Shown: piece after piece, positions 1 to 64,000 of the stretch | Layout: the number at the start of each line of letters is the position of its first letter | Numbering within the stretch: position 1 is the stretch's first letter | Assembly: GCA_017534815.1 (NCBI GenBank) | Contig: JAFXVS010000037.1 | Coordinates: 32,704-96,703 of the forward strand | Length of the DNA: 64,000 bases | Reading direction: 5' to 3' | Source: Bacteroidaceae bacterium | GTDB lineage: Bacteria; Bacteroidota; Bacteroidia; Bacteroidales; Bacteroidaceae | Translations under genes and position numbers: made by a program | The notes under the pieces: model-generated | What the model saw: the letters and a program-made list of their open reading frames with translations, nothing else | What the model was told of the DNA's origin: nothing | Databases searched by the model: none

Positions 1-353
1 CTGCATCCTCCTGGGAGAATGAAGCAACGGAAGGGCGGCAGGGTGGCATTGATGGCGTCGATTTCCTGTTCGAGACCTGTGACCATATCTTCGGTCACGA
101 TGTTGCCTGGACGCACGTCTTTCTGGGTGTTGTCTGTGGCGAGATAGCCTCCTACAACAAAGAGCTGCCCTTGTATGTCGGTGAGGAACTGGATGTCATG
201 CTCGCTGGCGCAGTAGGTGATGAGCAGCCCGATGTGGGAACACAGTTCGTCGATGGTTCCGTATGATTCGAGTCGGGCGCAGGTCTTGCTGACTCGCTGG
301 CCTCCAACGAGGGAGGTCTGTCCTTGGTCTCCTGTTCGTGTGTAGATGTTCAT
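1..353 (-). CDS. PduO-type ATP:cob(I)alamin adenosyltransferase, C-terminus outside window
   Basis: I translated this from the sequence; the gene runs off the left edge, so only about 117 N-terminal residues are present. The start ATG is at 353-351. The protein opens with NIYTRTGDQGQTSLVGG, the hallmark ATP-binding N-terminus of the PduO/MMAB family, followed by RVSK, then ESYGTIDEL, and near the edge FILPGG, all conserved family blocks. Enzymes of this family transfer the adenosyl group of ATP to cob(I)alamin to make coenzyme B12, in the cytoplasm. In Bacteroidales this usually supports methylmalonyl-CoA mutase, though no such gene is in view. It is the third gene of a minus-strand group after a histidine kinase and a methyltransferase-like protein, separated from the latter by a heptamer repeat tract. 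Confidence 0.9.
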   Translation of the reverse strand, partial: MNIYTRTGDQGQTSLVGGQRVSKTCARLESYGTIDELCSHIGLLITYCASEHDIQFLTDIQGQLFVVGGYLATDNTQKDVRPGNIVTEDMVTGLEQEIDAINATLPPFRCFILPGGC

Positions 354-357
354 AAAG

Positions 358-399
358 TTTAGTGTTTAGAGTTTAGGGGTGAGAGTATAGGGTTTAGAG
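358..399. repeat. Heptamer repeat tract, GTTTAGA type, six units
   Basis: Six consecutive 7-bp units that are variants of GTTTAGA (GTTTAGT, GTTTAGA, GTTTAGG, GGTGAGA, GTATAGG, GTTTAGA). The tract fills the spacer between two minus-strand genes. On the minus strand the unit reads TCTAAAC, and its TAA is the stop codon of the upstream gene (396-394). Confidence 0.8.
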
Positions 400-834
400 G
401 AGGTAGTTTTGTTTGATGCGTTTATTGTCGAATATGACCAAGCCTCGTTCCTTCATGTCGAAGGTGATGATGGCTTTGGGGTCGTTGACGGTGTGAGTCC
501 AGAGGTCGGCGTTCTCGTTGTGGATGTGCTCCATGATGAGGACGGTGTCTGGTGTGACTTTCTGCACAGTCTCCTCATATAGTTTGGCTGCAACTTCTCC
601 CTTTTCATCGATGATGACGATGGGGCGTCCCTTGTAGTGGTTCTGGATGCGGAAGAGTTGCTGTTGCATGGGGGTGCAGAGGTTTTGCTCATCGTAGGCA
701 TAGTAGGGCAGGGGCTCGAAAAGAACGTCGCGAATGAGTTCGTAGGCCCACGGTGATTGAACACCAAACCCACGCCGATGGAGAGCGCGGGGCAGGCTTG
801 TGAGCAGCAGATATGTGGAGCGTCGCCAGTTCAT
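394..834 (-). CDS. Shortened SAM-methyltransferase-like protein
   Basis: A 146-residue protein. Its N-terminus (RALHRRGFGVQSPWAYELI, then YYAY) resembles the conserved start of a Bacteroidetes family of predicted class I O-methyltransferases, which begin with 'HGVHSPFVF'-like sequence. Its C-terminus (ITFDMKERGLVIFDNKRIKQN) resembles the end of the same family. Members I know of are about 230-250 residues; here the middle part with the glycine-rich SAM-binding loop appears to be missing, so enzyme activity is doubtful. An internal deletion is one explanation, a natural short paralogue another. It lies 25 bp after the histidine kinase gene, probably cotranscribed with it. The stop codon falls inside a heptamer repeat. 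Confidence 0.55.
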   Translation of the reverse strand: MNWRRSTYLLLTSLPRALHRRGFGVQSPWAYELIRDVLFEPLPYYAYDEQNLCTPMQQQLFRIQNHYKGRPIVIIDEKGEVAAKLYEETVQKVTPDTVLIMEHIHNENADLWTHTVNDPKAIITFDMKERGLVIFDNKRIKQNYLL

Positions 835-859
835 GTCCTGATGAGTCTATTTGTCTTTA

Positions 860-2734
860 TTAGTCTATTTCCAGCATATGTGCCTTGATATAGTATTCTT
901 CTTCGTCTTCCTCTTGGGGAGGGGTGTAGTTGAGTATGGTGAAGACGAATTGTGCTCCGTCCGTATAGTTCGTGTTGAGATAGATGTCGCCACCCAATGC
1001 TCGTGCGATGAGGCGGCAGGCATAGAGTCCCAATCCGAGTCCAGGGCTGTAGTGGTCGATTTTCTCGAAGTGCTCGAAGATGATTTCCGCTTTCTCTGGT
1101 GGCACGCCTGTACCTGTGTCCGTCACGATGAATTGCAGTTTCTCCCTGCCGATGAAGTGTGCCACCGTGAGGGTGATCTTGCCGCTGGTGGTGTTCTTGC
1201 AAGCGTTGGAGATGAGGTTGTGCAGCACTTGTCCGATGCGCTTCTTGTCTGAACAGAAAGTCATGCCCTCTTCTTGAGGTTCATAGACGAGTTCCACATC
1301 TGGTTGGAGGAGGCTCTTGTTGTTTTCGATGTGGCTGAGGCATAGTTCATCGATGTTTATCTCATCAAACTGGAAGTTGAAGGTGCCGACCTCCATGTTG
1401 CTGACGTCGATGATGCCGTCGAGGGTGGAGAGAAGCTGGTTGTTGCTCTCCTGAATGTATCCGTTGTAGAGGGTGCGTTCTTCGTCGGAGAGGTTGTTGG
1501 ACATGAGTTGTGCGAATCCCATGATGGCGTTCAGCGGGGTACGTATCTCATGCCTCATGTTCTGGATGAAGACGGTCTTGATGCGGTCGGCGATAGCGGC
1601 CTGATCGAGTGCCTTCTGCAATTGGTTGGCACGTCTCCGCTCTTCGATGGCCCGTCGTTGTCGCCAGCCCAAGAAGAATGCGACCACCAGACCCAGTGCC
1701 AGGAGGATGAAGGTGACGATGAGCAGATTCTTCTTCGTCTTCTCGCTTTGGGCAAGGTGTTCCTTGTGAGCGGTGTAGGATGCGTTGATGACAGGGAAGT
1801 ATTTCGACACGTCCAATGCAAGTCTTCTGGAAGGATAAGTGTTGGCATCCTCCATCGTACACATCAGATAGGCATAGGCACGGTCGATGTCCCCTTCATC
1901 GTAGAGGGCGCGAACCAGATAGGGGAGTGCCTCGTAGGTCGTGTAGCCGTTCTTCAGGTTGCACAGGGCGGTGTTGGCCATATAATAGATGTATTCCTGA
2001 GGGTTGTTCTGCAGTTTGTGGGCAAACGCCAACACCATACTCATCCTGCAACGATCCATTCCCTTCGTCTTGGGGTATTTCTCTTCCAGCACTTGCATGG
2101 CTTTTTCTGGGTGGTTGAGATAGACTTCCTTGTTGGCTTTGACGATGTCTTTCTCGTAGCCGTCAGGCAGAAGCCCGATGATGCTGTCGTAGAGTGCCAC
2201 CATCTGCTTCTCCTCGTCTGTCACGATGCTGATGTCTGCCATATATTCGGCAATCTTCTCATAGTTGTGCTGACGGGTGAGGTAATAGTGCAGTTGTTCC
2301 CTTCTCGACAGTTTTGACGGGTCGATGCTCGCCACGAGCTGGTCTGCCCTGTGGTAGAGTCCCATGATGCCGTAGGTGAGGGATGAGTTGAGTTTGACCC
2401 ATGCCTGCAGGTTGGGGTCATTTTCATACTCTTCTGTCTTTTGGATACGTTGCAAGGCCTTCAATGCCTGCCTTCCGTCATAATTGGCGAGGGCTTGATA
2501 GAGTTCCTTGCATTTGCTCACATAGTCATCCATGTGACACGAATTGACCAGCTGTTCCAGACTGTCGGCACGCATTTGTTGCAGCATCTGGTAGTGTTTC
2601 TTCTTGGCGATGACGCTGTCCAACTCCACCAGCACCCCCTCTACCTCCTTTTTGCTGTGGCTGGTCTGCTGGGCAAAAATGGATAGAGGAATGTTCATCA
2701 ATAGCAATAATATGATAGTACGTACTATCGGCAT
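860..2734 (-). CDS. Membrane sensor histidine kinase with TPR-like periplasmic domain
   Basis: A 624-residue protein with an N-terminal signal sequence (residues 1-21), a helical periplasmic region of about 300 residues with TPR-like spacing, one membrane segment (KKNLLIVTFILLALGLVV, about 334-356), a short coiled coil, and a kinase core. The HisKA motif is FIQNMRHEIRTPLNAIMGF with phospho-accepting His near residue 394. ATP-binding blocks follow: N box NLISNACKN, G1 DTGTGVP, and G2 GLGLGLYACRLIARALGG. It autophosphorylates on His and passes the phosphate to a response regulator. No receiver domain is fused and no regulator gene is adjacent, so its partner is elsewhere. The layout (signal peptide, TPR, TM, HisKA, HATPase) is common in Bacteroidetes. 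It is probably the first gene of the leftmost minus-strand group. Confidence 0.9.
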   Translation of the reverse strand: MPIVRTIILLLLMNIPLSIFAQQTSHSKKEVEGVLVELDSVIAKKKHYQMLQQMRADSLEQLVNSCHMDDYVSKCKELYQALANYDGRQALKALQRIQKTEEYENDPNLQAWVKLNSSLTYGIMGLYHRADQLVASIDPSKLSRREQLHYYLTRQHNYEKIAEYMADISIVTDEEKQMVALYDSIIGLLPDGYEKDIVKANKEVYLNHPEKAMQVLEEKYPKTKGMDRCRMSMVLAFAHKLQNNPQEYIYYMANTALCNLKNGYTTYEALPYLVRALYDEGDIDRAYAYLMCTMEDANTYPSRRLALDVSKYFPVINASYTAHKEHLAQSEKTKKNLLIVTFILLALGLVVAFFLGWRQRRAIEERRRANQLQKALDQAAIADRIKTVFIQNMRHEIRTPLNAIMGFAQLMSNNLSDEERTLYNGYIQESNNQLLSTLDGIIDVSNMEVGTFNFQFDEINIDELCLSHIENNKSLLQPDVELVYEPQEEGMTFCSDKKRIGQVLHNLISNACKNTTSGKITLTVAHFIGREKLQFIVTDTGTGVPPEKAEIIFEHFEKIDHYSPGLGLGLYACRLIARALGGDIYLNTNYTDGAQFVFTILNYTPPQEEDEEEYYIKAHMLEID

Positions 2735-2903
2735 AGTTTTTACAAAAATAGGTTAGGTTGAAATAGATTTATTCTCTCACTATCTTGAAATGACGGGGCA
2801 AATGTAGGGAATACTTTGATAAAAAGCACAAGAAATCATTGTTTTTTTCTTCGATTCGAGGAAAAATAATCATTTATGAGGATTTTTATTCTACTTTTTG
2901 TGT

Positions 2904-2911
2904 TAACTTTG
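2904..2911 (+). promoter_or_regulatory. Candidate Bacteroidetes -7 box upstream of birA
   Basis: TAACTTTG matches the TAnnTTTG -7 consensus of the main Bacteroidetes sigma factor. It ends 17 bp before the birA ATG, so the leader would be very short. I see no convincing -33 TTTG at the usual distance. Confidence 0.5.
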
Positions 2912-2928
2912 CATGAAAAAAGTAACGC

Positions 2929-3696
2929 ATGGTGAACATCTCACGCATCAATCTTCCCACCGTCGATTCGACCAATTCCTTTGTCCGGACGATGTTGCAG
3001 GAAGAGGGAACGGGGCACGTGATGTCGGCAAACTCTTTGCCTGGCTTCACCTTGGTGGTGGCTGATGACCAGACGCGAGGTCGGGGGCAACAAGGCAATT
3101 CGTGGGAGACGGAGAAGGGCAAGAACCTGACGTTTTCCCTGCTGTGTCATCCTGACTTCATCCTTGCCTCGCGTCAGTGGTTGCTCTCACAATGCATGGC
3201 CGTCGCCATTCAGCAGACCCTTTCCCATTATGTGGAGGGTGTGGAGGTGAAATGGCCGAATGACATCTATGTGGGCGACCAGAAGATCAGCGGCACGCTC
3301 ATTGAGTGCGACCTTCAGGGGAAGCACATTGCCAACTGCATCATCGGGGTGGGCATCAACATCAATCAGACGGTCTTCCGAAGCGATGCGCCCAATCCCA
3401 CCTCCTTGCAGCTGCTGACAGGTCGTGAACATGACCGTGAAGAGGTTCTCTCCTCGCTCCTTCAGCATTTTCAGCATTATTATGCGCTGTTGCAGGAGGG
3501 GCATGAGGACACCATCCGCCAACTCTATATGCTGCATCTCTATCGATGTGAGGGCTTTCATCGTTATCGTGATGTGCGAGGGGAGTTCATGGCCGAGATT
3601 GCTGAGGTGGAACCGACTGGACATCTCCGTCTCCGTTTCGAGGACGGCAACGTGGTGCGCTACGAGTTGAAGGAAGTACAATTCATCAAAGACTAA
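2929..3696 (+). CDS. birA: Biotin--[acetyl-CoA-carboxylase] ligase
   Basis: A 255-residue cytoplasmic enzyme that activates biotin with ATP and attaches it to the biotin carrier protein of acyl-CoA carboxylases. Family motifs are clear: TVDSTNSF at 11-18, the biotinyl-AMP loop GRGQQGNSW at 51-59, and KWPNDIYV at 108-115 with KISGTLIE just after. There is no N-terminal helix-turn-helix, so it is a group I ligase and not a biotin repressor like the E. coli protein. It is divergent from the histidine kinase and sits 1 bp upstream of queA, so both are probably cotranscribed. The start chosen is the ATG right after the -7 box; it gives the usual N-terminus of short BirA proteins. Confidence 0.95.
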   Translation: MVNISRINLPTVDSTNSFVRTMLQEEGTGHVMSANSLPGFTLVVADDQTRGRGQQGNSWETEKGKNLTFSLLCHPDFILASRQWLLSQCMAVAIQQTLSHYVEGVEVKWPNDIYVGDQKISGTLIECDLQGKHIANCIIGVGININQTVFRSDAPNPTSLQLLTGREHDREEVLSSLLQHFQHYYALLQEGHEDTIRQLYMLHLYRCEGFHRYRDVRGEFMAEIAEVEPTGHLRLRFEDGNVVRYELKEVQFIKD

Positions 3697-3697
3697 A

Positions 3698-4951
3698 ATG
3701 CAGAACGATTTGAATCCGAAGAATATACATATTGCTGATTACAACTATGACTTGCCTGATGAGCGCATTGCCAAGTTCCCTTTGGCTGAACGCGACAGCA
3801 GCAAGTTGCTCATCTACAAGCATGGCGAAGTGAGCGAGGACATCTTCTCATCCCTGCCCAAGTATCTGCCGTCGGGTGCCCTGATGGTGTTCAACAACAC
3901 GAAAGTCATCCAGGCACGACTGCACTTCCGCAAGGCTTCCGTCGATGGGGTGCAGGGGGCGCTCATCGAGGTCTTTTGCCTCGAACCAGCCCTTCCCAAC
4001 GACTATCAGCTGAACTTCTCCCAGAAGGGGAGCGTGCAGTGGTATTGTCTGGTGGGCAATCTGAAGAAGTGGAAGGAGGGCAAGCTTCTCCGTGAGATCC
4101 AGATGCCCAATGGCGAGAAGGTCACGTTGGCTTGTGAACGCATGGGACTGCATGGCACCTCCCACATCGTCGCATTCACTTGGGATGGCGACTACACTTG
4201 GGCAGAGCTGCTCGATGCTGTGGGTGAACTGCCCATCCCCCCTTATCTCAACCGTGCCACGCAGGAGAGCGACAAGACCACCTACCAGACGGTCTATTCC
4301 AAGATCAAGGGTTCTGTGGCGGCTCCGACGGCTGGGCTGCACTTCACGGAGCGTGTGCTCCAAGCCATCGATGAGGCGGGCATCGACCGTGAGGAACTGA
4401 CCCTACATGTGGGAGCAGGCACCTTCAAACCCGTGAAGAGCGAGGAGATTGGCGGTCACGACATGCACACGGAACATATCGCCGTACGTCGCCAGACCAT
4501 CGAGAAGCTCATTGCCCACGGAGGTGAGGCCATCGCCGTAGGCACCACCAGCGTGCGCACCCTCGAAAGCCTCTACTACATGGGCATCCTCGCCCTGCAG
4601 GGCAAGGAAGACCTCCATGTGCCCCAATGGATGCCGTACGAGGAACAACTGTCCAAAGAAATCGCCCAGCGCGTGGGCTGGTCAACTCTCAACTCATTGC
4701 AAGCTCTCCTCTCCTACATGGACACTCATCATCTCTACGTCCTCCATTCCTCCACCCAGATCATCATCGCCCCTGGCTACGACTATCACATCGTGCGCCG
4801 CATGGTCACCAACTTCCACCAACCCCAATCCACCCTGCTCCTGCTCGTGTCAGCCTTCCTGAAAGGCGATTGGCGCAAAGTCTATGACTATGCCCTCAGC
4901 CACGATTTCCGTTTCCTCAGTTATGGCGACTCCTCCCTGCTGATTCCCTGA
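3698..4951 (+). CDS. queA: S-adenosylmethionine:tRNA ribosyltransferase-isomerase
   Basis: A 417-residue cytoplasmic enzyme of queuosine biosynthesis. It moves the ribosyl part of SAM to 7-aminomethyl-7-deazaguanine in tRNA, giving epoxyqueuosine at the wobble position. Recognisable blocks include YDLPDERIAKFPLAERD near the N-terminus, LMVFNNTKVIQARL, GELPIPPYLNR, SVAAPTAGLHFTERVL, LHVGAGTFKPVK, AVGTTSVRTLES and NFHQPQSTLLLLVSAFLK. The length is somewhat above the E. coli protein. It starts 1 bp after the birA stop codon. The gene is intact. Confidence 0.97.
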   Translation: MQNDLNPKNIHIADYNYDLPDERIAKFPLAERDSSKLLIYKHGEVSEDIFSSLPKYLPSGALMVFNNTKVIQARLHFRKASVDGVQGALIEVFCLEPALPNDYQLNFSQKGSVQWYCLVGNLKKWKEGKLLREIQMPNGEKVTLACERMGLHGTSHIVAFTWDGDYTWAELLDAVGELPIPPYLNRATQESDKTTYQTVYSKIKGSVAAPTAGLHFTERVLQAIDEAGIDREELTLHVGAGTFKPVKSEEIGGHDMHTEHIAVRRQTIEKLIAHGGEAIAVGTTSVRTLESLYYMGILALQGKEDLHVPQWMPYEEQLSKEIAQRVGWSTLNSLQALLSYMDTHHLYVLHSSTQIIIAPGYDYHIVRRMVTNFHQPQSTLLLLVSAFLKGDWRKVYDYALSHDFRFLSYGDSSLLIP

Positions 4952-4990
4952 GATGATGACCCCAAAACGAATTAAACTCAATGACCCGAT

Positions 4991-6682
4991 ATGAAAAAGT
5001 TTCTTACACTTTTAGTTTTTAGTTTTTCACTTTTCACTTCCTATGCCCAGCGTGACATCTGGATTGACATCAACGGCATCCGCGACCTCACGGCCGACTC
5101 CATCGACATCGCCAATCAGGCGCGCCCCGTGCCGGGCAGCAACCGTATAGGTAACAACCCCGTGCTCTTCCTCGTGGGCAACAGCACCATGCGCACAGGC
5201 ACCCTCGGCAACGGCAACAACGGACAGTGGGGCTGGGGATTCTATGCCCACGAATACTACGATGCGGAGAAGATCACCGTCGAGAACCACGCCCTCGGAG
5301 GCACTTCGCCCCGCACCTTCTACACGATGCTCTGGCAACCCGTCCTCGAGGCTGTGAAGAAAGGCGATTATGTGTTCCTCGAACTCGGTCACAACGACAA
5401 TGGCCCCATCGACTCCATCCGCGCCCGTTCCTCCTACCGTCCTGACGGCCACCTCGAAGTGCGCGAGGACTCCATCTCCATCTACAACAAGGTGACCCAC
5501 GCACAGGAGACCGTCTATACCTTTGGGGGCTACATGCGCCGTTTCATCCGTGACGTGCGTGCCAAAGGCGCGACGCCCGTCCTCTTCACCCTGACCCCTC
5601 GCAACGACTACGAGCCCGACAATCCACAGCGCATCCAGCGCAAGCTCGCCGACTTCACACCCGCCATCTTCGCCATCGGCCGAGAGACCAACACGCCTGT
5701 CATCGACCTCGAAGACATCTCCGCCACCAAACTTGAGCAGTATGGCCCTTGGAAGACCAACTACCACTTCTACCTCGACAAGATCCATTCCTCCGCCTAT
5801 GGGGCACGCATGAATGCCGCCAGTGCCGCTGAGGGCATCCTTGCCTCCGACGATCCTCAGCTCGCCTTCCTCAAGACCTGCCTCAACGATAAGGTCACGC
5901 CCCAACGCTGTGACCAACGCCGTCAGACGGGCAAGCCCATGGTCTTCCTCTGTGGCGACTCCACCGGCAAGAACGAGGACAACCGTCCCGACGGCATGTG
6001 GGGCTGGGGCAGTCAGGGCTACACCATCTTCGACTCCACCAAATGCGTCTTCCAGAATCAGGCCATGGCAGGACGTTCCACCCGCACCTACATCGACGAA
6101 GGACGTTGGGAGGTGGTCTATAACTCCCTGCAGAAAGGTGATGTCGTGCTCATCCAGTTTGGCCACAACGACATCGGCGGCATCAAGGACGGCAAGAAAC
6201 GGGGTGTGCTCGCCACCGCCAAAGACTCCAGCGCCGTCTATTGCATGGAGAACAGCGGCGTATATAAGGTCATCTACTCCTATGGCTGGTACCTCAAGAA
6301 GATGATACGCGACGCACAGGAGAAGGGTGCCGTCCCTGTGCTCCTCTCCCTCACCCCGCGCAACGAATGGCACGAAGGCAACGGCCACAGTCGCGGCTTC
6401 ATCTATCCCGTCAACGAGAAGCGCGGCAAGCTCTACATCGAGCGTCGCAACGAGACCTTCGGTTCGTGGTGCCGTTCAGTGGCACGCGAGACTGGTTGCG
6501 AATTTGTCGATGTCCACAACATCACTGCCAATGCCCTCGACAAACTCGGCCCCGCCAAATCCGCCTCCTACTTCAAGAACGACCACACCCACACCTCCCT
6601 CAAGGGCGCCCAGCTCAATGCCAAGAGCGTCGCCCAAGGACTCCGCGACATCCAAAGCCCCGTGGCGTGGTTACTGAAGTGA
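4991..6682 (+). CDS. Secreted tandem SGNH esterase (rhamnogalacturonan acetylesterase-like)
   Basis: A 563-residue protein with a signal peptide (1-19) and two SGNH/GDSL hydrolase domains in tandem. Domain 1 has LFLVGNSTMRTG (nucleophile Ser 65), LGHNDNGP (near 137) and HSSAYGARMNA (near 266). Domain 2 has FLCGDSTGKN (Ser near 322), FGHNDIGG (near 392) and DHTHTSLKGAQLNA (near 528). Both follow the carbohydrate esterase family 12 pattern, where acetyl groups are taken off rhamnogalacturonan or related pectin; Ser and the Asp-x-x-His/His pair are kept in domain 2, while domain 1 has KIHSSAYG in place of DHTH. It should act in the periplasm or outside the cell. It sits alone 39 bp after queA, not in an obvious polysaccharide locus, and ends just before a large inverted repeat. 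Confidence 0.85.
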   Translation: MKKFLTLLVFSFSLFTSYAQRDIWIDINGIRDLTADSIDIANQARPVPGSNRIGNNPVLFLVGNSTMRTGTLGNGNNGQWGWGFYAHEYYDAEKITVENHALGGTSPRTFYTMLWQPVLEAVKKGDYVFLELGHNDNGPIDSIRARSSYRPDGHLEVREDSISIYNKVTHAQETVYTFGGYMRRFIRDVRAKGATPVLFTLTPRNDYEPDNPQRIQRKLADFTPAIFAIGRETNTPVIDLEDISATKLEQYGPWKTNYHFYLDKIHSSAYGARMNAASAAEGILASDDPQLAFLKTCLNDKVTPQRCDQRRQTGKPMVFLCGDSTGKNEDNRPDGMWGWGSQGYTIFDSTKCVFQNQAMAGRSTRTYIDEGRWEVVYNSLQKGDVVLIQFGHNDIGGIKDGKKRGVLATAKDSSAVYCMENSGVYKVIYSYGWYLKKMIRDAQEKGAVPVLLSLTPRNEWHEGNGHSRGFIYPVNEKRGKLYIERRNETFGSWCRSVARETGCEFVDVHNITANALDKLGPAKSASYFKNDHTHTSLKGAQLNAKSVAQGLRDIQSPVAWLLK

Positions 6683-6696
6683 ATGGAAACTTGATT

Positions 6697-6835
6697 GAAG
6701 TTAAAGAAGTTATCGAAGTTAACGCTTCGCTCGAAGTTAAAGACGATACTTTTTGCCACCAGCATCACATTCGTCGAACGAAGTGATAACTTCATTAACT
6801 TCGATAACTTCGAGCGCAGCGATAACTTCCGAAAT
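6697..6835. repeat. GAAGTTATCG-type inverted repeat cluster between convergent genes
   Basis: The left part carries GAAGTTA units (GAAGTTATCGAAGTTAACG, then CTTCGCTCGAAGTTA) and the right part carries the reverse complement (TAACTTCATTAACTTCG, ATAACTTCGAGCGCAGCG, ATAACTTC). The two halves can pair into a long stem around about 6745-6780. It lies between two convergent genes and probably acts as a bidirectional transcription stop. Confidence 0.7.
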
Positions 6836-6840
6836 TCAAA

Positions 6841-14193
<7,353 letters not shown>

Positions 14194-14240
14194 AAATATA
14201 TAGGTGTTGGTGTTGTTGAATCGGAAGTGAATGGGGTTGG

Positions 14241-15560
14241 TCACCATCGGGTGGTGAAGAGTCGGGGGGAGATGTTCAGGGAGAGCCATCCCCACTTCAG
14301 GCTGCCATCGTCGGAGGCGCGTTTCAGACGCTCCATGGTGTCGGTACCTGTCATGTAGGAAAATCCAGCTGAGACGTTGACTTCTTTGATGATTCGGTAG
14401 GATGCGCTCAACTCAAATTCGTGTCCGAGGGTTTTGTCCATATCGGGCAACTTAGTGCTCATGGCGAGGTAGTGGTAGGCGAGTCCGACTTTGAGGTCTT
14501 TGAGGGGCTTGACGTATCCTCCGATGAAGGCGTTCTGCAGACCGGGCGTAAAACCGTTGACGTAGGTGCTCACGTAGAAGAAGTCCATGGCTCCGTAGAA
14601 TTTGTGGTGGGAACCGTAGATGGGGTTGAAGCCTCTGATCACGTCATGCTTGATGAGTCCGAATCCTCCTTTTGGGGGTACGGCAAAGTATTTGTCGCCA
14701 CTCAGGTAGTCGTAGCCTGCTTCGAAGCCGTAGAAGGGACTCGGATTGACTTGTGCCTTGACGCTGCCCATCCATGCCTTGATCTTGGTGCCGTTTTCGT
14801 CTTTGCCCGTCTGACGGTAGTAGGAACCTTCGAGGGACCAGTATTTGGGACTGTATTTCAGATAGCCGCCGAACACTTGTTGCCACTCTGTGTGCTCGTC
14901 CTTGCCTTTCTCGCCACCTTGCATGCCGATGTTCAGGAAGAGGAGGGAGGCTCCCAGGGGGAACTTGGGCACGTCGTAGTGGTACCAGAGGGTCTGCATG
15001 GTTTTGTAGGGCTGTGCTCCGTTGGCGTAGTAGGTGCCGCCGTTGACGTTGTCGGCATTCTGGTTGTAGGCGAGCACGGCGTGTGCTTTGTGTCCGTGCC
15101 CTTCGTAGCCCAGTTTGAGTGCGTCGTGGGAGAGTCCTGTCATCGACCAGTCGTTGGAGCCCATGATGCGTTCATCGTCGTAGGAGAGCATCTGTCGGCC
15201 AATCTGGGTGAACAGACCGTTCTTGGCGACCAGCTTTGCCCAACCTTCATAGACGTTGATGTTTCCCTTGCCTGACTGTCCCCAGATGCTCTGGTGCTGG
15301 ATGTTCAGTTTGGTCTGCAACCAGGGTTTCTCGTAGCCCACAATCAGTCGGGTGCGTTCGAGCACGAAGTTCGACTTGTCCTCAATGTCTTCTTCGTCGG
15401 CACGGGTGAGTCCTCCGTCGCGGATTTCACCACGGGTCATCATCTGCAGGTCGAGGGTCAGCTGATTCTCCTTCTCCTCACTTTGGCTGGATGCGCCCAG
15501 CGACACGGTCAGCAGTGCGATGGTGGCAAGGAGCCTGACGGGAATAACGTGGGGCTTCAT
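14241..15560 (-). CDS. Outer-membrane porin, alginate-export (AlgE-like) family
   Basis: A 439-residue protein with a signal peptide (cleavage near the SQS after GASS) and a long series of alternating, aromatic-rich strands typical of an 18-strand barrel. Sequence such as LERTRLIVGYEKPW, QIGRQMLSYDDERIMGSNDW and HDALKLGYEG matches the 'alginate export' porin family. In Bacteroidetes such proteins are general or anionic-substrate porins; the name does not imply alginate. I start at the ATG at 15560, 4 bp after the stop codon of the STAS gene, because it leads straight into the signal peptide. The NRPS follows 47 bp downstream on the same strand, so cotranscription, and even a role in product traffic, is possible but not shown. 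Confidence 0.8.
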   Translation of the reverse strand: MKPHVIPVRLLATIALLTVSLGASSQSEEKENQLTLDLQMMTRGEIRDGGLTRADEEDIEDKSNFVLERTRLIVGYEKPWLQTKLNIQHQSIWGQSGKGNINVYEGWAKLVAKNGLFTQIGRQMLSYDDERIMGSNDWSMTGLSHDALKLGYEGHGHKAHAVLAYNQNADNVNGGTYYANGAQPYKTMQTLWYHYDVPKFPLGASLLFLNIGMQGGEKGKDEHTEWQQVFGGYLKYSPKYWSLEGSYYRQTGKDENGTKIKAWMGSVKAQVNPSPFYGFEAGYDYLSGDKYFAVPPKGGFGLIKHDVIRGFNPIYGSHHKFYGAMDFFYVSTYVNGFTPGLQNAFIGGYVKPLKDLKVGLAYHYLAMSTKLPDMDKTLGHEFELSASYRIIKEVNVSAGFSYMTGTDTMERLKRASDDGSLKWGWLSLNISPRLFTTRW

Positions 15561-15564
15561 AGGC

Positions 15565-15870
15565 TCACTCGAAGTCGAAGAGGTCAATGAATCCTGTTAA
15601 CTTGAAGACGTCCTTGATGTCGTCGTTCACATGGCGCATGACGACACGACCGCCTCCCGCCTTGACTCCTTTCAGGATGCTGAACAGGATGCGCAGACCG
15701 CTGGAGGCGATGTACTCCAGTCCTTCGCAGTCGATGATCACGTCCTTCCCTCCGGTCTTGTAGAGGGGTTGCAGATTCTTCTCGGCCTCCAGAGCGGAAG
15801 CGGTGTCCATTTCTCCTTTCAGACAGACAAGGAACTTGCCTTCTTGTTCTTCAATTTTTGTTTCCATCAT
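15565..15870 (-). CDS. STAS-domain anti-anti-sigma factor-like protein
   Basis: A 101-residue single STAS domain. The family signature is present: DVIIDCEGLEYIASSGLRIL, where the second Ser of the SSG is the residue phosphorylated in SpoIIAA/RsbV. Proteins of this family bind an anti-sigma kinase when dephosphorylated and are released when phosphorylated. The adjacent upstream gene encodes both the matching phosphatase and a kinase-type ATPase domain, so the two genes make a complete partner-switching pair, 14 bp apart. Bacteroidetes have no sigma-B, so the output is unknown. Confidence 0.9.
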   Translation of the reverse strand: MMETKIEEQEGKFLVCLKGEMDTASALEAEKNLQPLYKTGGKDVIIDCEGLEYIASSGLRILFSILKGVKAGGGRVVMRHVNDDIKDVFKLTGFIDLFDFE

Positions 15871-15884
15871 GTTGGTTTTATAGG

Positions 15885-18128
15885 TTATTTTAAATCCTTT
15901 TCATTTCCTTCTATTCTTTTGCGCAGGGTGAGGACGTTCTTTCCGTCCACACGTTCATAATTGACACTGTCCATCAATTTCCTGACCAGATGGATGCCGA
16001 GTCCTCCGATGGGTCGGTCTTCGACTTTCAGGGTGGTATCGACCTGAAGGGTGGCGGTGGGGTCGAAGGCGACACCTTCGTCGCTGATGATGAATTTCAG
16101 CCATTGACCGTCGGACTTGGCGTCGATGGTGATGGTGCCCTCTGACTCGATGGGGTAGGCGTAGTTCATCACGTTCACCACGGCTTCCTCGACGGCCAAC
16201 TGGACGTTGCGTGCCTGCTTCTTCTCCATGTTGAGCCGTCGGGTGATGTCCTTCACAAAGTCGCTCAAGGTCTCAATCTGGTGTACGTCATTCTTCAGGG
16301 TGAGCGTTTCGCTCAGCACGTCCTGCTCCTGCTGGGGTGCATACCAGATGGCCATCATAGTCAGGTCGTCGCTTGGCTCGGCATCCTCGACGAACTGGTT
16401 GACGGCATCGGTCATGGCCTGCAGGAGCTGCTGGGGTTGCCCGTCGTGGGCTGCGTTGCGCAGGACGGTCTTGGCGCGTTCCAGTCCGAAGAAGTGGCGC
16501 TGGGGGTCGCGGGCTTCGGTCAGTCCGTCGGTGTAGAGGAAGAGCATGGAGCGGGGGGTGAGCATGGACTCCCGCATCTCGTATTTCACGTGGTCGAACA
16601 CGCCGACGGGGAGGTTGGGCTTGGCGTCCAGACTGCTGATGGTGGTGCCGTCGCTCGCGAGAATCATGGGCATGTCGTGTCCGGCATTGCAGTAGCGGAG
16701 GCGTCCTGTGGGCAGGTCGAGCACACCGATGAAGAGGGTGACGAACATGTTGGCTTCGTTGCCGTGGCAGGAGGTCTGGTTGATGACCTGCATCATGCGG
16801 GCAGGGTTGTTCTCGTGCATCGAGGCGGAACGGAAGAGCGAATGGGTGACGGCCATCAGCATAGCTGAGGGGACGCCCTTGCCGCTGACGTCGCCGATGC
16901 AGAAGAAGAGTTTCTCGTCGCGCAGGAAGAAGTCGAAGAGGTCGCCGCCCACCTCACGGGCTGGCACCAGCGACCCATACACGCGGAGGTCGTTGCGTGC
17001 GATGTTCATGGGTTCGTTTTGCAGTTCGCCGCATTCGTTGACATGGGGCAGCATCTGCTGCTGGATGTCCTTGGCGATACGCAGTTCGCTGCCGATGCGC
17101 TCCTGTTCCATCTGGGTGGCCTGCAGGCGGCGGTGACTCCTCACAAAGAGTTGGATGATGATGCCCAGCACCACCAGACCGGCCAGTGCCATCCACATGA
17201 TGTACTTGAGCATGTCGTCCAGCTTGCCGTACACCTCCTTGTCGTAGCACACCATGACCATCTGCCAGCGGGGCTGGTTTTTCTTGATGGCATAATAGAC
17301 GTGTCCGGGCTCCTGACGCTCTTCGTCGTAGAAGGCAAAACCCGTCACACGACCGTTGGCCTTCATCTCGCGCTCCACGGTGCTGTCGTTCACCATGGCG
17401 ACAATCTTCTTGACCAGCGAAAGACTGGCCACGCTGTCGTCAGGAGTGGCCACGAGCTCGCCGTCCTCGCTCATCACTAATGAGAAGGAAGAGGGGTTGA
17501 TATGGTGCATGTTCACGACCTCACCCACCCAGTCGGTCGAGAGGTCAACGGACAGCAGACCCACAGGCTCCCCGTGCTCGTCCCTGATGGGCAGGCCATA
17601 ACTGATGACCACGTCCTTCGCACCCTCGGCATCCAAGTACGGAGCCGTCCATTTCAGCGTGTCGCCCTTCATGGCCGCTTGATAGAGATCCTTCTGGGTG
17701 TAGTCATGCTTGTCTGAGGCTATCTGGGTGACTGCGACCGAATCGCCGTACTGTCGGGCATAGGGTTCGTAGAGCCATCCCTTCGAGGGATAGAAGCCGG
17801 GCTTGAAGCCGATGCCAGCTCCGATGATGTTGTCCGACTCGCCCTTTACCAAATTCTTCAGCAAGAGGGTCATGTAGTCGGGGTCTTGCAGATGACGTTC
17901 GATGTGCCACAACTGGCTGCACGCGCCGACCTCCGCCTTGGAGGTGACCTCCTGAATGCGCAGTGCTGAGGCCATCAGGTCTCTGAAGGCAGTCTTCTCC
18001 AGTTCCTCCTCCAGCAACCCTCGGACGTAGCGGTACTGAATGGCCGAAATCATCTGCAGCAGGAGGGCTGCCAGGGTGATGACGATGAGCACCGACCGCT
18101 TTCTGAGCCAGTCTGATAGTTTTTTCAT
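15885..18128 (-). CDS. Membrane SpoIIE-type phosphatase fused to a sensor domain and an anti-sigma kinase-like ATPase
   Basis: A 747-residue protein: TM1 about 11-30, a periplasmic double Cache-like sensor domain to about 305, TM2 about 310-332 (LKYIMWMALAGLVVLGIII), coiled linker, a PPM/SpoIIE phosphatase domain with VGGDLFDFF, CIGDVSGKGVPSAML, YCNAGHDMP and YTDGLTEA, and a C-terminal HATPase of the RsbW type (LAVEEAVVNVMNYAYP, DEGVAFDPT, GGLGIHLVRKLMD). It probably sets the phosphorylation state of the STAS protein encoded 14 bp downstream in response to a periplasmic ligand. Having phosphatase and kinase-like domains in one chain is known in some environmental bacteria. I prefer the ATG at 18128 over one 24 bp upstream because it starts at the basic stretch before TM1. 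Confidence 0.9.
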   Translation of the reverse strand: MKKLSDWLRKRSVLIVITLAALLLQMISAIQYRYVRGLLEEELEKTAFRDLMASALRIQEVTSKAEVGACSQLWHIERHLQDPDYMTLLLKNLVKGESDNIIGAGIGFKPGFYPSKGWLYEPYARQYGDSVAVTQIASDKHDYTQKDLYQAAMKGDTLKWTAPYLDAEGAKDVVISYGLPIRDEHGEPVGLLSVDLSTDWVGEVVNMHHINPSSFSLVMSEDGELVATPDDSVASLSLVKKIVAMVNDSTVEREMKANGRVTGFAFYDEERQEPGHVYYAIKKNQPRWQMVMVCYDKEVYGKLDDMLKYIMWMALAGLVVLGIIIQLFVRSHRRLQATQMEQERIGSELRIAKDIQQQMLPHVNECGELQNEPMNIARNDLRVYGSLVPAREVGGDLFDFFLRDEKLFFCIGDVSGKGVPSAMLMAVTHSLFRSASMHENNPARMMQVINQTSCHGNEANMFVTLFIGVLDLPTGRLRYCNAGHDMPMILASDGTTISSLDAKPNLPVGVFDHVKYEMRESMLTPRSMLFLYTDGLTEARDPQRHFFGLERAKTVLRNAAHDGQPQQLLQAMTDAVNQFVEDAEPSDDLTMMAIWYAPQQEQDVLSETLTLKNDVHQIETLSDFVKDITRRLNMEKKQARNVQLAVEEAVVNVMNYAYPIESEGTITIDAKSDGQWLKFIISDEGVAFDPTATLQVDTTLKVEDRPIGGLGIHLVRKLMDSVNYERVDGKNVLTLRKRIEGNEKDLK

Positions 18129-18277
18129 ATAATATTTCGTATTTCGCCACAAATGTATAGTTTTTTTCCCGAACTATCGGTCGAATGGAACAAAAAAAGG
18201 CGAAATTCCTGATTATTTTGTTGAGGTCTTGTATTTTATTCCTATTTTTGTGGCGCGAAACAAAAAGGAGACTGGAT

Positions 18278-18712
18278 ATGACGACGGACGAACGGTATAT
18301 GCGGATGGCGCTGGAGGAGGCTCGGGCGGCTCTGGCACAGGATGAGATTCCTGTGGGGGCTGTGGTGGTGGCTGACGGACAGGTGATTGGACGGGGACAT
18401 AATCTGACGGAGACATTGCGCGATGTGACGGCGCATGCGGAGATGCAGGCCATCACGGCGGCGGCTGAGACGTTGGGGGGAAAGTACCTGACGGGCTGTG
18501 CGCTGTATGTGACGGTGGAGCCGTGCGTGATGTGTGCCGGAGCCATCGGGTGGAGCCAGTTGGGACGGCTGGTCTATGGGGCGAGTGACGAGAAGCGCGG
18601 GTTCCGACGGTTCGCCCCAGAGGCACTGCATCCGAAGACGGTGGTGGTGGCCGGGGTGCTGGAGGAGGAGTGTGCCCAGCTGATGAAGGATTTCTTTAGG
18701 GAAAAAAGATAG
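18278..18712 (+). CDS. tadA: tRNA-specific adenosine deaminase
   Basis: A 144-residue zinc enzyme that converts the wobble adenosine of tRNA-Arg(ACG) to inosine. The zinc-binding and catalytic motifs are HAEMQA (His 53, Glu 55) and PCVMCAGAI (Cys 83 and 86). The start at 18278 gives the usual MALEEA N-terminal helix; an upstream in-frame ATG at 18185 would add 31 residues of unlike composition. The gene is divergent from the phosphatase gene. Confidence 0.95.
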   Translation: MTTDERYMRMALEEARAALAQDEIPVGAVVVADGQVIGRGHNLTETLRDVTAHAEMQAITAAAETLGGKYLTGCALYVTVEPCVMCAGAIGWSQLGRLVYGASDEKRGFRRFAPEALHPKTVVVAGVLEEECAQLMKDFFREKR

Positions 18713-18812
18713 AAAAGGGTTGAGAAGCATTTTTTTGTTATTTTTTTGTGTTTTTCAACTTAAGTATTTCGTGTTTCTTGCGTATAGAGGGTAAAGGCAA
18801 CTCGAAAATCGT

Positions 18813-19322
18813 ATGGACAGATCCACTTTTGAACAGACCGCAGCGCGACTGCGTCCTCTCATTCTCCGCATCGGACGGGATTTCTTCGGTTCGGCGGACG
18901 ATGCAGAGGACGTGGCACAGGAGACGCTCATGCAATTGTGGCGCTACTGTGAGCAGCTGGATGAGGGGCGGAACGTGGAGGCGTTGGCGATAAGGGTGGC
19001 GAAGAACTGCTGTGTGAACCTGAAACGACGGCAACACCTCACGCTGGTGAGGGAGACGGAGGGCATGGGCGAGACAAGACCGTCGCCGCACCTCTCGCCT
19101 CACGAGGAGGTGGAACGGGAGGAGGCGATCAGTGCCCTGGACGAGGCCGTCGGACAACTGAAACCCCGCGAGCGCCAACTCTTCGAGATGAGGCAAGTGG
19201 AGGGACTCTCGTCGGAGGAGATCTCACAGCAGACGGGCATCGCCAAGGCATCGGTGCAGAGCATGGTGGCGATGGCAAGAAAGAAAGTGTTTAACGAACT
19301 GAAAAGGAGGATGAACTTATGA
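18813..19322 (+). CDS. ECF-type RNA polymerase sigma factor
   Basis: A 169-residue sigma-70 family protein of the extracytoplasmic-function type. Region 2 includes GSADDAEDVAQETLMQLWR, and region 4 is at the C-terminus (LKPRERQLFEMRQVEGLSSE, then the helix-turn-helix EISQQTGIAKASVQSMVA). It directs RNA polymerase to a small regulon. Its stop codon overlaps the next gene's start by 4 bp (ATGA), so the two are translationally coupled. The same three-gene arrangement occurs again at 59411-62162. Confidence 0.93.
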   Translation: MDRSTFEQTAARLRPLILRIGRDFFGSADDAEDVAQETLMQLWRYCEQLDEGRNVEALAIRVAKNCCVNLKRRQHLTLVRETEGMGETRPSPHLSPHEEVEREEAISALDEAVGQLKPRERQLFEMRQVEGLSSEEISQQTGIAKASVQSMVAMARKKVFNELKRRMNL

Positions 19323-20005
19323 CATGGAAAGAAGTCAACCGACTCATCGACAAGTATATGGAGGGCGAGACCTCCCCGCAGGAGGAGCGCCAGTTGGCCA
19401 TCGAGGTGAACCGTCCTGATGCTCCGGCGGAGTGGAAGGTGGTGGCTGAGATGCTGGGCGAGCTGACGCTGGGCGAGGCGCTCTACGACGAGGAGATGGC
19501 TGAGCGGAAACGGGTACGCATCCGTCGCTACATCGGTTGGGGCGTGGCGGTGGCAGCCTGTCTGATGTTGTGGTTCGTGTTGGGCAAACTCGTCCCCGAG
19601 ACTCCTCAGCAGGACACCACGCCTCAAATCGCACAGAAGCCTGTGGTTCCTGAAGATAAGAAGGAGCCTGAAGCACCTGAGGAGAAGGAAGTGCCAAGCG
19701 TGCTGACCCCCAAGTCGCCAGCGGTGGAGCAAGTGGCATACAACGCTCCGGCAAGATGCATCAGGAAGCATCGCCGTCCCGCTTCGTCAGCAGTGAAAGC
19801 CGTGGAGGCCGAGGAGCAAGTGGAAGTGCCCGTGCTGCCCGAGGTGAGCGAGGAGGAACTGGCGCAGGTGGAGCGGAACTACCGGATGTGGCAGATTGAA
19901 CAGGCCTTCCTCGTGGAGCAGGTGGAACTGGATGCCGCCACCGCCGCCCTGAACAGAGAATATGAGGCGTACCTCGCAGAAGCAAGAAATTGTATCGAAA
20001 TATAA
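19319..20005 (+). CDS. Single-pass membrane protein, probable anti-sigma factor
   Basis: A 228-residue protein overlapping the sigma gene by 4 bp. Residues 1-70 are cytoplasmic and contain LIDKYMEGETSPQEERQL, which resembles the start of Bacteroidetes anti-sigma proteins. A membrane segment spans about 71-89 (YIGWGVAVAACLMLWFVLG). The periplasmic part is rich in Pro, Glu and Lys up to about residue 170 and ends in a helical segment. The position makes it the likely partner that holds the sigma factor at the membrane; I see no zinc-binding anti-sigma motif. Sequence is poorly conserved apart from the layout, which matches the protein at 59968-60693. Confidence 0.65.
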   Translation: MTWKEVNRLIDKYMEGETSPQEERQLAIEVNRPDAPAEWKVVAEMLGELTLGEALYDEEMAERKRVRIRRYIGWGVAVAACLMLWFVLGKLVPETPQQDTTPQIAQKPVVPEDKKEPEAPEEKEVPSVLTPKSPAVEQVAYNAPARCIRKHRRPASSAVKAVEAEEQVEVPVLPEVSEEELAQVERNYRMWQIEQAFLVEQVELDAATAALNREYEAYLAEARNCIEI

Positions 20006-20026
20006 ACCACTAAAACAAGCAGGAAT

Positions 20027-21157
20027 ATGAAAAAAAGTAACATCCGTTTTGCCGCATTGTTGTTGGCAACAGCCATGAGCCTGAACGTGTCGGCTCAGAA
20101 GAACGTGCTCAAGGCATTTGAGAAGTTTAAGAACTCGAAGGGCGTGATCATCACGAACACGGTCCGCGAACAGGGCAAGACCAGCACGATGAGCCCCTGG
20201 CGATGCAACATCGTGGAGTTCAAGTTCTTTAAGGGGGAGGGCGTCCTTTCCAAGACGAAGGAGCTGCAGGATGCGTTCGAGCAGGACAGCCAGGACGCGG
20301 ACGTGACCTACTACGGCCAGATGAAGGGGCTTCCGGCGAATGCCTCCGAGGCCGAGAAGGCGAAGTACAAGAAGACCGTCGTGCGCTACAACGACCAGGA
20401 TGACCCCATCGTCATCGGGGAGAACACGACCTACAACGTGCTGGTGCTCCGCAGCAACTCGAAAGACCATCCGGGCAACCGCATCGTGGTGGCGACGGAG
20501 TGGAAGATGGATGACCGCTCGTCCTACTGCATCGGAAACCTCTACGAGATTGAGGGTCCGCAGGATTTCGTCAGAACCAGTTATGACCCTGTCGTCAATG
20601 CGGCGGACACGGCCTATGTGGACAGCGCCTATTGGCAGGACCCCTTCATCACCCGCATGACTTTCTACCGCGACAACTTCACGCCGATGTACAATCCGAA
20701 GAACACCGCCCTGATGACCGACATGTACAACTTCGTCCGTGCCCGTGCCGACGGACTGACCGAGAACGAGCGGTCGATGGGTCGAGCCATCCTCGATGAG
20801 ATGTCGGGAGGCAGAGCCGTCTCGGCAGCCGCACTCAGCTACATGCGCATGATCGACTATTGCAGAAATGAGTTGTCGCCCAAGGGTGGGCTGGTGGATG
20901 AGCGACTGGTGCTGGAACGTCTGGACAGCTATTTCCAGGAGTTCAAGAGAGAGTCCTCCTATCCTGAGCGTGAGAAGATACTCAGACGCATGGCCGAGTA
21001 CATCCGTGCCCAGCAGGACCGGGGCATGAGCGAGAGCGCCTTCAACCGGGTGGTCAAGTTCCTCGGCAACTGGAAATCCTCCTGCTCCTCCTATCCCCAG
21101 AAGGAGTTCATCTCAGCCCTCCTCACCTCGATGGAGAAGAAGCAGAACGGGCAGTGA
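20027..21157 (+). CDS. Secreted protein of unknown function in an ECF sigma operon
   Basis: A 376-residue protein with a clear signal peptide (1-23, ending SAQ) and no further membrane segment, so periplasmic or exported. I recognise no domain. The first half is mixed alpha/beta (KAFEKFKNSKGVIITNTVRE is a notable N-terminal piece); the C-terminal third is helical and Arg/Glu rich. It is the third gene of the sigma/anti-sigma operon (21 bp gap) and is followed by a terminator. By position it could be an effector or a sensor input for the anti-sigma factor. A protein in the same position at 60708-62162 differs in sequence. Confidence 0.7.
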   Translation: MKKSNIRFAALLLATAMSLNVSAQKNVLKAFEKFKNSKGVIITNTVREQGKTSTMSPWRCNIVEFKFFKGEGVLSKTKELQDAFEQDSQDADVTYYGQMKGLPANASEAEKAKYKKTVVRYNDQDDPIVIGENTTYNVLVLRSNSKDHPGNRIVVATEWKMDDRSSYCIGNLYEIEGPQDFVRTSYDPVVNAADTAYVDSAYWQDPFITRMTFYRDNFTPMYNPKNTALMTDMYNFVRARADGLTENERSMGRAILDEMSGGRAVSAAALSYMRMIDYCRNELSPKGGLVDERLVLERLDSYFQEFKRESSYPEREKILRRMAEYIRAQQDRGMSESAFNRVVKFLGNWKSSCSSYPQKEFISALLTSMEKKQNGQ

Positions 21158-21297
21158 TATATATTTATAATAATGTGTAGAACATTCGGGAGGAATGTAT
21201 CGAACAAAGATACCAAACATATTTACAATTTGGAATCATTCCGCGAATGGTAATATTTAGGGCATTATAGTAAAATATCCAGATTTTTTTTTCTGCG

Positions 21298-21336
21298 GTC
21301 GTGGAGCCTTCATGATGATGGTTCCACGGCTTTTTT
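21298..21336 (+). terminator. Rho-independent terminator after the first ECF sigma operon
   Basis: The stem GTGGAGCC / GGTTCCAC (one G-T pair) around an 11-nt loop is followed by GGC and a run of six T. It lies 140 bp after the stop codon of the secreted protein. Confidence 0.75.
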
Positions 21337-21434
21337 GTGCTCTCTGAGGGATGTTCTGTGAGGTACTTTATAAGTGTTTTATAATGAGTAAGATACGTAT
21401 TGATTTCATTTTATGTCCGAATGGGGTGAAAATC

Positions 21435-21540
21435 TTCCCTAGGGAAGTATGCCTAACTACCCTAGGGAAGTATGCCACACTTCCCTAGGGTAGTTTAAAC
21501 GACTTTCCTAGGGAAGAATATCACACTGCCCTAAGGTGCC
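21435..21540. repeat. 23-bp tandem repeat with CCCTAGGG palindrome
   Basis: Four full 23-bp units and a partial fifth, each centred on the palindrome TTCCCTAGGGAA or a close variant, followed by variable spacer bases (AGTATGCCTAAC, AGTATGCCACAC, AGTTTAAACGAC, AGAATATCACAC). No gene is seen between 21158 and 21701; this tract and two hairpins are the only structure I find there. Confidence 0.85.
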
Positions 21541-21651
21541 ATTTTTCACGATGTATATTTTAACTGTCTTTTTATGTTAATGTTCATTTTTTTTCTTCCC
21601 AGCCCAGAAGGTGACATTCGGTTTCTCTGACGCGGATTGGTCGACAAAATG

Positions 21652-21683
21652 AAGAAGGAGCATCCGGGTGGATGCTCCTTCTT
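21652..21683 (-). terminator. Hairpin terminator of the small lipoprotein gene
   Basis: Perfect 14-bp stem AAGAAGGAGCATCC / GGATGCTCCTTCTT around a 4-nt loop, beginning 18 bp beyond the lipoprotein stop codon. It is palindromic and could stop transcription from either side. Confidence 0.75.
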
Positions 21684-21701
21684 GTTGTTGTGCGGTGAGG
21701 T

Positions 21702-22040
21702 TTATTCCTCTTCGCCTGCGTCGTCGCCGTCGCCAAGGAGGTCGCCAACGAACTGCTCAGCCTTCTTCTGGCAAGCTTCCTGGAACTTCTCGATGGCTTC
21801 GTCCATGGCCTTCTCCTCTTCAGCAGATGGCTTGTAGTCTGGATACTTCTTCTCCATCTCGTCGAACTTGGCCTCGAACTCGTTGCCTACGGCTTCCAGC
21901 TCTTCGAGGGTCTGAACCTTCTCAACCTTCTCGGTGGCTTCTTCTACCATCTTGATGGCTTCTTCGCCTGGGGTGGCGCTTGAGCATGCTGCGAGCACGA
22001 GGGCTGCGAGTGCTACGACTGGAACTAAGAATTTCTTCAT
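21702..22040 (-). CDS. Small acidic lipoprotein
   Basis: A 112-residue protein with a lipoprotein signal peptide (lipobox LAAC, Cys near 19). The mature part is almost all helix, very rich in Glu and Lys, with a C-terminal acidic tail (GDGDDAGEEE). No known domain. It should be anchored to the inner or outer membrane. It stands alone between its own terminator and the acyl-CoA ligase; the 119-bp spacer upstream holds a TATATA-rich stretch. Function unknown. Confidence 0.75.
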   Translation of the reverse strand: MKKFLVPVVALAALVLAACSSATPGEEAIKMVEEATEKVEKVQTLEELEAVGNEFEAKFDEMEKKYPDYKPSAEEEKAMDEAIEKFQEACQKKAEQFVGDLLGDGDDAGEEE

Positions 22041-22159
22041 ATAATGTTGGTTTTAGTAAATGCCTACTCCCTTTCAAGCGTTTCGGCTATCTCTTTGTTT
22101 CTTTCCTCTCTCTATATATATTATATATAATGTGTAATTGCTATTGTAATGTTTAAGTG

Positions 22160-23842
22160 TTAAGAGTAGAGGTAGCGGCGGATGCTGCGCTTGGGTGTCT
22201 TCTCGAACTCCTGCTCGCGCACTTCGATGCCGGCGATGTTGGAGAATGCGGGCAGGTAGGAGTTGATTTGGCGCTTGTAGGTGTCGAGATGTTGCAGGAG
22301 CGTTTCGCGGGTGAGTCCGTGATGCTCCAATGCTGGCTCGCTGACATAGACGAGGGCGACGAGCTTTTCGCCGCGCTGCACGACGATGCTCTCCTCGAAG
22401 ATGGTGTGGGTCATGATGACATCTTCTATCTCCTCTGGATAGACGTTCTGCCCGTTGGCGCCGAGGAGCATGGTCTTCTTGCGTCCACGAATGAAGATGT
22501 TGCCCTTGGCGTCCATGGTGCCGAGGTCGCCGGTGCGGAGCCATCCCTCCTCGTCGATGGCCTCGAGCGTTTCCTGCTCATTCTTGTAGTAGCCGAGCAT
22601 GACGTTCATGCCTTTGGCGAGTATCTCGCCGGGGACGTGCTCGGGGTCGGGGGAGTCGATGCGGACCTGCATGCGTGGCACGCATTTTCCGCAGGAGCCT
22701 TTGGCGAAGAGGTGCCAGTCTTCGTAGCCGATGATGGGTCCGCACTCGGTCATGCCGTAGCCGACGGTGTAGGGGAAGTGTATCTGTCGGAGGAAGTCCT
22801 CGACCTCTTTGTTGAAGGCTGCGCCGCCGATGATGCACTCGTAGAAGTTGCCGCCGAGGGCTGCGTAGAGCTTGTTGCGTATCTGCCGATAGACGACTTT
22901 CTTGAGGATGGGTATGGCGGTGAGTGCCCGGATGCGCCGTGTGCGGAGGAGCGGGAAGATTTGCTTCTGCACGATCTTCTCGAGGATGAGGGGCACGACG
23001 ATGACGACGACGGGCTTGATGTCACTGAATGCCTTGATGACGATGTGTGGCGAGGGGGTCTTGGTGAGGAAGTGTACGTGGCATCCGATGCAGAACTCGA
23101 AGAGGAAGTCGAAGGAGAAACCGTACATGTGTGCCATGGGGAGGATGGCGAGGGTTGGGTCGCCGGGGCCGAAGTCGAGCACTTCGTCAGCGAACTGCAT
23201 GTTGGACCACACGGATCGGTAGGGGAGCATGACGCCCTTGCTGTGTCCGGTGGAGCCGCTGGTGTAGCTGAGCAGTGCGAGGTCGTCGGGTCGCTCGCGG
23301 AAGTAATGGATGTCGCCGGGCTGCAGGTCTTGGAAGGCTTGCATGTCGATGGAGAGGGGAAGGCTGTGGCGGGGCTCGCTCTTCGCATCGTCATTGCCTG
23401 CCGCATCGGGAGCGGGCTCGTCTTTCATCGTGAAGTCGGCGAGGTTGAGGATTCGGGCGTGGAGTCCGTCGGCATACTTCTGTCCGCAGATCATGAGCAC
23501 GGACTCGGAGTGGTCGTAGATGTTCTGTATCTGCTCGATGTTGAACTCGGAGAGGATGGGCACGACGACGGCGCCGTAGGTGAATGCGGCATGGAAGGCG
23601 ATGGCCCAGTGGGCGTTGTTCTTGTCGCACAGGGCAATCTTGTTGCCCGGCTCGATGCCCAGCTGCTGGAAGAGCCGGTGGAGCCGCGCGATCATCTTCG
23701 CCACGTCGCCATAGGTGAATGTCTCGCCCGTTCCGTAGTTGGTGTAGGCGGGCAGAGTCCAGTTCTTTCGTATGGTCTTCTCCATCAGACTGATGATGGA
23801 ACCATCGTTGGAGTCTATGATTCTTGTTCTTGCTTTTGCCAA
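22160..23842 (-). CDS. AMP-binding acyl-CoA synthetase (long-chain fatty acid--CoA ligase-like)
   Basis: A 560-residue member of the ANL superfamily. Motifs in order: SYTSGSTGHSKGVMLPY (ATP loop), YGMTECGPIIGY, WLRTGDLGTMDAKGN (hinge region) and the C-terminal KTMLLGANGQNVYPEEIE. It should activate a fatty acid to acyl-AMP and then to acyl-CoA in the cytoplasm. Middle sequence such as LPMAHMYGFSFDFLFEF fits the Bacteroidetes long-chain ligases. The substrate cannot be told. It is monocistronic or leads into the small lipoprotein gene 119 bp downstream. A link to the NRPS starter C domain 8 kb away is conceivable but unsupported. Confidence 0.88.
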   Translation of the reverse strand: MAKARTRIIDSNDGSIISLMEKTIRKNWTLPAYTNYGTGETFTYGDVAKMIARLHRLFQQLGIEPGNKIALCDKNNAHWAIAFHAAFTYGAVVVPILSEFNIEQIQNIYDHSESVLMICGQKYADGLHARILNLADFTMKDEPAPDAAGNDDAKSEPRHSLPLSIDMQAFQDLQPGDIHYFRERPDDLALLSYTSGSTGHSKGVMLPYRSVWSNMQFADEVLDFGPGDPTLAILPMAHMYGFSFDFLFEFCIGCHVHFLTKTPSPHIVIKAFSDIKPVVVIVVPLILEKIVQKQIFPLLRTRRIRALTAIPILKKVVYRQIRNKLYAALGGNFYECIIGGAAFNKEVEDFLRQIHFPYTVGYGMTECGPIIGYEDWHLFAKGSCGKCVPRMQVRIDSPDPEHVPGEILAKGMNVMLGYYKNEQETLEAIDEEGWLRTGDLGTMDAKGNIFIRGRKKTMLLGANGQNVYPEEIEDVIMTHTIFEESIVVQRGEKLVALVYVSEPALEHHGLTRETLLQHLDTYKRQINSYLPAFSNIAGIEVREQEFEKTPKRSIRRYLYS

Positions 23843-23939
23843 AACGCTGCTTGTTTTTTAGATGATACTTCTTTTCTCCGCTCGTCGGGTGTGTTCAATC
23901 CTTTTCCCGTTGGGGCGTCAGTCCATTTTCCGTAGGGCG

Positions 23940-24254
23940 TCAGTCCATGTGGAACATCTCGGGCAACGGGATGGAGACGGGACTGTTGTCGGGGTTGGTC
24001 TCCATGATGTCGGCCATGTATGCCCACCACTTCTGGCAGATGTCGGTGCCGCCGAGGTCTTGGCTGCCGCCGTCACCCTCCAGCTCCTGATAGGCGAAGA
24101 GTGTGTTGGTGTCCTCGTCAAGGTATATGCTGTAGTTGCGCACGCCGCTCTCGGTGAGCAATGCCTTCAGTTCGGGAAACAGGTTGGCGTGGCGGCGCTT
24201 GTACTCCTCCTTGCATCCTGGTTTCAGGAACATCTTGAATGCTTCTCTTCTCAT
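23940..24254 (-). CDS. rhaM: L-rhamnose mutarotase
   Basis: A 104-residue protein matching the RhaM/YiiL family, which interconverts alpha and beta L-rhamnose. Typical features: FMKLKPG-like start (FKMFLKPGCKEEYKRRH with the active-site His), LFPELKALL, NYSIYLDEDTNTLFAYQELEG and QKWWAYMADIM. Cytoplasmic. No other rhamnose gene is nearby, which is common for this family in Bacteroidales. Confidence 0.92.
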   Translation of the reverse strand: MRREAFKMFLKPGCKEEYKRRHANLFPELKALLTESGVRNYSIYLDEDTNTLFAYQELEGDGGSQDLGGTDICQKWWAYMADIMETNPDNSPVSIPLPEMFHMD

Positions 24255-24301
24255 AAGGTTAGCTGGTTTGCTATGAATTTTGTTGTATATTAATCTAAAA
24301 T

Positions 24302-24898
24302 CTAAAGAATCTGGAGATCCTCGATGGTTTGGGGCATCTCTGGCTTCGGTTTCGCTTTCGGCTTGGCCTGACGCGCCATCATCTTCTCATTCTTCCGCAG
24401 GTTGTTCTCAGCTTCGAGACGGGTGATGCGCTCTTCCGCTTTCTGGAGGGCTTCTTCCATCCGCTGGATGGTCTGTGTCATCTGTTGGATGGCTTGTTCC
24501 TGCTGCTGGAGGGTCAGTTCAAGTCGCACCACTCGTGCCTCAAGCTGCTCATCCACCTCCTGCTCGGGCTCGGCAGACGCAACTGTCTTCGACTGAAGAT
24601 ACTCCCTCCCATTGAAGGTAGGGGTCTCCGGCTTCTCCACTTTCTTGGCCTCAGTCCTCACCGTCTTCGGTTCAAACCTCTCCACCTTCTCCTCAAACCT
24701 CTCCACTTTGGCTGCCTTCTTGGGCTCAGGCTTCTCCATCTTCTTGGGTTTCTCCTCAATCACCACCACCTCGTGCTGAGGCATGGGCACCTCGAACCCG
24801 TCTTCGTCTTCCACCAGCACAATGCCGCCCGGACGGAATGCTGTGATTTTGCCCCCGCCCACATCGTTCAGAAATCTTACTTTATCGCCAATATTCAT
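24302..24898 (-). CDS. DUF2027-like N-terminal domain with coiled coil
   Basis: A 198-residue protein. The N-terminus (MNIGDKVRFLNDVGGGKI, then VEDEDGFEVPM) matches the start of Bacteroidetes DUF2027 proteins, which normally go on to an Smr nuclease-like domain and are over 300 residues. Here the conserved part ends near residue 55 and is followed by a Lys/Glu/Pro-rich linker and a coiled coil (about 115-165, heptads such as LTLQQQEQAIQQMTQTIQRM). There is no Smr domain. I start at 24898 because the domain begins there; an upstream ATG would add 30 unlike residues. Likely cytoplasmic; role unknown. Confidence 0.7.
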   Translation of the reverse strand: MNIGDKVRFLNDVGGGKITAFRPGGIVLVEDEDGFEVPMPQHEVVVIEEKPKKMEKPEPKKAAKVERFEEKVERFEPKTVRTEAKKVEKPETPTFNGREYLQSKTVASAEPEQEVDEQLEARVVRLELTLQQQEQAIQQMTQTIQRMEEALQKAEERITRLEAENNLRKNEKMMARQAKPKAKPKPEMPQTIEDLQIL

Positions 24899-24961
24899 CG
24901 TTGATGTGAGTTTTTGATATGCAAAAGTATGAAAAATGTGGGAAGAATGAAAAAAATATGA

Positions 24962-24969
24962 TAACTTTG
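24962..24969 (+). promoter_or_regulatory. Candidate -7 box for the membrane Sel1-like gene
   Basis: TAACTTTG fits TAnnTTTG. The start codon is 75 bp downstream. No clear -33 element. Confidence 0.45.
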
Positions 24970-25044
24970 CACCGTTTTTCGTGCGCAAGATGCATTTTGA
25001 GGGCTGATTTTGATTTTTATGCGCATTTTATTAAAGAATGTGTA

Positions 25045-25587
25045 ATGAAGAAGAACTATTATAGCATTGCCATCGAACGATATTTCAGCACCCCCGTCCC
25101 ATACTTTCTGTTGGCGACGGTGCCGCTGATGCTGTATGGCTATTTCGAGAGCGACCTCTGGTTTTGGGTGGGCATGGTGCTGACACTGGCCGTGTTCGCC
25201 GTCAACCACTTTCTCATGCACTCGCTGACCAGCACGTTCGGTCTGTATGCCACCAAGGAGCAGGTGGACTATGTGAGCAACTTCTGCATGGGCAAGAACG
25301 GAGTGTTCTCTGAGCAGGAGAGCAAGACCTTGCTGAACATGATAGCGGATCAGTCGGGCAACTCGCGCATCAACATCGAGGACTACATCAACTACATCAA
25401 CCATCAGCTGGAGGAGAAGTCGAACAAGGGCAGCGCCGAGGCGATGTATTGGCTGGGCATTTATCACCGCATCTTGGGTGAGGCAGACAACCACAACAAG
25501 GTGGCACGCGAATGGATAGAAAAATCTGCCAAGATGGGTTTTGAACGTGCCCAAAAGATGCAAGAACGGGCACGAAAATGGGTATAA
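25045..25587 (+). CDS. Membrane protein with Sel1-like C-terminal repeat
   Basis: A 180-residue protein with two close hydrophobic segments (about 17-30 and 36-53) and a soluble C-terminal part. The segment from about 130 (GSAEAMYWLGIYHRI, then AREWIEKSAKMGFERAQ) looks like one or two Sel1-like repeats, a TPR relative that mediates protein contacts. I take the ATG at 25045; a longer frame upstream begins inside the promoter. It is divergent from the DUF2027-like gene. Function unknown. Confidence 0.65.
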   Translation: MKKNYYSIAIERYFSTPVPYFLLATVPLMLYGYFESDLWFWVGMVLTLAVFAVNHFLMHSLTSTFGLYATKEQVDYVSNFCMGKNGVFSEQESKTLLNMIADQSGNSRINIEDYINYINHQLEEKSNKGSAEAMYWLGIYHRILGEADNHNKVAREWIEKSAKMGFERAQKMQERARKWV

Positions 25588-25621
25588 TTGTCTGTTTTTA
25601 TGAAAAAAATGCCGTAAAGTT

Positions 25622-25651
25622 TTGCCATTAAAGAAATTTGCCGTAATTTTG
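25622..25651 (+). promoter_or_regulatory. rpsU promoter (-33 TTTTG, -7 TAATTTTG)
   Basis: TTTTG ends at 25624 and TAATTTTG occupies 25644-25651, with 19 bp between them, close to the Bacteroidetes -33/-7 layout. The rpsU start is 68 bp further on. Confidence 0.7.
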
Positions 25652-25719
25652 CCGACCGTTGGGAAAGTCCCAGCGTTTTTTAATGTTTATTTATAATTAA
25701 TTTACTAAAAAGAATTGTA

Positions 25720-25911
25720 ATGATTATTGTACCTGTAAAAGAGGGCGAAAACATTGAGAGAGCTCTCAAGAAGTTCAAGAGAAAGGCCGAGAAGACTGGC
25801 ATCATCAAGGAGGTTCGCAACCGTAAGCAGTTTAACAAGCCATCTGTTGTGAAGCGCGAGAAGATGCAGCACGCCATCTACGTGAACAAACTCCACCAAG
25901 AAGAGGAGTAA
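25720..25911 (+). CDS. rpsU: 30S ribosomal protein S21
   Basis: A 63-residue basic protein with the family pattern MIIVPVKEGENIERALKKFK. S21 binds the 30S platform next to the 3' end of 16S rRNA and takes part in initiation. It is followed 126 bp later by xerC, the normal order in Bacteroidales. Confidence 0.97.
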   Translation: MIIVPVKEGENIERALKKFKRKAEKTGIIKEVRNRKQFNKPSVVKREKMQHAIYVNKLHQEEE

Positions 25912-26037
25912 AAATGGCCTGTGAGGGCATAAAACTCTCAAGAAAACAAAAAAAAGAGACAGATTAACAAAGTTTTCGGTCGAAAATTTTGTCGTTTGAC
26001 TAAAATGTCCTAATTTAGTCGCACAAAACGATGAAAT

Positions 26038-26931
26038 ATGGAATTGTGGACTGATTCTTTCCTGGAATATCTGGGTGCAGAACGGAATTATTCGCCAGCC
26101 ACCCTCGAGTCTTATGCGAAAGACTTGAACGAGTTTCAGGAGTTCCTCGAGGGGCTGAACCCGAACGCTTCATGGACTGCCGTTGAGGCAGGCGATGTGA
26201 GGGAATGGGTGATTTATCTGCTGGACGAACAGAAGATGACAGCAGCCTCGGTCAACCGGAAGTTGAGTGCACTCCGCACCTTCTACAAATATCTGCGTAG
26301 AGTGGGACGAGTGAACATCAATCCAATGGAAAAAGTGGTCGCGCCAAAGAAGAAACGCCCCTTACCCTATTTCGTGAGGGAATCGGAAATGGACAGACTG
26401 CTGGAATTGACCGCAGAGGACAGAAGTTTCAAAGGCGTCAGGGATCGGCTGATCCTGATGATGTTCTACGAGACAGGAGTCAGGCGTGCTGAACTGCTTG
26501 GCATGACGGATGCAAGCGTGGATTTGTCCACCAAGCAGATCAAAGTGACGGGAAAACGCAACAAACAGCGCATCATCCCGTTCGGCGAAGAACTGGAAAG
26601 TGAAATCAGAGCCTATCAAGCCGCCCGTGAAGAGGCGCTGGGACTGAAGAGTTTTTCGGCATTGTTCGTGACCGAAGAGGGAACGGCAATGAATGAAGCA
26701 CGCATCGCGAAGATTGTGAAGGAAAACCTCTCGAAAGTGACCACCATCAAGAAAAGGAGTCCTCATGTGCTTCGCCACTCGTTCGCCACAGCGATGCTGA
26801 ACAACCATGCTGACCTGACTTCCATCCAGAAGTTGCTCGGGCACGAAAGCGTCGCTACAACAGAAATCTACACCCATGTTTCTTTTGAAGAACTGAAAAG
26901 TGAATATAAAAATGCGCATCCGCGCAAGTAA
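26038..26931 (+). CDS. xerC: Tyrosine recombinase XerC/XerD
   Basis: A 297-residue site-specific recombinase. The N-terminal SAM-like domain (FLEYLGAERNYSPATLESYA) is followed by the catalytic domain with all active residues: Arg in YETGVRRAELLG, Lys in VTGKRNKQR, His-x-x-Arg in HVLRHSFAT, His in LLGHESV and the nucleophile Tyr in TEIYTHVS. Together with a partner it resolves chromosome dimers at dif. Its place between rpsU and hpf is conserved in Bacteroidales, so it is a housekeeping gene and not a mobile element integrase. Confidence 0.93.
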   Translation: MELWTDSFLEYLGAERNYSPATLESYAKDLNEFQEFLEGLNPNASWTAVEAGDVREWVIYLLDEQKMTAASVNRKLSALRTFYKYLRRVGRVNINPMEKVVAPKKKRPLPYFVRESEMDRLLELTAEDRSFKGVRDRLILMMFYETGVRRAELLGMTDASVDLSTKQIKVTGKRNKQRIIPFGEELESEIRAYQAAREEALGLKSFSALFVTEEGTAMNEARIAKIVKENLSKVTTIKKRSPHVLRHSFATAMLNNHADLTSIQKLLGHESVATTEIYTHVSFEELKSEYKNAHPRK

Positions 26932-26963
26932 ACAATATTGTTCAACTTAAATTATCAGTGACT

Positions 26964-27263
26964 ATGGACATTAATGTAAAGACAATCAAATTCGACGCGA
27001 CAGACAAGTTGCAGGACTTCATTCAGAAAAAAGTTGGAAAACTTGATAAGTATTGCAACGATATAAGAAAGGTTGAGGTGTCATTGAAAGTCGTGAAGCC
27101 AGAAACGGCAATGAACAAGCAGGCAAGCCTCACTGTAGCGCTGCCAAAAACGGAATTATTTGCCGAGAAAATTTGCGACACTTTTGAAGAAGCAGTAATG
27201 GAATCGCTGGCTGCAATTGAAAAACAGCTCGGCAAATACAAAGAAAAACAGACAAATATTTAA
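26964..27263 (+). CDS. hpf: Ribosome hibernation promoting factor (HPF/RaiA)
   Basis: A 99-residue short-type hibernation factor, with the beta-alpha-beta fold pattern (MDINVKTIKFDAT, KLDKYCNDIRKVEVSLKV). It binds the decoding region of 30S subunits and silences ribosomes in slow growth. No long C-terminal extension, so it is the short form. I start at the ATG 26964 and not the GTG 6 bp earlier. Confidence 0.93.
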   Translation: MDINVKTIKFDATDKLQDFIQKKVGKLDKYCNDIRKVEVSLKVVKPETAMNKQASLTVALPKTELFAEKICDTFEEAVMESLAAIEKQLGKYKEKQTNI

Positions 27264-27283
27264 AAAAGTCTGTAAAAAAGTTT

Positions 27284-27311
27284 TGCATTTGCAAAATAAT
27301 GCCTAAATTTG
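27284..27311 (+). promoter_or_regulatory. Promoter of the tRNA-Thr/tuf transcription unit
   Basis: A -33 TTTTG (TTG at 27284-27286) and a -7 box TAAATTTG (27304-27311) are 17 bp apart, a good Bacteroidetes promoter. The first tRNA begins 43 bp after the -7 box. Confidence 0.7.
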
Positions 27312-27353
27312 CACCCGTTTCGCATGGATTCGTCTGTGCGAACGGTTTTATAA

Positions 27354-27427
27354 GCCTCTTTAGCTCAGTTGGCCAGAGCACGTGATTTGTAATCTCGGGG
27401 TCGTTGGTTCGAATCCGACAAGAGGCT
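27354..27427 (+). tRNA. tRNA-Thr (anticodon TGT)
   Basis: 74 nt, cloverleaf by eye: acceptor GCCTCTT / AAGAGGC, D-stem GCTC / GAGC, anticodon loop TTTGTAA, T-arm GTTGG-TTCGAAT-CCGAC. The anticodon stem has one T-T mismatch. No CCA is encoded. Reads ACA and related codons. Confidence 0.93.
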
Positions 27428-27485
27428 CAAAAAAGAGACAATTGGCGGTTCGGCACAAGCCACTCCGACAAGAGGCTCAAAAAAG
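27414..27485 (+). repeat. Direct duplication of the 3' end of tRNA-Thr
   Basis: 22 bp starting TCCGACAAGAGGCTC and ending AAAAAAG occur at 27414-27435 (tRNA end plus tail) and again at 27464-27485, 50 bp apart. This is an att-like or deletion-scar arrangement. Confidence 0.85.
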
Positions 27486-27570
27486 AAGGAGAAGATGAAT
27501 ATGGCGGGCGTCAAACCAGATACACATTATTATATATAATATAAGGGGAGACAACTTCAAGTGTTCATAG

Positions 27571-27642
<72 letters not shown>

Positions 27643-27704
27643 CTCCAACTAAAACGAGAGATCAATAAAAACAAATTAATAACTCTAAAGAATATTTTTT
27701 AGCT

Positions 27705-28886
27705 ATGGCAAAAGAAACATTCGTTCGTACCAAACCTCATGTAAACATCGGTACGATTGGTCACGTTGACCACGGTAAGACTACTCTTACCGCTGCTATC
27801 ACTACTGTGCTCGCTAAGCAGGGCCTTTCTGAAGTTAAGTCTTTCGACCAGATTGACAACGCACCAGAAGAGAAGGAGCGCGGTATCACTATCAACACTG
27901 CACACGTTGAGTATGAAACTGCAAAGCGTCACTACGCTCACGTGGACTGTCCTGGACACGCCGACTATGTGAAGAACATGGTAACTGGTGCTGCTCAGAT
28001 GGACGGTGCCATTATCGTGGTTGCTGCAACTGACGGTCCTATGCCTCAGACTCGTGAGCACATCCTGCTCGCTCGTCAGGTGAACGTGCCTCGTCTGGTT
28101 GTGTTCATGAACAAGTGTGACATGGTTGACGATGAGGAAATGCTTGAGCTCGTTGAGATGGACATGCAGGATCTCCTCGCTCAGTATGATTTCGAGGCTG
28201 AGACTCCAATCATCCGCGGTTCTGCACTTGGTGCCCTCAACGGCGTTCCAGAGTGGGAAGCTAAGGTGATGGAACTCATGGATGCTTGCGACACTTGGAT
28301 TCAGGAGCCAGTTCGTGACATCGATAAGCCATTCTTGATGCCTGTTGAGGACGTGTTCTCTATCACAGGTCGTGGTACAGTGGCTACTGGTCGTATCGAG
28401 ACTGGTGTTGTGAAGGTTGGTGACGACGTTCAGCTCCTCGGTCTTGGTGAAGACGCTAAGTCAGTGGTAACAGGTGTCGAGATGTTCCGCAAGATCCTCG
28501 ATCAGGGTCAGGCTGGTGACAACGTAGGTCTGCTCCTCCGTGGTATCGACAAGAAGGAAGTTAAGCGTGGTATGGTGATCACTCACCCGGGTGTTATCAC
28601 TCCTCACCAGGGCTTCAAGGCTTCTATCTACGTCCTCAAGAAGGAGGAAGGTGGTCGCCACACTCCATTCAAGAACCACTATCGTCCACAGTTCTACCTC
28701 CGTACAATGGACTGTACAGGTGAAATCTCTCTCCCAGAAGGAATCGAGATGGTTATGCCAGGTGACAACGTTGAGATCAAGGTTGAACTCATCTACCCAG
28801 TTGCTATCAACGTAGGTCTTCGTTTCGCTATCCGCGAAGGTGGCCGCACCGTTGGTTCTGGTCAGATTACTGAGGTTTTTGATTAA
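27705..28886 (+). CDS. tuf: Elongation factor Tu
   Basis: A 393-residue GTPase that delivers aminoacyl-tRNA to the ribosome. G1 is GHVDHGKTT, switch regions follow with KERGITI, G3 is [12 protein letters not shown], and G4 is NKCD. Domains 2 and 3 are complete, ending VFD. Codon use is strongly biased, as expected for one of the most abundant proteins. It is cotranscribed with tRNA-Thr upstream and probably tRNA-Trp, secE and nusG downstream. Confidence 0.99.
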
Positions 28887-28916
28887 TCTCCGGATTAACA
28901 ACAATACTCAAGATAT

Positions 28917-28948
28917 GGTGTCAAGGGGCATTTATGTCGCTTGACACC
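28917..28948 (+). other. Hairpin between tuf and tRNA-Trp
   Basis: Perfect 9-bp stem GGTGTCAAG / CTTGACACC around a 14-nt loop. There is no T-run after it, so it is more likely a processing signal or partial stop than a full terminator. Confidence 0.55.
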
Positions 28949-28954
28949 TCATCC

Positions 28955-29027
28955 ACGGGAATAGCTCAGTTGGCAGAGCACTGGTCTCCAAAACCAGGTG
29001 TCGGGAGTTCGAGCCTCTCTTCCCGTG
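28955..29027 (+). tRNA. tRNA-Trp (anticodon CCA)
   Basis: 73 nt: acceptor ACGGGAA / TTCCCGT, D-stem GCTC / GAGC, anticodon arm CTGGT-CTCCAAA-ACCAG, T-arm GGGAG-TTCGAGC-CTCTC with one G-T pair. No encoded CCA. It sits between tuf and secE, as is usual in Bacteroidales. Confidence 0.95.
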
Positions 29028-29044
29028 CTAAATCGTGTAAGAAT

Positions 29045-29239
29045 ATGAATAGTATTATCACATATTGCAAAGAATCCTACGATGAACTTGTTCACAAGGT
29101 GACTTGGCCAACCAGCAAAGAGTTGACCGCGCAGGCGATACTTGTATTAGTTGCTTCCATCATTATCGCACTGCTGGTCTTTGTCGTAGACACTGCTTTC
29201 GAGGAGTTGATGAAACTCATTTATTCACTCTTTAATTAA
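29045..29239 (+). CDS. secE: Protein translocase subunit SecE
   Basis: A 64-residue inner-membrane protein with the conserved amphipathic helix (ESYDELVHKVTWPTSKEL) and one membrane segment (AQAILVLVASIIIALLVFVV). SecE clamps SecY in the SecYEG channel. An in-frame extension upstream runs through tRNA-Trp and cannot be real, so the ATG at 29045 is the start. nusG follows 16 bp later. Confidence 0.95.
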   Translation: MNSIITYCKESYDELVHKVTWPTSKELTAQAILVLVASIIIALLVFVVDTAFEELMKLIYSLFN

Positions 29240-29255
29240 TCATTAGGAGAGTAAT

Positions 29256-29876
29256 ATGGCAGAATCAGATGTTAGAATTGATGAGAAGACAGGCCTTAAG
29301 ATTTGGGCGAACAAATCTAAGGATGCACCTGTTCTGAGATGGTATGTCCTCAAGGCTATCAGTGGCAAAGAGGCTTCAGTCAAGGAATACATTGAACTTG
29401 ACATGAAGAACCACGGCTATGAGGATAGGGTGTCTCAGGTTCTCATCCCTCAGGAGAACATCATCAAGGTGGGCGCTAACAACAAGCGCATACCTGCCAA
29501 GAGGAATCTTCTTCCTGGCTATGTTCTTGTAGAGGCTGCTCTCGATGGCGAGATTACGCACATGCTTCGCAACACCCCCAATGTGCTCGGATTCCTTGGC
29601 GGCACTGACAAACCTTCTCCTGTCCGTCAGGCAGAGGTGAACAGAATGCTGGGTCTTGGAACAGAATCAGAGGCTGAGGTTGTTGATGCAGCGGTCAATG
29701 TTGACTATCTGGTGGGTGAATCTGTCAAAGTGAATGACGGTCCTTTCACAGGTTTCGATGGCATCATCGAAGAAGTCAATAATGACAAGCAGAAACTCAA
29801 GGTGTCGGTCAAGATATTCGGCAGGGTAACACCTCTCGAATTGGCCTTTACGCAGGTTTCAAAGGAACTGGCCTGA
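29256..29876 (+). CDS. nusG: Transcription termination/antitermination protein NusG
   Basis: A 206-residue protein. The NGN domain ([48 protein letters not shown]) is followed by a KOW domain ([20 protein letters not shown]). It binds RNA polymerase and links transcription to translation and Rho. It is somewhat longer than the E. coli protein because of an N-terminal extension and an insertion before KOW, as is normal in the phylum. Confidence 0.97.
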
Positions 29877-29930
29877 TGTTACGCGGGCTTGTCCTTTTTA
29901 TCGTTAAATTATTAAATACAGAATTAAAAA

Positions 29931-30371
29931 ATGGCTAAAGAAGTTGCTGGATTAATCAAATTGCAGATTAAAGGCGGTGCAGCTAATCCATCTCCTCCAG
30001 TAGGACCTGCTCTGGGTTCTAAGGGAATCAACATCATGGATTTCTGTAAAGCATTCAACGCCAGAACTCAGGATAAGGCTGGAAAAGTACTTCCAGTCGT
30101 TATTACTTACTATGCTGATAAGTCTTATGATTTCGTGGTTAAGACTCCACCTGCTGCTATTCAGCTGATGGAGGCTGCCAAGGTGAAGAAGGGCTCTGCT
30201 GAGCCTAACCGTAAAAAGGTGGCCGAGGTGACATGGGATCAGATCCGCACTATCGCAGAAGATAAGATGCCTGATTTGAATTGCTTTACAATCGAGTCTG
30301 CCATGTCTATGATTGCAGGTACAGCAAGAAGTATGGGTATTAAAGTTAAAGGAGAATTCCCTGGCAAATAA
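29931..30371 (+). CDS. rplK: 50S ribosomal protein L11
   Basis: A 146-residue protein with the L11 pattern ([34 protein letters not shown]). It binds 23S rRNA at the GTPase centre, where translation factors act. First of four ribosomal protein genes before rpoB. Confidence 0.98.
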
Positions 30372-30387
30372 TTAAAAATTCAATCAA

Positions 30388-31083
30388 ATGAGTAAACTTA
30401 CAAAAAATCAGAAAGCAGTTGCTGACAAGGTTGAAGCAGGGAAGGAATACACGCTGGCTGAGGCATCTCAACTCGTGAAGGACATCACTTTCACGAAGTT
30501 CGACGCTTCGCTTGACATCGACATCCGTCTTGGTGTTGACCCTCGTAAGGCTAACCAGATGGTTCGTGGTGTCGTGTCTCTCCCTAACGGAACGGGTAAG
30601 GAAGTTCGTGTCCTTGCACTCGTTACCTCTGACCAGGCTGCTGCTGCTACAGAAGCCGGTGCTGACTATGTAGGTCTTGAAGAGTACATCGACAAGATCA
30701 AGGGTGGTTGGACTGACATCGACGTCATCATCACCATGCCTTCATGCATGGGTAAGATTGGTGCTCTCGGTCGTGTCCTCGGTCCTCGTGGATTGATGCC
30801 AAACCCCAAGAGCGGCACTGTGACAATGGACGTTGCAAAGGCTATCCGTGAGGTGAAGCAGGGTAAGATTGATTTCAAGGTTGACAAGACTGGTATCGTT
30901 CACGCTTCTATCGGCAAGGTTTCTTTCTCTGCCGAGAAGATTGCACAGAACGCTCAGGAGTTCATCAACACCATCATCAAACTCAAGCCTGCTACAGCTA
31001 AGGGTACCTACATCAAGAGCATTTATCTTTCAAGTACTATGAGTAAGGGCGTCAAGGTTGACCCCAAGTCTGTTGAATCATAA
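30388..31083 (+). CDS. rplA: 50S ribosomal protein L1
   Basis: A 231-residue protein forming the L1 stalk beside the E site. Conserved blocks include [20 protein letters not shown] and [16 protein letters not shown]. In many bacteria L1 also represses its own mRNA; I did not identify that site here. Confidence 0.98.
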
Positions 31084-31098
31084 ATTTAGATCAGAATC

Positions 31099-31623
31099 AT
31101 GAAGAAAGAAGATAAAGCTTTACTTATCGATAGTCTTGTTGAAAAACTCAACAGCTATCCTCACTTCTACGTGGTAGATGTGACTGCTCTTGACTCTCAG
31201 ACTACAAGCGACCTTCGTCGTGCATGTTTCAAGAATGAAATCAAGCTTCAGGTTGTTAAGAATACCCTTTTCATCAAGGCTCTTGAGAAGGTGGGTAATC
31301 CAGAATTTGAAGCATTGAAGCCAATCCTCAAGAATACTACTGGTATCATGTTCTGTCAGGTTGCTAATCAGCCTGCCAAACTGATCAAGTCTTTCGGTAA
31401 GGATCATGGTGACATGCCTGCACTGAAGGGTGCGTTCGCAGAAGAAAGCGTTTACATCGGAGCAGATCAGCTCAATGCTCTGGCATCCATCAAGAGCAAG
31501 AACGAACTCATTGCAGAGGTTGTTTCTATGCTCGAGGGTCCTGTCAACAGCGTACTGTCAGCACTCGATGGTGGCACTACTATTCACGGATTGCTTGACG
31601 CAATTGAGAAGAAGGGCGAATAA
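31099..31623 (+). CDS. rplJ: 50S ribosomal protein L10
   Basis: A 174-residue protein. The N-terminal rRNA-binding half (FYVVDVTALDSQTTSDLRR, VKNTLFIKAL) precedes a helix that carries the L7/L12 dimers. It forms the base of the ribosomal stalk. Confidence 0.97.
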   Translation: MKKEDKALLIDSLVEKLNSYPHFYVVDVTALDSQTTSDLRRACFKNEIKLQVVKNTLFIKALEKVGNPEFEALKPILKNTTGIMFCQVANQPAKLIKSFGKDHGDMPALKGAFAEESVYIGADQLNALASIKSKNELIAEVVSMLEGPVNSVLSALDGGTTIHGLLDAIEKKGE

Positions 31624-31666
31624 TAATTAAAAAAATAATAGTAACACATAAAAAACATTTAAGAAA

Positions 31667-32044
31667 ATGGCAGATGTTAAAGCTATCGCTGAAGAGTTGG
31701 TTAACTTGACAGTGAAAGAAGTAAGTGAACTTAAGACTATCCTCAAGGATGAGTACGGAATTGAGCCTGCTGCTGCAGTTGTTGCTGTTGCTGCTGGTCC
31801 TGCAGCCGAAGCCGGTGCTGCTGCTGAAGAGAAGACTTCATTCGATGTTGTTCTCAAGAGCGCAGGTGCTGCTAAGCTTCAGGTTGTAAAGGCTGCTAAG
31901 GAAGCTCTTGGTCTCGGTCTTAAGGAGGCTAAGGATCTTGTTGACGGTGCTCCTTGCAATGTTAAGGAAGGCGTTGATAAGGCTACAGCTGAGGCAGTTA
32001 AGGCCGCTCTCGAGGCAGCCGGTGCTGAGGTTGAGATTAAGTAA
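31667..32044 (+). CDS. rplL: 50S ribosomal protein L7/L12
   Basis: A 125-residue stalk protein with an N-terminal dimerisation domain ([20 protein letters not shown]), an Ala-rich hinge (about 40-58) and the C-terminal factor-binding domain ([19 protein letters not shown]). It recruits EF-G and EF-Tu. Confidence 0.98.
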
Positions 32045-32065
32045 TTTATCACCTTAGAATACGAT

Positions 32066-32103
32066 GGTTAAGAATCCTCAGGTTGAGGGTTCTTAACCTT
32101 TTT
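32066..32103 (+). terminator. Attenuator-like hairpin between rplL and rpoB
   Basis: A 15-bp stem GGTTAAGAATCCTCA / TGAGGGTTCTTAACC (one mismatch or G-T) with a 3-nt loop and a run of five T. Its place matches the partial terminator that sets rpoBC expression below that of the ribosomal protein genes in other bacteria. Confidence 0.75.
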
Positions 32104-32208
32104 GTGTCTTTTAGGCACCTCCTCTCCCCCCTTTAGATGTGCTCATGTCACATCGCATGGGCATTCTATCTTAAAAATCTGAATTATCATTCAAATCAAA
32201 CATACAAG

Positions 32209-35200
32209 ATGTCTCAAATCATCAACAACCGAGTAAACTTTGCAACCGTAAAGAACCCGATGCCATATCCTGACTTCTTGGACGTGCAGCTCAAGTCGTT
32301 CAGGGATTTTCTTCAGTTGGACACTCCACCTGAGAAGCGCAAGAAGGACGGTCTTTACAAGGTTTTTGCAGAGAATTTCCCCATCGCTGACACTCGCAAT
32401 AACTTTGTGCTTGAGTTCTTGGACTACTACATCGACGCGCCACGCTATTCTATCGAAGAGTGTCTGGAGCGCGGTCTGACTTACAGTGTTCCATTGAAGG
32501 CCAAGCTGAAGCTTTATTGCTCTGACCCAGACCATGAGGATTTCGACACCGTCATTCAGGATGTGTTCCTGGGTTCGATTCCTTACATGACAGACAACGG
32601 AACGTTCGTTATCAATGGTGCCGAACGTGTCGTTGTATCCCAGTTGCACCGTTCTCCAGGCGTGTTCTTCGGATCAAGCGTACACGCCAACGGTACTCCT
32701 CTTTTCTCTGCTCGTATCATCCCGTTCAAGGGTTCATGGATTGAGTTCGCGACCGACATCAACAACGTGATGTACGCGTACATTGATCGTAAGAAGAAGT
32801 TGCCAGTGACAACCCTTCTGCGTGCCATCGGATTCGAGAACGATAAGGATATCCTCGACATCTTCAACCTTTCTGACGAGATCAAGGTGAATGCCACCAA
32901 TCTGAAGAAGGCCAAAGGTCGCAAACTCGCTGCTCGTATTCTCCAGTCTTGGAATGAGGACTTCGTGGATGAAGATACTGGTGAAGTTGTTTCCATCGAG
33001 CGTAACGAGATTGTGGTGGACCGTGACAATGTCATTGACGACGATGTCATCGAGAAGATTCTGGATTCGGGTGTTGAGACGATTCTTGTACAGCGTGAAG
33101 ATGCCAACACGGCAGACTTCTCCATCATCTTCAATACCCTTCAGAAAGACCCAAGTAACTCTGAGAAGGAAGCCATCACTTTCGTGTACCGTCAGCTTCG
33201 CAATGCTGACCCTGCAGATGATGCTTCTGCTCGTGAAGTGATCAACGGACTTTTCTTCTCCGACAAGCGTTATGACCTCGGCGATGTGGGTCGTTACCGT
33301 ATCAACAGAAAGTTGAACTTGACGATTGACCCTGAGGTTCGTGTCTTGACGAAGGAGGACATCATCGAGATTATCAAGTATCTTGTTGAGTTGGCTAACT
33401 CAAAGGCTGTTGTCGATGATATCGACCACCTCTCCAACCGTCGTGTACGTACGGTAGGTGAGCAGCTTTCCAACCAGTTCGCCAGCGGTCTGGCTCGTAT
33501 GAGCCGTACCATCCGCGAACGCATGAATGTGCGTGACAATGAGGTGTTCTCTCCAACAGACTTGATCAACGCGAAGACGATCTCCAGCGTCATCAATTCC
33601 TTCTTTGGAACGAACCCATTGTCTCAGTTCATGGATCAGACCAACCCATTGGCTGAGGTGACACACAAGCGCCGTCTTTCTGCCCTTGGTCCTGGCGGTC
33701 TTTCTCGTGAGCGTGCAGGTTTCGAGGTTCGTGACGTGCACTATACGCACTACGGTCGTTTGTGTCCTATCGAATCTCCTGAAGGTCCAAACATCGGTCT
33801 GATCTCTTCTCTTTGTGTCTATGCAAAGATCAACAATCTCGGCTTCATTGAGACACCTTACCGCAAGGTGATTGACGGTGTTGCCGATATCAATAATGAC
33901 CACATTGTTTATCTCTCCGCAGAGGAAGAAGAGAACAAGATTATTGGTCAGGGTAACGCTCCTTTGAAGGAAGACGGTCATTTCATCCGCAAGGTCGTTA
34001 AGTGCCGTCAGGATGCTGACTATCCAGTTGTTCCTCCAACAGAAGTGGATTATATGGATGTGGCTCCACAGCAGATTGCTTCTATCGCTGCAGCCCTCAT
34101 CCCATTCTTGGAGCACGACGATGCCCACCGTGCGCTCATGGGTTCGAACATGATGCGTCAGGCTGTTCCATTGATTCGTACAGAGGCTCCGATCGTCGGT
34201 ACTGGTATTGAGAAGCAGGTGTGTGAGGATTCACGCACGATGATTGTCGCAGAAGGTGACGGTGTGGTTGAGTACGTTGATGCAACAACCATCCGCATTC
34301 TCTACAACCGTACTGAGGATGAAGAGTTCGTCAGCTTCGAACCAGCACTCAAGGAGTACAAGATTCCTAAGTTCCGTCGTACCAACCAGAACATGACCAT
34401 CGACCTCCGTCCAATTTGTGACCGTGGTCAGCATGTGAAGAAGGGCGACATCCTCACTGAGGGTTATGCAACCGAGAACGGTGAGTTGGCATTGGGTCGC
34501 AACCTCCTCGTGGCATACATGCCTTGGAAGGGTTACAACTATGAGGATGCTATCGTGCTGAATGAGCGCGTTGTTCGTGAAGACCTCCTCACTTCTGTTC
34601 ACGTGGACGAGTACTCTCTCGAAGTGCGTGAAACCAAGCGTGGTGTTGAGGAACTCACTGCCGATATTCCAAACGTCAGCGAAGATGCTACTAAAGACCT
34701 CGATGAGAACGGTATCGTTCGTGTAGGTGCTCGTATCGAGCCAGGCGACATCCTGATTGGTAAGATCACGCCAAAGGGTGAGTCTGACCCAACTCCTGAG
34801 GAGAAACTGCTCCGTGCCATCTTTGGTGACAAAGCTGGTGACGTGAAGGATGCTTCCCTCAAGGCAACTCCATCGCTCGCTGGTGTCGTGATTGACAAGA
34901 AACTCTTCTCGAAGGCCATCAAGACTCGTGCTTCGAAAGCTGAAGACAAGAAGATCCTGCCTAAGTACGACCAGGAGTATCAAGACAAGATGGATGGCCT
35001 CAAGGAAATCCTCATCGACAAGATTCTCACCCTGACGAAGGGCAAGACCTCCAAGGGTGTGAAGGACTATATGGGAGCCGACATCATTCCTACTGGTGCC
35101 AAGTTCATTGCAGGTGCTCTGCATAACATTGACTATACAGCTGTTCAGCTCTCTGGTTGGACGAAAGACGAGCACACCAACGAACTCATCCGTCAGTTGG

Positions 35201-36018
35201 TGATCAACTACCTGAAGCAGTACAAGATTTTGGCTGCTGAGCTCCATCGCAAGAAGTTTGCCCTCACCATTGGTGATGAACTTCCATCAGGCATCATCCA
35301 GATGGCGAAGGTTTACATTGCCAAGAAGCGTAAGATGGGTGTGGGCGATAAGATGGCTGGTCGTCACGGTAACAAGGGTATCGTGTCAAAGATTGTTCGT
35401 CAGGAGGATATGCCATTCCTCGAGGATGGTACTCCTGTAGATATCGTGCTCAACCCGCTGGGTGTGCCTTCACGTATGAACATCGGTCAGATATTCGAGA
35501 CCGTGTTGGGCGCAGCCGGTAAGAAACTCAATGTGAAGTTCGCCACTCCAATCTTCGACGGTGCTCGTCTGGAGGATCTTTGCGAATGGACAGACAAGGC
35601 AGGACTTCCACGCTACGGACGTACTTACCTCTACAATGGTGAAACCGGTCTTCGCTTCGACCAGCCCGCTACAGTGGGTGTGACCTACATGCTCAAACTC
35701 GGTCACATGGTTGAGGACAAGATGCACGCACGTTCCATTGGTCCTTACTCTCTCATCACCCAGCAGCCACTTGGTGGTAAAGCACAGTTCGGTGGTCAGC
35801 GTTTCGGAGAGATGGAGGTGTGGGCACTCGAGGCATTCGGTGCAGCACATGTTCTTCAAGAGATCCTTACGATTAAGTCAGATGATGTCAACGGCCGCAG
35901 CAAGGCATACGAAGCCATCGTGAAGGGCGACCCAATGCCAACTCCAGGCATTCCAGAGTCACTCAACGTGCTTCTCCACGAACTTCGTGGTCTCGGTCTC
36001 AGCATCTCATTGGATTAA
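32209..36018 (+). CDS. rpoB: DNA-directed RNA polymerase subunit beta
   Basis: A 1269-residue catalytic core subunit. The rifampicin region is intact ([32 protein letters not shown]), as are [10 protein letters not shown] and the C-terminal [20 protein letters not shown]. The start chosen (ATG 32209, [11 protein letters not shown]) gives the normal Bacteroidetes N-terminus; the longer frame would begin before the leader. Followed 24 bp later by rpoC. Confidence 0.99.
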
Positions 36019-36042
36019 CAGATATAAAGATACTTATATAAC

Positions 36043-39000
36043 ATGGCTTTTAAGAAAGAATCAAAAATCAAGAATAATTTCACCAAGATCACCATTAGCC
36101 TTGCTTCTCCAGAGGAGATCCTCGAGAACAGCTGTGGTGAGGTGCTGAAGCCAGAAACCATCAACTACCGCACTTACAAGCCCGAGCGCGATGGTCTCTT
36201 CTGCGAACGTATCTTTGGTCCTACCAAGGACTATGAGTGCCATTGCGGCAAGTACAAGCGCATTCGCTATAAGGGTATCGTCTGCGACCGATGCGGTGTG
36301 GAGGTGACAGAGAAGAAAGTACGTCGTGAGCGCACTGGTCACATCGCACTCGTTGTGCCAGTTGCCCACATCTGGTACTTCCGCTCATTGCCTAACAAGA
36401 TTGGTTATCTTCTTGGTCTTCCCACTAAGAAACTCGACGCTGTCATCTACTACGAGCGTTACATCATCATTCAGGCAGGTGCTGCTGAGGATGCCGACAA
36501 GAACATCCTCGATGGCGAACTCTTGGCTGAAGAGGATTACTACGACATCGTTGACAACCTCGACCCCAACAACGAACTCCTTCCTGACGAAGACCCCAAC
36601 AAGTTCATCGCTTTGATGGGTGCTGAGGCCATTGAGTATATGCTCAAGCGCATCGACCTTGACCACCTTGCCAACGAACTGCGTGCTGCAGCCGACAAGG
36701 ATGGTTCCGTTCAGCGCAAGACAGAGGCGCTCAAGCGTCTGCAGGTGGTGGAATCCTTCCGTGCCAGCAAGGGCAAGAGCCGTCCAGAGTGGATGATCAT
36801 GCACAACATCCCTGTGACACCTCCAGACCTTCGTCCGCTCGTGCCACTGGATGGTGGACGTTTCGCCACTTCCGACCTCAACGACCTCTATCGTCGTGTC
36901 ATCATCCGTAACAACCGTCTGAAGCGACTCATCGAGATCAAGGCTCCTGATGTGATTCTCCGCAACGAGAAGCGTATGCTTCAGGAGGCAGTCGATTCAC
37001 TCTTCGACAACTCTCGTAAGAGCAGTGCCGTGAAGAGCGAAAGCAACCGTCCGTTGAAGTCTCTCTCTGACGCCCTCAAGGGTAAGCAGGGACGTTTCCG
37101 TCAGAACCTCCTCGGTAAGCGTGTGGACTACTCAGCACGTTCCGTGATTGTCGTAGGTCCTGAGTTGAACATGGGCGAGTGCGGTCTTCCAAAACTCATG
37201 GCTGCTGAATTGTACAAGCCATTCGTGATCCGTAAGCTCATCGAGCGTGGTATCGTGAAGACTGTGAAGTCAGCCAAGAAGATTGTCGATCGTCGCGATC
37301 CTGTGGTTTGGGACATCCTCGAATACGTGATGAAGGGTCATCCTGTGCTTCTCAACCGTGCACCTACACTGCACCGTCTGGGTATTCAGGCCTTCCAGCC
37401 ACGCATGATTGAGGGTAAGGCTATCCAGCTGCACCCACTCGCATGTACAGCGTTCAACGCCGACTTCGACGGTGACCAGATGGCTGTTCACCTCCCACTC
37501 TCCAATGAAGCAATCCTTGAAGCTCAGTTGCTGATGCTTCAGTCACATAACATCCTTTCTCCTGCCAGTGGTGATCCTATCACCGTTCCTTCTCAGGATA
37601 TGGTGCTTGGTCTCTACTACATCTCCAAGGTTCGTCCAGGAGCCAAGGGCGAAGGTTTGACCTTCTATGGCCCAGAAGAGGCCATCATCGCCTTCAATGA
37701 AGGCAAGGTGGATGTACACGCGCTCATCAAGTGTGTGGTTCGTGACATCGACGAGAACGGCAATCCTTACAAGCACCTTGTGGAGACCACCGTGGGTCGT
37801 ATCACCATCAATGAGGTGATTCCAGAGGAGATTGGCTTCGTGAACGAGGTCATTGGTAAGAAAGCCCTCAAGAAGGTCATCACTCGCGTCATCAAGGGCG
37901 TGGGTATGGCACGTGCCTGCGAATTCCTCGATGGTATCAAGAACCTCGGCTATCGCAAGGCCTACGAGGGCGGTCTGTCCTTCGTGCTTGATGACATCAT
38001 CATCCCAGCAGAGAAAGAGCAGATTGTTCAGGACGGTCACGATGCCGTTGACCAGATTACCATGAACTATCAGATGGGTTTGATCACCGACAAAGACCGT
38101 TACCAGCAGGTGGTGGAGACTTGGACGAAGGTGAACGACAAGCTCAAAAAGACCCTCATGAAGCAGATGACAGAGGCCGACCAAGGTTTCAACGCCGTCT
38201 TCATGATGCTCGACTCTGGTGCCCGTGGTTCTGCCGACCAGATTTCTCAGTTGGCAGGTATGCGTGGTCTGATGGCAAAGCCTCAGAAGGCAGGTGCTTC
38301 CGACAATAACATCATCGAGAACCCGATCCTTTCCAACTTCAAGGAAGGTATGTCAGTGCTCGAGTACTTCATCTCTACTCACGGTGCCCGTAAGGGTCTT
38401 GCTGATACCGCCCTCAAAACAGCCGATGCAGGTTATCTGACTCGTCGTCTCGTCGATGTGTCTCACGACGTCATCATCAACGAAGAGGACTGTGGCACGC
38501 TTCGTGGTCTTATCTGCACTGCCCTCAAGGACGGCGACCGCGTGGTGGCATCCTTGGCAGAGCGCATCCTTGGCCGTGTTTCCGTACACGACATCGTCAA
38601 CCCCAAGACCAACGAACTCATCGTTGCCAGCGGTGAAGAGATCACCGACCGCATCGCTGCAGAAATTGAAGCCTGTGGCATTGAGAGCGTCGAGATCCGT
38701 TCCGTCCTCACTTGCGAGAGCAAGAAGGGTGTCTGCATGAAGTGCTACGGACGCAACCTCGCTACCCAGCGCATGGTTCAGAAGGGTGAGGCTGTCGGCG
38801 TCATCGCTGCACAGGCCATCGGTGAGCCAGGTACGCAGTTGACCCTCCGTACATTCCACGCCGGTGGTGTCGCAGGTAACGCTGCTGCCAACGCACAGAT
38901 CAAGGCCAAGAACAAGTCTAAGATAGAAATCGATGAATTGCGCACTGTTGATCGTCCTACAGCAGAGCATCCTGAAGGTCAGGTAGTCGTAGGTCGTCTC

Positions 39001-40347
39001 GCAGAACTCCGCTTCCTCGACATCAATACAGGCATCATTCTCTCTTCTGTCCCACTGCCATACGGCGCCAACCTCTACGCCAAGCCAGGCGACACCGTTG
39101 AGGCTGGTCAGATCATTGCAGACTGGGATCCATTCAACTCCGTCATCGTCACCGAGTTCGATGGTGTGGCAGAGTTCGAAGGCGTGAAGGAAGGTCTTAC
39201 CTACCGTGTGGATGTCGATGAGACCACAGGTCTGCGCGACCTCATCGTGACGGAAGCAAAAGACCGTGCTGCAGTGCCATACTGCCACATCCTCAACAAG
39301 AAGGGTGGGGAACTGCTCCGTACCTATTCATTCCCCATCAACGGTCACATCGTTGTGGAAGATGGACAGAAGCTCAAGGCAGGTGACATCCTCGTCAAGA
39401 TACCACGTTCAGTGGCCAAGGCCGGCGATATCACGGGTGGTCTTCCACGTGTGACAGAGCTCTTCGAGGCACGTAACCCATCCAACCCAGCCATCGTTGC
39501 TGAAATCGATGGTGAGGTGACGATGGGCAAGGTGAAGCGCGGCAACCGCGAGATTATCCTGACCTCCAAGGTGGGAGACGTCCGCAAGTACCTCGTGCCA
39601 CTGTCCAAGCAGATTCTGGTGCAGGAGAACGACTACGTGCGTGCAGGTACACCACTCTCCGACGGTGCCATCACGCCAGCCGACATCCTTGCCATCAAGG
39701 GTCCGACCGCTGTGCAGGAATACATCGTCAACCAGGTACAGGACGTTTACCGTATGCAGGGTGTGTCCATCAACGACAAGCACTTCGAAATCATTGTGCG
39801 TCAGATGATGCGCAAGGTGAAGATTGAAGATGCAGGCGACACCCGCTTCCTCGAAGAGGGTATCGTGGACAAACTCGACTTCCTTGAGGAGAACGACCGC
39901 ATCTGGGGCAAGAAGTTCGTCACCGACGCTGGCGACTCAGAGACCCTCGAACCAGGTATGATCATCACAGCGCGCAAGCTGCGCGACGAGAACTCCATGC
40001 TCAAGCGTCGTGACCTCAAGCTGGTGCAGACACGTGATGCCATCCCAGCCACCTCTACGCAGATTCTGCAGGGTATCACCCGTGCAGGTCTCGGCAGCAA
40101 GTCCTTCATGTCTTCTGCATCATTCCAGGAGACCACGAAGGTGCTCAACGAGGCAGCCATCTGCGGCAAGAGCGACTCCCTCGAGGGCATGAAGGAGAAC
40201 GTGATCTCAGGTCACCTCATCCCAGCTGGTACCGGTATGCGCGACTTCGAGAAGATCATCGTTGGAGCCAAGGAAGACTTCCAGACTATCGAGCGCCGTC
40301 CGTTCGATGCCGACTCCGTCTTCTCCTCCTTCGACAGCGACTTTTAA
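36043..40347 (+). CDS. rpoC: DNA-directed RNA polymerase subunit beta'
   Basis: A 1434-residue subunit carrying the catalytic magnesium site [12 protein letters not shown] (three Asp). The N-terminal zinc finger is present ([20 protein letters not shown]), as is the second one near 880-900 ([17 protein letters not shown]). The trigger loop region ([16 protein letters not shown]) is conserved. It closes the core block; a strong terminator follows at once. Confidence 0.99.
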
Positions 40348-40368
40348 GTAATTGAACATAGATAGACG

Positions 40369-40410
40369 AAGTCGGGGCAGACTCACCTTAGAGTTTGCCC
40401 CGACTTTTTT
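40369..40410 (+). terminator. Strong terminator after rpoC
   Basis: A 16-bp stem AAGTCGGGGCAGACTC / GAGTTTGCCCCGACTT with a 6-nt loop and a T-run. It marks the border between the core operon and the accessory island. Confidence 0.9.
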
Positions 40411-40459
40411 GTGTTATGGTTTTCACGCTACATTCCTATACACCACTTGCCTTTCGGAG

Positions 40460-40747
40460 TTAAGATATCTTGAAACCGAGTTTCATGATGAGTTTTAAAG
40501 TCCCGATAGAAGTGTTACGGTCATACTCTTTCTCCTCCTCCGGCAAATCCTCGTATGGGATAAGGCAAGGATGTTTCTTAAGTTCATCGTTGCGCTGTTC
40601 ACCATACGTCCAACCTTGCTTGATGCGAGTCTCAGCCCATACTTCATGTACGTTCTTTGACATTTGCTCTACCAACTGTTCCAATTCTTTTGGCAACTTG
40701 ACATCTGTAGTGTCAATAGGCTGCGGCATGTACGTTTCTGTTTTCAT
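40460..40747 (-). CDS. Stand-alone RyR-domain protein
   Basis: A 95-residue cytoplasmic protein that is little more than one RyR domain (the repeat first seen in ryanodine receptors). The pattern is clear: PQPIDTTDVKLPKELEQLVE, NVHEVWAETRIKQGWTYGEQ, then HPCLIPYEDLPEEEKEYDR. Comparative genomics has proposed that bacterial RyR domains bind nucleotide-derived ligands; that has not been shown for this protein. It overlaps the TIR gene upstream by 4 bp, so the two are translationally coupled, and is the last gene of the island operon. It could buffer, sense or remove a messenger made by the TIR proteins. Confidence 0.85.
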   Translation of the reverse strand: MKTETYMPQPIDTTDVKLPKELEQLVEQMSKNVHEVWAETRIKQGWTYGEQRNDELKKHPCLIPYEDLPEEEKEYDRNTSIGTLKLIMKLGFKIS

Positions 40748-41988
40748 AATTTTTCAGCCTTTTTCTCCAAATCATTCATTTGTTCTTCCATTTGATCAAG
40801 ACGTTGCTCCTCATAGTTGACGGCTTTTTCAAATCTTCTCATCTCTTCATCGCAGATGGCAAATTCCTGCATCTGGAACTGTTCATACTCCTCTTGTGTA
40901 AGGTCTAAGGGTGTGCCATTGGGAAAGATTTTCCATTTCTTGGCTGCATCGAAATGTGCTTTCCTTGCAGATTGAGGTAATAGTGACAATGAACCAAGAT
41001 ACCCATAATACAAAGCGTTTAATGTGTGCGCCATATAACTGAGTTTTACCGAAAGTAAATCTCTTTCCAAATGTGAATATTGGTGTACGTTGACCATATC
41101 TTTGATGCTTTCATTGATGTCTTTCATGTCATCCAACAGGCTGTTGTACAACCCAGGGAATGCATCTAATTCTTCCTTCTTGATATCGCGATAGGACAAG
41201 ATATAGTTTTCCAAATCATTATACTCAAAGCTAGGAGCAGGGTAGTTCCGCTGATAAGTGGCGAGTTGCTTTTCATTGTTCGCAACAAATTGTAGCAAAC
41301 AATTCTCGATGTCAGCCTTCTCCTCATTGTCTCGGGCTTTGTCATAAGATTTGTAGAAATCAGCCAGTTCTTCCTGCATGCTCTTTCCGTCTTCGCCCAG
41401 TAATTCCATCACATTCATCGAGGAAGTGAGTTTCGCCCCGATTTCGCCACAGGTGACTTCGGCAATGTGATGCATGATGCCATAACTTATCCCTAACAAT
41501 ATAACTACTATGCCCAATACTATTCCTGCTGTTCTCATCCACTTACCTATAGGTTTGGTGGGTTTGCTCTTCAGAAAGGTTTGTAATCGTTCCACAGCCA
41601 TGTCGAAAAACTCATGACCCACCGCAGTGACGGCCTGATAATTCGGCAAATCATCCATCCCTTTAGGCATCTCTTTCGGCCATACGAACCTATCCAACAT
41701 CACTGGCACAATGTTTTTGTGATTCTCCAAAGCACATATTACCTCCCTTCTTATCCAATCATTTGTATCGTGGCATCTGTCCAATGCATTTTCTGGTAAT
41801 ACCAAAACGAAGTCCTTGCAGTTAGCGATGACACCCAATAATTGTTCATTGAATTTGCCACCCGTCAGCGTGTCCACATCAAAAAACACCTTATATCCAG
41901 CGTGTCTTAACTTCACCGCAATCAAGTTCGCCGTATCATATGATGTACGTCGATAGCTGATAAAGACATCATATTTCTTTTTCTCCAT
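40744..41988 (-). CDS. Membrane-bound TIR-domain protein with C-terminal coiled coil
   Basis: A 414-residue protein. An N-terminal TIR domain (about 5-140) begins YDVFISYRRTSYDTANLIA and has YKVFFDVDTLTGGKF; the candidate catalytic Glu is residue 82 in DWIRREV, so NAD-cleaving activity is plausible. A membrane segment spans about 153-173 (TAGIVLGIVVILLGISYGIM). The rest (174-414) is helical, ends in a coiled coil (about 370-414), and would be periplasmic if the TIR is inside the cell. The start is 1 bp after a 43-codon small frame, and the RyR gene overlaps its end, so all are read as one unit. Confidence 0.88.
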   Translation of the reverse strand: MEKKKYDVFISYRRTSYDTANLIAVKLRHAGYKVFFDVDTLTGGKFNEQLLGVIANCKDFVLVLPENALDRCHDTNDWIRREVICALENHKNIVPVMLDRFVWPKEMPKGMDDLPNYQAVTAVGHEFFDMAVERLQTFLKSKPTKPIGKWMRTAGIVLGIVVILLGISYGIMHHIAEVTCGEIGAKLTSSMNVMELLGEDGKSMQEELADFYKSYDKARDNEEKADIENCLLQFVANNEKQLATYQRNYPAPSFEYNDLENYILSYRDIKKEELDAFPGLYNSLLDDMKDINESIKDMVNVHQYSHLERDLLSVKLSYMAHTLNALYYGYLGSLSLLPQSARKAHFDAAKKWKIFPNGTPLDLTQEEYEQFQMQEFAICDEEMRRFEKAVNYEEQRLDQMEEQMNDLEKKAEKL

Positions 41989-41989
41989 A

Positions 41990-42121
41990 CTATTTCTTCC
42001 CTATTTCAAATCTTAATTTCTTTACTAATAAAATCATATCCAATGCCATGAAACAATCATGCTCTTTCTCGCTATCTGACAAGCGGGATAGGGGATAACT
42101 CCTCCGTAACCCGATTGTCAT
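41990..42121 (-). CDS. Possible 43-residue small protein between channel and TIR genes
   Basis: A frame starting ATG at 42121 and ending 1 bp before the TIR start codon. The product begins MTIGLRRSYPLSRLSDSEKE and ends KKLRFEIGKK; it is basic and helical at the C-terminus. The tight spacing to the next gene supports translation, but I know no family for it and it could be the tail of a broken gene. Confidence 0.35.
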   Translation of the reverse strand: MTIGLRRSYPLSRLSDSEKEHDCFMALDMILLVKKLRFEIGKK

Positions 42122-42158
42122 GCGCAATCAATCCTTGTATGATTTCCTGATTAGTCAT
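42072..42158 (-). pseudogene. Fragment resembling the N-terminus of a small sigma factor
   Basis: A 28-codon frame whose ATG overlaps the channel gene's stop (ATGACTAA). Its first 18 residues (MTNQEIIQGLIAHDNRVT) resemble the N-terminus of a Bacteroidales sigma-70-like family ('EIIQGLI..DNRVT'), then the frame stops. It overlaps the 43-codon frame above in another phase, as if a small gene had suffered a deletion and frameshift. It may still serve translational coupling. Confidence 0.4.
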
Positions 42159-44502
42159 ATATATTTACTGTATTCTCATAAATCTTTGGTAGGATTCTAG
42201 TGAGATCTTCATCATATTTAATAGCCTCCTTGTCAATCTTCTCTAAAACTTCATAAGAGCAAATGTCAATATGACTCATATTGGCTTTCAAAATTTCTCG
42301 TTCTTCATCAAACTCCTTCCATGCGTCGAGCCACTTGCTTAATTGGGGGAATTGTTCAGGATCCAGATTTTCTTCCTTTGATCCCGACAGTTGCATCAAT
42401 TCATTATCTGGTGTTTCAATTCCATCAGTCAATTTTAGTTTGTTTTTAATTGATTTTTGTTCTTCTGGACGTAACGGAGCATATCCGAGTAGCAACTGTT
42501 CAGTGTTCCATCGGACATGTTCTAACTGTGCTAAGATGGTCAAATTCTCTTTGTCGATTTTACTATGACCATCCCATCCGATGCTCCGAAGTTTAGTCCA
42601 CAAATGCGCTGCGGCATAGTTGTTTGACCAGAGACTTGCTGCTAATGATTTCCCAGCTTTTATGGTTACATCTTTACCAAGTTTTTTTCTGTATTCATTT
42701 CTTCCTCCAATGCGACCTTTATATGTCGAACTATATTGTTCCCATAGTTGATTGGCAGCAGCTTCCATGTTTTCTATATTCTTGATATTGTAGCAACTGC
42801 TCATCATTCCAAATGCTTTTAGCTTAGCAAATTGATTGAAGTTATTACGATGACTAACAGATGAGTTTCCTGTCATCTCAATTTTATTTTTGAAGCATTG
42901 GCACATTGCATCACCATATGGTTGGTATGCAAGAACTTGAACTACATTGTTATTTTCGTCATACACCTCATCTGGTAAATATAAAGATGCCGCAAATGAA
43001 GCATTGTCTTTGGAAAAACAGATAGCAATGGTCAACTTTACATTCTTTTGTGCTGTGGCTTCTCGGATATAGCATTGTACTGTTGGCATTTCAAGATTTC
43101 CTTGGATAAATTCCCAATCAACATCAACTATTTTCCCTCCTAAAGTATAATCCTCTCTGTTTCGATATGGAGAGTGGCTATTGCTGTCCGTTAATGGATC
43201 ATTCCATGATTCATCATTGGCAGCATAAGGAATGTGCGTGCCTTTATTATAATAGATGTCATCATCCTCCGCTTTTATGTATCTCCATCGTGACAATGCA
43301 AATAATTCCTTATAGTGTCCTTGGATGTATTGCATTTCATTTTTAGCAACAGCATCAATGAAAGTTATTCGGGTTCTTAAATTGTTACTCTGATTCTTTA
43401 TGAAATTCGGATAATGGGCTATGTGTGCTGCTTCGATACCCATGGCCACCCCCATTCTACTCATACCAACGACAATAAGGTGAACCGTTTCGTTGCTGTC
43501 AGGTGTTATTGGCTTATCACCCTCCAACGGTAGATACTTGCTGTTTTGTGCATCTATGCTCAGAGATGGATAAACTAAAACTTTTTGAGCCCATGTCTCA
43601 TAGTAGTTAAATGGCCTAAATTTTAAGACGGAAGATATGTCACTATTTACATCTGTGAATTGAAAAACGGAGAATGAACTTTGGTATTCAAACATGACAC
43701 GGCACATTTTCTTAGAAAAGGGAATCACGGTATCCTGCTTAATTCTTCTTAATAATTGCGCCAGCAATTTAACACATTCCATGTTTTTAACATCGTGATG
43801 GCTGCCGTTTTGTTCAATGTCAAGTTGCTCTCCAATGACATGAATACAGTTTGCTCGTTCGATTTGCAAGTGGCTCAAGTCCTCTTCAAGGGTGCGTTCT
43901 CCATGATATATCACAACCCTTTCTTCATCTTTCCCTATGACAGAAACGATCTTCTTCCGAAGAACAGATACGTCACGATTTGTCATGACTAAAACATGCA
44001 AAGAATCCCTCCCTAATAGTATTTGTCCTATTAAATTAGGAACCATTTCATTTCCACCGATTATTACATCATAATTATTTAATGCATATGATCTTTGAAA
44101 CCACCTTTTCTTGTCATAACGCAATTCTCCTGATTTCCATCTTTCACTCCTTTTTTCCACCCATGAAACTATTGCAGAAACTAAAATGCCATTCAATAGA
44201 AAGACTCCGAAAACACCTGCAATTAGTAGATAAAGCCTGCGTGAGAAACTCATCTCTTGGTGCGCTCCTGGATTGATATAGTTTTCATAAGTGTCCCAAA
44301 ATAGGCCGTCTTTGATAAATGATAACGGCTCTGATGCCCCAAATATATGAACAAGGGCAAATTGGGCAATGACTCCAATGAACCATATTCCCACTGGTAG
44401 CAACATAATGATGCATAGGAATTGCTTAAGACTGCCCTTAGCAACCATCCTGTCAAAATATATTGGATTCAATAGATTTTTTATATTCTGGATCATTCTC
44501 AT
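42151..44502 (-). CDS. Two-TM RCK/CASTOR-like channel with C-terminal RyR domain
   Basis: A 783-residue protein. Two membrane segments (about 27-52 and 88-114) flank a loop that could line a pore, as in CASTOR/POLLUX and related two-TM channels. Then comes a TrkA-N/RCK-type nucleotide-binding fold (NNYDVIIGGNEMVPNLIGQI at 142-161) and a second one (VHLIVVGMSRMGVAMGIEA at 340-358). The C-terminus (about 650-783) carries a RyR domain: LAQLEHVRWNTEQLLLGY at 657-674, then SHIDICSYEVLEKIDKEA. The pore assignment is by topology only. It lies 56 bp after the STAND gene in the same operon. My reading is a ligand-gated ion channel whose RyR tail senses a messenger; a non-channel membrane sensor is the alternative. 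Confidence 0.75.
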   Translation of the reverse strand: MRMIQNIKNLLNPIYFDRMVAKGSLKQFLCIIMLLPVGIWFIGVIAQFALVHIFGASEPLSFIKDGLFWDTYENYINPGAHQEMSFSRRLYLLIAGVFGVFLLNGILVSAIVSWVEKRSERWKSGELRYDKKRWFQRSYALNNYDVIIGGNEMVPNLIGQILLGRDSLHVLVMTNRDVSVLRKKIVSVIGKDEERVVIYHGERTLEEDLSHLQIERANCIHVIGEQLDIEQNGSHHDVKNMECVKLLAQLLRRIKQDTVIPFSKKMCRVMFEYQSSFSVFQFTDVNSDISSVLKFRPFNYYETWAQKVLVYPSLSIDAQNSKYLPLEGDKPITPDSNETVHLIVVGMSRMGVAMGIEAAHIAHYPNFIKNQSNNLRTRITFIDAVAKNEMQYIQGHYKELFALSRWRYIKAEDDDIYYNKGTHIPYAANDESWNDPLTDSNSHSPYRNREDYTLGGKIVDVDWEFIQGNLEMPTVQCYIREATAQKNVKLTIAICFSKDNASFAASLYLPDEVYDENNNVVQVLAYQPYGDAMCQCFKNKIEMTGNSSVSHRNNFNQFAKLKAFGMMSSCYNIKNIENMEAAANQLWEQYSSTYKGRIGGRNEYRKKLGKDVTIKAGKSLAASLWSNNYAAAHLWTKLRSIGWDGHSKIDKENLTILAQLEHVRWNTEQLLLGYAPLRPEEQKSIKNKLKLTDGIETPDNELMQLSGSKEENLDPEQFPQLSKWLDAWKEFDEEREILKANMSHIDICSYEVLEKIDKEAIKYDEDLTRILPKIYENTVNIYD

Positions 44503-44558
44503 TTTTGATTATATTTAGGTAATAATTCATTGTTTGGCGGCAAATGTACAAAAAGAAT

Positions 44559-47120
44559 CTAATATTCAATTTCTACCACCTCACCTCCATTTCCTGCTCT
44601 TGGATTTTTCATGATGAATGAATGTTCCTCCGTATGGAAATCGTTCTTGAACGATGTGATATAAATTCGCCAATACTCTGCGTTCTTTTCCTGCTTTTTC
44701 CATTCATTTAGGCGAACCATCGTCCCATAGAAATATGAATTAACTAATTTCTTATTTATTCTTTTTACATACCATCCATAAACAGGTCTCACATCGTTTT
44801 GGATGCCGTTTTCACGACTCAAGAAATACACCTCAGAAAACAATCCCACGGTAGAAGAAGAAAAATGTTTACGCAAATTACTTTTCACAGTGTCAAGTAC
44901 AGCAACTTCACACATCCATCGCCTCTCATCATCAGTGGTTTCTGTATTTCTATTATCTTCCTTCGCAGATACTTTAAACAGACGATCTATGGCTTCTCCT
45001 TTTCTCGCGAAAAGAGTCTCTAACGGTACGTCCTCACACAATGGCAGATTTACTTCTACCGGCTGAATTTGGTTCGCTAATTCATACTGCATAGGTTTGA
45101 AATCACGCTTGGACACAGTCAGAAGGCCCTTTTTCGTCTTTAATGGATCTTCGAATGAGAATAGAAAGTAGCCCGCTGAGTCCGTTCGCACCATTTCACC
45201 ATTCAGCGACACATATGCCTGATTAACAGGAATGGTCTTTTCCTTCTTAGGATTAGGATTGTAGACCACACGCCCCTTCAACGTATATCTTGTGTTACGA
45301 TTATATAGAATATGAACAATCTTTGGTTCAATCGAATCTGAAGGGTGAAGAATAGATGTCGTATTAACACACATCTTTAGAGTATCTGTCGGCACAACAC
45401 AAATCTGTATGCTATCATGCTGATAAATGCTGTCATGCAATTGGAATGATATTTTTACCGTACTGGAATCCACCGGGAACGTCCCCAGCAAGCTGTCATT
45501 CATTTTTTTGATAAGCACGTTTGCTCCCCATCTTGGTTTGTCAGCAAAGGCAGAATCTACATCAATATCGAGGGTGACTGTACGATATAATTCGGAATCC
45601 AGCATTTGCGGCTTCTCGTCCTTCAATTGCCATACCAACCATCCTCCGCCAACCATCAAGATGAGAATGAATCCTATTAGGATGCTTTGCCCAATCCTCA
45701 TTCGCTTGTTTTTTTTCTCCATCTCTGCAAGAAGCTTTTCCTGTCTGATTCTTTCCTCTTCCTGCTGTTTCTGCAAAACGCGTTCTTCTTTGTGGGCTTG
45801 CACGATGGGGCAAAGAATGTCATGAACAAACTCGATGCGGAGGTCTCCTGCATAGTTAAATTGTCGTAATATCTTCTTTTGGGAACAAAGGAAGTCCAGT
45901 TCTTCTTTTGGTACCCCATCACCTCTGACGGCATCAGAGAGTGACTTTATGTCACGTCGCCCCTGCTTCGTGAGGAGATTTTCTTCCAAATACTTAACCG
46001 TTTTCTCTGATATATTGGATATGGCGTCGGCATATAACTCGGAAATGATTACATTTGCCTTCTTCTCGACGAGTTCGCCTGTTATCGTGTCTTCGGTGTG
46101 TGCATCATACAAACGATTCAGATATAGCGACAACATAGCCGCACTCACTTCAATCTCAGGAACTCCGTCAAGTTTGAAATCGGTTTTGCCAGTCACCTTC
46201 TCAATAATCAGTTTTGCCACCTGCTCGCTGATGAGTCCTGGCACAGGACGCATAATGATCTGCGCGGCCTGTTCCTCGCTGATTGGACGAAGCCCATATC
46301 TGTTTTGTTTCAACGAAGGAATAGATGCGGAATAGTATTCAAACTCGGAAAGGAAATCCTCCCTGATGGTGAAAACTAAATGCACTTCATTGTCTGTAAC
46401 ATAGTCAGGGGCATTGTCCTTGGCCTTGAGATTGATGTCATTAAACAAGTCCGCGATGCTCTCGTCATTCAATACAGTAATTTCCTTTTGTGTGTCGGAT
46501 GAGACAATATATCCCTGCTGCAATTCGCTGGGCATGATGTCATTGAGAAAATCTGCCAGTTCTGCAAAAAAACTTCTTTTTCTCGCTTCGACACCCTGCA
46601 ATGTGAAAATTTCCTCAAACTGGTCGAAGAAGATTAACAACTTGATGCGAGTTCCGTCCGAAGCATGAAATGTGTGGCGATGGAAGAATTCATACAGACT
46701 TTCCTCTTTAGGATTTCCACATGCCACCACTTGTTTTATCCGATTTGCCAGATTTGCCTCTCTGTTTCGTTTTTCATCATCAGACAACGTTCTCTGATTG
46801 CCTTGCTCATCGAGTGGAATTGGAATCATCGCATCCTCAATAGCCTTCTTTATCTGACTAAGATAAGAATCCTCCTTCGAATCCCCATCCTTATGAGAGA
46901 GACGAACCATGATGGGTAGGAATCCGTTTCGCCGAGCGGCAGGTATGATGCCTGCATTCAAAATGGAAGACTTGCCGATTCCACTTTTACCATAAAACAA
47001 TGTGCCTTGATCATTTAACACACATTGGGTCAAGTCACGAATGTCTTCATCGCGACCATATAAGATATCACCTTCTCTGTATGATTCAAGCCCCAACCAT
47101 GGGTTTCCCTTTTTTTCCAT
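44559..47120 (-). CDS. Membrane-anchored STAND (nSTAND1-like) NTPase with periplasmic C-terminal region
   Basis: An 853-residue protein. The N-terminal NTPase has the nSTAND1 pattern: NPWLGLESYREGDILYGRDE, Walker A YGKSGIGKSS (43-52), Walker B LLIFFDQFEEIF (161-172), sensor-like TIREDFLSEF (251-260) and RPISEEQAAQII (279-289). A winged-helix-like part follows, then a Glu/Lys-rich coil (445-473) and one membrane segment (about 479-499). Residues 500-853 would be periplasmic and contain a carboxypeptidase-regulatory-like beta domain (INQAYVSLNGE-like, with TDSAGYFLFSF). STAND proteins are switch ATPases that oligomerise when a threat is sensed. Most have their sensor inside the cell; here it may be outside the inner membrane. 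It is 6 bp after the SIR2-like/TIR gene. Confidence 0.85.
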   Translation of the reverse strand: MEKKGNPWLGLESYREGDILYGRDEDIRDLTQCVLNDQGTLFYGKSGIGKSSILNAGIIPAARRNGFLPIMVRLSHKDGDSKEDSYLSQIKKAIEDAMIPIPLDEQGNQRTLSDDEKRNREANLANRIKQVVACGNPKEESLYEFFHRHTFHASDGTRIKLLIFFDQFEEIFTLQGVEARKRSFFAELADFLNDIMPSELQQGYIVSSDTQKEITVLNDESIADLFNDINLKAKDNAPDYVTDNEVHLVFTIREDFLSEFEYYSASIPSLKQNRYGLRPISEEQAAQIIMRPVPGLISEQVAKLIIEKVTGKTDFKLDGVPEIEVSAAMLSLYLNRLYDAHTEDTITGELVEKKANVIISELYADAISNISEKTVKYLEENLLTKQGRRDIKSLSDAVRGDGVPKEELDFLCSQKKILRQFNYAGDLRIEFVHDILCPIVQAHKEERVLQKQQEEERIRQEKLLAEMEKKNKRMRIGQSILIGFILILMVGGGWLVWQLKDEKPQMLDSELYRTVTLDIDVDSAFADKPRWGANVLIKKMNDSLLGTFPVDSSTVKISFQLHDSIYQHDSIQICVVPTDTLKMCVNTTSILHPSDSIEPKIVHILYNRNTRYTLKGRVVYNPNPKKEKTIPVNQAYVSLNGEMVRTDSAGYFLFSFEDPLKTKKGLLTVSKRDFKPMQYELANQIQPVEVNLPLCEDVPLETLFARKGEAIDRLFKVSAKEDNRNTETTDDERRWMCEVAVLDTVKSNLRKHFSSSTVGLFSEVYFLSRENGIQNDVRPVYGWYVKRINKKLVNSYFYGTMVRLNEWKKQEKNAEYWRIYITSFKNDFHTEEHSFIMKNPRAGNGGEVVEIEY

Positions 47121-47126
47121 CTTGCT

Positions 47127-48524
47127 CTAATCTTGATTCATTATGCGACTTATATTTTCTGCCACCTGCTCAATATCTTCACTCCCAGCAAAGTGAATGG
47201 CGTTATACTGTCTCAGCTTTTCAGGAATAGCAGCCTTGTAGAAATCAAAATCTTTGACTGCAATTGGGATGATAAATGTGCGTCCCATGCTGATTGCGAC
47301 CTCAATGGCCGTATCCCATTCATTCCTATATACATGCGATTCCTTTTTCTCTTTTGTGATGTTGCCGGAGAAAATTGGAATGAAATATTGAGCCGTACGG
47401 ATTGCCTTATATATCTCCTCCATGAAATTTCCACCTTCAGTCACGTTATTGCGGTCATACCACACTCGTTTGCCTAACTTTGTAAGGGCTTCATATAGTT
47501 TGTCTGCAATTTCGCTATCCGATCGTGAATAGGAGATGAAAACATCCATTCTCTCTTTGGGCTGGTTAAACTTTTCCGTCTCTTTTTCCTCTGCCAATTT
47601 CTTATTCAGACGTGTTATAATTTGCTCCATCACTTCCGATGTGTTTTGTCTTGTAAAGGTCTGAACACGAGCAAGAAAATTAATCAGTTGCTCATCAGGC
47701 AAGTCGTAGGCCAGCATGCCATGACCAAGATTCGACTTACGCACGGAATACCAGATGAATCTGAAAAGCCAATTATCATGGCTATTGCCAAGCATCAACA
47801 GATATTTATCTCTCAGTGCATTGCACAAGTTCTTTGGACGGACCTTGTTATCATTAGAAAGCCACGATGACACATAATCCAGCATATCCGTGTCTGTCAG
47901 CGCATATTTCTTCACCTCTTCGCAATACTTGCCAAACATGTAATAAACCGTTGGCTTGCGCAAATCTACTTCTGTCTTAATGTCATCGTTCTGGACAGGA
48001 TTGTTGCAAAAGCGCATCACGCGTAACTCGTCTTTCCATACATTTCGCATCGCTTGCTCCACGATGGGTGCGTAGCTGGTGGTGATGACAAAGGGAAACT
48101 GACGAATGGAGAGAAATTTTTCAAGTTGCTTGGTCGCAGGGAATCGGTTCTTGGCAAATATCTGATAAACGAGATCGTAAATCTTGTCACGGTCAACCTC
48201 TCGATCTCCAAAGTGATTTTTATATTTATCAGAATAAATCATCTCCGAAAAACTGTGAGGATGTTTTACACCAAGTTTTCCGGCTAAACCTTTTATGATG
48301 AACTCATTGATGTTCATACTGATGACCTCATCATTCTCATTCTTGCGCTCTACCGTCAACAATTCTGGACCAATTACAGGGATAACTTTCCCATCAATGA
48401 TATTCTGAATCAGTAAATCCCATGACTGTTGATCGGGGTCTTTTGACCCCGTAGTTGATATGGCATCACCAAAGATATCAACATCCTTACTGCTATCCTG
48501 TACTTCCTTCATTTTTTCTCTCAT
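47127..48524 (-). CDS. Degenerate SIR2-like domain fused to a TIR domain
   Basis: A 465-residue soluble protein. Residues about 35-290 match a SIR2-like fold: VIPVIGPELL (45-56) for the nucleotide loop, ITTSYAPIVEQA (147-158) where sirtuins have T-x-N-x-D, and YYMFGKY (194-200) where they have the catalytic His-Gly. Both catalytic residues are therefore replaced (Asn by Ser, His by Phe), so the domain may bind NAD or a derivative without cleaving it. The C-terminal TIR (326-465) starts MDVFISYSRSDSEIADKLYE and keeps a candidate catalytic Glu at 402 (VYRNEWDTA). It is the first gene of the second transcription unit of the island, with its own upstream element. Confidence 0.85.
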   Translation of the reverse strand: MREKMKEVQDSSKDVDIFGDAISTTGSKDPDQQSWDLLIQNIIDGKVIPVIGPELLTVERKNENDEVISMNINEFIIKGLAGKLGVKHPHSFSEMIYSDKYKNHFGDREVDRDKIYDLVYQIFAKNRFPATKQLEKFLSIRQFPFVITTSYAPIVEQAMRNVWKDELRVMRFCNNPVQNDDIKTEVDLRKPTVYYMFGKYCEEVKKYALTDTDMLDYVSSWLSNDNKVRPKNLCNALRDKYLLMLGNSHDNWLFRFIWYSVRKSNLGHGMLAYDLPDEQLINFLARVQTFTRQNTSEVMEQIITRLNKKLAEEKETEKFNQPKERMDVFISYSRSDSEIADKLYEALTKLGKRVWYDRNNVTEGGNFMEEIYKAIRTAQYFIPIFSGNITKEKKESHVYRNEWDTAIEVAISMGRTFIIPIAVKDFDFYKAAIPEKLRQYNAIHFAGSEDIEQVAENISRIMNQD

Positions 48525-48561
48525 ACAAATAGGTTTTGGTATCAGTTCTTATGAAACATAG

Positions 48562-48573
48562 TTGCAAATTAAG
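48562..48573 (-). promoter_or_regulatory. Promoter-like box upstream of the SIR2-like/TIR gene
   Basis: On the minus strand CTTAATTTGCAA, 38 bp before the start codon. The same 12 bases occur upstream of the TPR gene at 52010-52021. It is near, but not identical to, the TAnnTTTG -7 consensus. Confidence 0.5.
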
Positions 48574-48625
48574 CACTTTTTTCTTATTTCTCCTAATCTT
48601 TTCTTACTTTTTTTGTATTCTTGAG

Positions 48626-48643
48626 TTCTGTGGGCGCACACAA
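48626..48643. promoter_or_regulatory. Palindromic operator-like element, copy 1
   Basis: TTCTGTGGGCGCACACAA, one base different from the copy at 52094-52111. It lies 53 bp upstream of the promoter-like box, in the 163-bp gap that splits the island into two transcription units. Confidence 0.6.
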
Positions 48644-48687
48644 CAACAGTTTTTTTACATGAAAAGACATTGCGATTTTTTTTTTTA

Positions 48688-49836
48688 TTACTTTCTGAGC
48701 ATCACTTGCCAATTTCGACCCACACCTTGTTTGGTGTACTCTTCTGTTTGATAACCAGCCTTATTAATACGAACATGAGGATGAGGCTTCTGCTTTTCAA
48801 TAGGAATATTGAGTTCGAAAGTTCCATCTGCTTGTGAGGTTGTAGTGATGCCCTCTGCTTCAATGGTGGCTCCATTGAGCGGTTCCCCATTTTCATCAAT
48901 TATGGTTCCTGCCAACATTCCATAGGTGTTGGAACGATGGATATTAAGCGTCACCTCCCCCCCCCTTTGCAACATCACCATAGTGTCCACATCCTCATAA
49001 CCATCTGCAATGAAAGTCAGTCGAACCTCTTGGTTAGCAAAACGTCCTGGAAGGTTCTTATAGAGACCTATTTCATCTGTCTTGGTCAGCACTAAAGGTC
49101 TTTTCTCATTGTTAAGAGTCAGCATCACCTTTAAAGAATCGGGGGTGGGTAAGTTTTTATTCTGTGGGGTCGTATCATTCAATCGTATAGCAGTATCAAA
49201 CTCTGTGTTATAATGCCAAGTCCATAACAGTAGCGACAACACTACAATAGCCCCAATAGTTTTTAATGTCACGCCTTCCCAGAAGCGTATACGGTAGCGA
49301 TTCCATAAATAGCTGTAGGCATCTGGCACTTCTATTAGGATGGACACAGTACGCACCAAGGCTTTCCGCTTACGATAGATACGTGGATCATCTCCGTAGT
49401 CATCAATGTTCACGCCCAAGATGTCGCCATCTGGGAAGGCTGCCTTTAACACTGGATTCAGACATTCGTGTTCATCGTTTGAATAAGATGTCCCATCTAC
49501 AATATAGGGAAGGATATGGTCACGTCGCCCTGTGTCAAGGAAATGTTGAATCTCCTTGCCCACCCATGTTGATTTGGCAGAATTAGGCGAACATATGACG
49601 ATCAGCCATCGTGCATCATCCAATTCCTTGGCCAGTCCCTCGTTCAGCGAAATCGTATTTAAATCAGTCCTGTAACGGAACACCTTCAACTTCCTCGGCT
49701 TCTCTCCTTTTTTTACAACTTCATCCTTTTCATTCTTGATGACCACAGGCATGCTGTATGCCTCCAACTTCCGTTGCAGCCATTTCGCCCATTTGTCATC
49801 CTTTGAGTTATAACTTATAAATGCCGTGTACTTCAT
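48688..49836 (-). CDS. Membrane TIR protein with carboxypeptidase-regulatory-like C-terminal domain
   Basis: A 382-residue protein. The TIR domain (about 1-170) begins YTAFISYNSKDDKWAKWLQR; the candidate catalytic Glu is residue 95 in STWVGKEIQ. A membrane segment follows at about 190-208 (TLKTIGAIVVLSLLLWTW). The C-terminal part contains beta-rich sequence and a carboxypeptidase-regulatory-like domain near 305-382 (GTIIDENGEPLNGATIEAEG, then ADGTFELNI). If the TIR is cytoplasmic the C-terminus is periplasmic, so the protein has the makings of a receptor with TIR output. It follows the secreted TPR gene by 12 bp, which suggests the two work together. Confidence 0.88.
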   Translation of the reverse strand: MKYTAFISYNSKDDKWAKWLQRKLEAYSMPVVIKNEKDEVVKKGEKPRKLKVFRYRTDLNTISLNEGLAKELDDARWLIVICSPNSAKSTWVGKEIQHFLDTGRRDHILPYIVDGTSYSNDEHECLNPVLKAAFPDGDILGVNIDDYGDDPRIYRKRKALVRTVSILIEVPDAYSYLWNRYRIRFWEGVTLKTIGAIVVLSLLLWTWHYNTEFDTAIRLNDTTPQNKNLPTPDSLKVMLTLNNEKRPLVLTKTDEIGLYKNLPGRFANQEVRLTFIADGYEDVDTMVMLQRGGEVTLNIHRSNTYGMLAGTIIDENGEPLNGATIEAEGITTTSQADGTFELNIPIEKQKPHPHVRINKAGYQTEEYTKQGVGRNWQVMLRK

Positions 49837-49848
49837 ATTTGTTAACTC

Positions 49849-51939
49849 CTATTCGTTCAATACCTTCTTTATTCTCTCCACATCTTCTTCTCGTTCTTGG
49901 GGAATCACACCTGCTGCTTTGAATCGATAAAAATCTTCGAGGAATAAATCTTTTAGGAGTTCTTTATTTTGGCGGTAGATGGATTCCGCTTCTGAAAATT
50001 TTCCTTGGAAAAGTATGGCAGCAGCGAGGCTTAGGGTATTAATGGCTGTACAGTGGAGAGAAGCATCCATTACCATGCCGGCGCGTGCTAATTGTTCTGC
50101 TTGAGAGTATTTCTCCTTAAAGATATAGCAGAATGCTAGTTTTCCTGAAATTGCAGAAACACATGGCTTATATTCCTTTGGATTATCATCTGCTAGATTT
50201 AGATAAGATGCCAAAGCCAATTCATACATGGATTCTGCCAACGAAAACGATTGAAGGTCTGAATACAAGTCTGCTAAATTATTTAGGGTTCTGGCTATTT
50301 CTATCTCATAGACAATCGGATTGTTCTCTGTCAACCGGATAAGAATTTCCATTGCCTGCTTAAATATTTCTTCTGCTTCAGAGAATCTCCCTATTTCGTG
50401 ATAAAACGCGCCCATATTATTGAGTGTCTGGATTATGCCAGGTTCATAAGCTTTTGGATTATTATGTATTAATATTTCGTGAATCTTTAGTGCTTTTTGG
50501 AATAAATCCTCAGCTTCGGTATATTGTTCAGTATTTGTATACACAATTGCCAAATTCGTCATTATCAATGCTAAATTAGGATAGTACTCCTTAAGTTCAT
50601 CATCCGTCATACATGAGAAAATAGTTAGTGCTTGTCTAAATAAATCTTCAGCTTCAGCTAATCGTCCTTTTTTATGGAATATAGCAGCTATATTGCTTAA
50701 AGTAAGTGCCATGTGAGTACCATACTCCATCGAATTGATTTCTTTAATTTGCATGGCAATTTCTAGTGTTTGTTTACACATATTCTCTGCTTCTGTTAGC
50801 CGCCCCGTTTCGGAGTATAAAATTGCCAGATTAGTCAGCACTTTCGGCACAAAGAGAGAATATGCATTAGGATTCTTTGCCACCAATTTCTGATAGTTTT
50901 CTAATGCTTGTTTATATAGTTTTTCTGCCTCACTAAACCTTAATTCTTTAAAATACAACCATGCCAAATCATTCTGCAAAGAAGGCAGCCATAGTTCCTC
51001 GTCCCCCTGTAACGCCCCTTTATGCTCTACCATATTAAGTGCTTTGTTAAAATATCGCTCAGCTTCTTGGAAGTTGTTTTGATTAGAGCAGAATTGAGTG
51101 TATATTATGACATCATAAAATGTGTTCAGATTATCAGCAAGCAATTTTAAAGATTCTGCCGCCCGGTCCCAATTGCCACTATTCATATACATCTTGACAG
51201 AAGTACGCAGTTTATTAAGAGTCAGCATGCTGTCTTCTGTCGCCTCTGTGACGATTTTTTCTCCTATGTGCCTTTTAGTGAGTGTTTGTATAAACTTCTC
51301 TTCCAAATTCAAATTCTCCAGTATTTCCAATGCCTCATCAACATCTCCTCGTTCGTATAAATTAAGCACTTCTTGCATAGAGGAATCGAGTTCGCTTTGA
51401 TCAATGCGAGCCATGGCTTCAGAAGTTTCGCTGAGCGATTCCATCACTTTTTGCAGATGTTCTTCCGCTTCTTGCAATTGCTGATTCTTCTCAGCTTCTT
51501 TCAGCTCCTGATCTGCTTTAATCTTGGAAATTTCTTTCTCATATTTTTCAGTGGCCGCTTTCAACCCTTGTTGATAAAAATTGTTTTTTGCAAGTTCAAA
51601 CTCCTCGTAACGGCACATGATAAGACGCAGACGGTCTTTCACAATGAACCAATTGTCCACCTCCTTTTTATTGAACACCTTCATTCCTTGATAGTAGGGT
51701 TGCTTTTCAAAGCCAATTTTGTCCCCTAATCCATAATTGTCAAATACCAAGGCAAACGTACCATCCGCTTTGCTCACCGTTGGTTGTGCCCCTGCAACAG
51801 TAAGGCTCACATTAGCAATAGGCTTTTTCGTCTTGGTCTTATAATCATACAGATACGCTATACCCTGCTGAGTGTAGGATTTAGCTGACATCAGTGTTGT
51901 ACACATCAGGACAATTAGAAAAATAGAAAGTTTTCTCAT
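49849..51939 (-). CDS. Secreted TPR-repeat protein with N-terminal regulatory-like beta domain and coiled coil
   Basis: A 696-residue protein with a signal peptide (1-19). A short beta domain follows (about 22-90; IANVSLTVAGAQPTVSKADG resembles carboxypeptidase-regulatory domains), then a long charged coiled coil (about 120-185) and about ten TPR units from about 255 to 690 (repeated patterns such as GRLTEAENMCKQTLEIA and GRFSEAEEIFKQAMEIL with 42-residue spacing). It should be periplasmic and act as a scaffold or sensor. It heads the island and probably feeds the membrane TIR protein 12 bp downstream. The 42-residue TPR period is the one found in kinesin-light-chain-type TPRs, often seen in signalling and conflict systems. 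Confidence 0.88.
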   Translation of the reverse strand: MRKLSIFLIVLMCTTLMSAKSYTQQGIAYLYDYKTKTKKPIANVSLTVAGAQPTVSKADGTFALVFDNYGLGDKIGFEKQPYYQGMKVFNKKEVDNWFIVKDRLRLIMCRYEEFELAKNNFYQQGLKAATEKYEKEISKIKADQELKEAEKNQQLQEAEEHLQKVMESLSETSEAMARIDQSELDSSMQEVLNLYERGDVDEALEILENLNLEEKFIQTLTKRHIGEKIVTEATEDSMLTLNKLRTSVKMYMNSGNWDRAAESLKLLADNLNTFYDVIIYTQFCSNQNNFQEAERYFNKALNMVEHKGALQGDEELWLPSLQNDLAWLYFKELRFSEAEKLYKQALENYQKLVAKNPNAYSLFVPKVLTNLAILYSETGRLTEAENMCKQTLEIAMQIKEINSMEYGTHMALTLSNIAAIFHKKGRLAEAEDLFRQALTIFSCMTDDELKEYYPNLALIMTNLAIVYTNTEQYTEAEDLFQKALKIHEILIHNNPKAYEPGIIQTLNNMGAFYHEIGRFSEAEEIFKQAMEILIRLTENNPIVYEIEIARTLNNLADLYSDLQSFSLAESMYELALASYLNLADDNPKEYKPCVSAISGKLAFCYIFKEKYSQAEQLARAGMVMDASLHCTAINTLSLAAAILFQGKFSEAESIYRQNKELLKDLFLEDFYRFKAAGVIPQEREEDVERIKKVLNE

Positions 51940-52009
51940 ATAATAGATTGGTTTTAGCTAAAGGGAGAAAGAAGCCGCCTTCACATGGCTACCTCTCCAG
52001 TAAACTCAT

Positions 52010-52021
52010 TTGCAAATTAAG
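52010..52021 (-). promoter_or_regulatory. Promoter-like box upstream of the TPR gene
   Basis: On the minus strand CTTAATTTGCAA, 71 bp before the start codon and identical to the box at 48562-48573. Confidence 0.5.
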
Positions 52022-52093
52022 TGATTTTCAACCTATTCACCAAATATTTCTGAGATTATTTTTACATTTTTTCAACATTTCATTGTTTTATTT

Positions 52094-52111
52094 TTCTGTG
52101 TGCGCACACAA
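52094..52111. promoter_or_regulatory. Palindromic operator-like element, copy 2
   Basis: TTCTGTGTGCGCACACAA contains the perfect 14-bp palindrome TGTGTGCGCACACA. It lies 73 bp upstream of the promoter-like box of the TPR gene. Confidence 0.6.
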
Positions 52112-52456
52112 GAAGAGAGACGTGAACAAATTGTGCCTATTTAGACATTAACATTAACCTAAACCTAAGCCGAAAAGTAAGGTTGGCATGTTAGGTAATG
52201 AGAATGTTGGGTTTACATAACTCACTACAGATATGGGCACAAGTGATATCGTGATTTGTGTCGATGATTTTGATAGTGAAATATATGGTTTTAGAAAGTA
52301 ATATATATGTTTTTACATTGTAATAACTATTGTTTCAGTTAGTAAAATGATATGTTTTACTTAATTTGGCTTAACAGAAATGCAATAATGAGTTGAGTCA
52401 TTCGTTATAATGAGTAAAATCATTCAAATCATCATCAAACAAATATTGTTAAGAAT

Positions 52457-52858
52457 ATGGCATTACAAGTAAAGGTGCAGAAACTGAAGAAGAAGGGGCA
52501 ACCTGACAAATGGTATGGGAAGACGGTCAAGCGTCAGGATGTGACATTGAAGCAATTGGCTCATATGATTAGCCAAAGCAATTCGGTTACGGAAAGTGAT
52601 GTGTATGGGGTTCTGACGGCTCTGGTTCATGAGATGAAGTTCTTCTTGCAGATGGGACACACCATCAAGTTGGATGGATTTGGCAATTTCCATCTGACGA
52701 TTGAGAGTGAGACGGTTGAGGATAAGAGTGACTATCGGTTGAAGGAGCACGTGAAACGGGTGAAATGCAAGTTTACCCCTGCTTCCCACCGTATCACTGG
52801 CCGCAAATTGAGCTATTATTTCTGCGAGGGTGTGGATTTAGAGCTGAAGAGGGAGTAG
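52457..52858 (+). CDS. HU-family DNA-binding protein (Bacteroidetes HU-like type)
   Basis: A 133-residue protein with the HU-like pattern of the Bacteroidetes family: ALQVKVQKLKKKGQPDKWY at the start, LKQLAHMISQSNSVTESDVY, then IKLDGFGNFHLTIESE. Such proteins bend DNA and are often present in many copies per genome. It is divergent from the island and followed by two hairpins and tRNA-Asn. A role in controlling the island is possible by position only. Confidence 0.88.
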   Translation: MALQVKVQKLKKKGQPDKWYGKTVKRQDVTLKQLAHMISQSNSVTESDVYGVLTALVHEMKFFLQMGHTIKLDGFGNFHLTIESETVEDKSDYRLKEHVKRVKCKFTPASHRITGRKLSYYFCEGVDLELKRE

Positions 52859-52910
52859 GGCATTGATTACACAAAATGTGTTACACAATGTGTAATCAGG
52901 CAAAAAGTAA

Positions 52911-52937
52911 GAGAGGGTGGCATGTGCGACCCTCTCT
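52911..52937 (+). terminator. Terminator after the HU-like gene
   Basis: The stem GAGAGGGT / ACCCTCTC with a 10-nt loop is followed by TTTGG. A second dyad, TGATTACACA / TGTGTAATCA, lies just before it at 52864-52898. Confidence 0.6.
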
Positions 52938-52941
52938 TTGG

Positions 52942-53015
52942 CGCTTCAGGATGGGCTTGAACCAACGACCCCATGATTAACAGTCATGTGCTCTAACCAA
53001 CTGAGCTACTGAAGC
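52942..53015 (-). tRNA. tRNA-Asn (anticodon GTT)
   Basis: 74 nt on the minus strand: acceptor GCTTCAG / CTGAAGC, D-stem GCTC / GAGC, anticodon arm CATGA-CTGTTAA-TCATG, T-arm GTTGG-TTCAAGC-CCATC. The second pair of the T-stem is T-T, a mismatch. No encoded CCA. Confidence 0.9.
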
Positions 53016-53131
53016 AGGTGTCTTTTGTAAGACGTTGCAAAGGTATAAAAAAGTTGGGAGTTAGGAACGATGTGTGGAGATTTTTTTGCAAAAATGTTGA
53101 ATTTTGCGGTTTTGTGGGGTTGAAATGCGTT

Positions 53132-53953
53132 TTATTTGCATTGTTTGAGCTCTTCTTTGAGCTGACCTTGGGGAATGCCGAGCTGGATGGCACGTTGGAA
53201 GTCTTGTTTGGCGAGGTGCTTGTGTCCTTCGCGCAGGTGGATGTAGGCACGGGTGAGAATCATGTTCTTGTTCTCGGGCTCCAGACTGATGGCTTTGTCG
53301 AGATCCATGAGGGCGAGTTCGGGCTGTTTTCCTTCGGCTTCGATCTCGGCACGGATGGAGTAGAGTTCTGCCTTGTTGGGGTATTGGTCGATGAGGAGGG
53401 TGAGGCGGCTGAGTGCCTCTTGGGGTTTGTTGGCATTCTGGAAGAGGATGACAACGCCCAGCAGGGCTGCATAGTGGTCGGGCTGGAGGGTGAGCAGACG
53501 TTCGTAGTCGGTCTTGGCGCTCTGATAATTGCGTTGCTGCTGGTAGATGTAGGCTCGGTTGAGCAGGGCATCGATGTTGTTGGGTGCGACATCGAGGATC
53601 TTGGTGTAATTGTGCAGGGCTTTGCTGTGGTTGCCTAAGGTCATGAGAAGGTCGGCCTGTGCCTTCAGGATGGGGACGTTGAGGGGTGCGATGGCGAGTG
53701 CCATGTCGTAACTTTCGAGTGCTTTCATGTGTTCGCCCTTGAGTTCTTGGATGTGGGCGATGTTGGCATAGGTGAGGGCATTGCGGATGTCGCCAGGAGA
53801 GGTCTTGAGGGCTTGACGGAAGTGGTCGATAGCCTCGTCGTAGTGCTGCTCTTGGGCCGCGGCAAGGGCGGTCTCGATGTGGAACTCGTAGGTTTGGGCG
53901 ATGGAAACTGAAAGGGAAAGACTAAAAACGAATAGTGAGAGTATCCTTTTCAT
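53132..53953 (-). CDS. Secreted TPR-repeat protein
   Basis: A 273-residue protein with a signal peptide (1-19, ending SIAQ) and about six or seven TPR units of 34 residues (AQEQHYDEAIDHFRQALKTS; LGNHSKALHNYTKILDVAPN; QQRNYQSAKTDYERLLTLQP). Probably periplasmic and a scaffold. It starts 1 bp after the rsgA stop codon, so it is in the frr-rsgA transcript. The ATG at 53953 is preferred because the signal peptide begins there. Confidence 0.85.
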   Translation of the reverse strand: MKRILSLFVFSLSLSVSIAQTYEFHIETALAAAQEQHYDEAIDHFRQALKTSPGDIRNALTYANIAHIQELKGEHMKALESYDMALAIAPLNVPILKAQADLLMTLGNHSKALHNYTKILDVAPNNIDALLNRAYIYQQQRNYQSAKTDYERLLTLQPDHYAALLGVVILFQNANKPQEALSRLTLLIDQYPNKAELYSIRAEIEAEGKQPELALMDLDKAISLEPENKNMILTRAYIHLREGHKHLAKQDFQRAIQLGIPQGQLKEELKQCK

Positions 53954-53954
53954 T

Positions 53955-54908
53955 TCAATAGGCAGGGCGATATTTGTCTTCTTTTTCATCTTCAAGCATG
54001 GAGAGGTAGGAGTTGTAGCGGCTTTCGGCGATGTCGTGACGTTCCACAGCTTCCCGCACGGCACAATGGGGTTCGTGGGTGTGGGTGCAGTTGTTGAAAC
54101 GGCAGTCGGCTGAGATGCGGAAGATTTCCTTGAAGTAGTGGCTGACCTCTTCTTTCTTCATGTTGAAGGTGCCAAAGCCTTTGATGCCTGGGGTGTCGAT
54201 GACGTAGCCATCATCCCCCGTCTCGTACATCTCGGAGAAGGTGGTGGTGTGCTTGCCGGTCTCGTAGGCATCACTGATTTCGCTGGTGCGAAGGTTGAGA
54301 TGGGGGAAGAGGGTGTTGATGAGGGTGGATTTGCCCACACCGCTGTTGCCTGACAAGAGGGTGATTTTGCCATGCAGGTCGGCACGGAGGGCTTCCACGC
54401 CTTCGCCTGTGGTGGCTGAAATGCGTCGGCAGGGGTAGCCAACGGTCTCATAGAGGTTGATGACGCCGTCGAGGTAATCTTTCCAGGTGTCATCAATCAG
54501 GTCAATCTTGTTGAAGACCAGCGTGACGGGCACACTGTAGGCTTCTGCTGATGCCAGGAACCGGTCGATGAACTGGAGGGGCGTCTCAGGCTGTTGGATT
54601 GTCACAATCAGGAAACACATATCGACGTTGGCAGCGATGATGTGTGACTGTTTGGAGAGGTTGGCCGATTTGCGGATGATGTAGTTCTTGCGGTCATCCA
54701 ACTCGGTGATGAGTCCTTGCCGTGCCTGTTCGATGTCGCCTTCCACCTCTTGGGGGACGAAGGTCACCTTGTCGCCAATCGCCACAGGATTGGTGGTGCG
54801 GATACCACGAATGCGGAAGTTGCCTTTGACCTTGCAATCAAAGACTTCTCCCGCATCTGATTTGACAGTATAACTGTAGCCCGTGTTTCGTATGACGAGT
54901 CCGTGCAC
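53955..54908 (-). CDS. rsgA: Ribosome small subunit-dependent GTPase A
   Basis: A 317-residue circularly permuted GTPase that helps mature 30S subunits. It has an N-terminal OB fold (VKGNFRIRGIRTTNPVAIGD), G4 NKIDLID, G1 LLSGNSGVGKST, G3 DTPGIKGFG, and a C-terminal zinc site with CRFNNCTHTHEPHCAV. It follows frr by 10 bp on the same strand, the usual Bacteroidales pairing. Confidence 0.96.
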   Translation of the reverse strand: MHGLVIRNTGYSYTVKSDAGEVFDCKVKGNFRIRGIRTTNPVAIGDKVTFVPQEVEGDIEQARQGLITELDDRKNYIIRKSANLSKQSHIIAANVDMCFLIVTIQQPETPLQFIDRFLASAEAYSVPVTLVFNKIDLIDDTWKDYLDGVINLYETVGYPCRRISATTGEGVEALRADLHGKITLLSGNSGVGKSTLINTLFPHLNLRTSEISDAYETGKHTTTFSEMYETGDDGYVIDTPGIKGFGTFNMKKEEVSHYFKEIFRISADCRFNNCTHTHEPHCAVREAVERHDIAESRYNSYLSMLEDEKEDKYRPAY

Positions 54909-54918
54909 TTCTCGGATA

Positions 54919-55479
54919 TTATACAGTCATGATTTCCTTGTTCTTGGCTTCGAGCATGCCATCAATCTTCTTGATGTACTTGTCGTGTGCCTTCTGAACC
55001 TTGTCCTCATAGTCCTTCTCCATGTCTTCTGGAGTGCCGGTCTTGATAGACTTCTTCAGTTTTTCGATGGCGTCGCGACGGGCATTGCGCACACTCACCT
55101 TGGCTGTCTCAGCTTCTTTTGAACACTGTTTGGTCAGCTCCTTACGACGTTCCTCGGTCAGGGCAGGGATGCCAAGACGGATGATCTCGCCGTTGTTCTC
55201 AGGCATGATGCCTACAGAGGAGTCGATGATGGCCTTCTCGATGACCTTGAGCATGTTCTTGTCCCAAGGTTTGATGGCAATGCTGCGGGCATCGGGTGTG
55301 TTGAGCGATGCCACATTGCTGAGCGGCACTTTGCTGCCGTATGAGTCAACACGAACTTCGTCGAGGATATGCACGTTGGCACGTCCTGCACGGATGCGGC
55401 TGAGGGCTTCTTCGAGGTGCATGGCTGCAAATTCCATCTTTTCCTCAGCGTCTTCCAAATACTTTTTTACGTCTTCCAT
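54919..55479 (-). CDS. frr: Ribosome recycling factor
   Basis: A 186-residue protein of two domains, a three-helix bundle and a small beta domain (NVASLNTPDARSIAIKPWD). The RRF signature near the N-terminus is EEALSRIRAGRANVHILDE. With EF-G it splits the ribosome after termination. A heptamer repeat tract lies directly upstream. Confidence 0.97.
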   Translation of the reverse strand: MEDVKKYLEDAEEKMEFAAMHLEEALSRIRAGRANVHILDEVRVDSYGSKVPLSNVASLNTPDARSIAIKPWDKNMLKVIEKAIIDSSVGIMPENNGEIIRLGIPALTEERRKELTKQCSKEAETAKVSVRNARRDAIEKLKKSIKTGTPEDMEKDYEDKVQKAHDKYIKKIDGMLEAKNKEIMTV

Positions 55480-55490
55480 TTTTTTATAAA

Positions 55491-55525
55491 GTTTAGAGTT
55501 TACAGTTTAGAGTTTAGGGTTTGGA
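55491..55525. repeat. Heptamer repeat tract upstream of frr, five units
   Basis: GTTTAGA, GTTTACA, GTTTAGA, GTTTAGG, GTTTGGA in a row, between frr and the small unknown gene. Confidence 0.8.
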
Positions 55526-55529
55526 GTTA

Positions 55530-55808
55530 TTAAAAATCGATTTTCATCTGAGAGTCTTCTGCCACTTTGGTGTGGTCGAAGAAGAAATGGCCTCGTTTGT
55601 TGGGCACGTAGTGATAGGGCGAATCCGCCTTTTTGTCTTCCCCTCTGAGGAACCAATAGATTTCTTTCCATGTGTCTTCGTAGGGGTGCTCCTCACCAAA
55701 CAGTTGCGGCTCCATGTTGCAGATGTTGCGCACGATGTGATTGATGCGAAGTCCTTCCTTGCCAGCTTCCATCAACAGCTTCTGTAGATTGGGTTCAAAC
55801 CAACGCAC
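55530..55808 (-). CDS. Conserved-looking small protein of unknown function
   Basis: A 92-residue soluble protein, rich in Glu, Lys, His and aromatic residues (INHIVRNICNMEPQLFGEE, TWKEIYWFLRGEDKKAD). No signal peptide or membrane segment. I do not recognise a family. It sits 11 bp after the M6 protease gene and ends just before a repeat tract. The compositional quality and tight spacing favour a real gene. Confidence 0.6.
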   Translation of the reverse strand: MRWFEPNLQKLLMEAGKEGLRINHIVRNICNMEPQLFGEEHPYEDTWKEIYWFLRGEDKKADSPYHYVPNKRGHFFFDHTKVAEDSQMKIDF

Positions 55809-55819
55809 GGCCTTCTGTC

Positions 55820-57406
55820 TTATCTCAGGAGATACTTTTTCTTCGTTCCATCGCTATAGACGGCGATGTACACGCCTGACTGGATGGGTGCTGCGGTCAG
55901 TTGCTGCCCGTTGAGGTCGTACCAGCCCACGATGCTCTGCTCTGCCGTCAGGATGTCCTTCACATCCACCGACTCCATCATGAAGTCGAAGGAGATGGTT
56001 CCGTCCTCAGCCATTTGGATGTTGTCGATGGACTTGCCCAGCAGCTTCACTCCCGCTGTGTTCTTGTTGTACATGAGGGCAGCAGGTGTGGAGGTGTCGG
56101 TCAGCGCACGGTTCACCACCAATGTCTCCGTGTTCGTCCAAGGGTAGGGCGAAGTGCTCAGGTGTCGGTTGTGCAGCCTCTTTTCATAATCCGTCCATTG
56201 TCTGGTGGTTCTTGGCTGAATTTCGTTCCATTGTTCATAGTCCAGATTGTCAGCATGGACTAAGTCGTAACGGAAGTGCCCTTCCACGTTGTTCACAGCG
56301 TTGTCCTCCCAGATGCTCGCCTTGAAATCCACATGTGTGATGAGCAGACCTTGTCCGGGCAGACCCACATCCCATCCTGTCCACTGATGGTTCTCCAGAA
56401 GATAGTACTCATTGGCGGTGTGACGGATGATGTAAGTCTCACCACCTTCCGATATAGGCTTCATGCCAGTGATGCTCGTTGGCTCCGTCAGTTCAGTAGG
56501 CTCTAACCATCCCAGATACATCTTTTCCTGTGCCGTATAGTTGGGAGGGCACCAGCCGAATCCCGTGAAGTTGCCACCATCCATCAAGTCCCACTCGTCG
56601 CATACGGAGAGGGCATAGACACTGGTGCTTGTCGGATAGATGTCGGGCAAGCCTAAACAGTGTGAAAACTCATGGCAGATGGTGCCGATGCCGCAGGAAG
56701 TGTTGTTTGTCCAGAGTTCAGCACTGCTGGTATTCCGCTGAATCTTCTTGCTGTCAGGGGTGTTGATTGCTGCTGACAGACCGCCTGTGCTTGGCCAGAG
56801 GTAACCATAACTCTTTGAGCCTTGATTGCCTGCATAGCCAGCCGCGATGAAAACGACCTGATCCACATAATTATCGCCATCCCAGTCATACTGAGCGAAG
56901 TCCCATTCGGGGTTCTCTTCCATCATCTTTCTGACTGCCTCTTCCTTGGCTGCGTTATGGTAGTTCTTGGTGTCTGCGTTGGCATTGCTGCTTTGTGCCT
57001 TTCTCGACGTCTTATAGGGACCGAAGACATCAAACTGCAAGTTGAGCTGTCCATTGGACTGCTCCTTGAAGTAGTCTGCCACACAGCCCTTGCCTGCTAT
57101 GCCACTTTCGAACCCTGGCTGGTTCAGAATCTGGTCATAGAACTCCTTGGTGTGCTCCTCCTGAAAGTCCAGGTCGGAGAATGAGAGCAGGATGACCAAT
57201 TGCTTGTAGGTCTTGCTGGCATCCCACGTGGTGATGGGTGCGGACAGTTTGCGTCTGCTTGCCGATGCCAGATTCCTCGACTCGGAACCTCTCTCCGTCA
57301 GGTCAGGCGTACAGCCACCCCTCACAAACTCTATCTCCTCTTGTGCCGCAAGGCGCAGAGGCCACAGAGCCAGTGTCAGCATGATGGTGATGATCGTTCG
57401 CTTCAT
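55820..57406 (-). CDS. Secreted M6-family metalloprotease
   Basis: A 528-residue protein with a signal peptide (1-21). The zinc site HEFSHCLGLPD (near 240) fits HExxHxxGxxD of the M6 immune-inhibitor-A type peptidases. Upstream sequence (LVILLSFSDLDFQEEHTKEF, YFKEQSNGQLNLQFDVFGPY) is typical of the family. The C-terminal end (QSGVYIAVYSDGTKKKYLLR) resembles the short beta sorting-type tails on secreted Bacteroidetes proteins. It should degrade proteins outside the cell or in the periplasm. A heptamer tract precedes the gene. Confidence 0.85.
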   Translation of the reverse strand: MKRTIITIMLTLALWPLRLAAQEEIEFVRGGCTPDLTERGSESRNLASASRRKLSAPITTWDASKTYKQLVILLSFSDLDFQEEHTKEFYDQILNQPGFESGIAGKGCVADYFKEQSNGQLNLQFDVFGPYKTSRKAQSSNANADTKNYHNAAKEEAVRKMMEENPEWDFAQYDWDGDNYVDQVVFIAAGYAGNQGSKSYGYLWPSTGGLSAAINTPDSKKIQRNTSSAELWTNNTSCGIGTICHEFSHCLGLPDIYPTSTSVYALSVCDEWDLMDGGNFTGFGWCPPNYTAQEKMYLGWLEPTELTEPTSITGMKPISEGGETYIIRHTANEYYLLENHQWTGWDVGLPGQGLLITHVDFKASIWEDNAVNNVEGHFRYDLVHADNLDYEQWNEIQPRTTRQWTDYEKRLHNRHLSTSPYPWTNTETLVVNRALTDTSTPAALMYNKNTAGVKLLGKSIDNIQMAEDGTISFDFMMESVDVKDILTAEQSIVGWYDLNGQQLTAAPIQSGVYIAVYSDGTKKKYLLR

Positions 57407-57415
57407 TATATAAAA

Positions 57416-57443
57416 GTATAGAGTTTAGCGTTTAGGGTTTAGA
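57416..57443. repeat. Heptamer repeat tract between fumarase and M6 protease genes, four units
   Basis: GTATAGA, GTTTAGC, GTTTAGG, GTTTAGA. Confidence 0.75.
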
Positions 57444-57460
57444 GAGGGCTGACGCGGTGC

Positions 57461-59116
57461 TTATTGCAGAATCGTGCATCCCTCGCAAGGCTTCAACTGC
57501 TTGAAGAAGTCGTTGCCCTTGTCATCCACGAGGATGAAGGCTGGGAAGTCTTCCACGTCAATCTTCCAGATGGCCTCCATACCGAGTTCTGGATATTCCA
57601 CACACTCGATGCTCTTGATGCTCGACTGCGAGAGTACAGCTGCCACGCCGCCGATGGTGCCAAGGTAGAAACCGCCATGCTTCTTGCAGGCGTCGGTCAC
57701 CTGCTGGGTGCGGTTACCCTTGGCAATCATCACGAGCGATGCGCCATGATCCTGGAACTCGTCCACGTACGGATCCATGCGGTTGGCGGTCGTTGGACCC
57801 ATCGAACCACAAGGATAGCCCTCTGGTGTCTTGGCTGGACCCGCATAGAGGATGGGGTAGTCCTTGAAGTATTGTGGCATGTCCTCACCCGCATCCAAAC
57901 GAGCCTTCAGCTTGGCGTGGGCGATGTCGCGCGCCACGATGATGGTGCCCTTCAGGTTCACGCGGGTCGATACAGGATATTTGGTCAGTTCGGCACGTAC
58001 AGCGTCGATGCCCTGGTTGAGGTCAATCTCGATGCCCTTGCCACCTTCGCCTGGACGACGATATTCCTCTGGGATGAGTTCCGTTGGATTGCTGTCCATC
58101 ACCTCGAGCCATACACCGTCCTTGTTGATCTTCGCCTTGATGTTGCGGTCGGCAGAGCAGCTCACGCCCATGCCAATCGGACAGCTTGCGCCGTGACGGG
58201 GCAGACGAATCACGCGGATGTCGTGAGCCAGATACTTGCCACCGAACTGTGCACCCAGACCAATCTTGTACGCCTCCTTCAGCAGCTTCTGCTCCAGGTC
58301 GATGTCGCGGAAGGCACGGCCTGTCTCGTCACCTGTCGTAGGCAGCGAGTCATAATATTTGATGCTGGCCAACTTCACCGTCAGCAGGTTCTTCTCTGCC
58401 GATGTGCCGCCGATGACGAAGGCGATGTGGTAAGGTGGACAAGCCGCTGTACCCAGATGCTTCATCTCCTCCACGAGGAAGGGCAGGAGCGTGCCTTCAT
58501 TCTGGATGGTCGCTTTCGTCATGGGGTAGAAGTAAGTCTTGTTGGCAGAGCCGCCACCCTTCGCCACCATCACGAAACGGTATTCAGCACCCTCCGTTGC
58601 CTCGATGTCAATCTGGGCAGGGAGGTTGCACTTCGTGTTCACCTCGTCGTACATGTTCAGCGGCGCGTTCTGTGAGTAACGGAGATTGTCCTGTGTGTAA
58701 GTGTTGAACACACCACGCGAGAGTGCTTCCTCATCCTCGAAACCAGTCCACACCTGCTGACCCTTCTCACCGTGGATGATGGCTGTACCTGTGTCCTGAC
58801 AGAAGGGGAGGATGCCCTTGGCTGCCGTCTCCGCATTGCGCAGGAACTGGAGCGCCACATACTTGTCATTCTCACTTGCCTCAGGATCGCGCAGAATCTT
58901 CGCCACCTGCAGGTTGTGTTCGCGGCGCAGCATGAACTCCACATCGTGGAAAGCCTGCTGAGCCAGCAGCGTGAGTGCCTCCTTCGACACCTTCACGATT
59001 TCCTTACCCTCGAACTCGCCGACGGAGATACCCTCCTTCGTCAGCAGCCGATATTCTGTCTCGTCCTTGCCCATCTGGAACATGGGAGCATACTTGAATT
59101 CTGTAGTTTGAGCCAT
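57461..59116 (-). CDS. Class I fumarate hydratase
   Basis: A 551-residue iron-sulfur enzyme that hydrates fumarate to L-malate, in the reductive branch of the TCA cycle that Bacteroidales use to make succinate. Both halves of the class I fold are present: [16 protein letters not shown] (cluster Cys), [33 protein letters not shown] (second Cys), [18 protein letters not shown], and the C-terminal beta domain with [20 protein letters not shown]. Cytoplasmic and oxygen-sensitive. Flanked on both sides by heptamer repeat tracts. Confidence 0.95.
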
Positions 59117-59126
59117 ATCTTTTAAT

Positions 59127-59193
59127 GTTTAGAGTTTACAGTTTAGCGTTTAGAGCGTTTTAGTGTTTAGCGTTTAGTGCTTTACCGTTTTAG
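59127..59193. repeat. Heptamer repeat tract upstream of fumarase
   Basis: Four clean units (GTTTAGA, GTTTACA, GTTTAGC, GTTTAGA) followed by looser copies (GTGTTTAGC, GTTTAGTGC, GTTTTAGA). The rest of the 294-bp spacer to 59410 is AT-rich and should hold the sigma operon promoter; I see no other feature. Confidence 0.75.
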
Positions 59194-59410
59194 AGGTGCA
59201 AAGATACAGATTATTATTAATCTATCAACAAACTTCCCCCCAAAAAACGGATTATCGCCAAAAATTATTGCAGAATCTCCCCAAATCATCGAAAATTATT
59301 TGGAAGTGTGGAGAAAAAGGAAGCCCATTGCAACTTTTTTTGTTTTTTCTTGACTTCTTTGCAATTTTTCATGTTTTACCATCGTATATACAAATAGAAG
59401 ACCTCGAAAA

Positions 59411-59971
59411 ATGGTGACAGATATAGAAACGAATCTGATAGAGGGGCTGAGGGAACGAAGCCCCAAGGCTCAGCAGACAATAGTTGAAAGATATGGCAGA
59501 CATATCTTCAACCAGGTGGTGAGGCTGTTGCCGAGCGTGGAGGATGCCGAGGAGGTGTATCAAGATGTGTTCCTGAAGGTCTTTCTGAATATAAACAAGT
59601 ATGACGAGGAGAAGGCTGCCTTCAAGACTTGGGTGTCACGCATCGCCTACAACGAGACCATCACCTGGCTGAGGCACAAGCGGCAAGAGATCATCTACTT
59701 CGAAGACCAGGACGGAGAGGCGGAATGGCTGTCGGAAGCGGAAGTGGAGGCGACCTTGGGACATCCCGACCCAGAAACAGTGCAACTGATTCGAGCAGCC
59801 CTGAAGCATCTGCCACCTGAGGAGAGAAGCCTCATCACGATGTTCTACTATGAAGAGATGAGCGTGAAGGACATCGCCTACGTGACCGACTCCCCACCGA
59901 ACACCATCGCCTCGAAACTGTTCCGAACGAGAACGAAACTTTGTAAAATCATTCAAACGATACAATCATGA
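59411..59971 (+). CDS. ECF-type RNA polymerase sigma factor
   Basis: A 186-residue sigma-70 family protein. Region 2 includes GRHIFNQVVRLLPSVEDAEE and VYQDVFLKVF; region 4 has LPPEERSLITMFYYEEMSVK and the helix-turn-helix DIAYVTDSPPNTIASKLFR. It overlaps the next gene by 4 bp (ATGA). The gene set repeats the plan at 18813-21157. Confidence 0.93.
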   Translation: MVTDIETNLIEGLRERSPKAQQTIVERYGRHIFNQVVRLLPSVEDAEEVYQDVFLKVFLNINKYDEEKAAFKTWVSRIAYNETITWLRHKRQEIIYFEDQDGEAEWLSEAEVEATLGHPDPETVQLIRAALKHLPPEERSLITMFYYEEMSVKDIAYVTDSPPNTIASKLFRTRTKLCKIIQTIQS

Positions 59972-60693
59972 AAGAAGACCCTATCGAAACATTACGGCAA
60001 CAGGACACGAACCTTCGTGACGCCATCAGGCTGGAGGAAGAGGCTTTGCCGCTGATGCCGGCCGACCTCAACGCTCGGCTGATGCAGCGCGTGGAGGAAG
60101 AAAGGGCGAAGGAGGTAACGAAAAGAAGACGAGTCCGTATGCTTTGGCCTTTAGTGGCAGCGGCATGTGTAGCAGCCTTGATAGCCGTCTTCCTCACCCC
60201 ACCCAAAGGAACGCCAGAGGACGGAATGTCGGCAAGGAAGCCTATCGCCGTGAAAGTGGACAAGCCTAAAGGGGAGAAAGAAACGCCTCATGTGGAAGTG
60301 CCACAAAAGGCAACTCAAAAAGAAGCACCACAGAGGATTTCCATTCCATCGGAAGAGAAGGTGGCAGAGCAGCCTAAGATGAAACGACCAGCAGCTACGA
60401 CCTCCCAACCGCTGTTGGCACAAAAGCCCGTCTCTGAAAAGGCCGTTACAGAAGAGGTGGTTGCAGTCGTGGAGCCCTCCACTGAGCAGTCAATCCCCGA
60501 AACGCCACAAAACGAGATGGCTACCGTCATGCTGACCGAACGGGACATTCCCATCACACGTCCAGAGAACTACCAATACACTCCAGAGGAAATCGCCCTG
60601 ATGAAGAAGCAGGCCAACGAGGCTTACCTGAAATGGGTGGAACTGGAACTGGAGATTTCAAAATACACATTAGAAAAAATGGCACAGAAATAA
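59968..60693 (+). CDS. Single-pass membrane protein, probable anti-sigma factor
   Basis: A 241-residue protein. A cytoplasmic N-terminal part (1-56, with LRQQDTNLRDAIRLEEE) leads to a basic stretch and a membrane segment (about 59-77; MLWPLVAAACVAALIAVFL). The periplasmic part is Pro/Lys/Glu-rich and disordered in look to about 180, then ends in a helix (LMKKQANEAYLKWVELELEI). The layout and position match the protein at 19319-20005, although little sequence is shared. Confidence 0.65.
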   Translation: MKEDPIETLRQQDTNLRDAIRLEEEALPLMPADLNARLMQRVEEERAKEVTKRRRVRMLWPLVAAACVAALIAVFLTPPKGTPEDGMSARKPIAVKVDKPKGEKETPHVEVPQKATQKEAPQRISIPSEEKVAEQPKMKRPAATTSQPLLAQKPVSEKAVTEEVVAVVEPSTEQSIPETPQNEMATVMLTERDIPITRPENYQYTPEEIALMKKQANEAYLKWVELELEISKYTLEKMAQK

Positions 60694-60707
60694 AAAACAA
60701 GAACAAT

Positions 60708-62162
60708 ATGAAACGCTTATTCACTTTGCTGCTCATCGCATGCAGCGCATTTATAACCATTAGTGCCCAGCAGCGGGCAAAGAGACCGTCTCAGCCAACA
60801 CCCATCCACGTCAAGGAGCTGTTCAACAACATCATCTACCATTGGGGGAATCCCTCCGATGAGGTTTATTCGGTCAATAAGAACCCCAACACCAATCTGA
60901 TTGAGTCGAGTGTCAGGATTACCTACTTTGTGGCCGACAACGACAAGTATTCAGCAGCTAATCCCTCGTTGAATCTCAACGACATCAGCGAGGCATTCAA
61001 GCAGGATGAGCCCACCTCTTATCAACTGCTCCATCTGTCACCTGGCAACAACGAGTCTTTCTCGCTGAGGGCTGTTGATGGTAACGGAAAAGACAAGATT
61101 TACCTTGTCCGTGCTTCAAACAATGAGGAAATGTGGCTGCTCTGCACCAAGAACCCGGAGAACCCTCAGTTGCGCGACGCATACGCCATCAAATGGTCGC
61201 TCTCCAATGATAAAAGCAAGATTCTTGGCGGCATCTTCCAAATCACCTCCCTGCGCCCTGACCTCTATGAGAAGGAACTGGAGATGTCGAAGAATACCTT
61301 CAGGATTGACGGACGCGTGGGTTATGACCTGACGGACTCCCTCTATGTGGTCTATATGGCCGACACCAGCGAGGAACTGGACAAACTGGCCGATGATGCT
61401 TTTGTGGCATATATGCCTGTGGTGAACAAACGCTTTAATTACAGCGTGGAAATAGACAAACCCAAGGTGGGACGTATTCGTACCGTCATGCCAGACGGAT
61501 CGCTCTGCCACTTGTGGACCAACCTCGACTTTGTGCCAGGCGAGACCTATCGCATCACCACCCACAACGGCTACTACGATGAAGATCGCGACTATGAGCG
61601 CCGTGTGGGACGCTATTCAGGGAAGAGTCTGTTGAATAGAGAACAAATCCAAGGGATTGATGACGTTATCAACACGAACGACGTAGTGGAAGACACGATA
61701 CCAGTCTATAATGAGGGATACGTCTCCCCCGCCCTTGGTAAGGAGATATTCGCTCCTACACCTGAGCAGTCTATGCGAATCGAGAAGATCGCACAGGACA
61801 TCCAAATGAACACGGAAGCCATTAAAACCACCTTCAGTTCTCTGGCACCTTTTGTGAAATTGGGGTCACTCACTGGCTCGGACAACTATTTCAAGCAAAT
61901 CATCAAACTGAACAAGGAACTGGATGCGAAGTTTCAGAACTTCATCAAATACATGAATGGAATTGATGGTCTTCCTTATGATTGGAAAAACATCTATGGA
62001 GAGATTCTCAAGTTCTACTCCGAACAGAGCCAGGGATACGGAGAACTGTACAAGAACGTCGGTGTTCTGCCCAAGTCTGCCAAAGATGCTCAGAAACACG
62101 TCAACCAACTCATGGAGAAATACATGAAGGAAATGGGCAAGGCGATGACAGATGCGAAGTGA
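60708..62162 (+). CDS. Secreted protein of unknown function in an ECF sigma operon
   Basis: A 484-residue protein with a signal peptide (1-20, ending ISAQ). The first 150 residues are beta-rich; the middle (LTDSLYVVYMADTSEELDKL; RFNYSVEIDKPKVGRIRTVM) looks like a carbohydrate- or ligand-binding beta domain of the DUF type seen in Bacteroidetes; the last third is helical. I recognise no named family. Third gene of the operon, 14 bp after the membrane protein. The start at 60708 is set by the signal peptide. Confidence 0.7.
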   Translation: MKRLFTLLLIACSAFITISAQQRAKRPSQPTPIHVKELFNNIIYHWGNPSDEVYSVNKNPNTNLIESSVRITYFVADNDKYSAANPSLNLNDISEAFKQDEPTSYQLLHLSPGNNESFSLRAVDGNGKDKIYLVRASNNEEMWLLCTKNPENPQLRDAYAIKWSLSNDKSKILGGIFQITSLRPDLYEKELEMSKNTFRIDGRVGYDLTDSLYVVYMADTSEELDKLADDAFVAYMPVVNKRFNYSVEIDKPKVGRIRTVMPDGSLCHLWTNLDFVPGETYRITTHNGYYDEDRDYERRVGRYSGKSLLNREQIQGIDDVINTNDVVEDTIPVYNEGYVSPALGKEIFAPTPEQSMRIEKIAQDIQMNTEAIKTTFSSLAPFVKLGSLTGSDNYFKQIIKLNKELDAKFQNFIKYMNGIDGLPYDWKNIYGEILKFYSEQSQGYGELYKNVGVLPKSAKDAQKHVNQLMEKYMKEMGKAMTDAK

Positions 62163-62184
62163 TCGATTATCGGACATATATAAT

Positions 62185-62216
62185 GAGCCCGTGCAGCGAT
62201 GATGTTGCACGGGTTC
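62185..62216 (+). terminator. Terminator after the second ECF sigma operon
   Basis: An 11-bp stem GAGCCCGTGCA / TGCACGGGTTC with a 10-nt loop is followed by ATTTTTA. Confidence 0.8.
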
Positions 62217-62297
62217 ATTTTTATGGATAATTTGTAAAATTTGGATGGATTTGTGTGATTTCTCCACGTAGTGGACTCAAAAAAGAATAAAAATTCG

Positions 62298-62305
62298 TAA
62301 GTTTG
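62298..62305 (+). promoter_or_regulatory. Candidate -7 box of the fimbrillin-like gene
   Basis: TAAGTTTG fits TAnnTTTG and lies 42 bp before the start codon. Confidence 0.55.
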
Positions 62306-62347
62306 CAACGAAAATTACTAACTCTTTTACTTAACCAAGGCAAAAAT

Positions 62348-63550
62348 ATGAACAAGAAGACTTACGAGAGGCCGACAAGGGCATGGAGCTGGCTGGTCGT
62401 GGCCGCAGCCCTCACTTTCGGATTCAGCGCATGTTCGAGCGACGACGACGCGGTGGCAGAAAAGCCGACGGTGCCGACGGGCGCAGTCTCGACGGTGCAT
62501 GTCAGCGTGGGCGCCGGCATCGGCGGCGAGGGAACACGCTCGTCGGTGGATAAAGTTTACAACGAGCAGACCGGCAAGACCAGCCGCACCCTCCAGTTCT
62601 CAGCAGGCGACCGCCTCTACATTTTCGGCGATTTGAACGACGGCAAGCATTTGTCAGGCTTCCTCGACATCGACGCCACGAGCATCGACAACACGAACGG
62701 CTCCGCCGCCACCTTCAGCGGCGACCTCCCCGTGTATGACAGCGATGGCAACAAGACGTCCTACGACTTCGGCAGTGTCACCAACCCGCTGGCCGTGTGC
62801 ACAAGTCATAAGGCCGACCTCATCTCGGGCAGCTTCGTTTTTGGTGAGGATGGTTTTGTTGAAGACGAACCCGGTTATGCCCCTCTCTACAACTTCAAGC
62901 GCAGCATAGCCACAGGCAATGCCGACAACGTGAGCACGCTGATGACAACGGCGCTGCAAGTGTGGAGCACGACGTACTCGACCGACAAGGGCTTCACCGA
63001 CTTCCACAGCCACCCTATCCTCAACTGCACCATCAGCGGATTGAAGGAAGATAACTATAATATGATTTTGCATCATTGGTCAGATGGGGATGACATACAT
63101 CTGGACTACGATAATTCCGGTGTTTTCAAAGTAGCTGCCAATGGCAGCACCGCCAGCTTTGCCTTCAGCCCCTATGGAATATCTTATAACGGTGTGTTCC
63201 CAAGCAGAAACTATATGCTCTGCTTCTACAAAGGAGAAGAGTTAAAATACCAAGTTCCCCTCGGAAAGAAGACCTTGGAACTCGACAAGTTGTACAACGT
63301 GACGAAGACCGCATCCCTGGCATTAAAACAGTTGGAAATACAGAATGGAGAGGGTGTTGTGATCCTCTACCGTGCCGTGGATGAGAACTGCTGGTGCGAT
63401 GCCATAGAGAATCATCCTGTTGAGAACAGCGGGTTCAAGGTTGATTGGGATAATATGACAGTTAAATATGGAGGTAAATATGTTTGTCGAGATGGCAGTC
63501 CCGTAGATCCTTATGCTTATATACAAAAAAATTGTTACCTCTCCGACTAA
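62348..63550 (+). CDS. Fimbrillin-like lipoprotein
   Basis: A 400-residue protein with a lipoprotein signal peptide (lipobox FSAC, Cys near 30, then SSDDD). The mature part begins with VSTVHVSVGAGIGGEGTRSS and SAGDRLYIFGDLNDG, a pattern common in fimbrillin-family (FimA/Mfa-like) adhesins of Bacteroidales: a 'TR' site after a beta strand and 'GD.LYI'. It should be surface-exposed. It has its own promoter and terminator and looks monocistronic. The family call rests on these short matches; another surface beta-sandwich lipoprotein is possible. Confidence 0.6.
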   Translation: MNKKTYERPTRAWSWLVVAAALTFGFSACSSDDDAVAEKPTVPTGAVSTVHVSVGAGIGGEGTRSSVDKVYNEQTGKTSRTLQFSAGDRLYIFGDLNDGKHLSGFLDIDATSIDNTNGSAATFSGDLPVYDSDGNKTSYDFGSVTNPLAVCTSHKADLISGSFVFGEDGFVEDEPGYAPLYNFKRSIATGNADNVSTLMTTALQVWSTTYSTDKGFTDFHSHPILNCTISGLKEDNYNMILHHWSDGDDIHLDYDNSGVFKVAANGSTASFAFSPYGISYNGVFPSRNYMLCFYKGEELKYQVPLGKKTLELDKLYNVTKTASLALKQLEIQNGEGVVILYRAVDENCWCDAIENHPVENSGFKVDWDNMTVKYGGKYVCRDGSPVDPYAYIQKNCYLSD

Positions 63551-63661
63551 GGACCGTCGAACTAACCTCCAGACGCCCATCCCCTGACAAAGAGCGGCGC
63601 TTCGGGCAATGAGTGCCCATTGGGCAGAAATTCCACAAATCGGAACAAAATCAAACATTAA

Positions 63662-63696
63662 AGGGGAAGGTCGCAATCGCTGCGGCCTTCCCCTTT
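63662..63696. terminator. Terminator between the fimbrillin-like and smalltalk genes
   Basis: GGGGAAGGTCGCA / TGCGGCCTTCCCC stem with a short loop followed by TTTT; it lies between convergent genes. Confidence 0.85.
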
Positions 63697-63740
63697 TCAT
63701 TTGTGCGTTGTACGTTTCACATTGACAACTTAGCATTGAC

Positions 63741-63842
63741 TTACAACAAGTTCATGCAACTGGTCACTCCCAGCGTGGTAGCTATGGCAGTCAGGATGGC
63801 TGCGAGCGTCTGGATGATGAATTTCCAAGTTTCCTTTTTCAT
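63741..63842 (-). CDS. Smalltalk protein
   Basis: A 33-residue peptide with a Lys/Glu start (MKKETWKFIIQTLAAIL), one hydrophobic segment and a lipobox-like end (GVTSC). It matches the Bacteroidetes 'smalltalk' mini-proteins, which usually neighbour an HU-like DNA-binding gene and a lysozyme or amidase gene; those would lie just outside the right edge. Too short for most gene finders. Function unknown. The start at 63842 fits the family length. Confidence 0.85.
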   Translation of the reverse strand: MKKETWKFIIQTLAAILTAIATTLGVTSCMNLL

Positions 63843-63854
63843 GGTCTTTGTAAA

Positions 63855-63882
63855 GTTTGGAGTTGAGTGTTTAGAGTTTAGA
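63855..63882. repeat. Heptamer repeat tract upstream of the smalltalk gene, four units
   Basis: GTTTGGA, GTTGAGT, GTTTAGA, GTTTAGA, 13 bp upstream of the smalltalk start codon. Confidence 0.75.
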
Positions 63883-63969
63883 GTTCCTTGCGGGGTGTGA
63901 GGTTGGAGTTCAGAGGTTAGAGAGGCTTTGGCGGGAGTTTGTCTGCTTGCGCACATCGCGTCAGCCTGC

Positions 63970-63997
63970 TCTAAACTCTAAACTCTCAACTCTCAAC
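63970..63997. repeat. Heptamer repeat tract at the right edge, four units, opposite orientation
   Basis: TCTAAAC, TCTAAAC, TCTCAAC, TCTCAAC: the same repeat in reverse complement, holding both the TCTAAAC and the TCTCAAC forms side by side. With the tract at 63855-63882 it makes an inverted pair. Confidence 0.8.
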
Positions 63998-64000
63998 TAG

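Follow-up and report, generated by a model that had tools for sequence, protein, structure and literature searches.

A two-TM, tandem-RCK channel with a ryanodine receptor (RyR)-type tail recurs across many gut bacteria, often beside similar partners, and may be part of a novel type of switch by which bacteria couple an alarm signal to an ion channel. We analyzed one such channel locus, a cluster of seven genes in a stretch of 64,000 nucleotides from a gut bacterium of the Bacteroidaceae, hereafter the window. In transcription order, the genes are as follows.

49849..51939, minus strand: TPR protein of 696 aa, accessory (Pfam TPR_12, 160 bits)
48688..49836, minus strand: ThsB-like TIR domain, TM segment and CarboxypepD_reg domain, with E95 (Pfam TIR_2 54.0, ThsB_TIR 35 and CarboxypepD_reg 38.1 bits)
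47127..48524, minus strand: degenerate SIR2-like domain fused to a TIR domain, with E402 (Pfam SIR2_2 32.6 and TIR_2 78.0 bits)
44559..47120, minus strand: nSTAND1 NTPase with a Walker A motif, a TM segment (residues 479-497) and a C-terminal domain without Pfam match (Pfam nSTAND1 88.1 bits)
42151..44502, minus strand: two-TM tandem-RCK (CASTOR/DMI1-like) channel with a RyR-type tail, with H662, W665, H744 and D764
40744..41988, minus strand: SARM1-like TIR domain, membrane segment and coil, with E82 (TIR_2 51.7 bits; PDB phmmer)
40460..40747, minus strand: stand-alone RyR domain of 95 aa, with H34, W37, H59 and D76 (Pfam RyR 127.5 bits)

All seven ORFs listed in the first-pass annotation, and their domains, were present by ORF coordinates, Pfam and hydropathy; the Pfam cut-offs were 28 bits for TIR_2, 27.1 for nSTAND1, 24.5 for SIR2_2, 32.3 for CarboxypepD_reg and 27.4 for RyR (PF02026, curated). 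The genes are closely packed, as had been described, but their gaps define three close-packed groups rather than two tight transcription units. The TPR and first TIR genes are 12 nt apart, and gaps of 163, 6, 56 and 162 nt precede the SIR2-TIR, STAND, channel and last TIR genes, respectively, the latter overlapping the RyR gene by 4 nt. The cluster is bounded on the left by rpoC (named by eye), which ends at 40347, and on the right by an HU-like gene at 52457 (by eye), with a tRNA-Asn at 52939-53015. It looks like an acquired, foreign-looking island, because its GC content is low (about 38-43% versus 48-55% in the flanks) and because none of the seven genes was found in the 2.7 to 10.5 kb downstream of rpoC in 17 same-genus relatives. 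The far flank was also absent from those stretches, except for two weak (28%) HU-like matches. The genome that holds the window is approximately 75% complete, and all three of its TIR_2 matches fall in this locus. Apart from a TPR model, PADLOC gave weak or partial TIR matches to the locus, the best being PDC-S66 (1.4e-15), which covered the TIR part only.

Searches of the 783-aa channel protein against Pfam, PADLOC and NCBIfam gave no match at E ≤ 0.1. Hydropathy analysis revealed two TM segments (residues 28-46 and 90-108), and PDB fold matches identified the two-TM pore and tandem-RCK gating ring of the CASTOR/POLLUX/DMI1 family, with DMI1 and CASTOR as the best gating-ring matches, in support of the RCK channel recognized in the first pass. 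The plant channels share with it the pore TM pair, the gating ring and the lack of a TVGYG filter, according to the accessible text of PMC6697748. In contrast to them, the window channel is bacterial, ends in a RyR-type tail and has no match to Castor_Poll_mid (PF06241) at E ≤ 0.1, a domain found with 110 bits in a relative of about 640 aa. Animal ryanodine receptors also carry RyR repeats on a channel, but their pore and gating architecture is different, with a large cytosolic shell instead of the tail domain present here.

A conserved RyR pocket had been anticipated, and residue conservation bore this out for both the channel tail and the stand-alone RyR. In 41 channel sequences retrieved with no motif filter, and disregarding gapped positions, the pocket residues of the tail were conserved in 38/39 (H662), 40/40 (W665), 39/39 (H744) and 39/39 (D764) cases, ranking among the most conserved of the channel. 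An EHxRW motif was invariant in 79/79 aligned sequences, a partly circular count since one of the scan patterns included it; we therefore rely on the 41 sequences retrieved otherwise. The tail as a whole diverges from Pfam RyR, and a fold comparison of the isolated tail gave no standout, a RyR2 fragment being ranked 13th. In the PDB, the stand-alone RyR, which scores above the PF02026 cut-off, matched the repeats of RyR1-3 and entry 3nrt, a bacterial 'putative ryanodine receptor'. Its His-Trp-His-Asp tetrad has the same spacing as H75/W78/H100/D117 of RyDEP, a phage anti-Thoeris protein in which these four residues touch the ligand, and is kept in 34 of 35 short RyRs. As reported in the accessible text of PMC13232231, phage RyR domains bind 2′/3′cADPR by experiment, RyDEP cleaves it, and the RyR3 R12 domain binds adenine ligands. 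Unlike RyDEP, the RyR domain is here a host gene and, in a related form, a channel tail, and it is found beside putative signal makers instead of being directed against them.

A search for the channel in a named collection yielded 276 pattern matches and 237 relatives, and we kept the best 80; "81 loci" below denotes these best 80 of 237 plus the window. The seven-gene order, whose conservation had been expected, was found at 0 of the 80 related loci within the DNA examined, and the idea of a conserved seven-gene system was thus rejected. A further RyR-domain protein is present at 53 of the 81 loci: 34 have a short one and 19 a longer one only. It adjoins the channel at 31 loci, 23 of them with a short RyR. 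A TIR protein lies near the channel at 37 loci; RyR or TIR is found at 63 and both at 27, while RyR, TIR, STAND and NACHT are all missing from 17. At one locus a canonical RyR domain (residues 15-104, E 4e-41) is fused ahead of the channel, which retains its tail. The channel and the RyR domain also co-occur at the level of genomes. Channel relatives were found in 17 of 120 relatives and, counting some weak matches to the C-terminal part, in 47 of 301 family genomes. Among the 301 genomes, drawn by one rule for both counts, a RyR above the Pfam cut-off occurred in 36 of the 47 with a channel versus 5 of the 254 without (Fisher p 2e-31), and with strong channel matches only, in 29/39 versus 12/262 others (Fisher p 2e-22); both p values overstate the link, as the genomes are related. 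No channel match was found in 72,556 plasmid records.

The first-pass annotation had named a candidate catalytic Glu in each TIR domain, and E95, E402 and E82 all lie in the conserved Glu column of a multiple alignment; across the TIR domains of the window and of related loci, this column holds Glu in 60 of 63 cases. The first TIR protein has a single TM segment followed by CarboxypepD_reg (hydropathy, Pfam), and matched no TIR structure in the PDB by sequence. The third one matched the SARM1 TIR (E 7.2e-25, PDB phmmer), with E82 opposite the Glu of DWVHKE, and its relative at another locus did likewise (E 4.8e-26). SARM1 has an ARM-SAM-SAM-TIR architecture, whereas Pfam and hydropathy showed no ARM or SAM parts in the third TIR protein but a membrane segment and coil instead. 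Its type of C-terminus is found at 5 of the 81 loci, window included, in one case without a TIR part. For the TIR of the SIR2-TIR protein, the PDB matches were all weak and included AbTIR and SARM1, and E402 is not opposite the SARM1 Glu in the printed PDB alignment, its assignment resting on the multiple alignment. Five TIR proteins encoded at other loci were analyzed with Pfam: three end in clear repeats (WG; Sel1 plus WG; hexapeptide) and two in nothing recognizable, and the sensors may be swapped.

Active SIR2 NADases and deacylases have a GAG motif, a catalytic Asn and a catalytic His. These positions are replaced in the window protein and in all six relatives found (7/7 degenerate), and in all seven examples the next gene codes for a STAND protein, a pairing that supports the earlier proposal of a STAND tied to signalling. 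The STAND protein of the window has a Walker A motif (GKSGIGKS), a Walker-B-like motif and one TM segment, and its nSTAND1 score is above the cut-off. Its C-terminus has no Pfam match at E ≤ 1 and no BLASTP match to the C-terminus of the first TIR protein. The TPR protein starts with a signal-peptide-like stretch (by eye), and its TPR array comes after an intervening stretch that weakly resembles the C-terminus of the first TIR protein, where CarboxypepD_reg lies (pairwise E 0.002); relatives of its N-terminal part are present at 5 of the 81 loci, the window counted.

We give about an even chance to a membrane-effector module in which a TIR product is read by the RyR tail and the channel is the effector, with the separate RyR as co-receptor or off-switch. 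Its role, we infer, is most likely anti-phage or anti-invader. In favor of this module are the association of channel and RyR across loci and genomes, including one fusion, the excess of TIR matches near channels and RyRs over uniform placement, the RyDEP-type pocket residues of the tail and the short RyRs, the Glu at the catalytic position of the TIRs, the SARM1-like TIRs, the DMI1/CASTOR-related gating ring, the viral RyRs without a channel nearby and the low GC content. On the sensor side, the SIR2-TIR protein would act as the partner of the STAND NTPase, responding to a presumed trigger, and the TIR-TM-CarboxypepD_reg and SARM1-like TIR proteins would provide extra inputs. Upon triggering, TIR assemblies would convert NAD to an ADPR-type messenger, putatively a cADPR isomer, to be bound by the tail of the CASTOR-like channel through its His-Trp-His-Asp pocket. 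Binding would shift the tandem-RCK gating ring and presumably open the pore, probably to cations, and the ion flux would halt the cell or the invader. The stand-alone RyR could be a second receptor subunit, being fused to the channel in one relative, or a RyDEP-like hydrolase or sponge that ends the signal. Only tentatively do we put forward a more specific chain, in which a cADPR isomer produced by a SARM1-like TIR acts through a RyR domain to open a CASTOR/POLLUX-type channel, the stand-alone RyR enzyme ends the signal, and phages reply with RyR decoys; if true, bacteria would hold the entire animal cADPR-RyR-domain-calcium-type-channel axis.

The main competing explanations are a metabolic or stress sensor and unrelated neighbors on an island. 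According to the former, the RyR tails would read the ATP, ADP or ADPR of normal metabolism to sense energy or envelope stress, and gate the channel or free a sigma factor, the TIRs being incidental. An ECF-sigma-like gene of about 190 aa (our own assignment, Pfam giving no match) is present at 16 of the 81 loci and is followed in 14 by a longer RyR-domain protein; the scanned one among these longer proteins contains a zinc ribbon and a C39-like part, the latter scoring below the cut-off. Two gene clusters, found at 11 and 10 loci, have as scanned members an M48 and a PrsW protease, respectively. These genes, the adenine ligands of RyR3 R12 and the 44 of 81 loci with no TIR nearby are consistent with a stress sensor. 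We nevertheless hold it to be doubtful, given the patchy distribution of the channel, the low-GC island and the proximity of the TIRs: of the 102 TIR_2 matches found in 30 genomes with a channel, 28 are no more than 10 kb away from a channel versus 1.06 expected, and 35 lie near a RyR versus 1.53 expected, under uniform placement, a lenient null as defence genes cluster anyway. Seen from the other side, 15 of 35 channels and 25 of 41 RyRs in these genomes have a TIR within 10 kb.

That the TIR expectation ignores the general clustering of defence genes also bears on the second explanation, in which TIR, SIR2-TIR/STAND and channel-RyR would be separate systems deposited together as defence-island cargo, with no common messenger. 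Gene order and content do vary widely among loci, and the composition is island-like, but the same run as the channel (same-strand genes, gaps <200 nt) holds a RyR-domain protein at 51 of the 81 loci (one partial member counted; short in 30) and a TIR at 28. Together with the TIR-RyR gene overlap in the window, the RyR-channel co-occurrence across genomes and the RyR-channel fusion, this makes mere cargo unlikely. Highly improbable is a stand-alone RyR as the main actor, providing signal-degrading immunity or an off-switch beside a degenerate, non-binding tail: the RyDEP tetrad of the short RyRs, the activity of RyDEP on 2′/3′cADPR (PMC13232231, accessible text) and the distance of the tail from Pfam RyR would fit, but a pocket among the most conserved residues of the channel is not expected of a remnant.

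The membrane-effector module resembles Thoeris in pairing a TIR that has a Glu at the catalytic position with a candidate effector that would read the messenger; it also shares SIR2-like and membrane parts, and one protein has a ThsB_TIR match. It differs in that Pfam found no SLOG or Macro reader in the locus, ThcB4 reached 41.4 bits against a cut-off of 220, and PADLOC ThsB matches were weak or partial; the putative reader is here a RyR domain and the putative effector an RCK channel. We therefore did not file the locus as Thoeris, having found no Thoeris reader/effector, although it would work alike. Literature searches turned up no report of a host system combining RyR, channel and TIR, although a 2015 nucleotide-signalling survey may predict one. 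The word "RyR" was absent from the available main text of three surveys (PMC8195603, PMC9503650, PMC7159879). The module would extend the effectors of TIR signalling by a ligand-gated ion channel and let cADPR-type action on RyR repeats be tested in small bacterial proteins, and it would point to an encounter between immune NAD signalling and RyR-domain channels in bacteria as well.

Phage RyR proteins destroy or soak up cADPR signals according to a 2026 preprint, whose available text names no host RyR system. The locus and its relatives suggest themselves as the counterpart on the host side, with the RyR domain as the putative receptor. A RyR-like stretch occurs in 259 phage records (E ≤ 1e-3). 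Scanning viral contigs with one RyR sequence returned no relatives; an alignment scan identified 12 IMG/VR viral contigs with a close RyR (identity up to 68%), on which no channel was found within 6-20 kb each. The His, Trp, His and Asp are kept in 11 of the 12 (by eye), and one has a TIR. Retention of the tetrad on viral contigs without the channel would be expected if the messenger were attacked by phages. On three of these contigs, 7 of the 10 proteins checked had PHROG matches, e.g., to helicases, a ligase and transposases. Two fecal 'Bacteriophage sp.' records (RyR 72% and 65%) were rejected as phage evidence because their ORFs look bacterial (by eye); the start of the channel is present on one of them.

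At one related locus the RyR domain is fused to the channel itself:

L104:9656-12166, RyR-channel fusion, with a canonical RyR at the channel N-terminus (residues 15-104)

The channel tail is retained, and this single protein thus carries two RyR-type domains. A second kind of protein, of ~720-790 aa, was found at five loci as cluster c12, a group of related proteins near channel relatives, and a further example was present in L128:

L164:15387-17663 and L106:12126-14399, cluster c12 proteins
L128:14804-16975, further protein of the second kind

With a cut-off of 27.4 bits, a C-terminal RyR domain scored 27.9 bits in the L164 member and 26.9 bits in the L128 member, and the RyR profile had no match in the L106 member. 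By reading of its sequence, the L128 protein contains TM helices and RCK-like stretches, and proteins of this type may form another class of RyR-tailed channel.

Transcription control may be a further role of RyR, as an ECF-sigma-like gene is paired with a longer RyR-domain protein:

L163:2590-4267, ECF-sigma-like gene (cluster c3, also at 15 other loci) and longer RyR-domain protein

The cluster c3 protein (~190 aa) resembles an ECF sigma factor on inspection and had no Pfam match. The longer protein, which follows at 14 of the 16 loci, combines a zinc ribbon with a weak C39-like part in the one member scanned.

Genus g133 accounts for 20 of the 27 RyR-bearing genomes in the phylum sample:

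G580:C35:148115-148597, RyR in a g133 genome

Many g133 proteins of ~880-940 aa hold two tandem RyR repeats; animal R12 is likewise a tandem pair.

The closest channel relative (G023:C84:47601-49807, locus L032; 52% identity) is interrupted by in-frame stops and is apparently in decay. Elsewhere the channel is preceded by a ~1000-aa protein, with a pyruvate phosphate dikinase nucleotide-binding domain in the one member scanned:

L173:6877-9876, L150 and L161, ~1000-aa protein upstream of the channel

Two unverified "Bacteriophage sp." records, L283 (MT837259.1) and L284 (MT836850.1; RyR, then a channel start), have the appearance of bacterial contigs and were rejected as phage evidence. The low-GC island has a tRNA gene at its far edge, a possible integration point:

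window 52939-53015, tRNA-Asn
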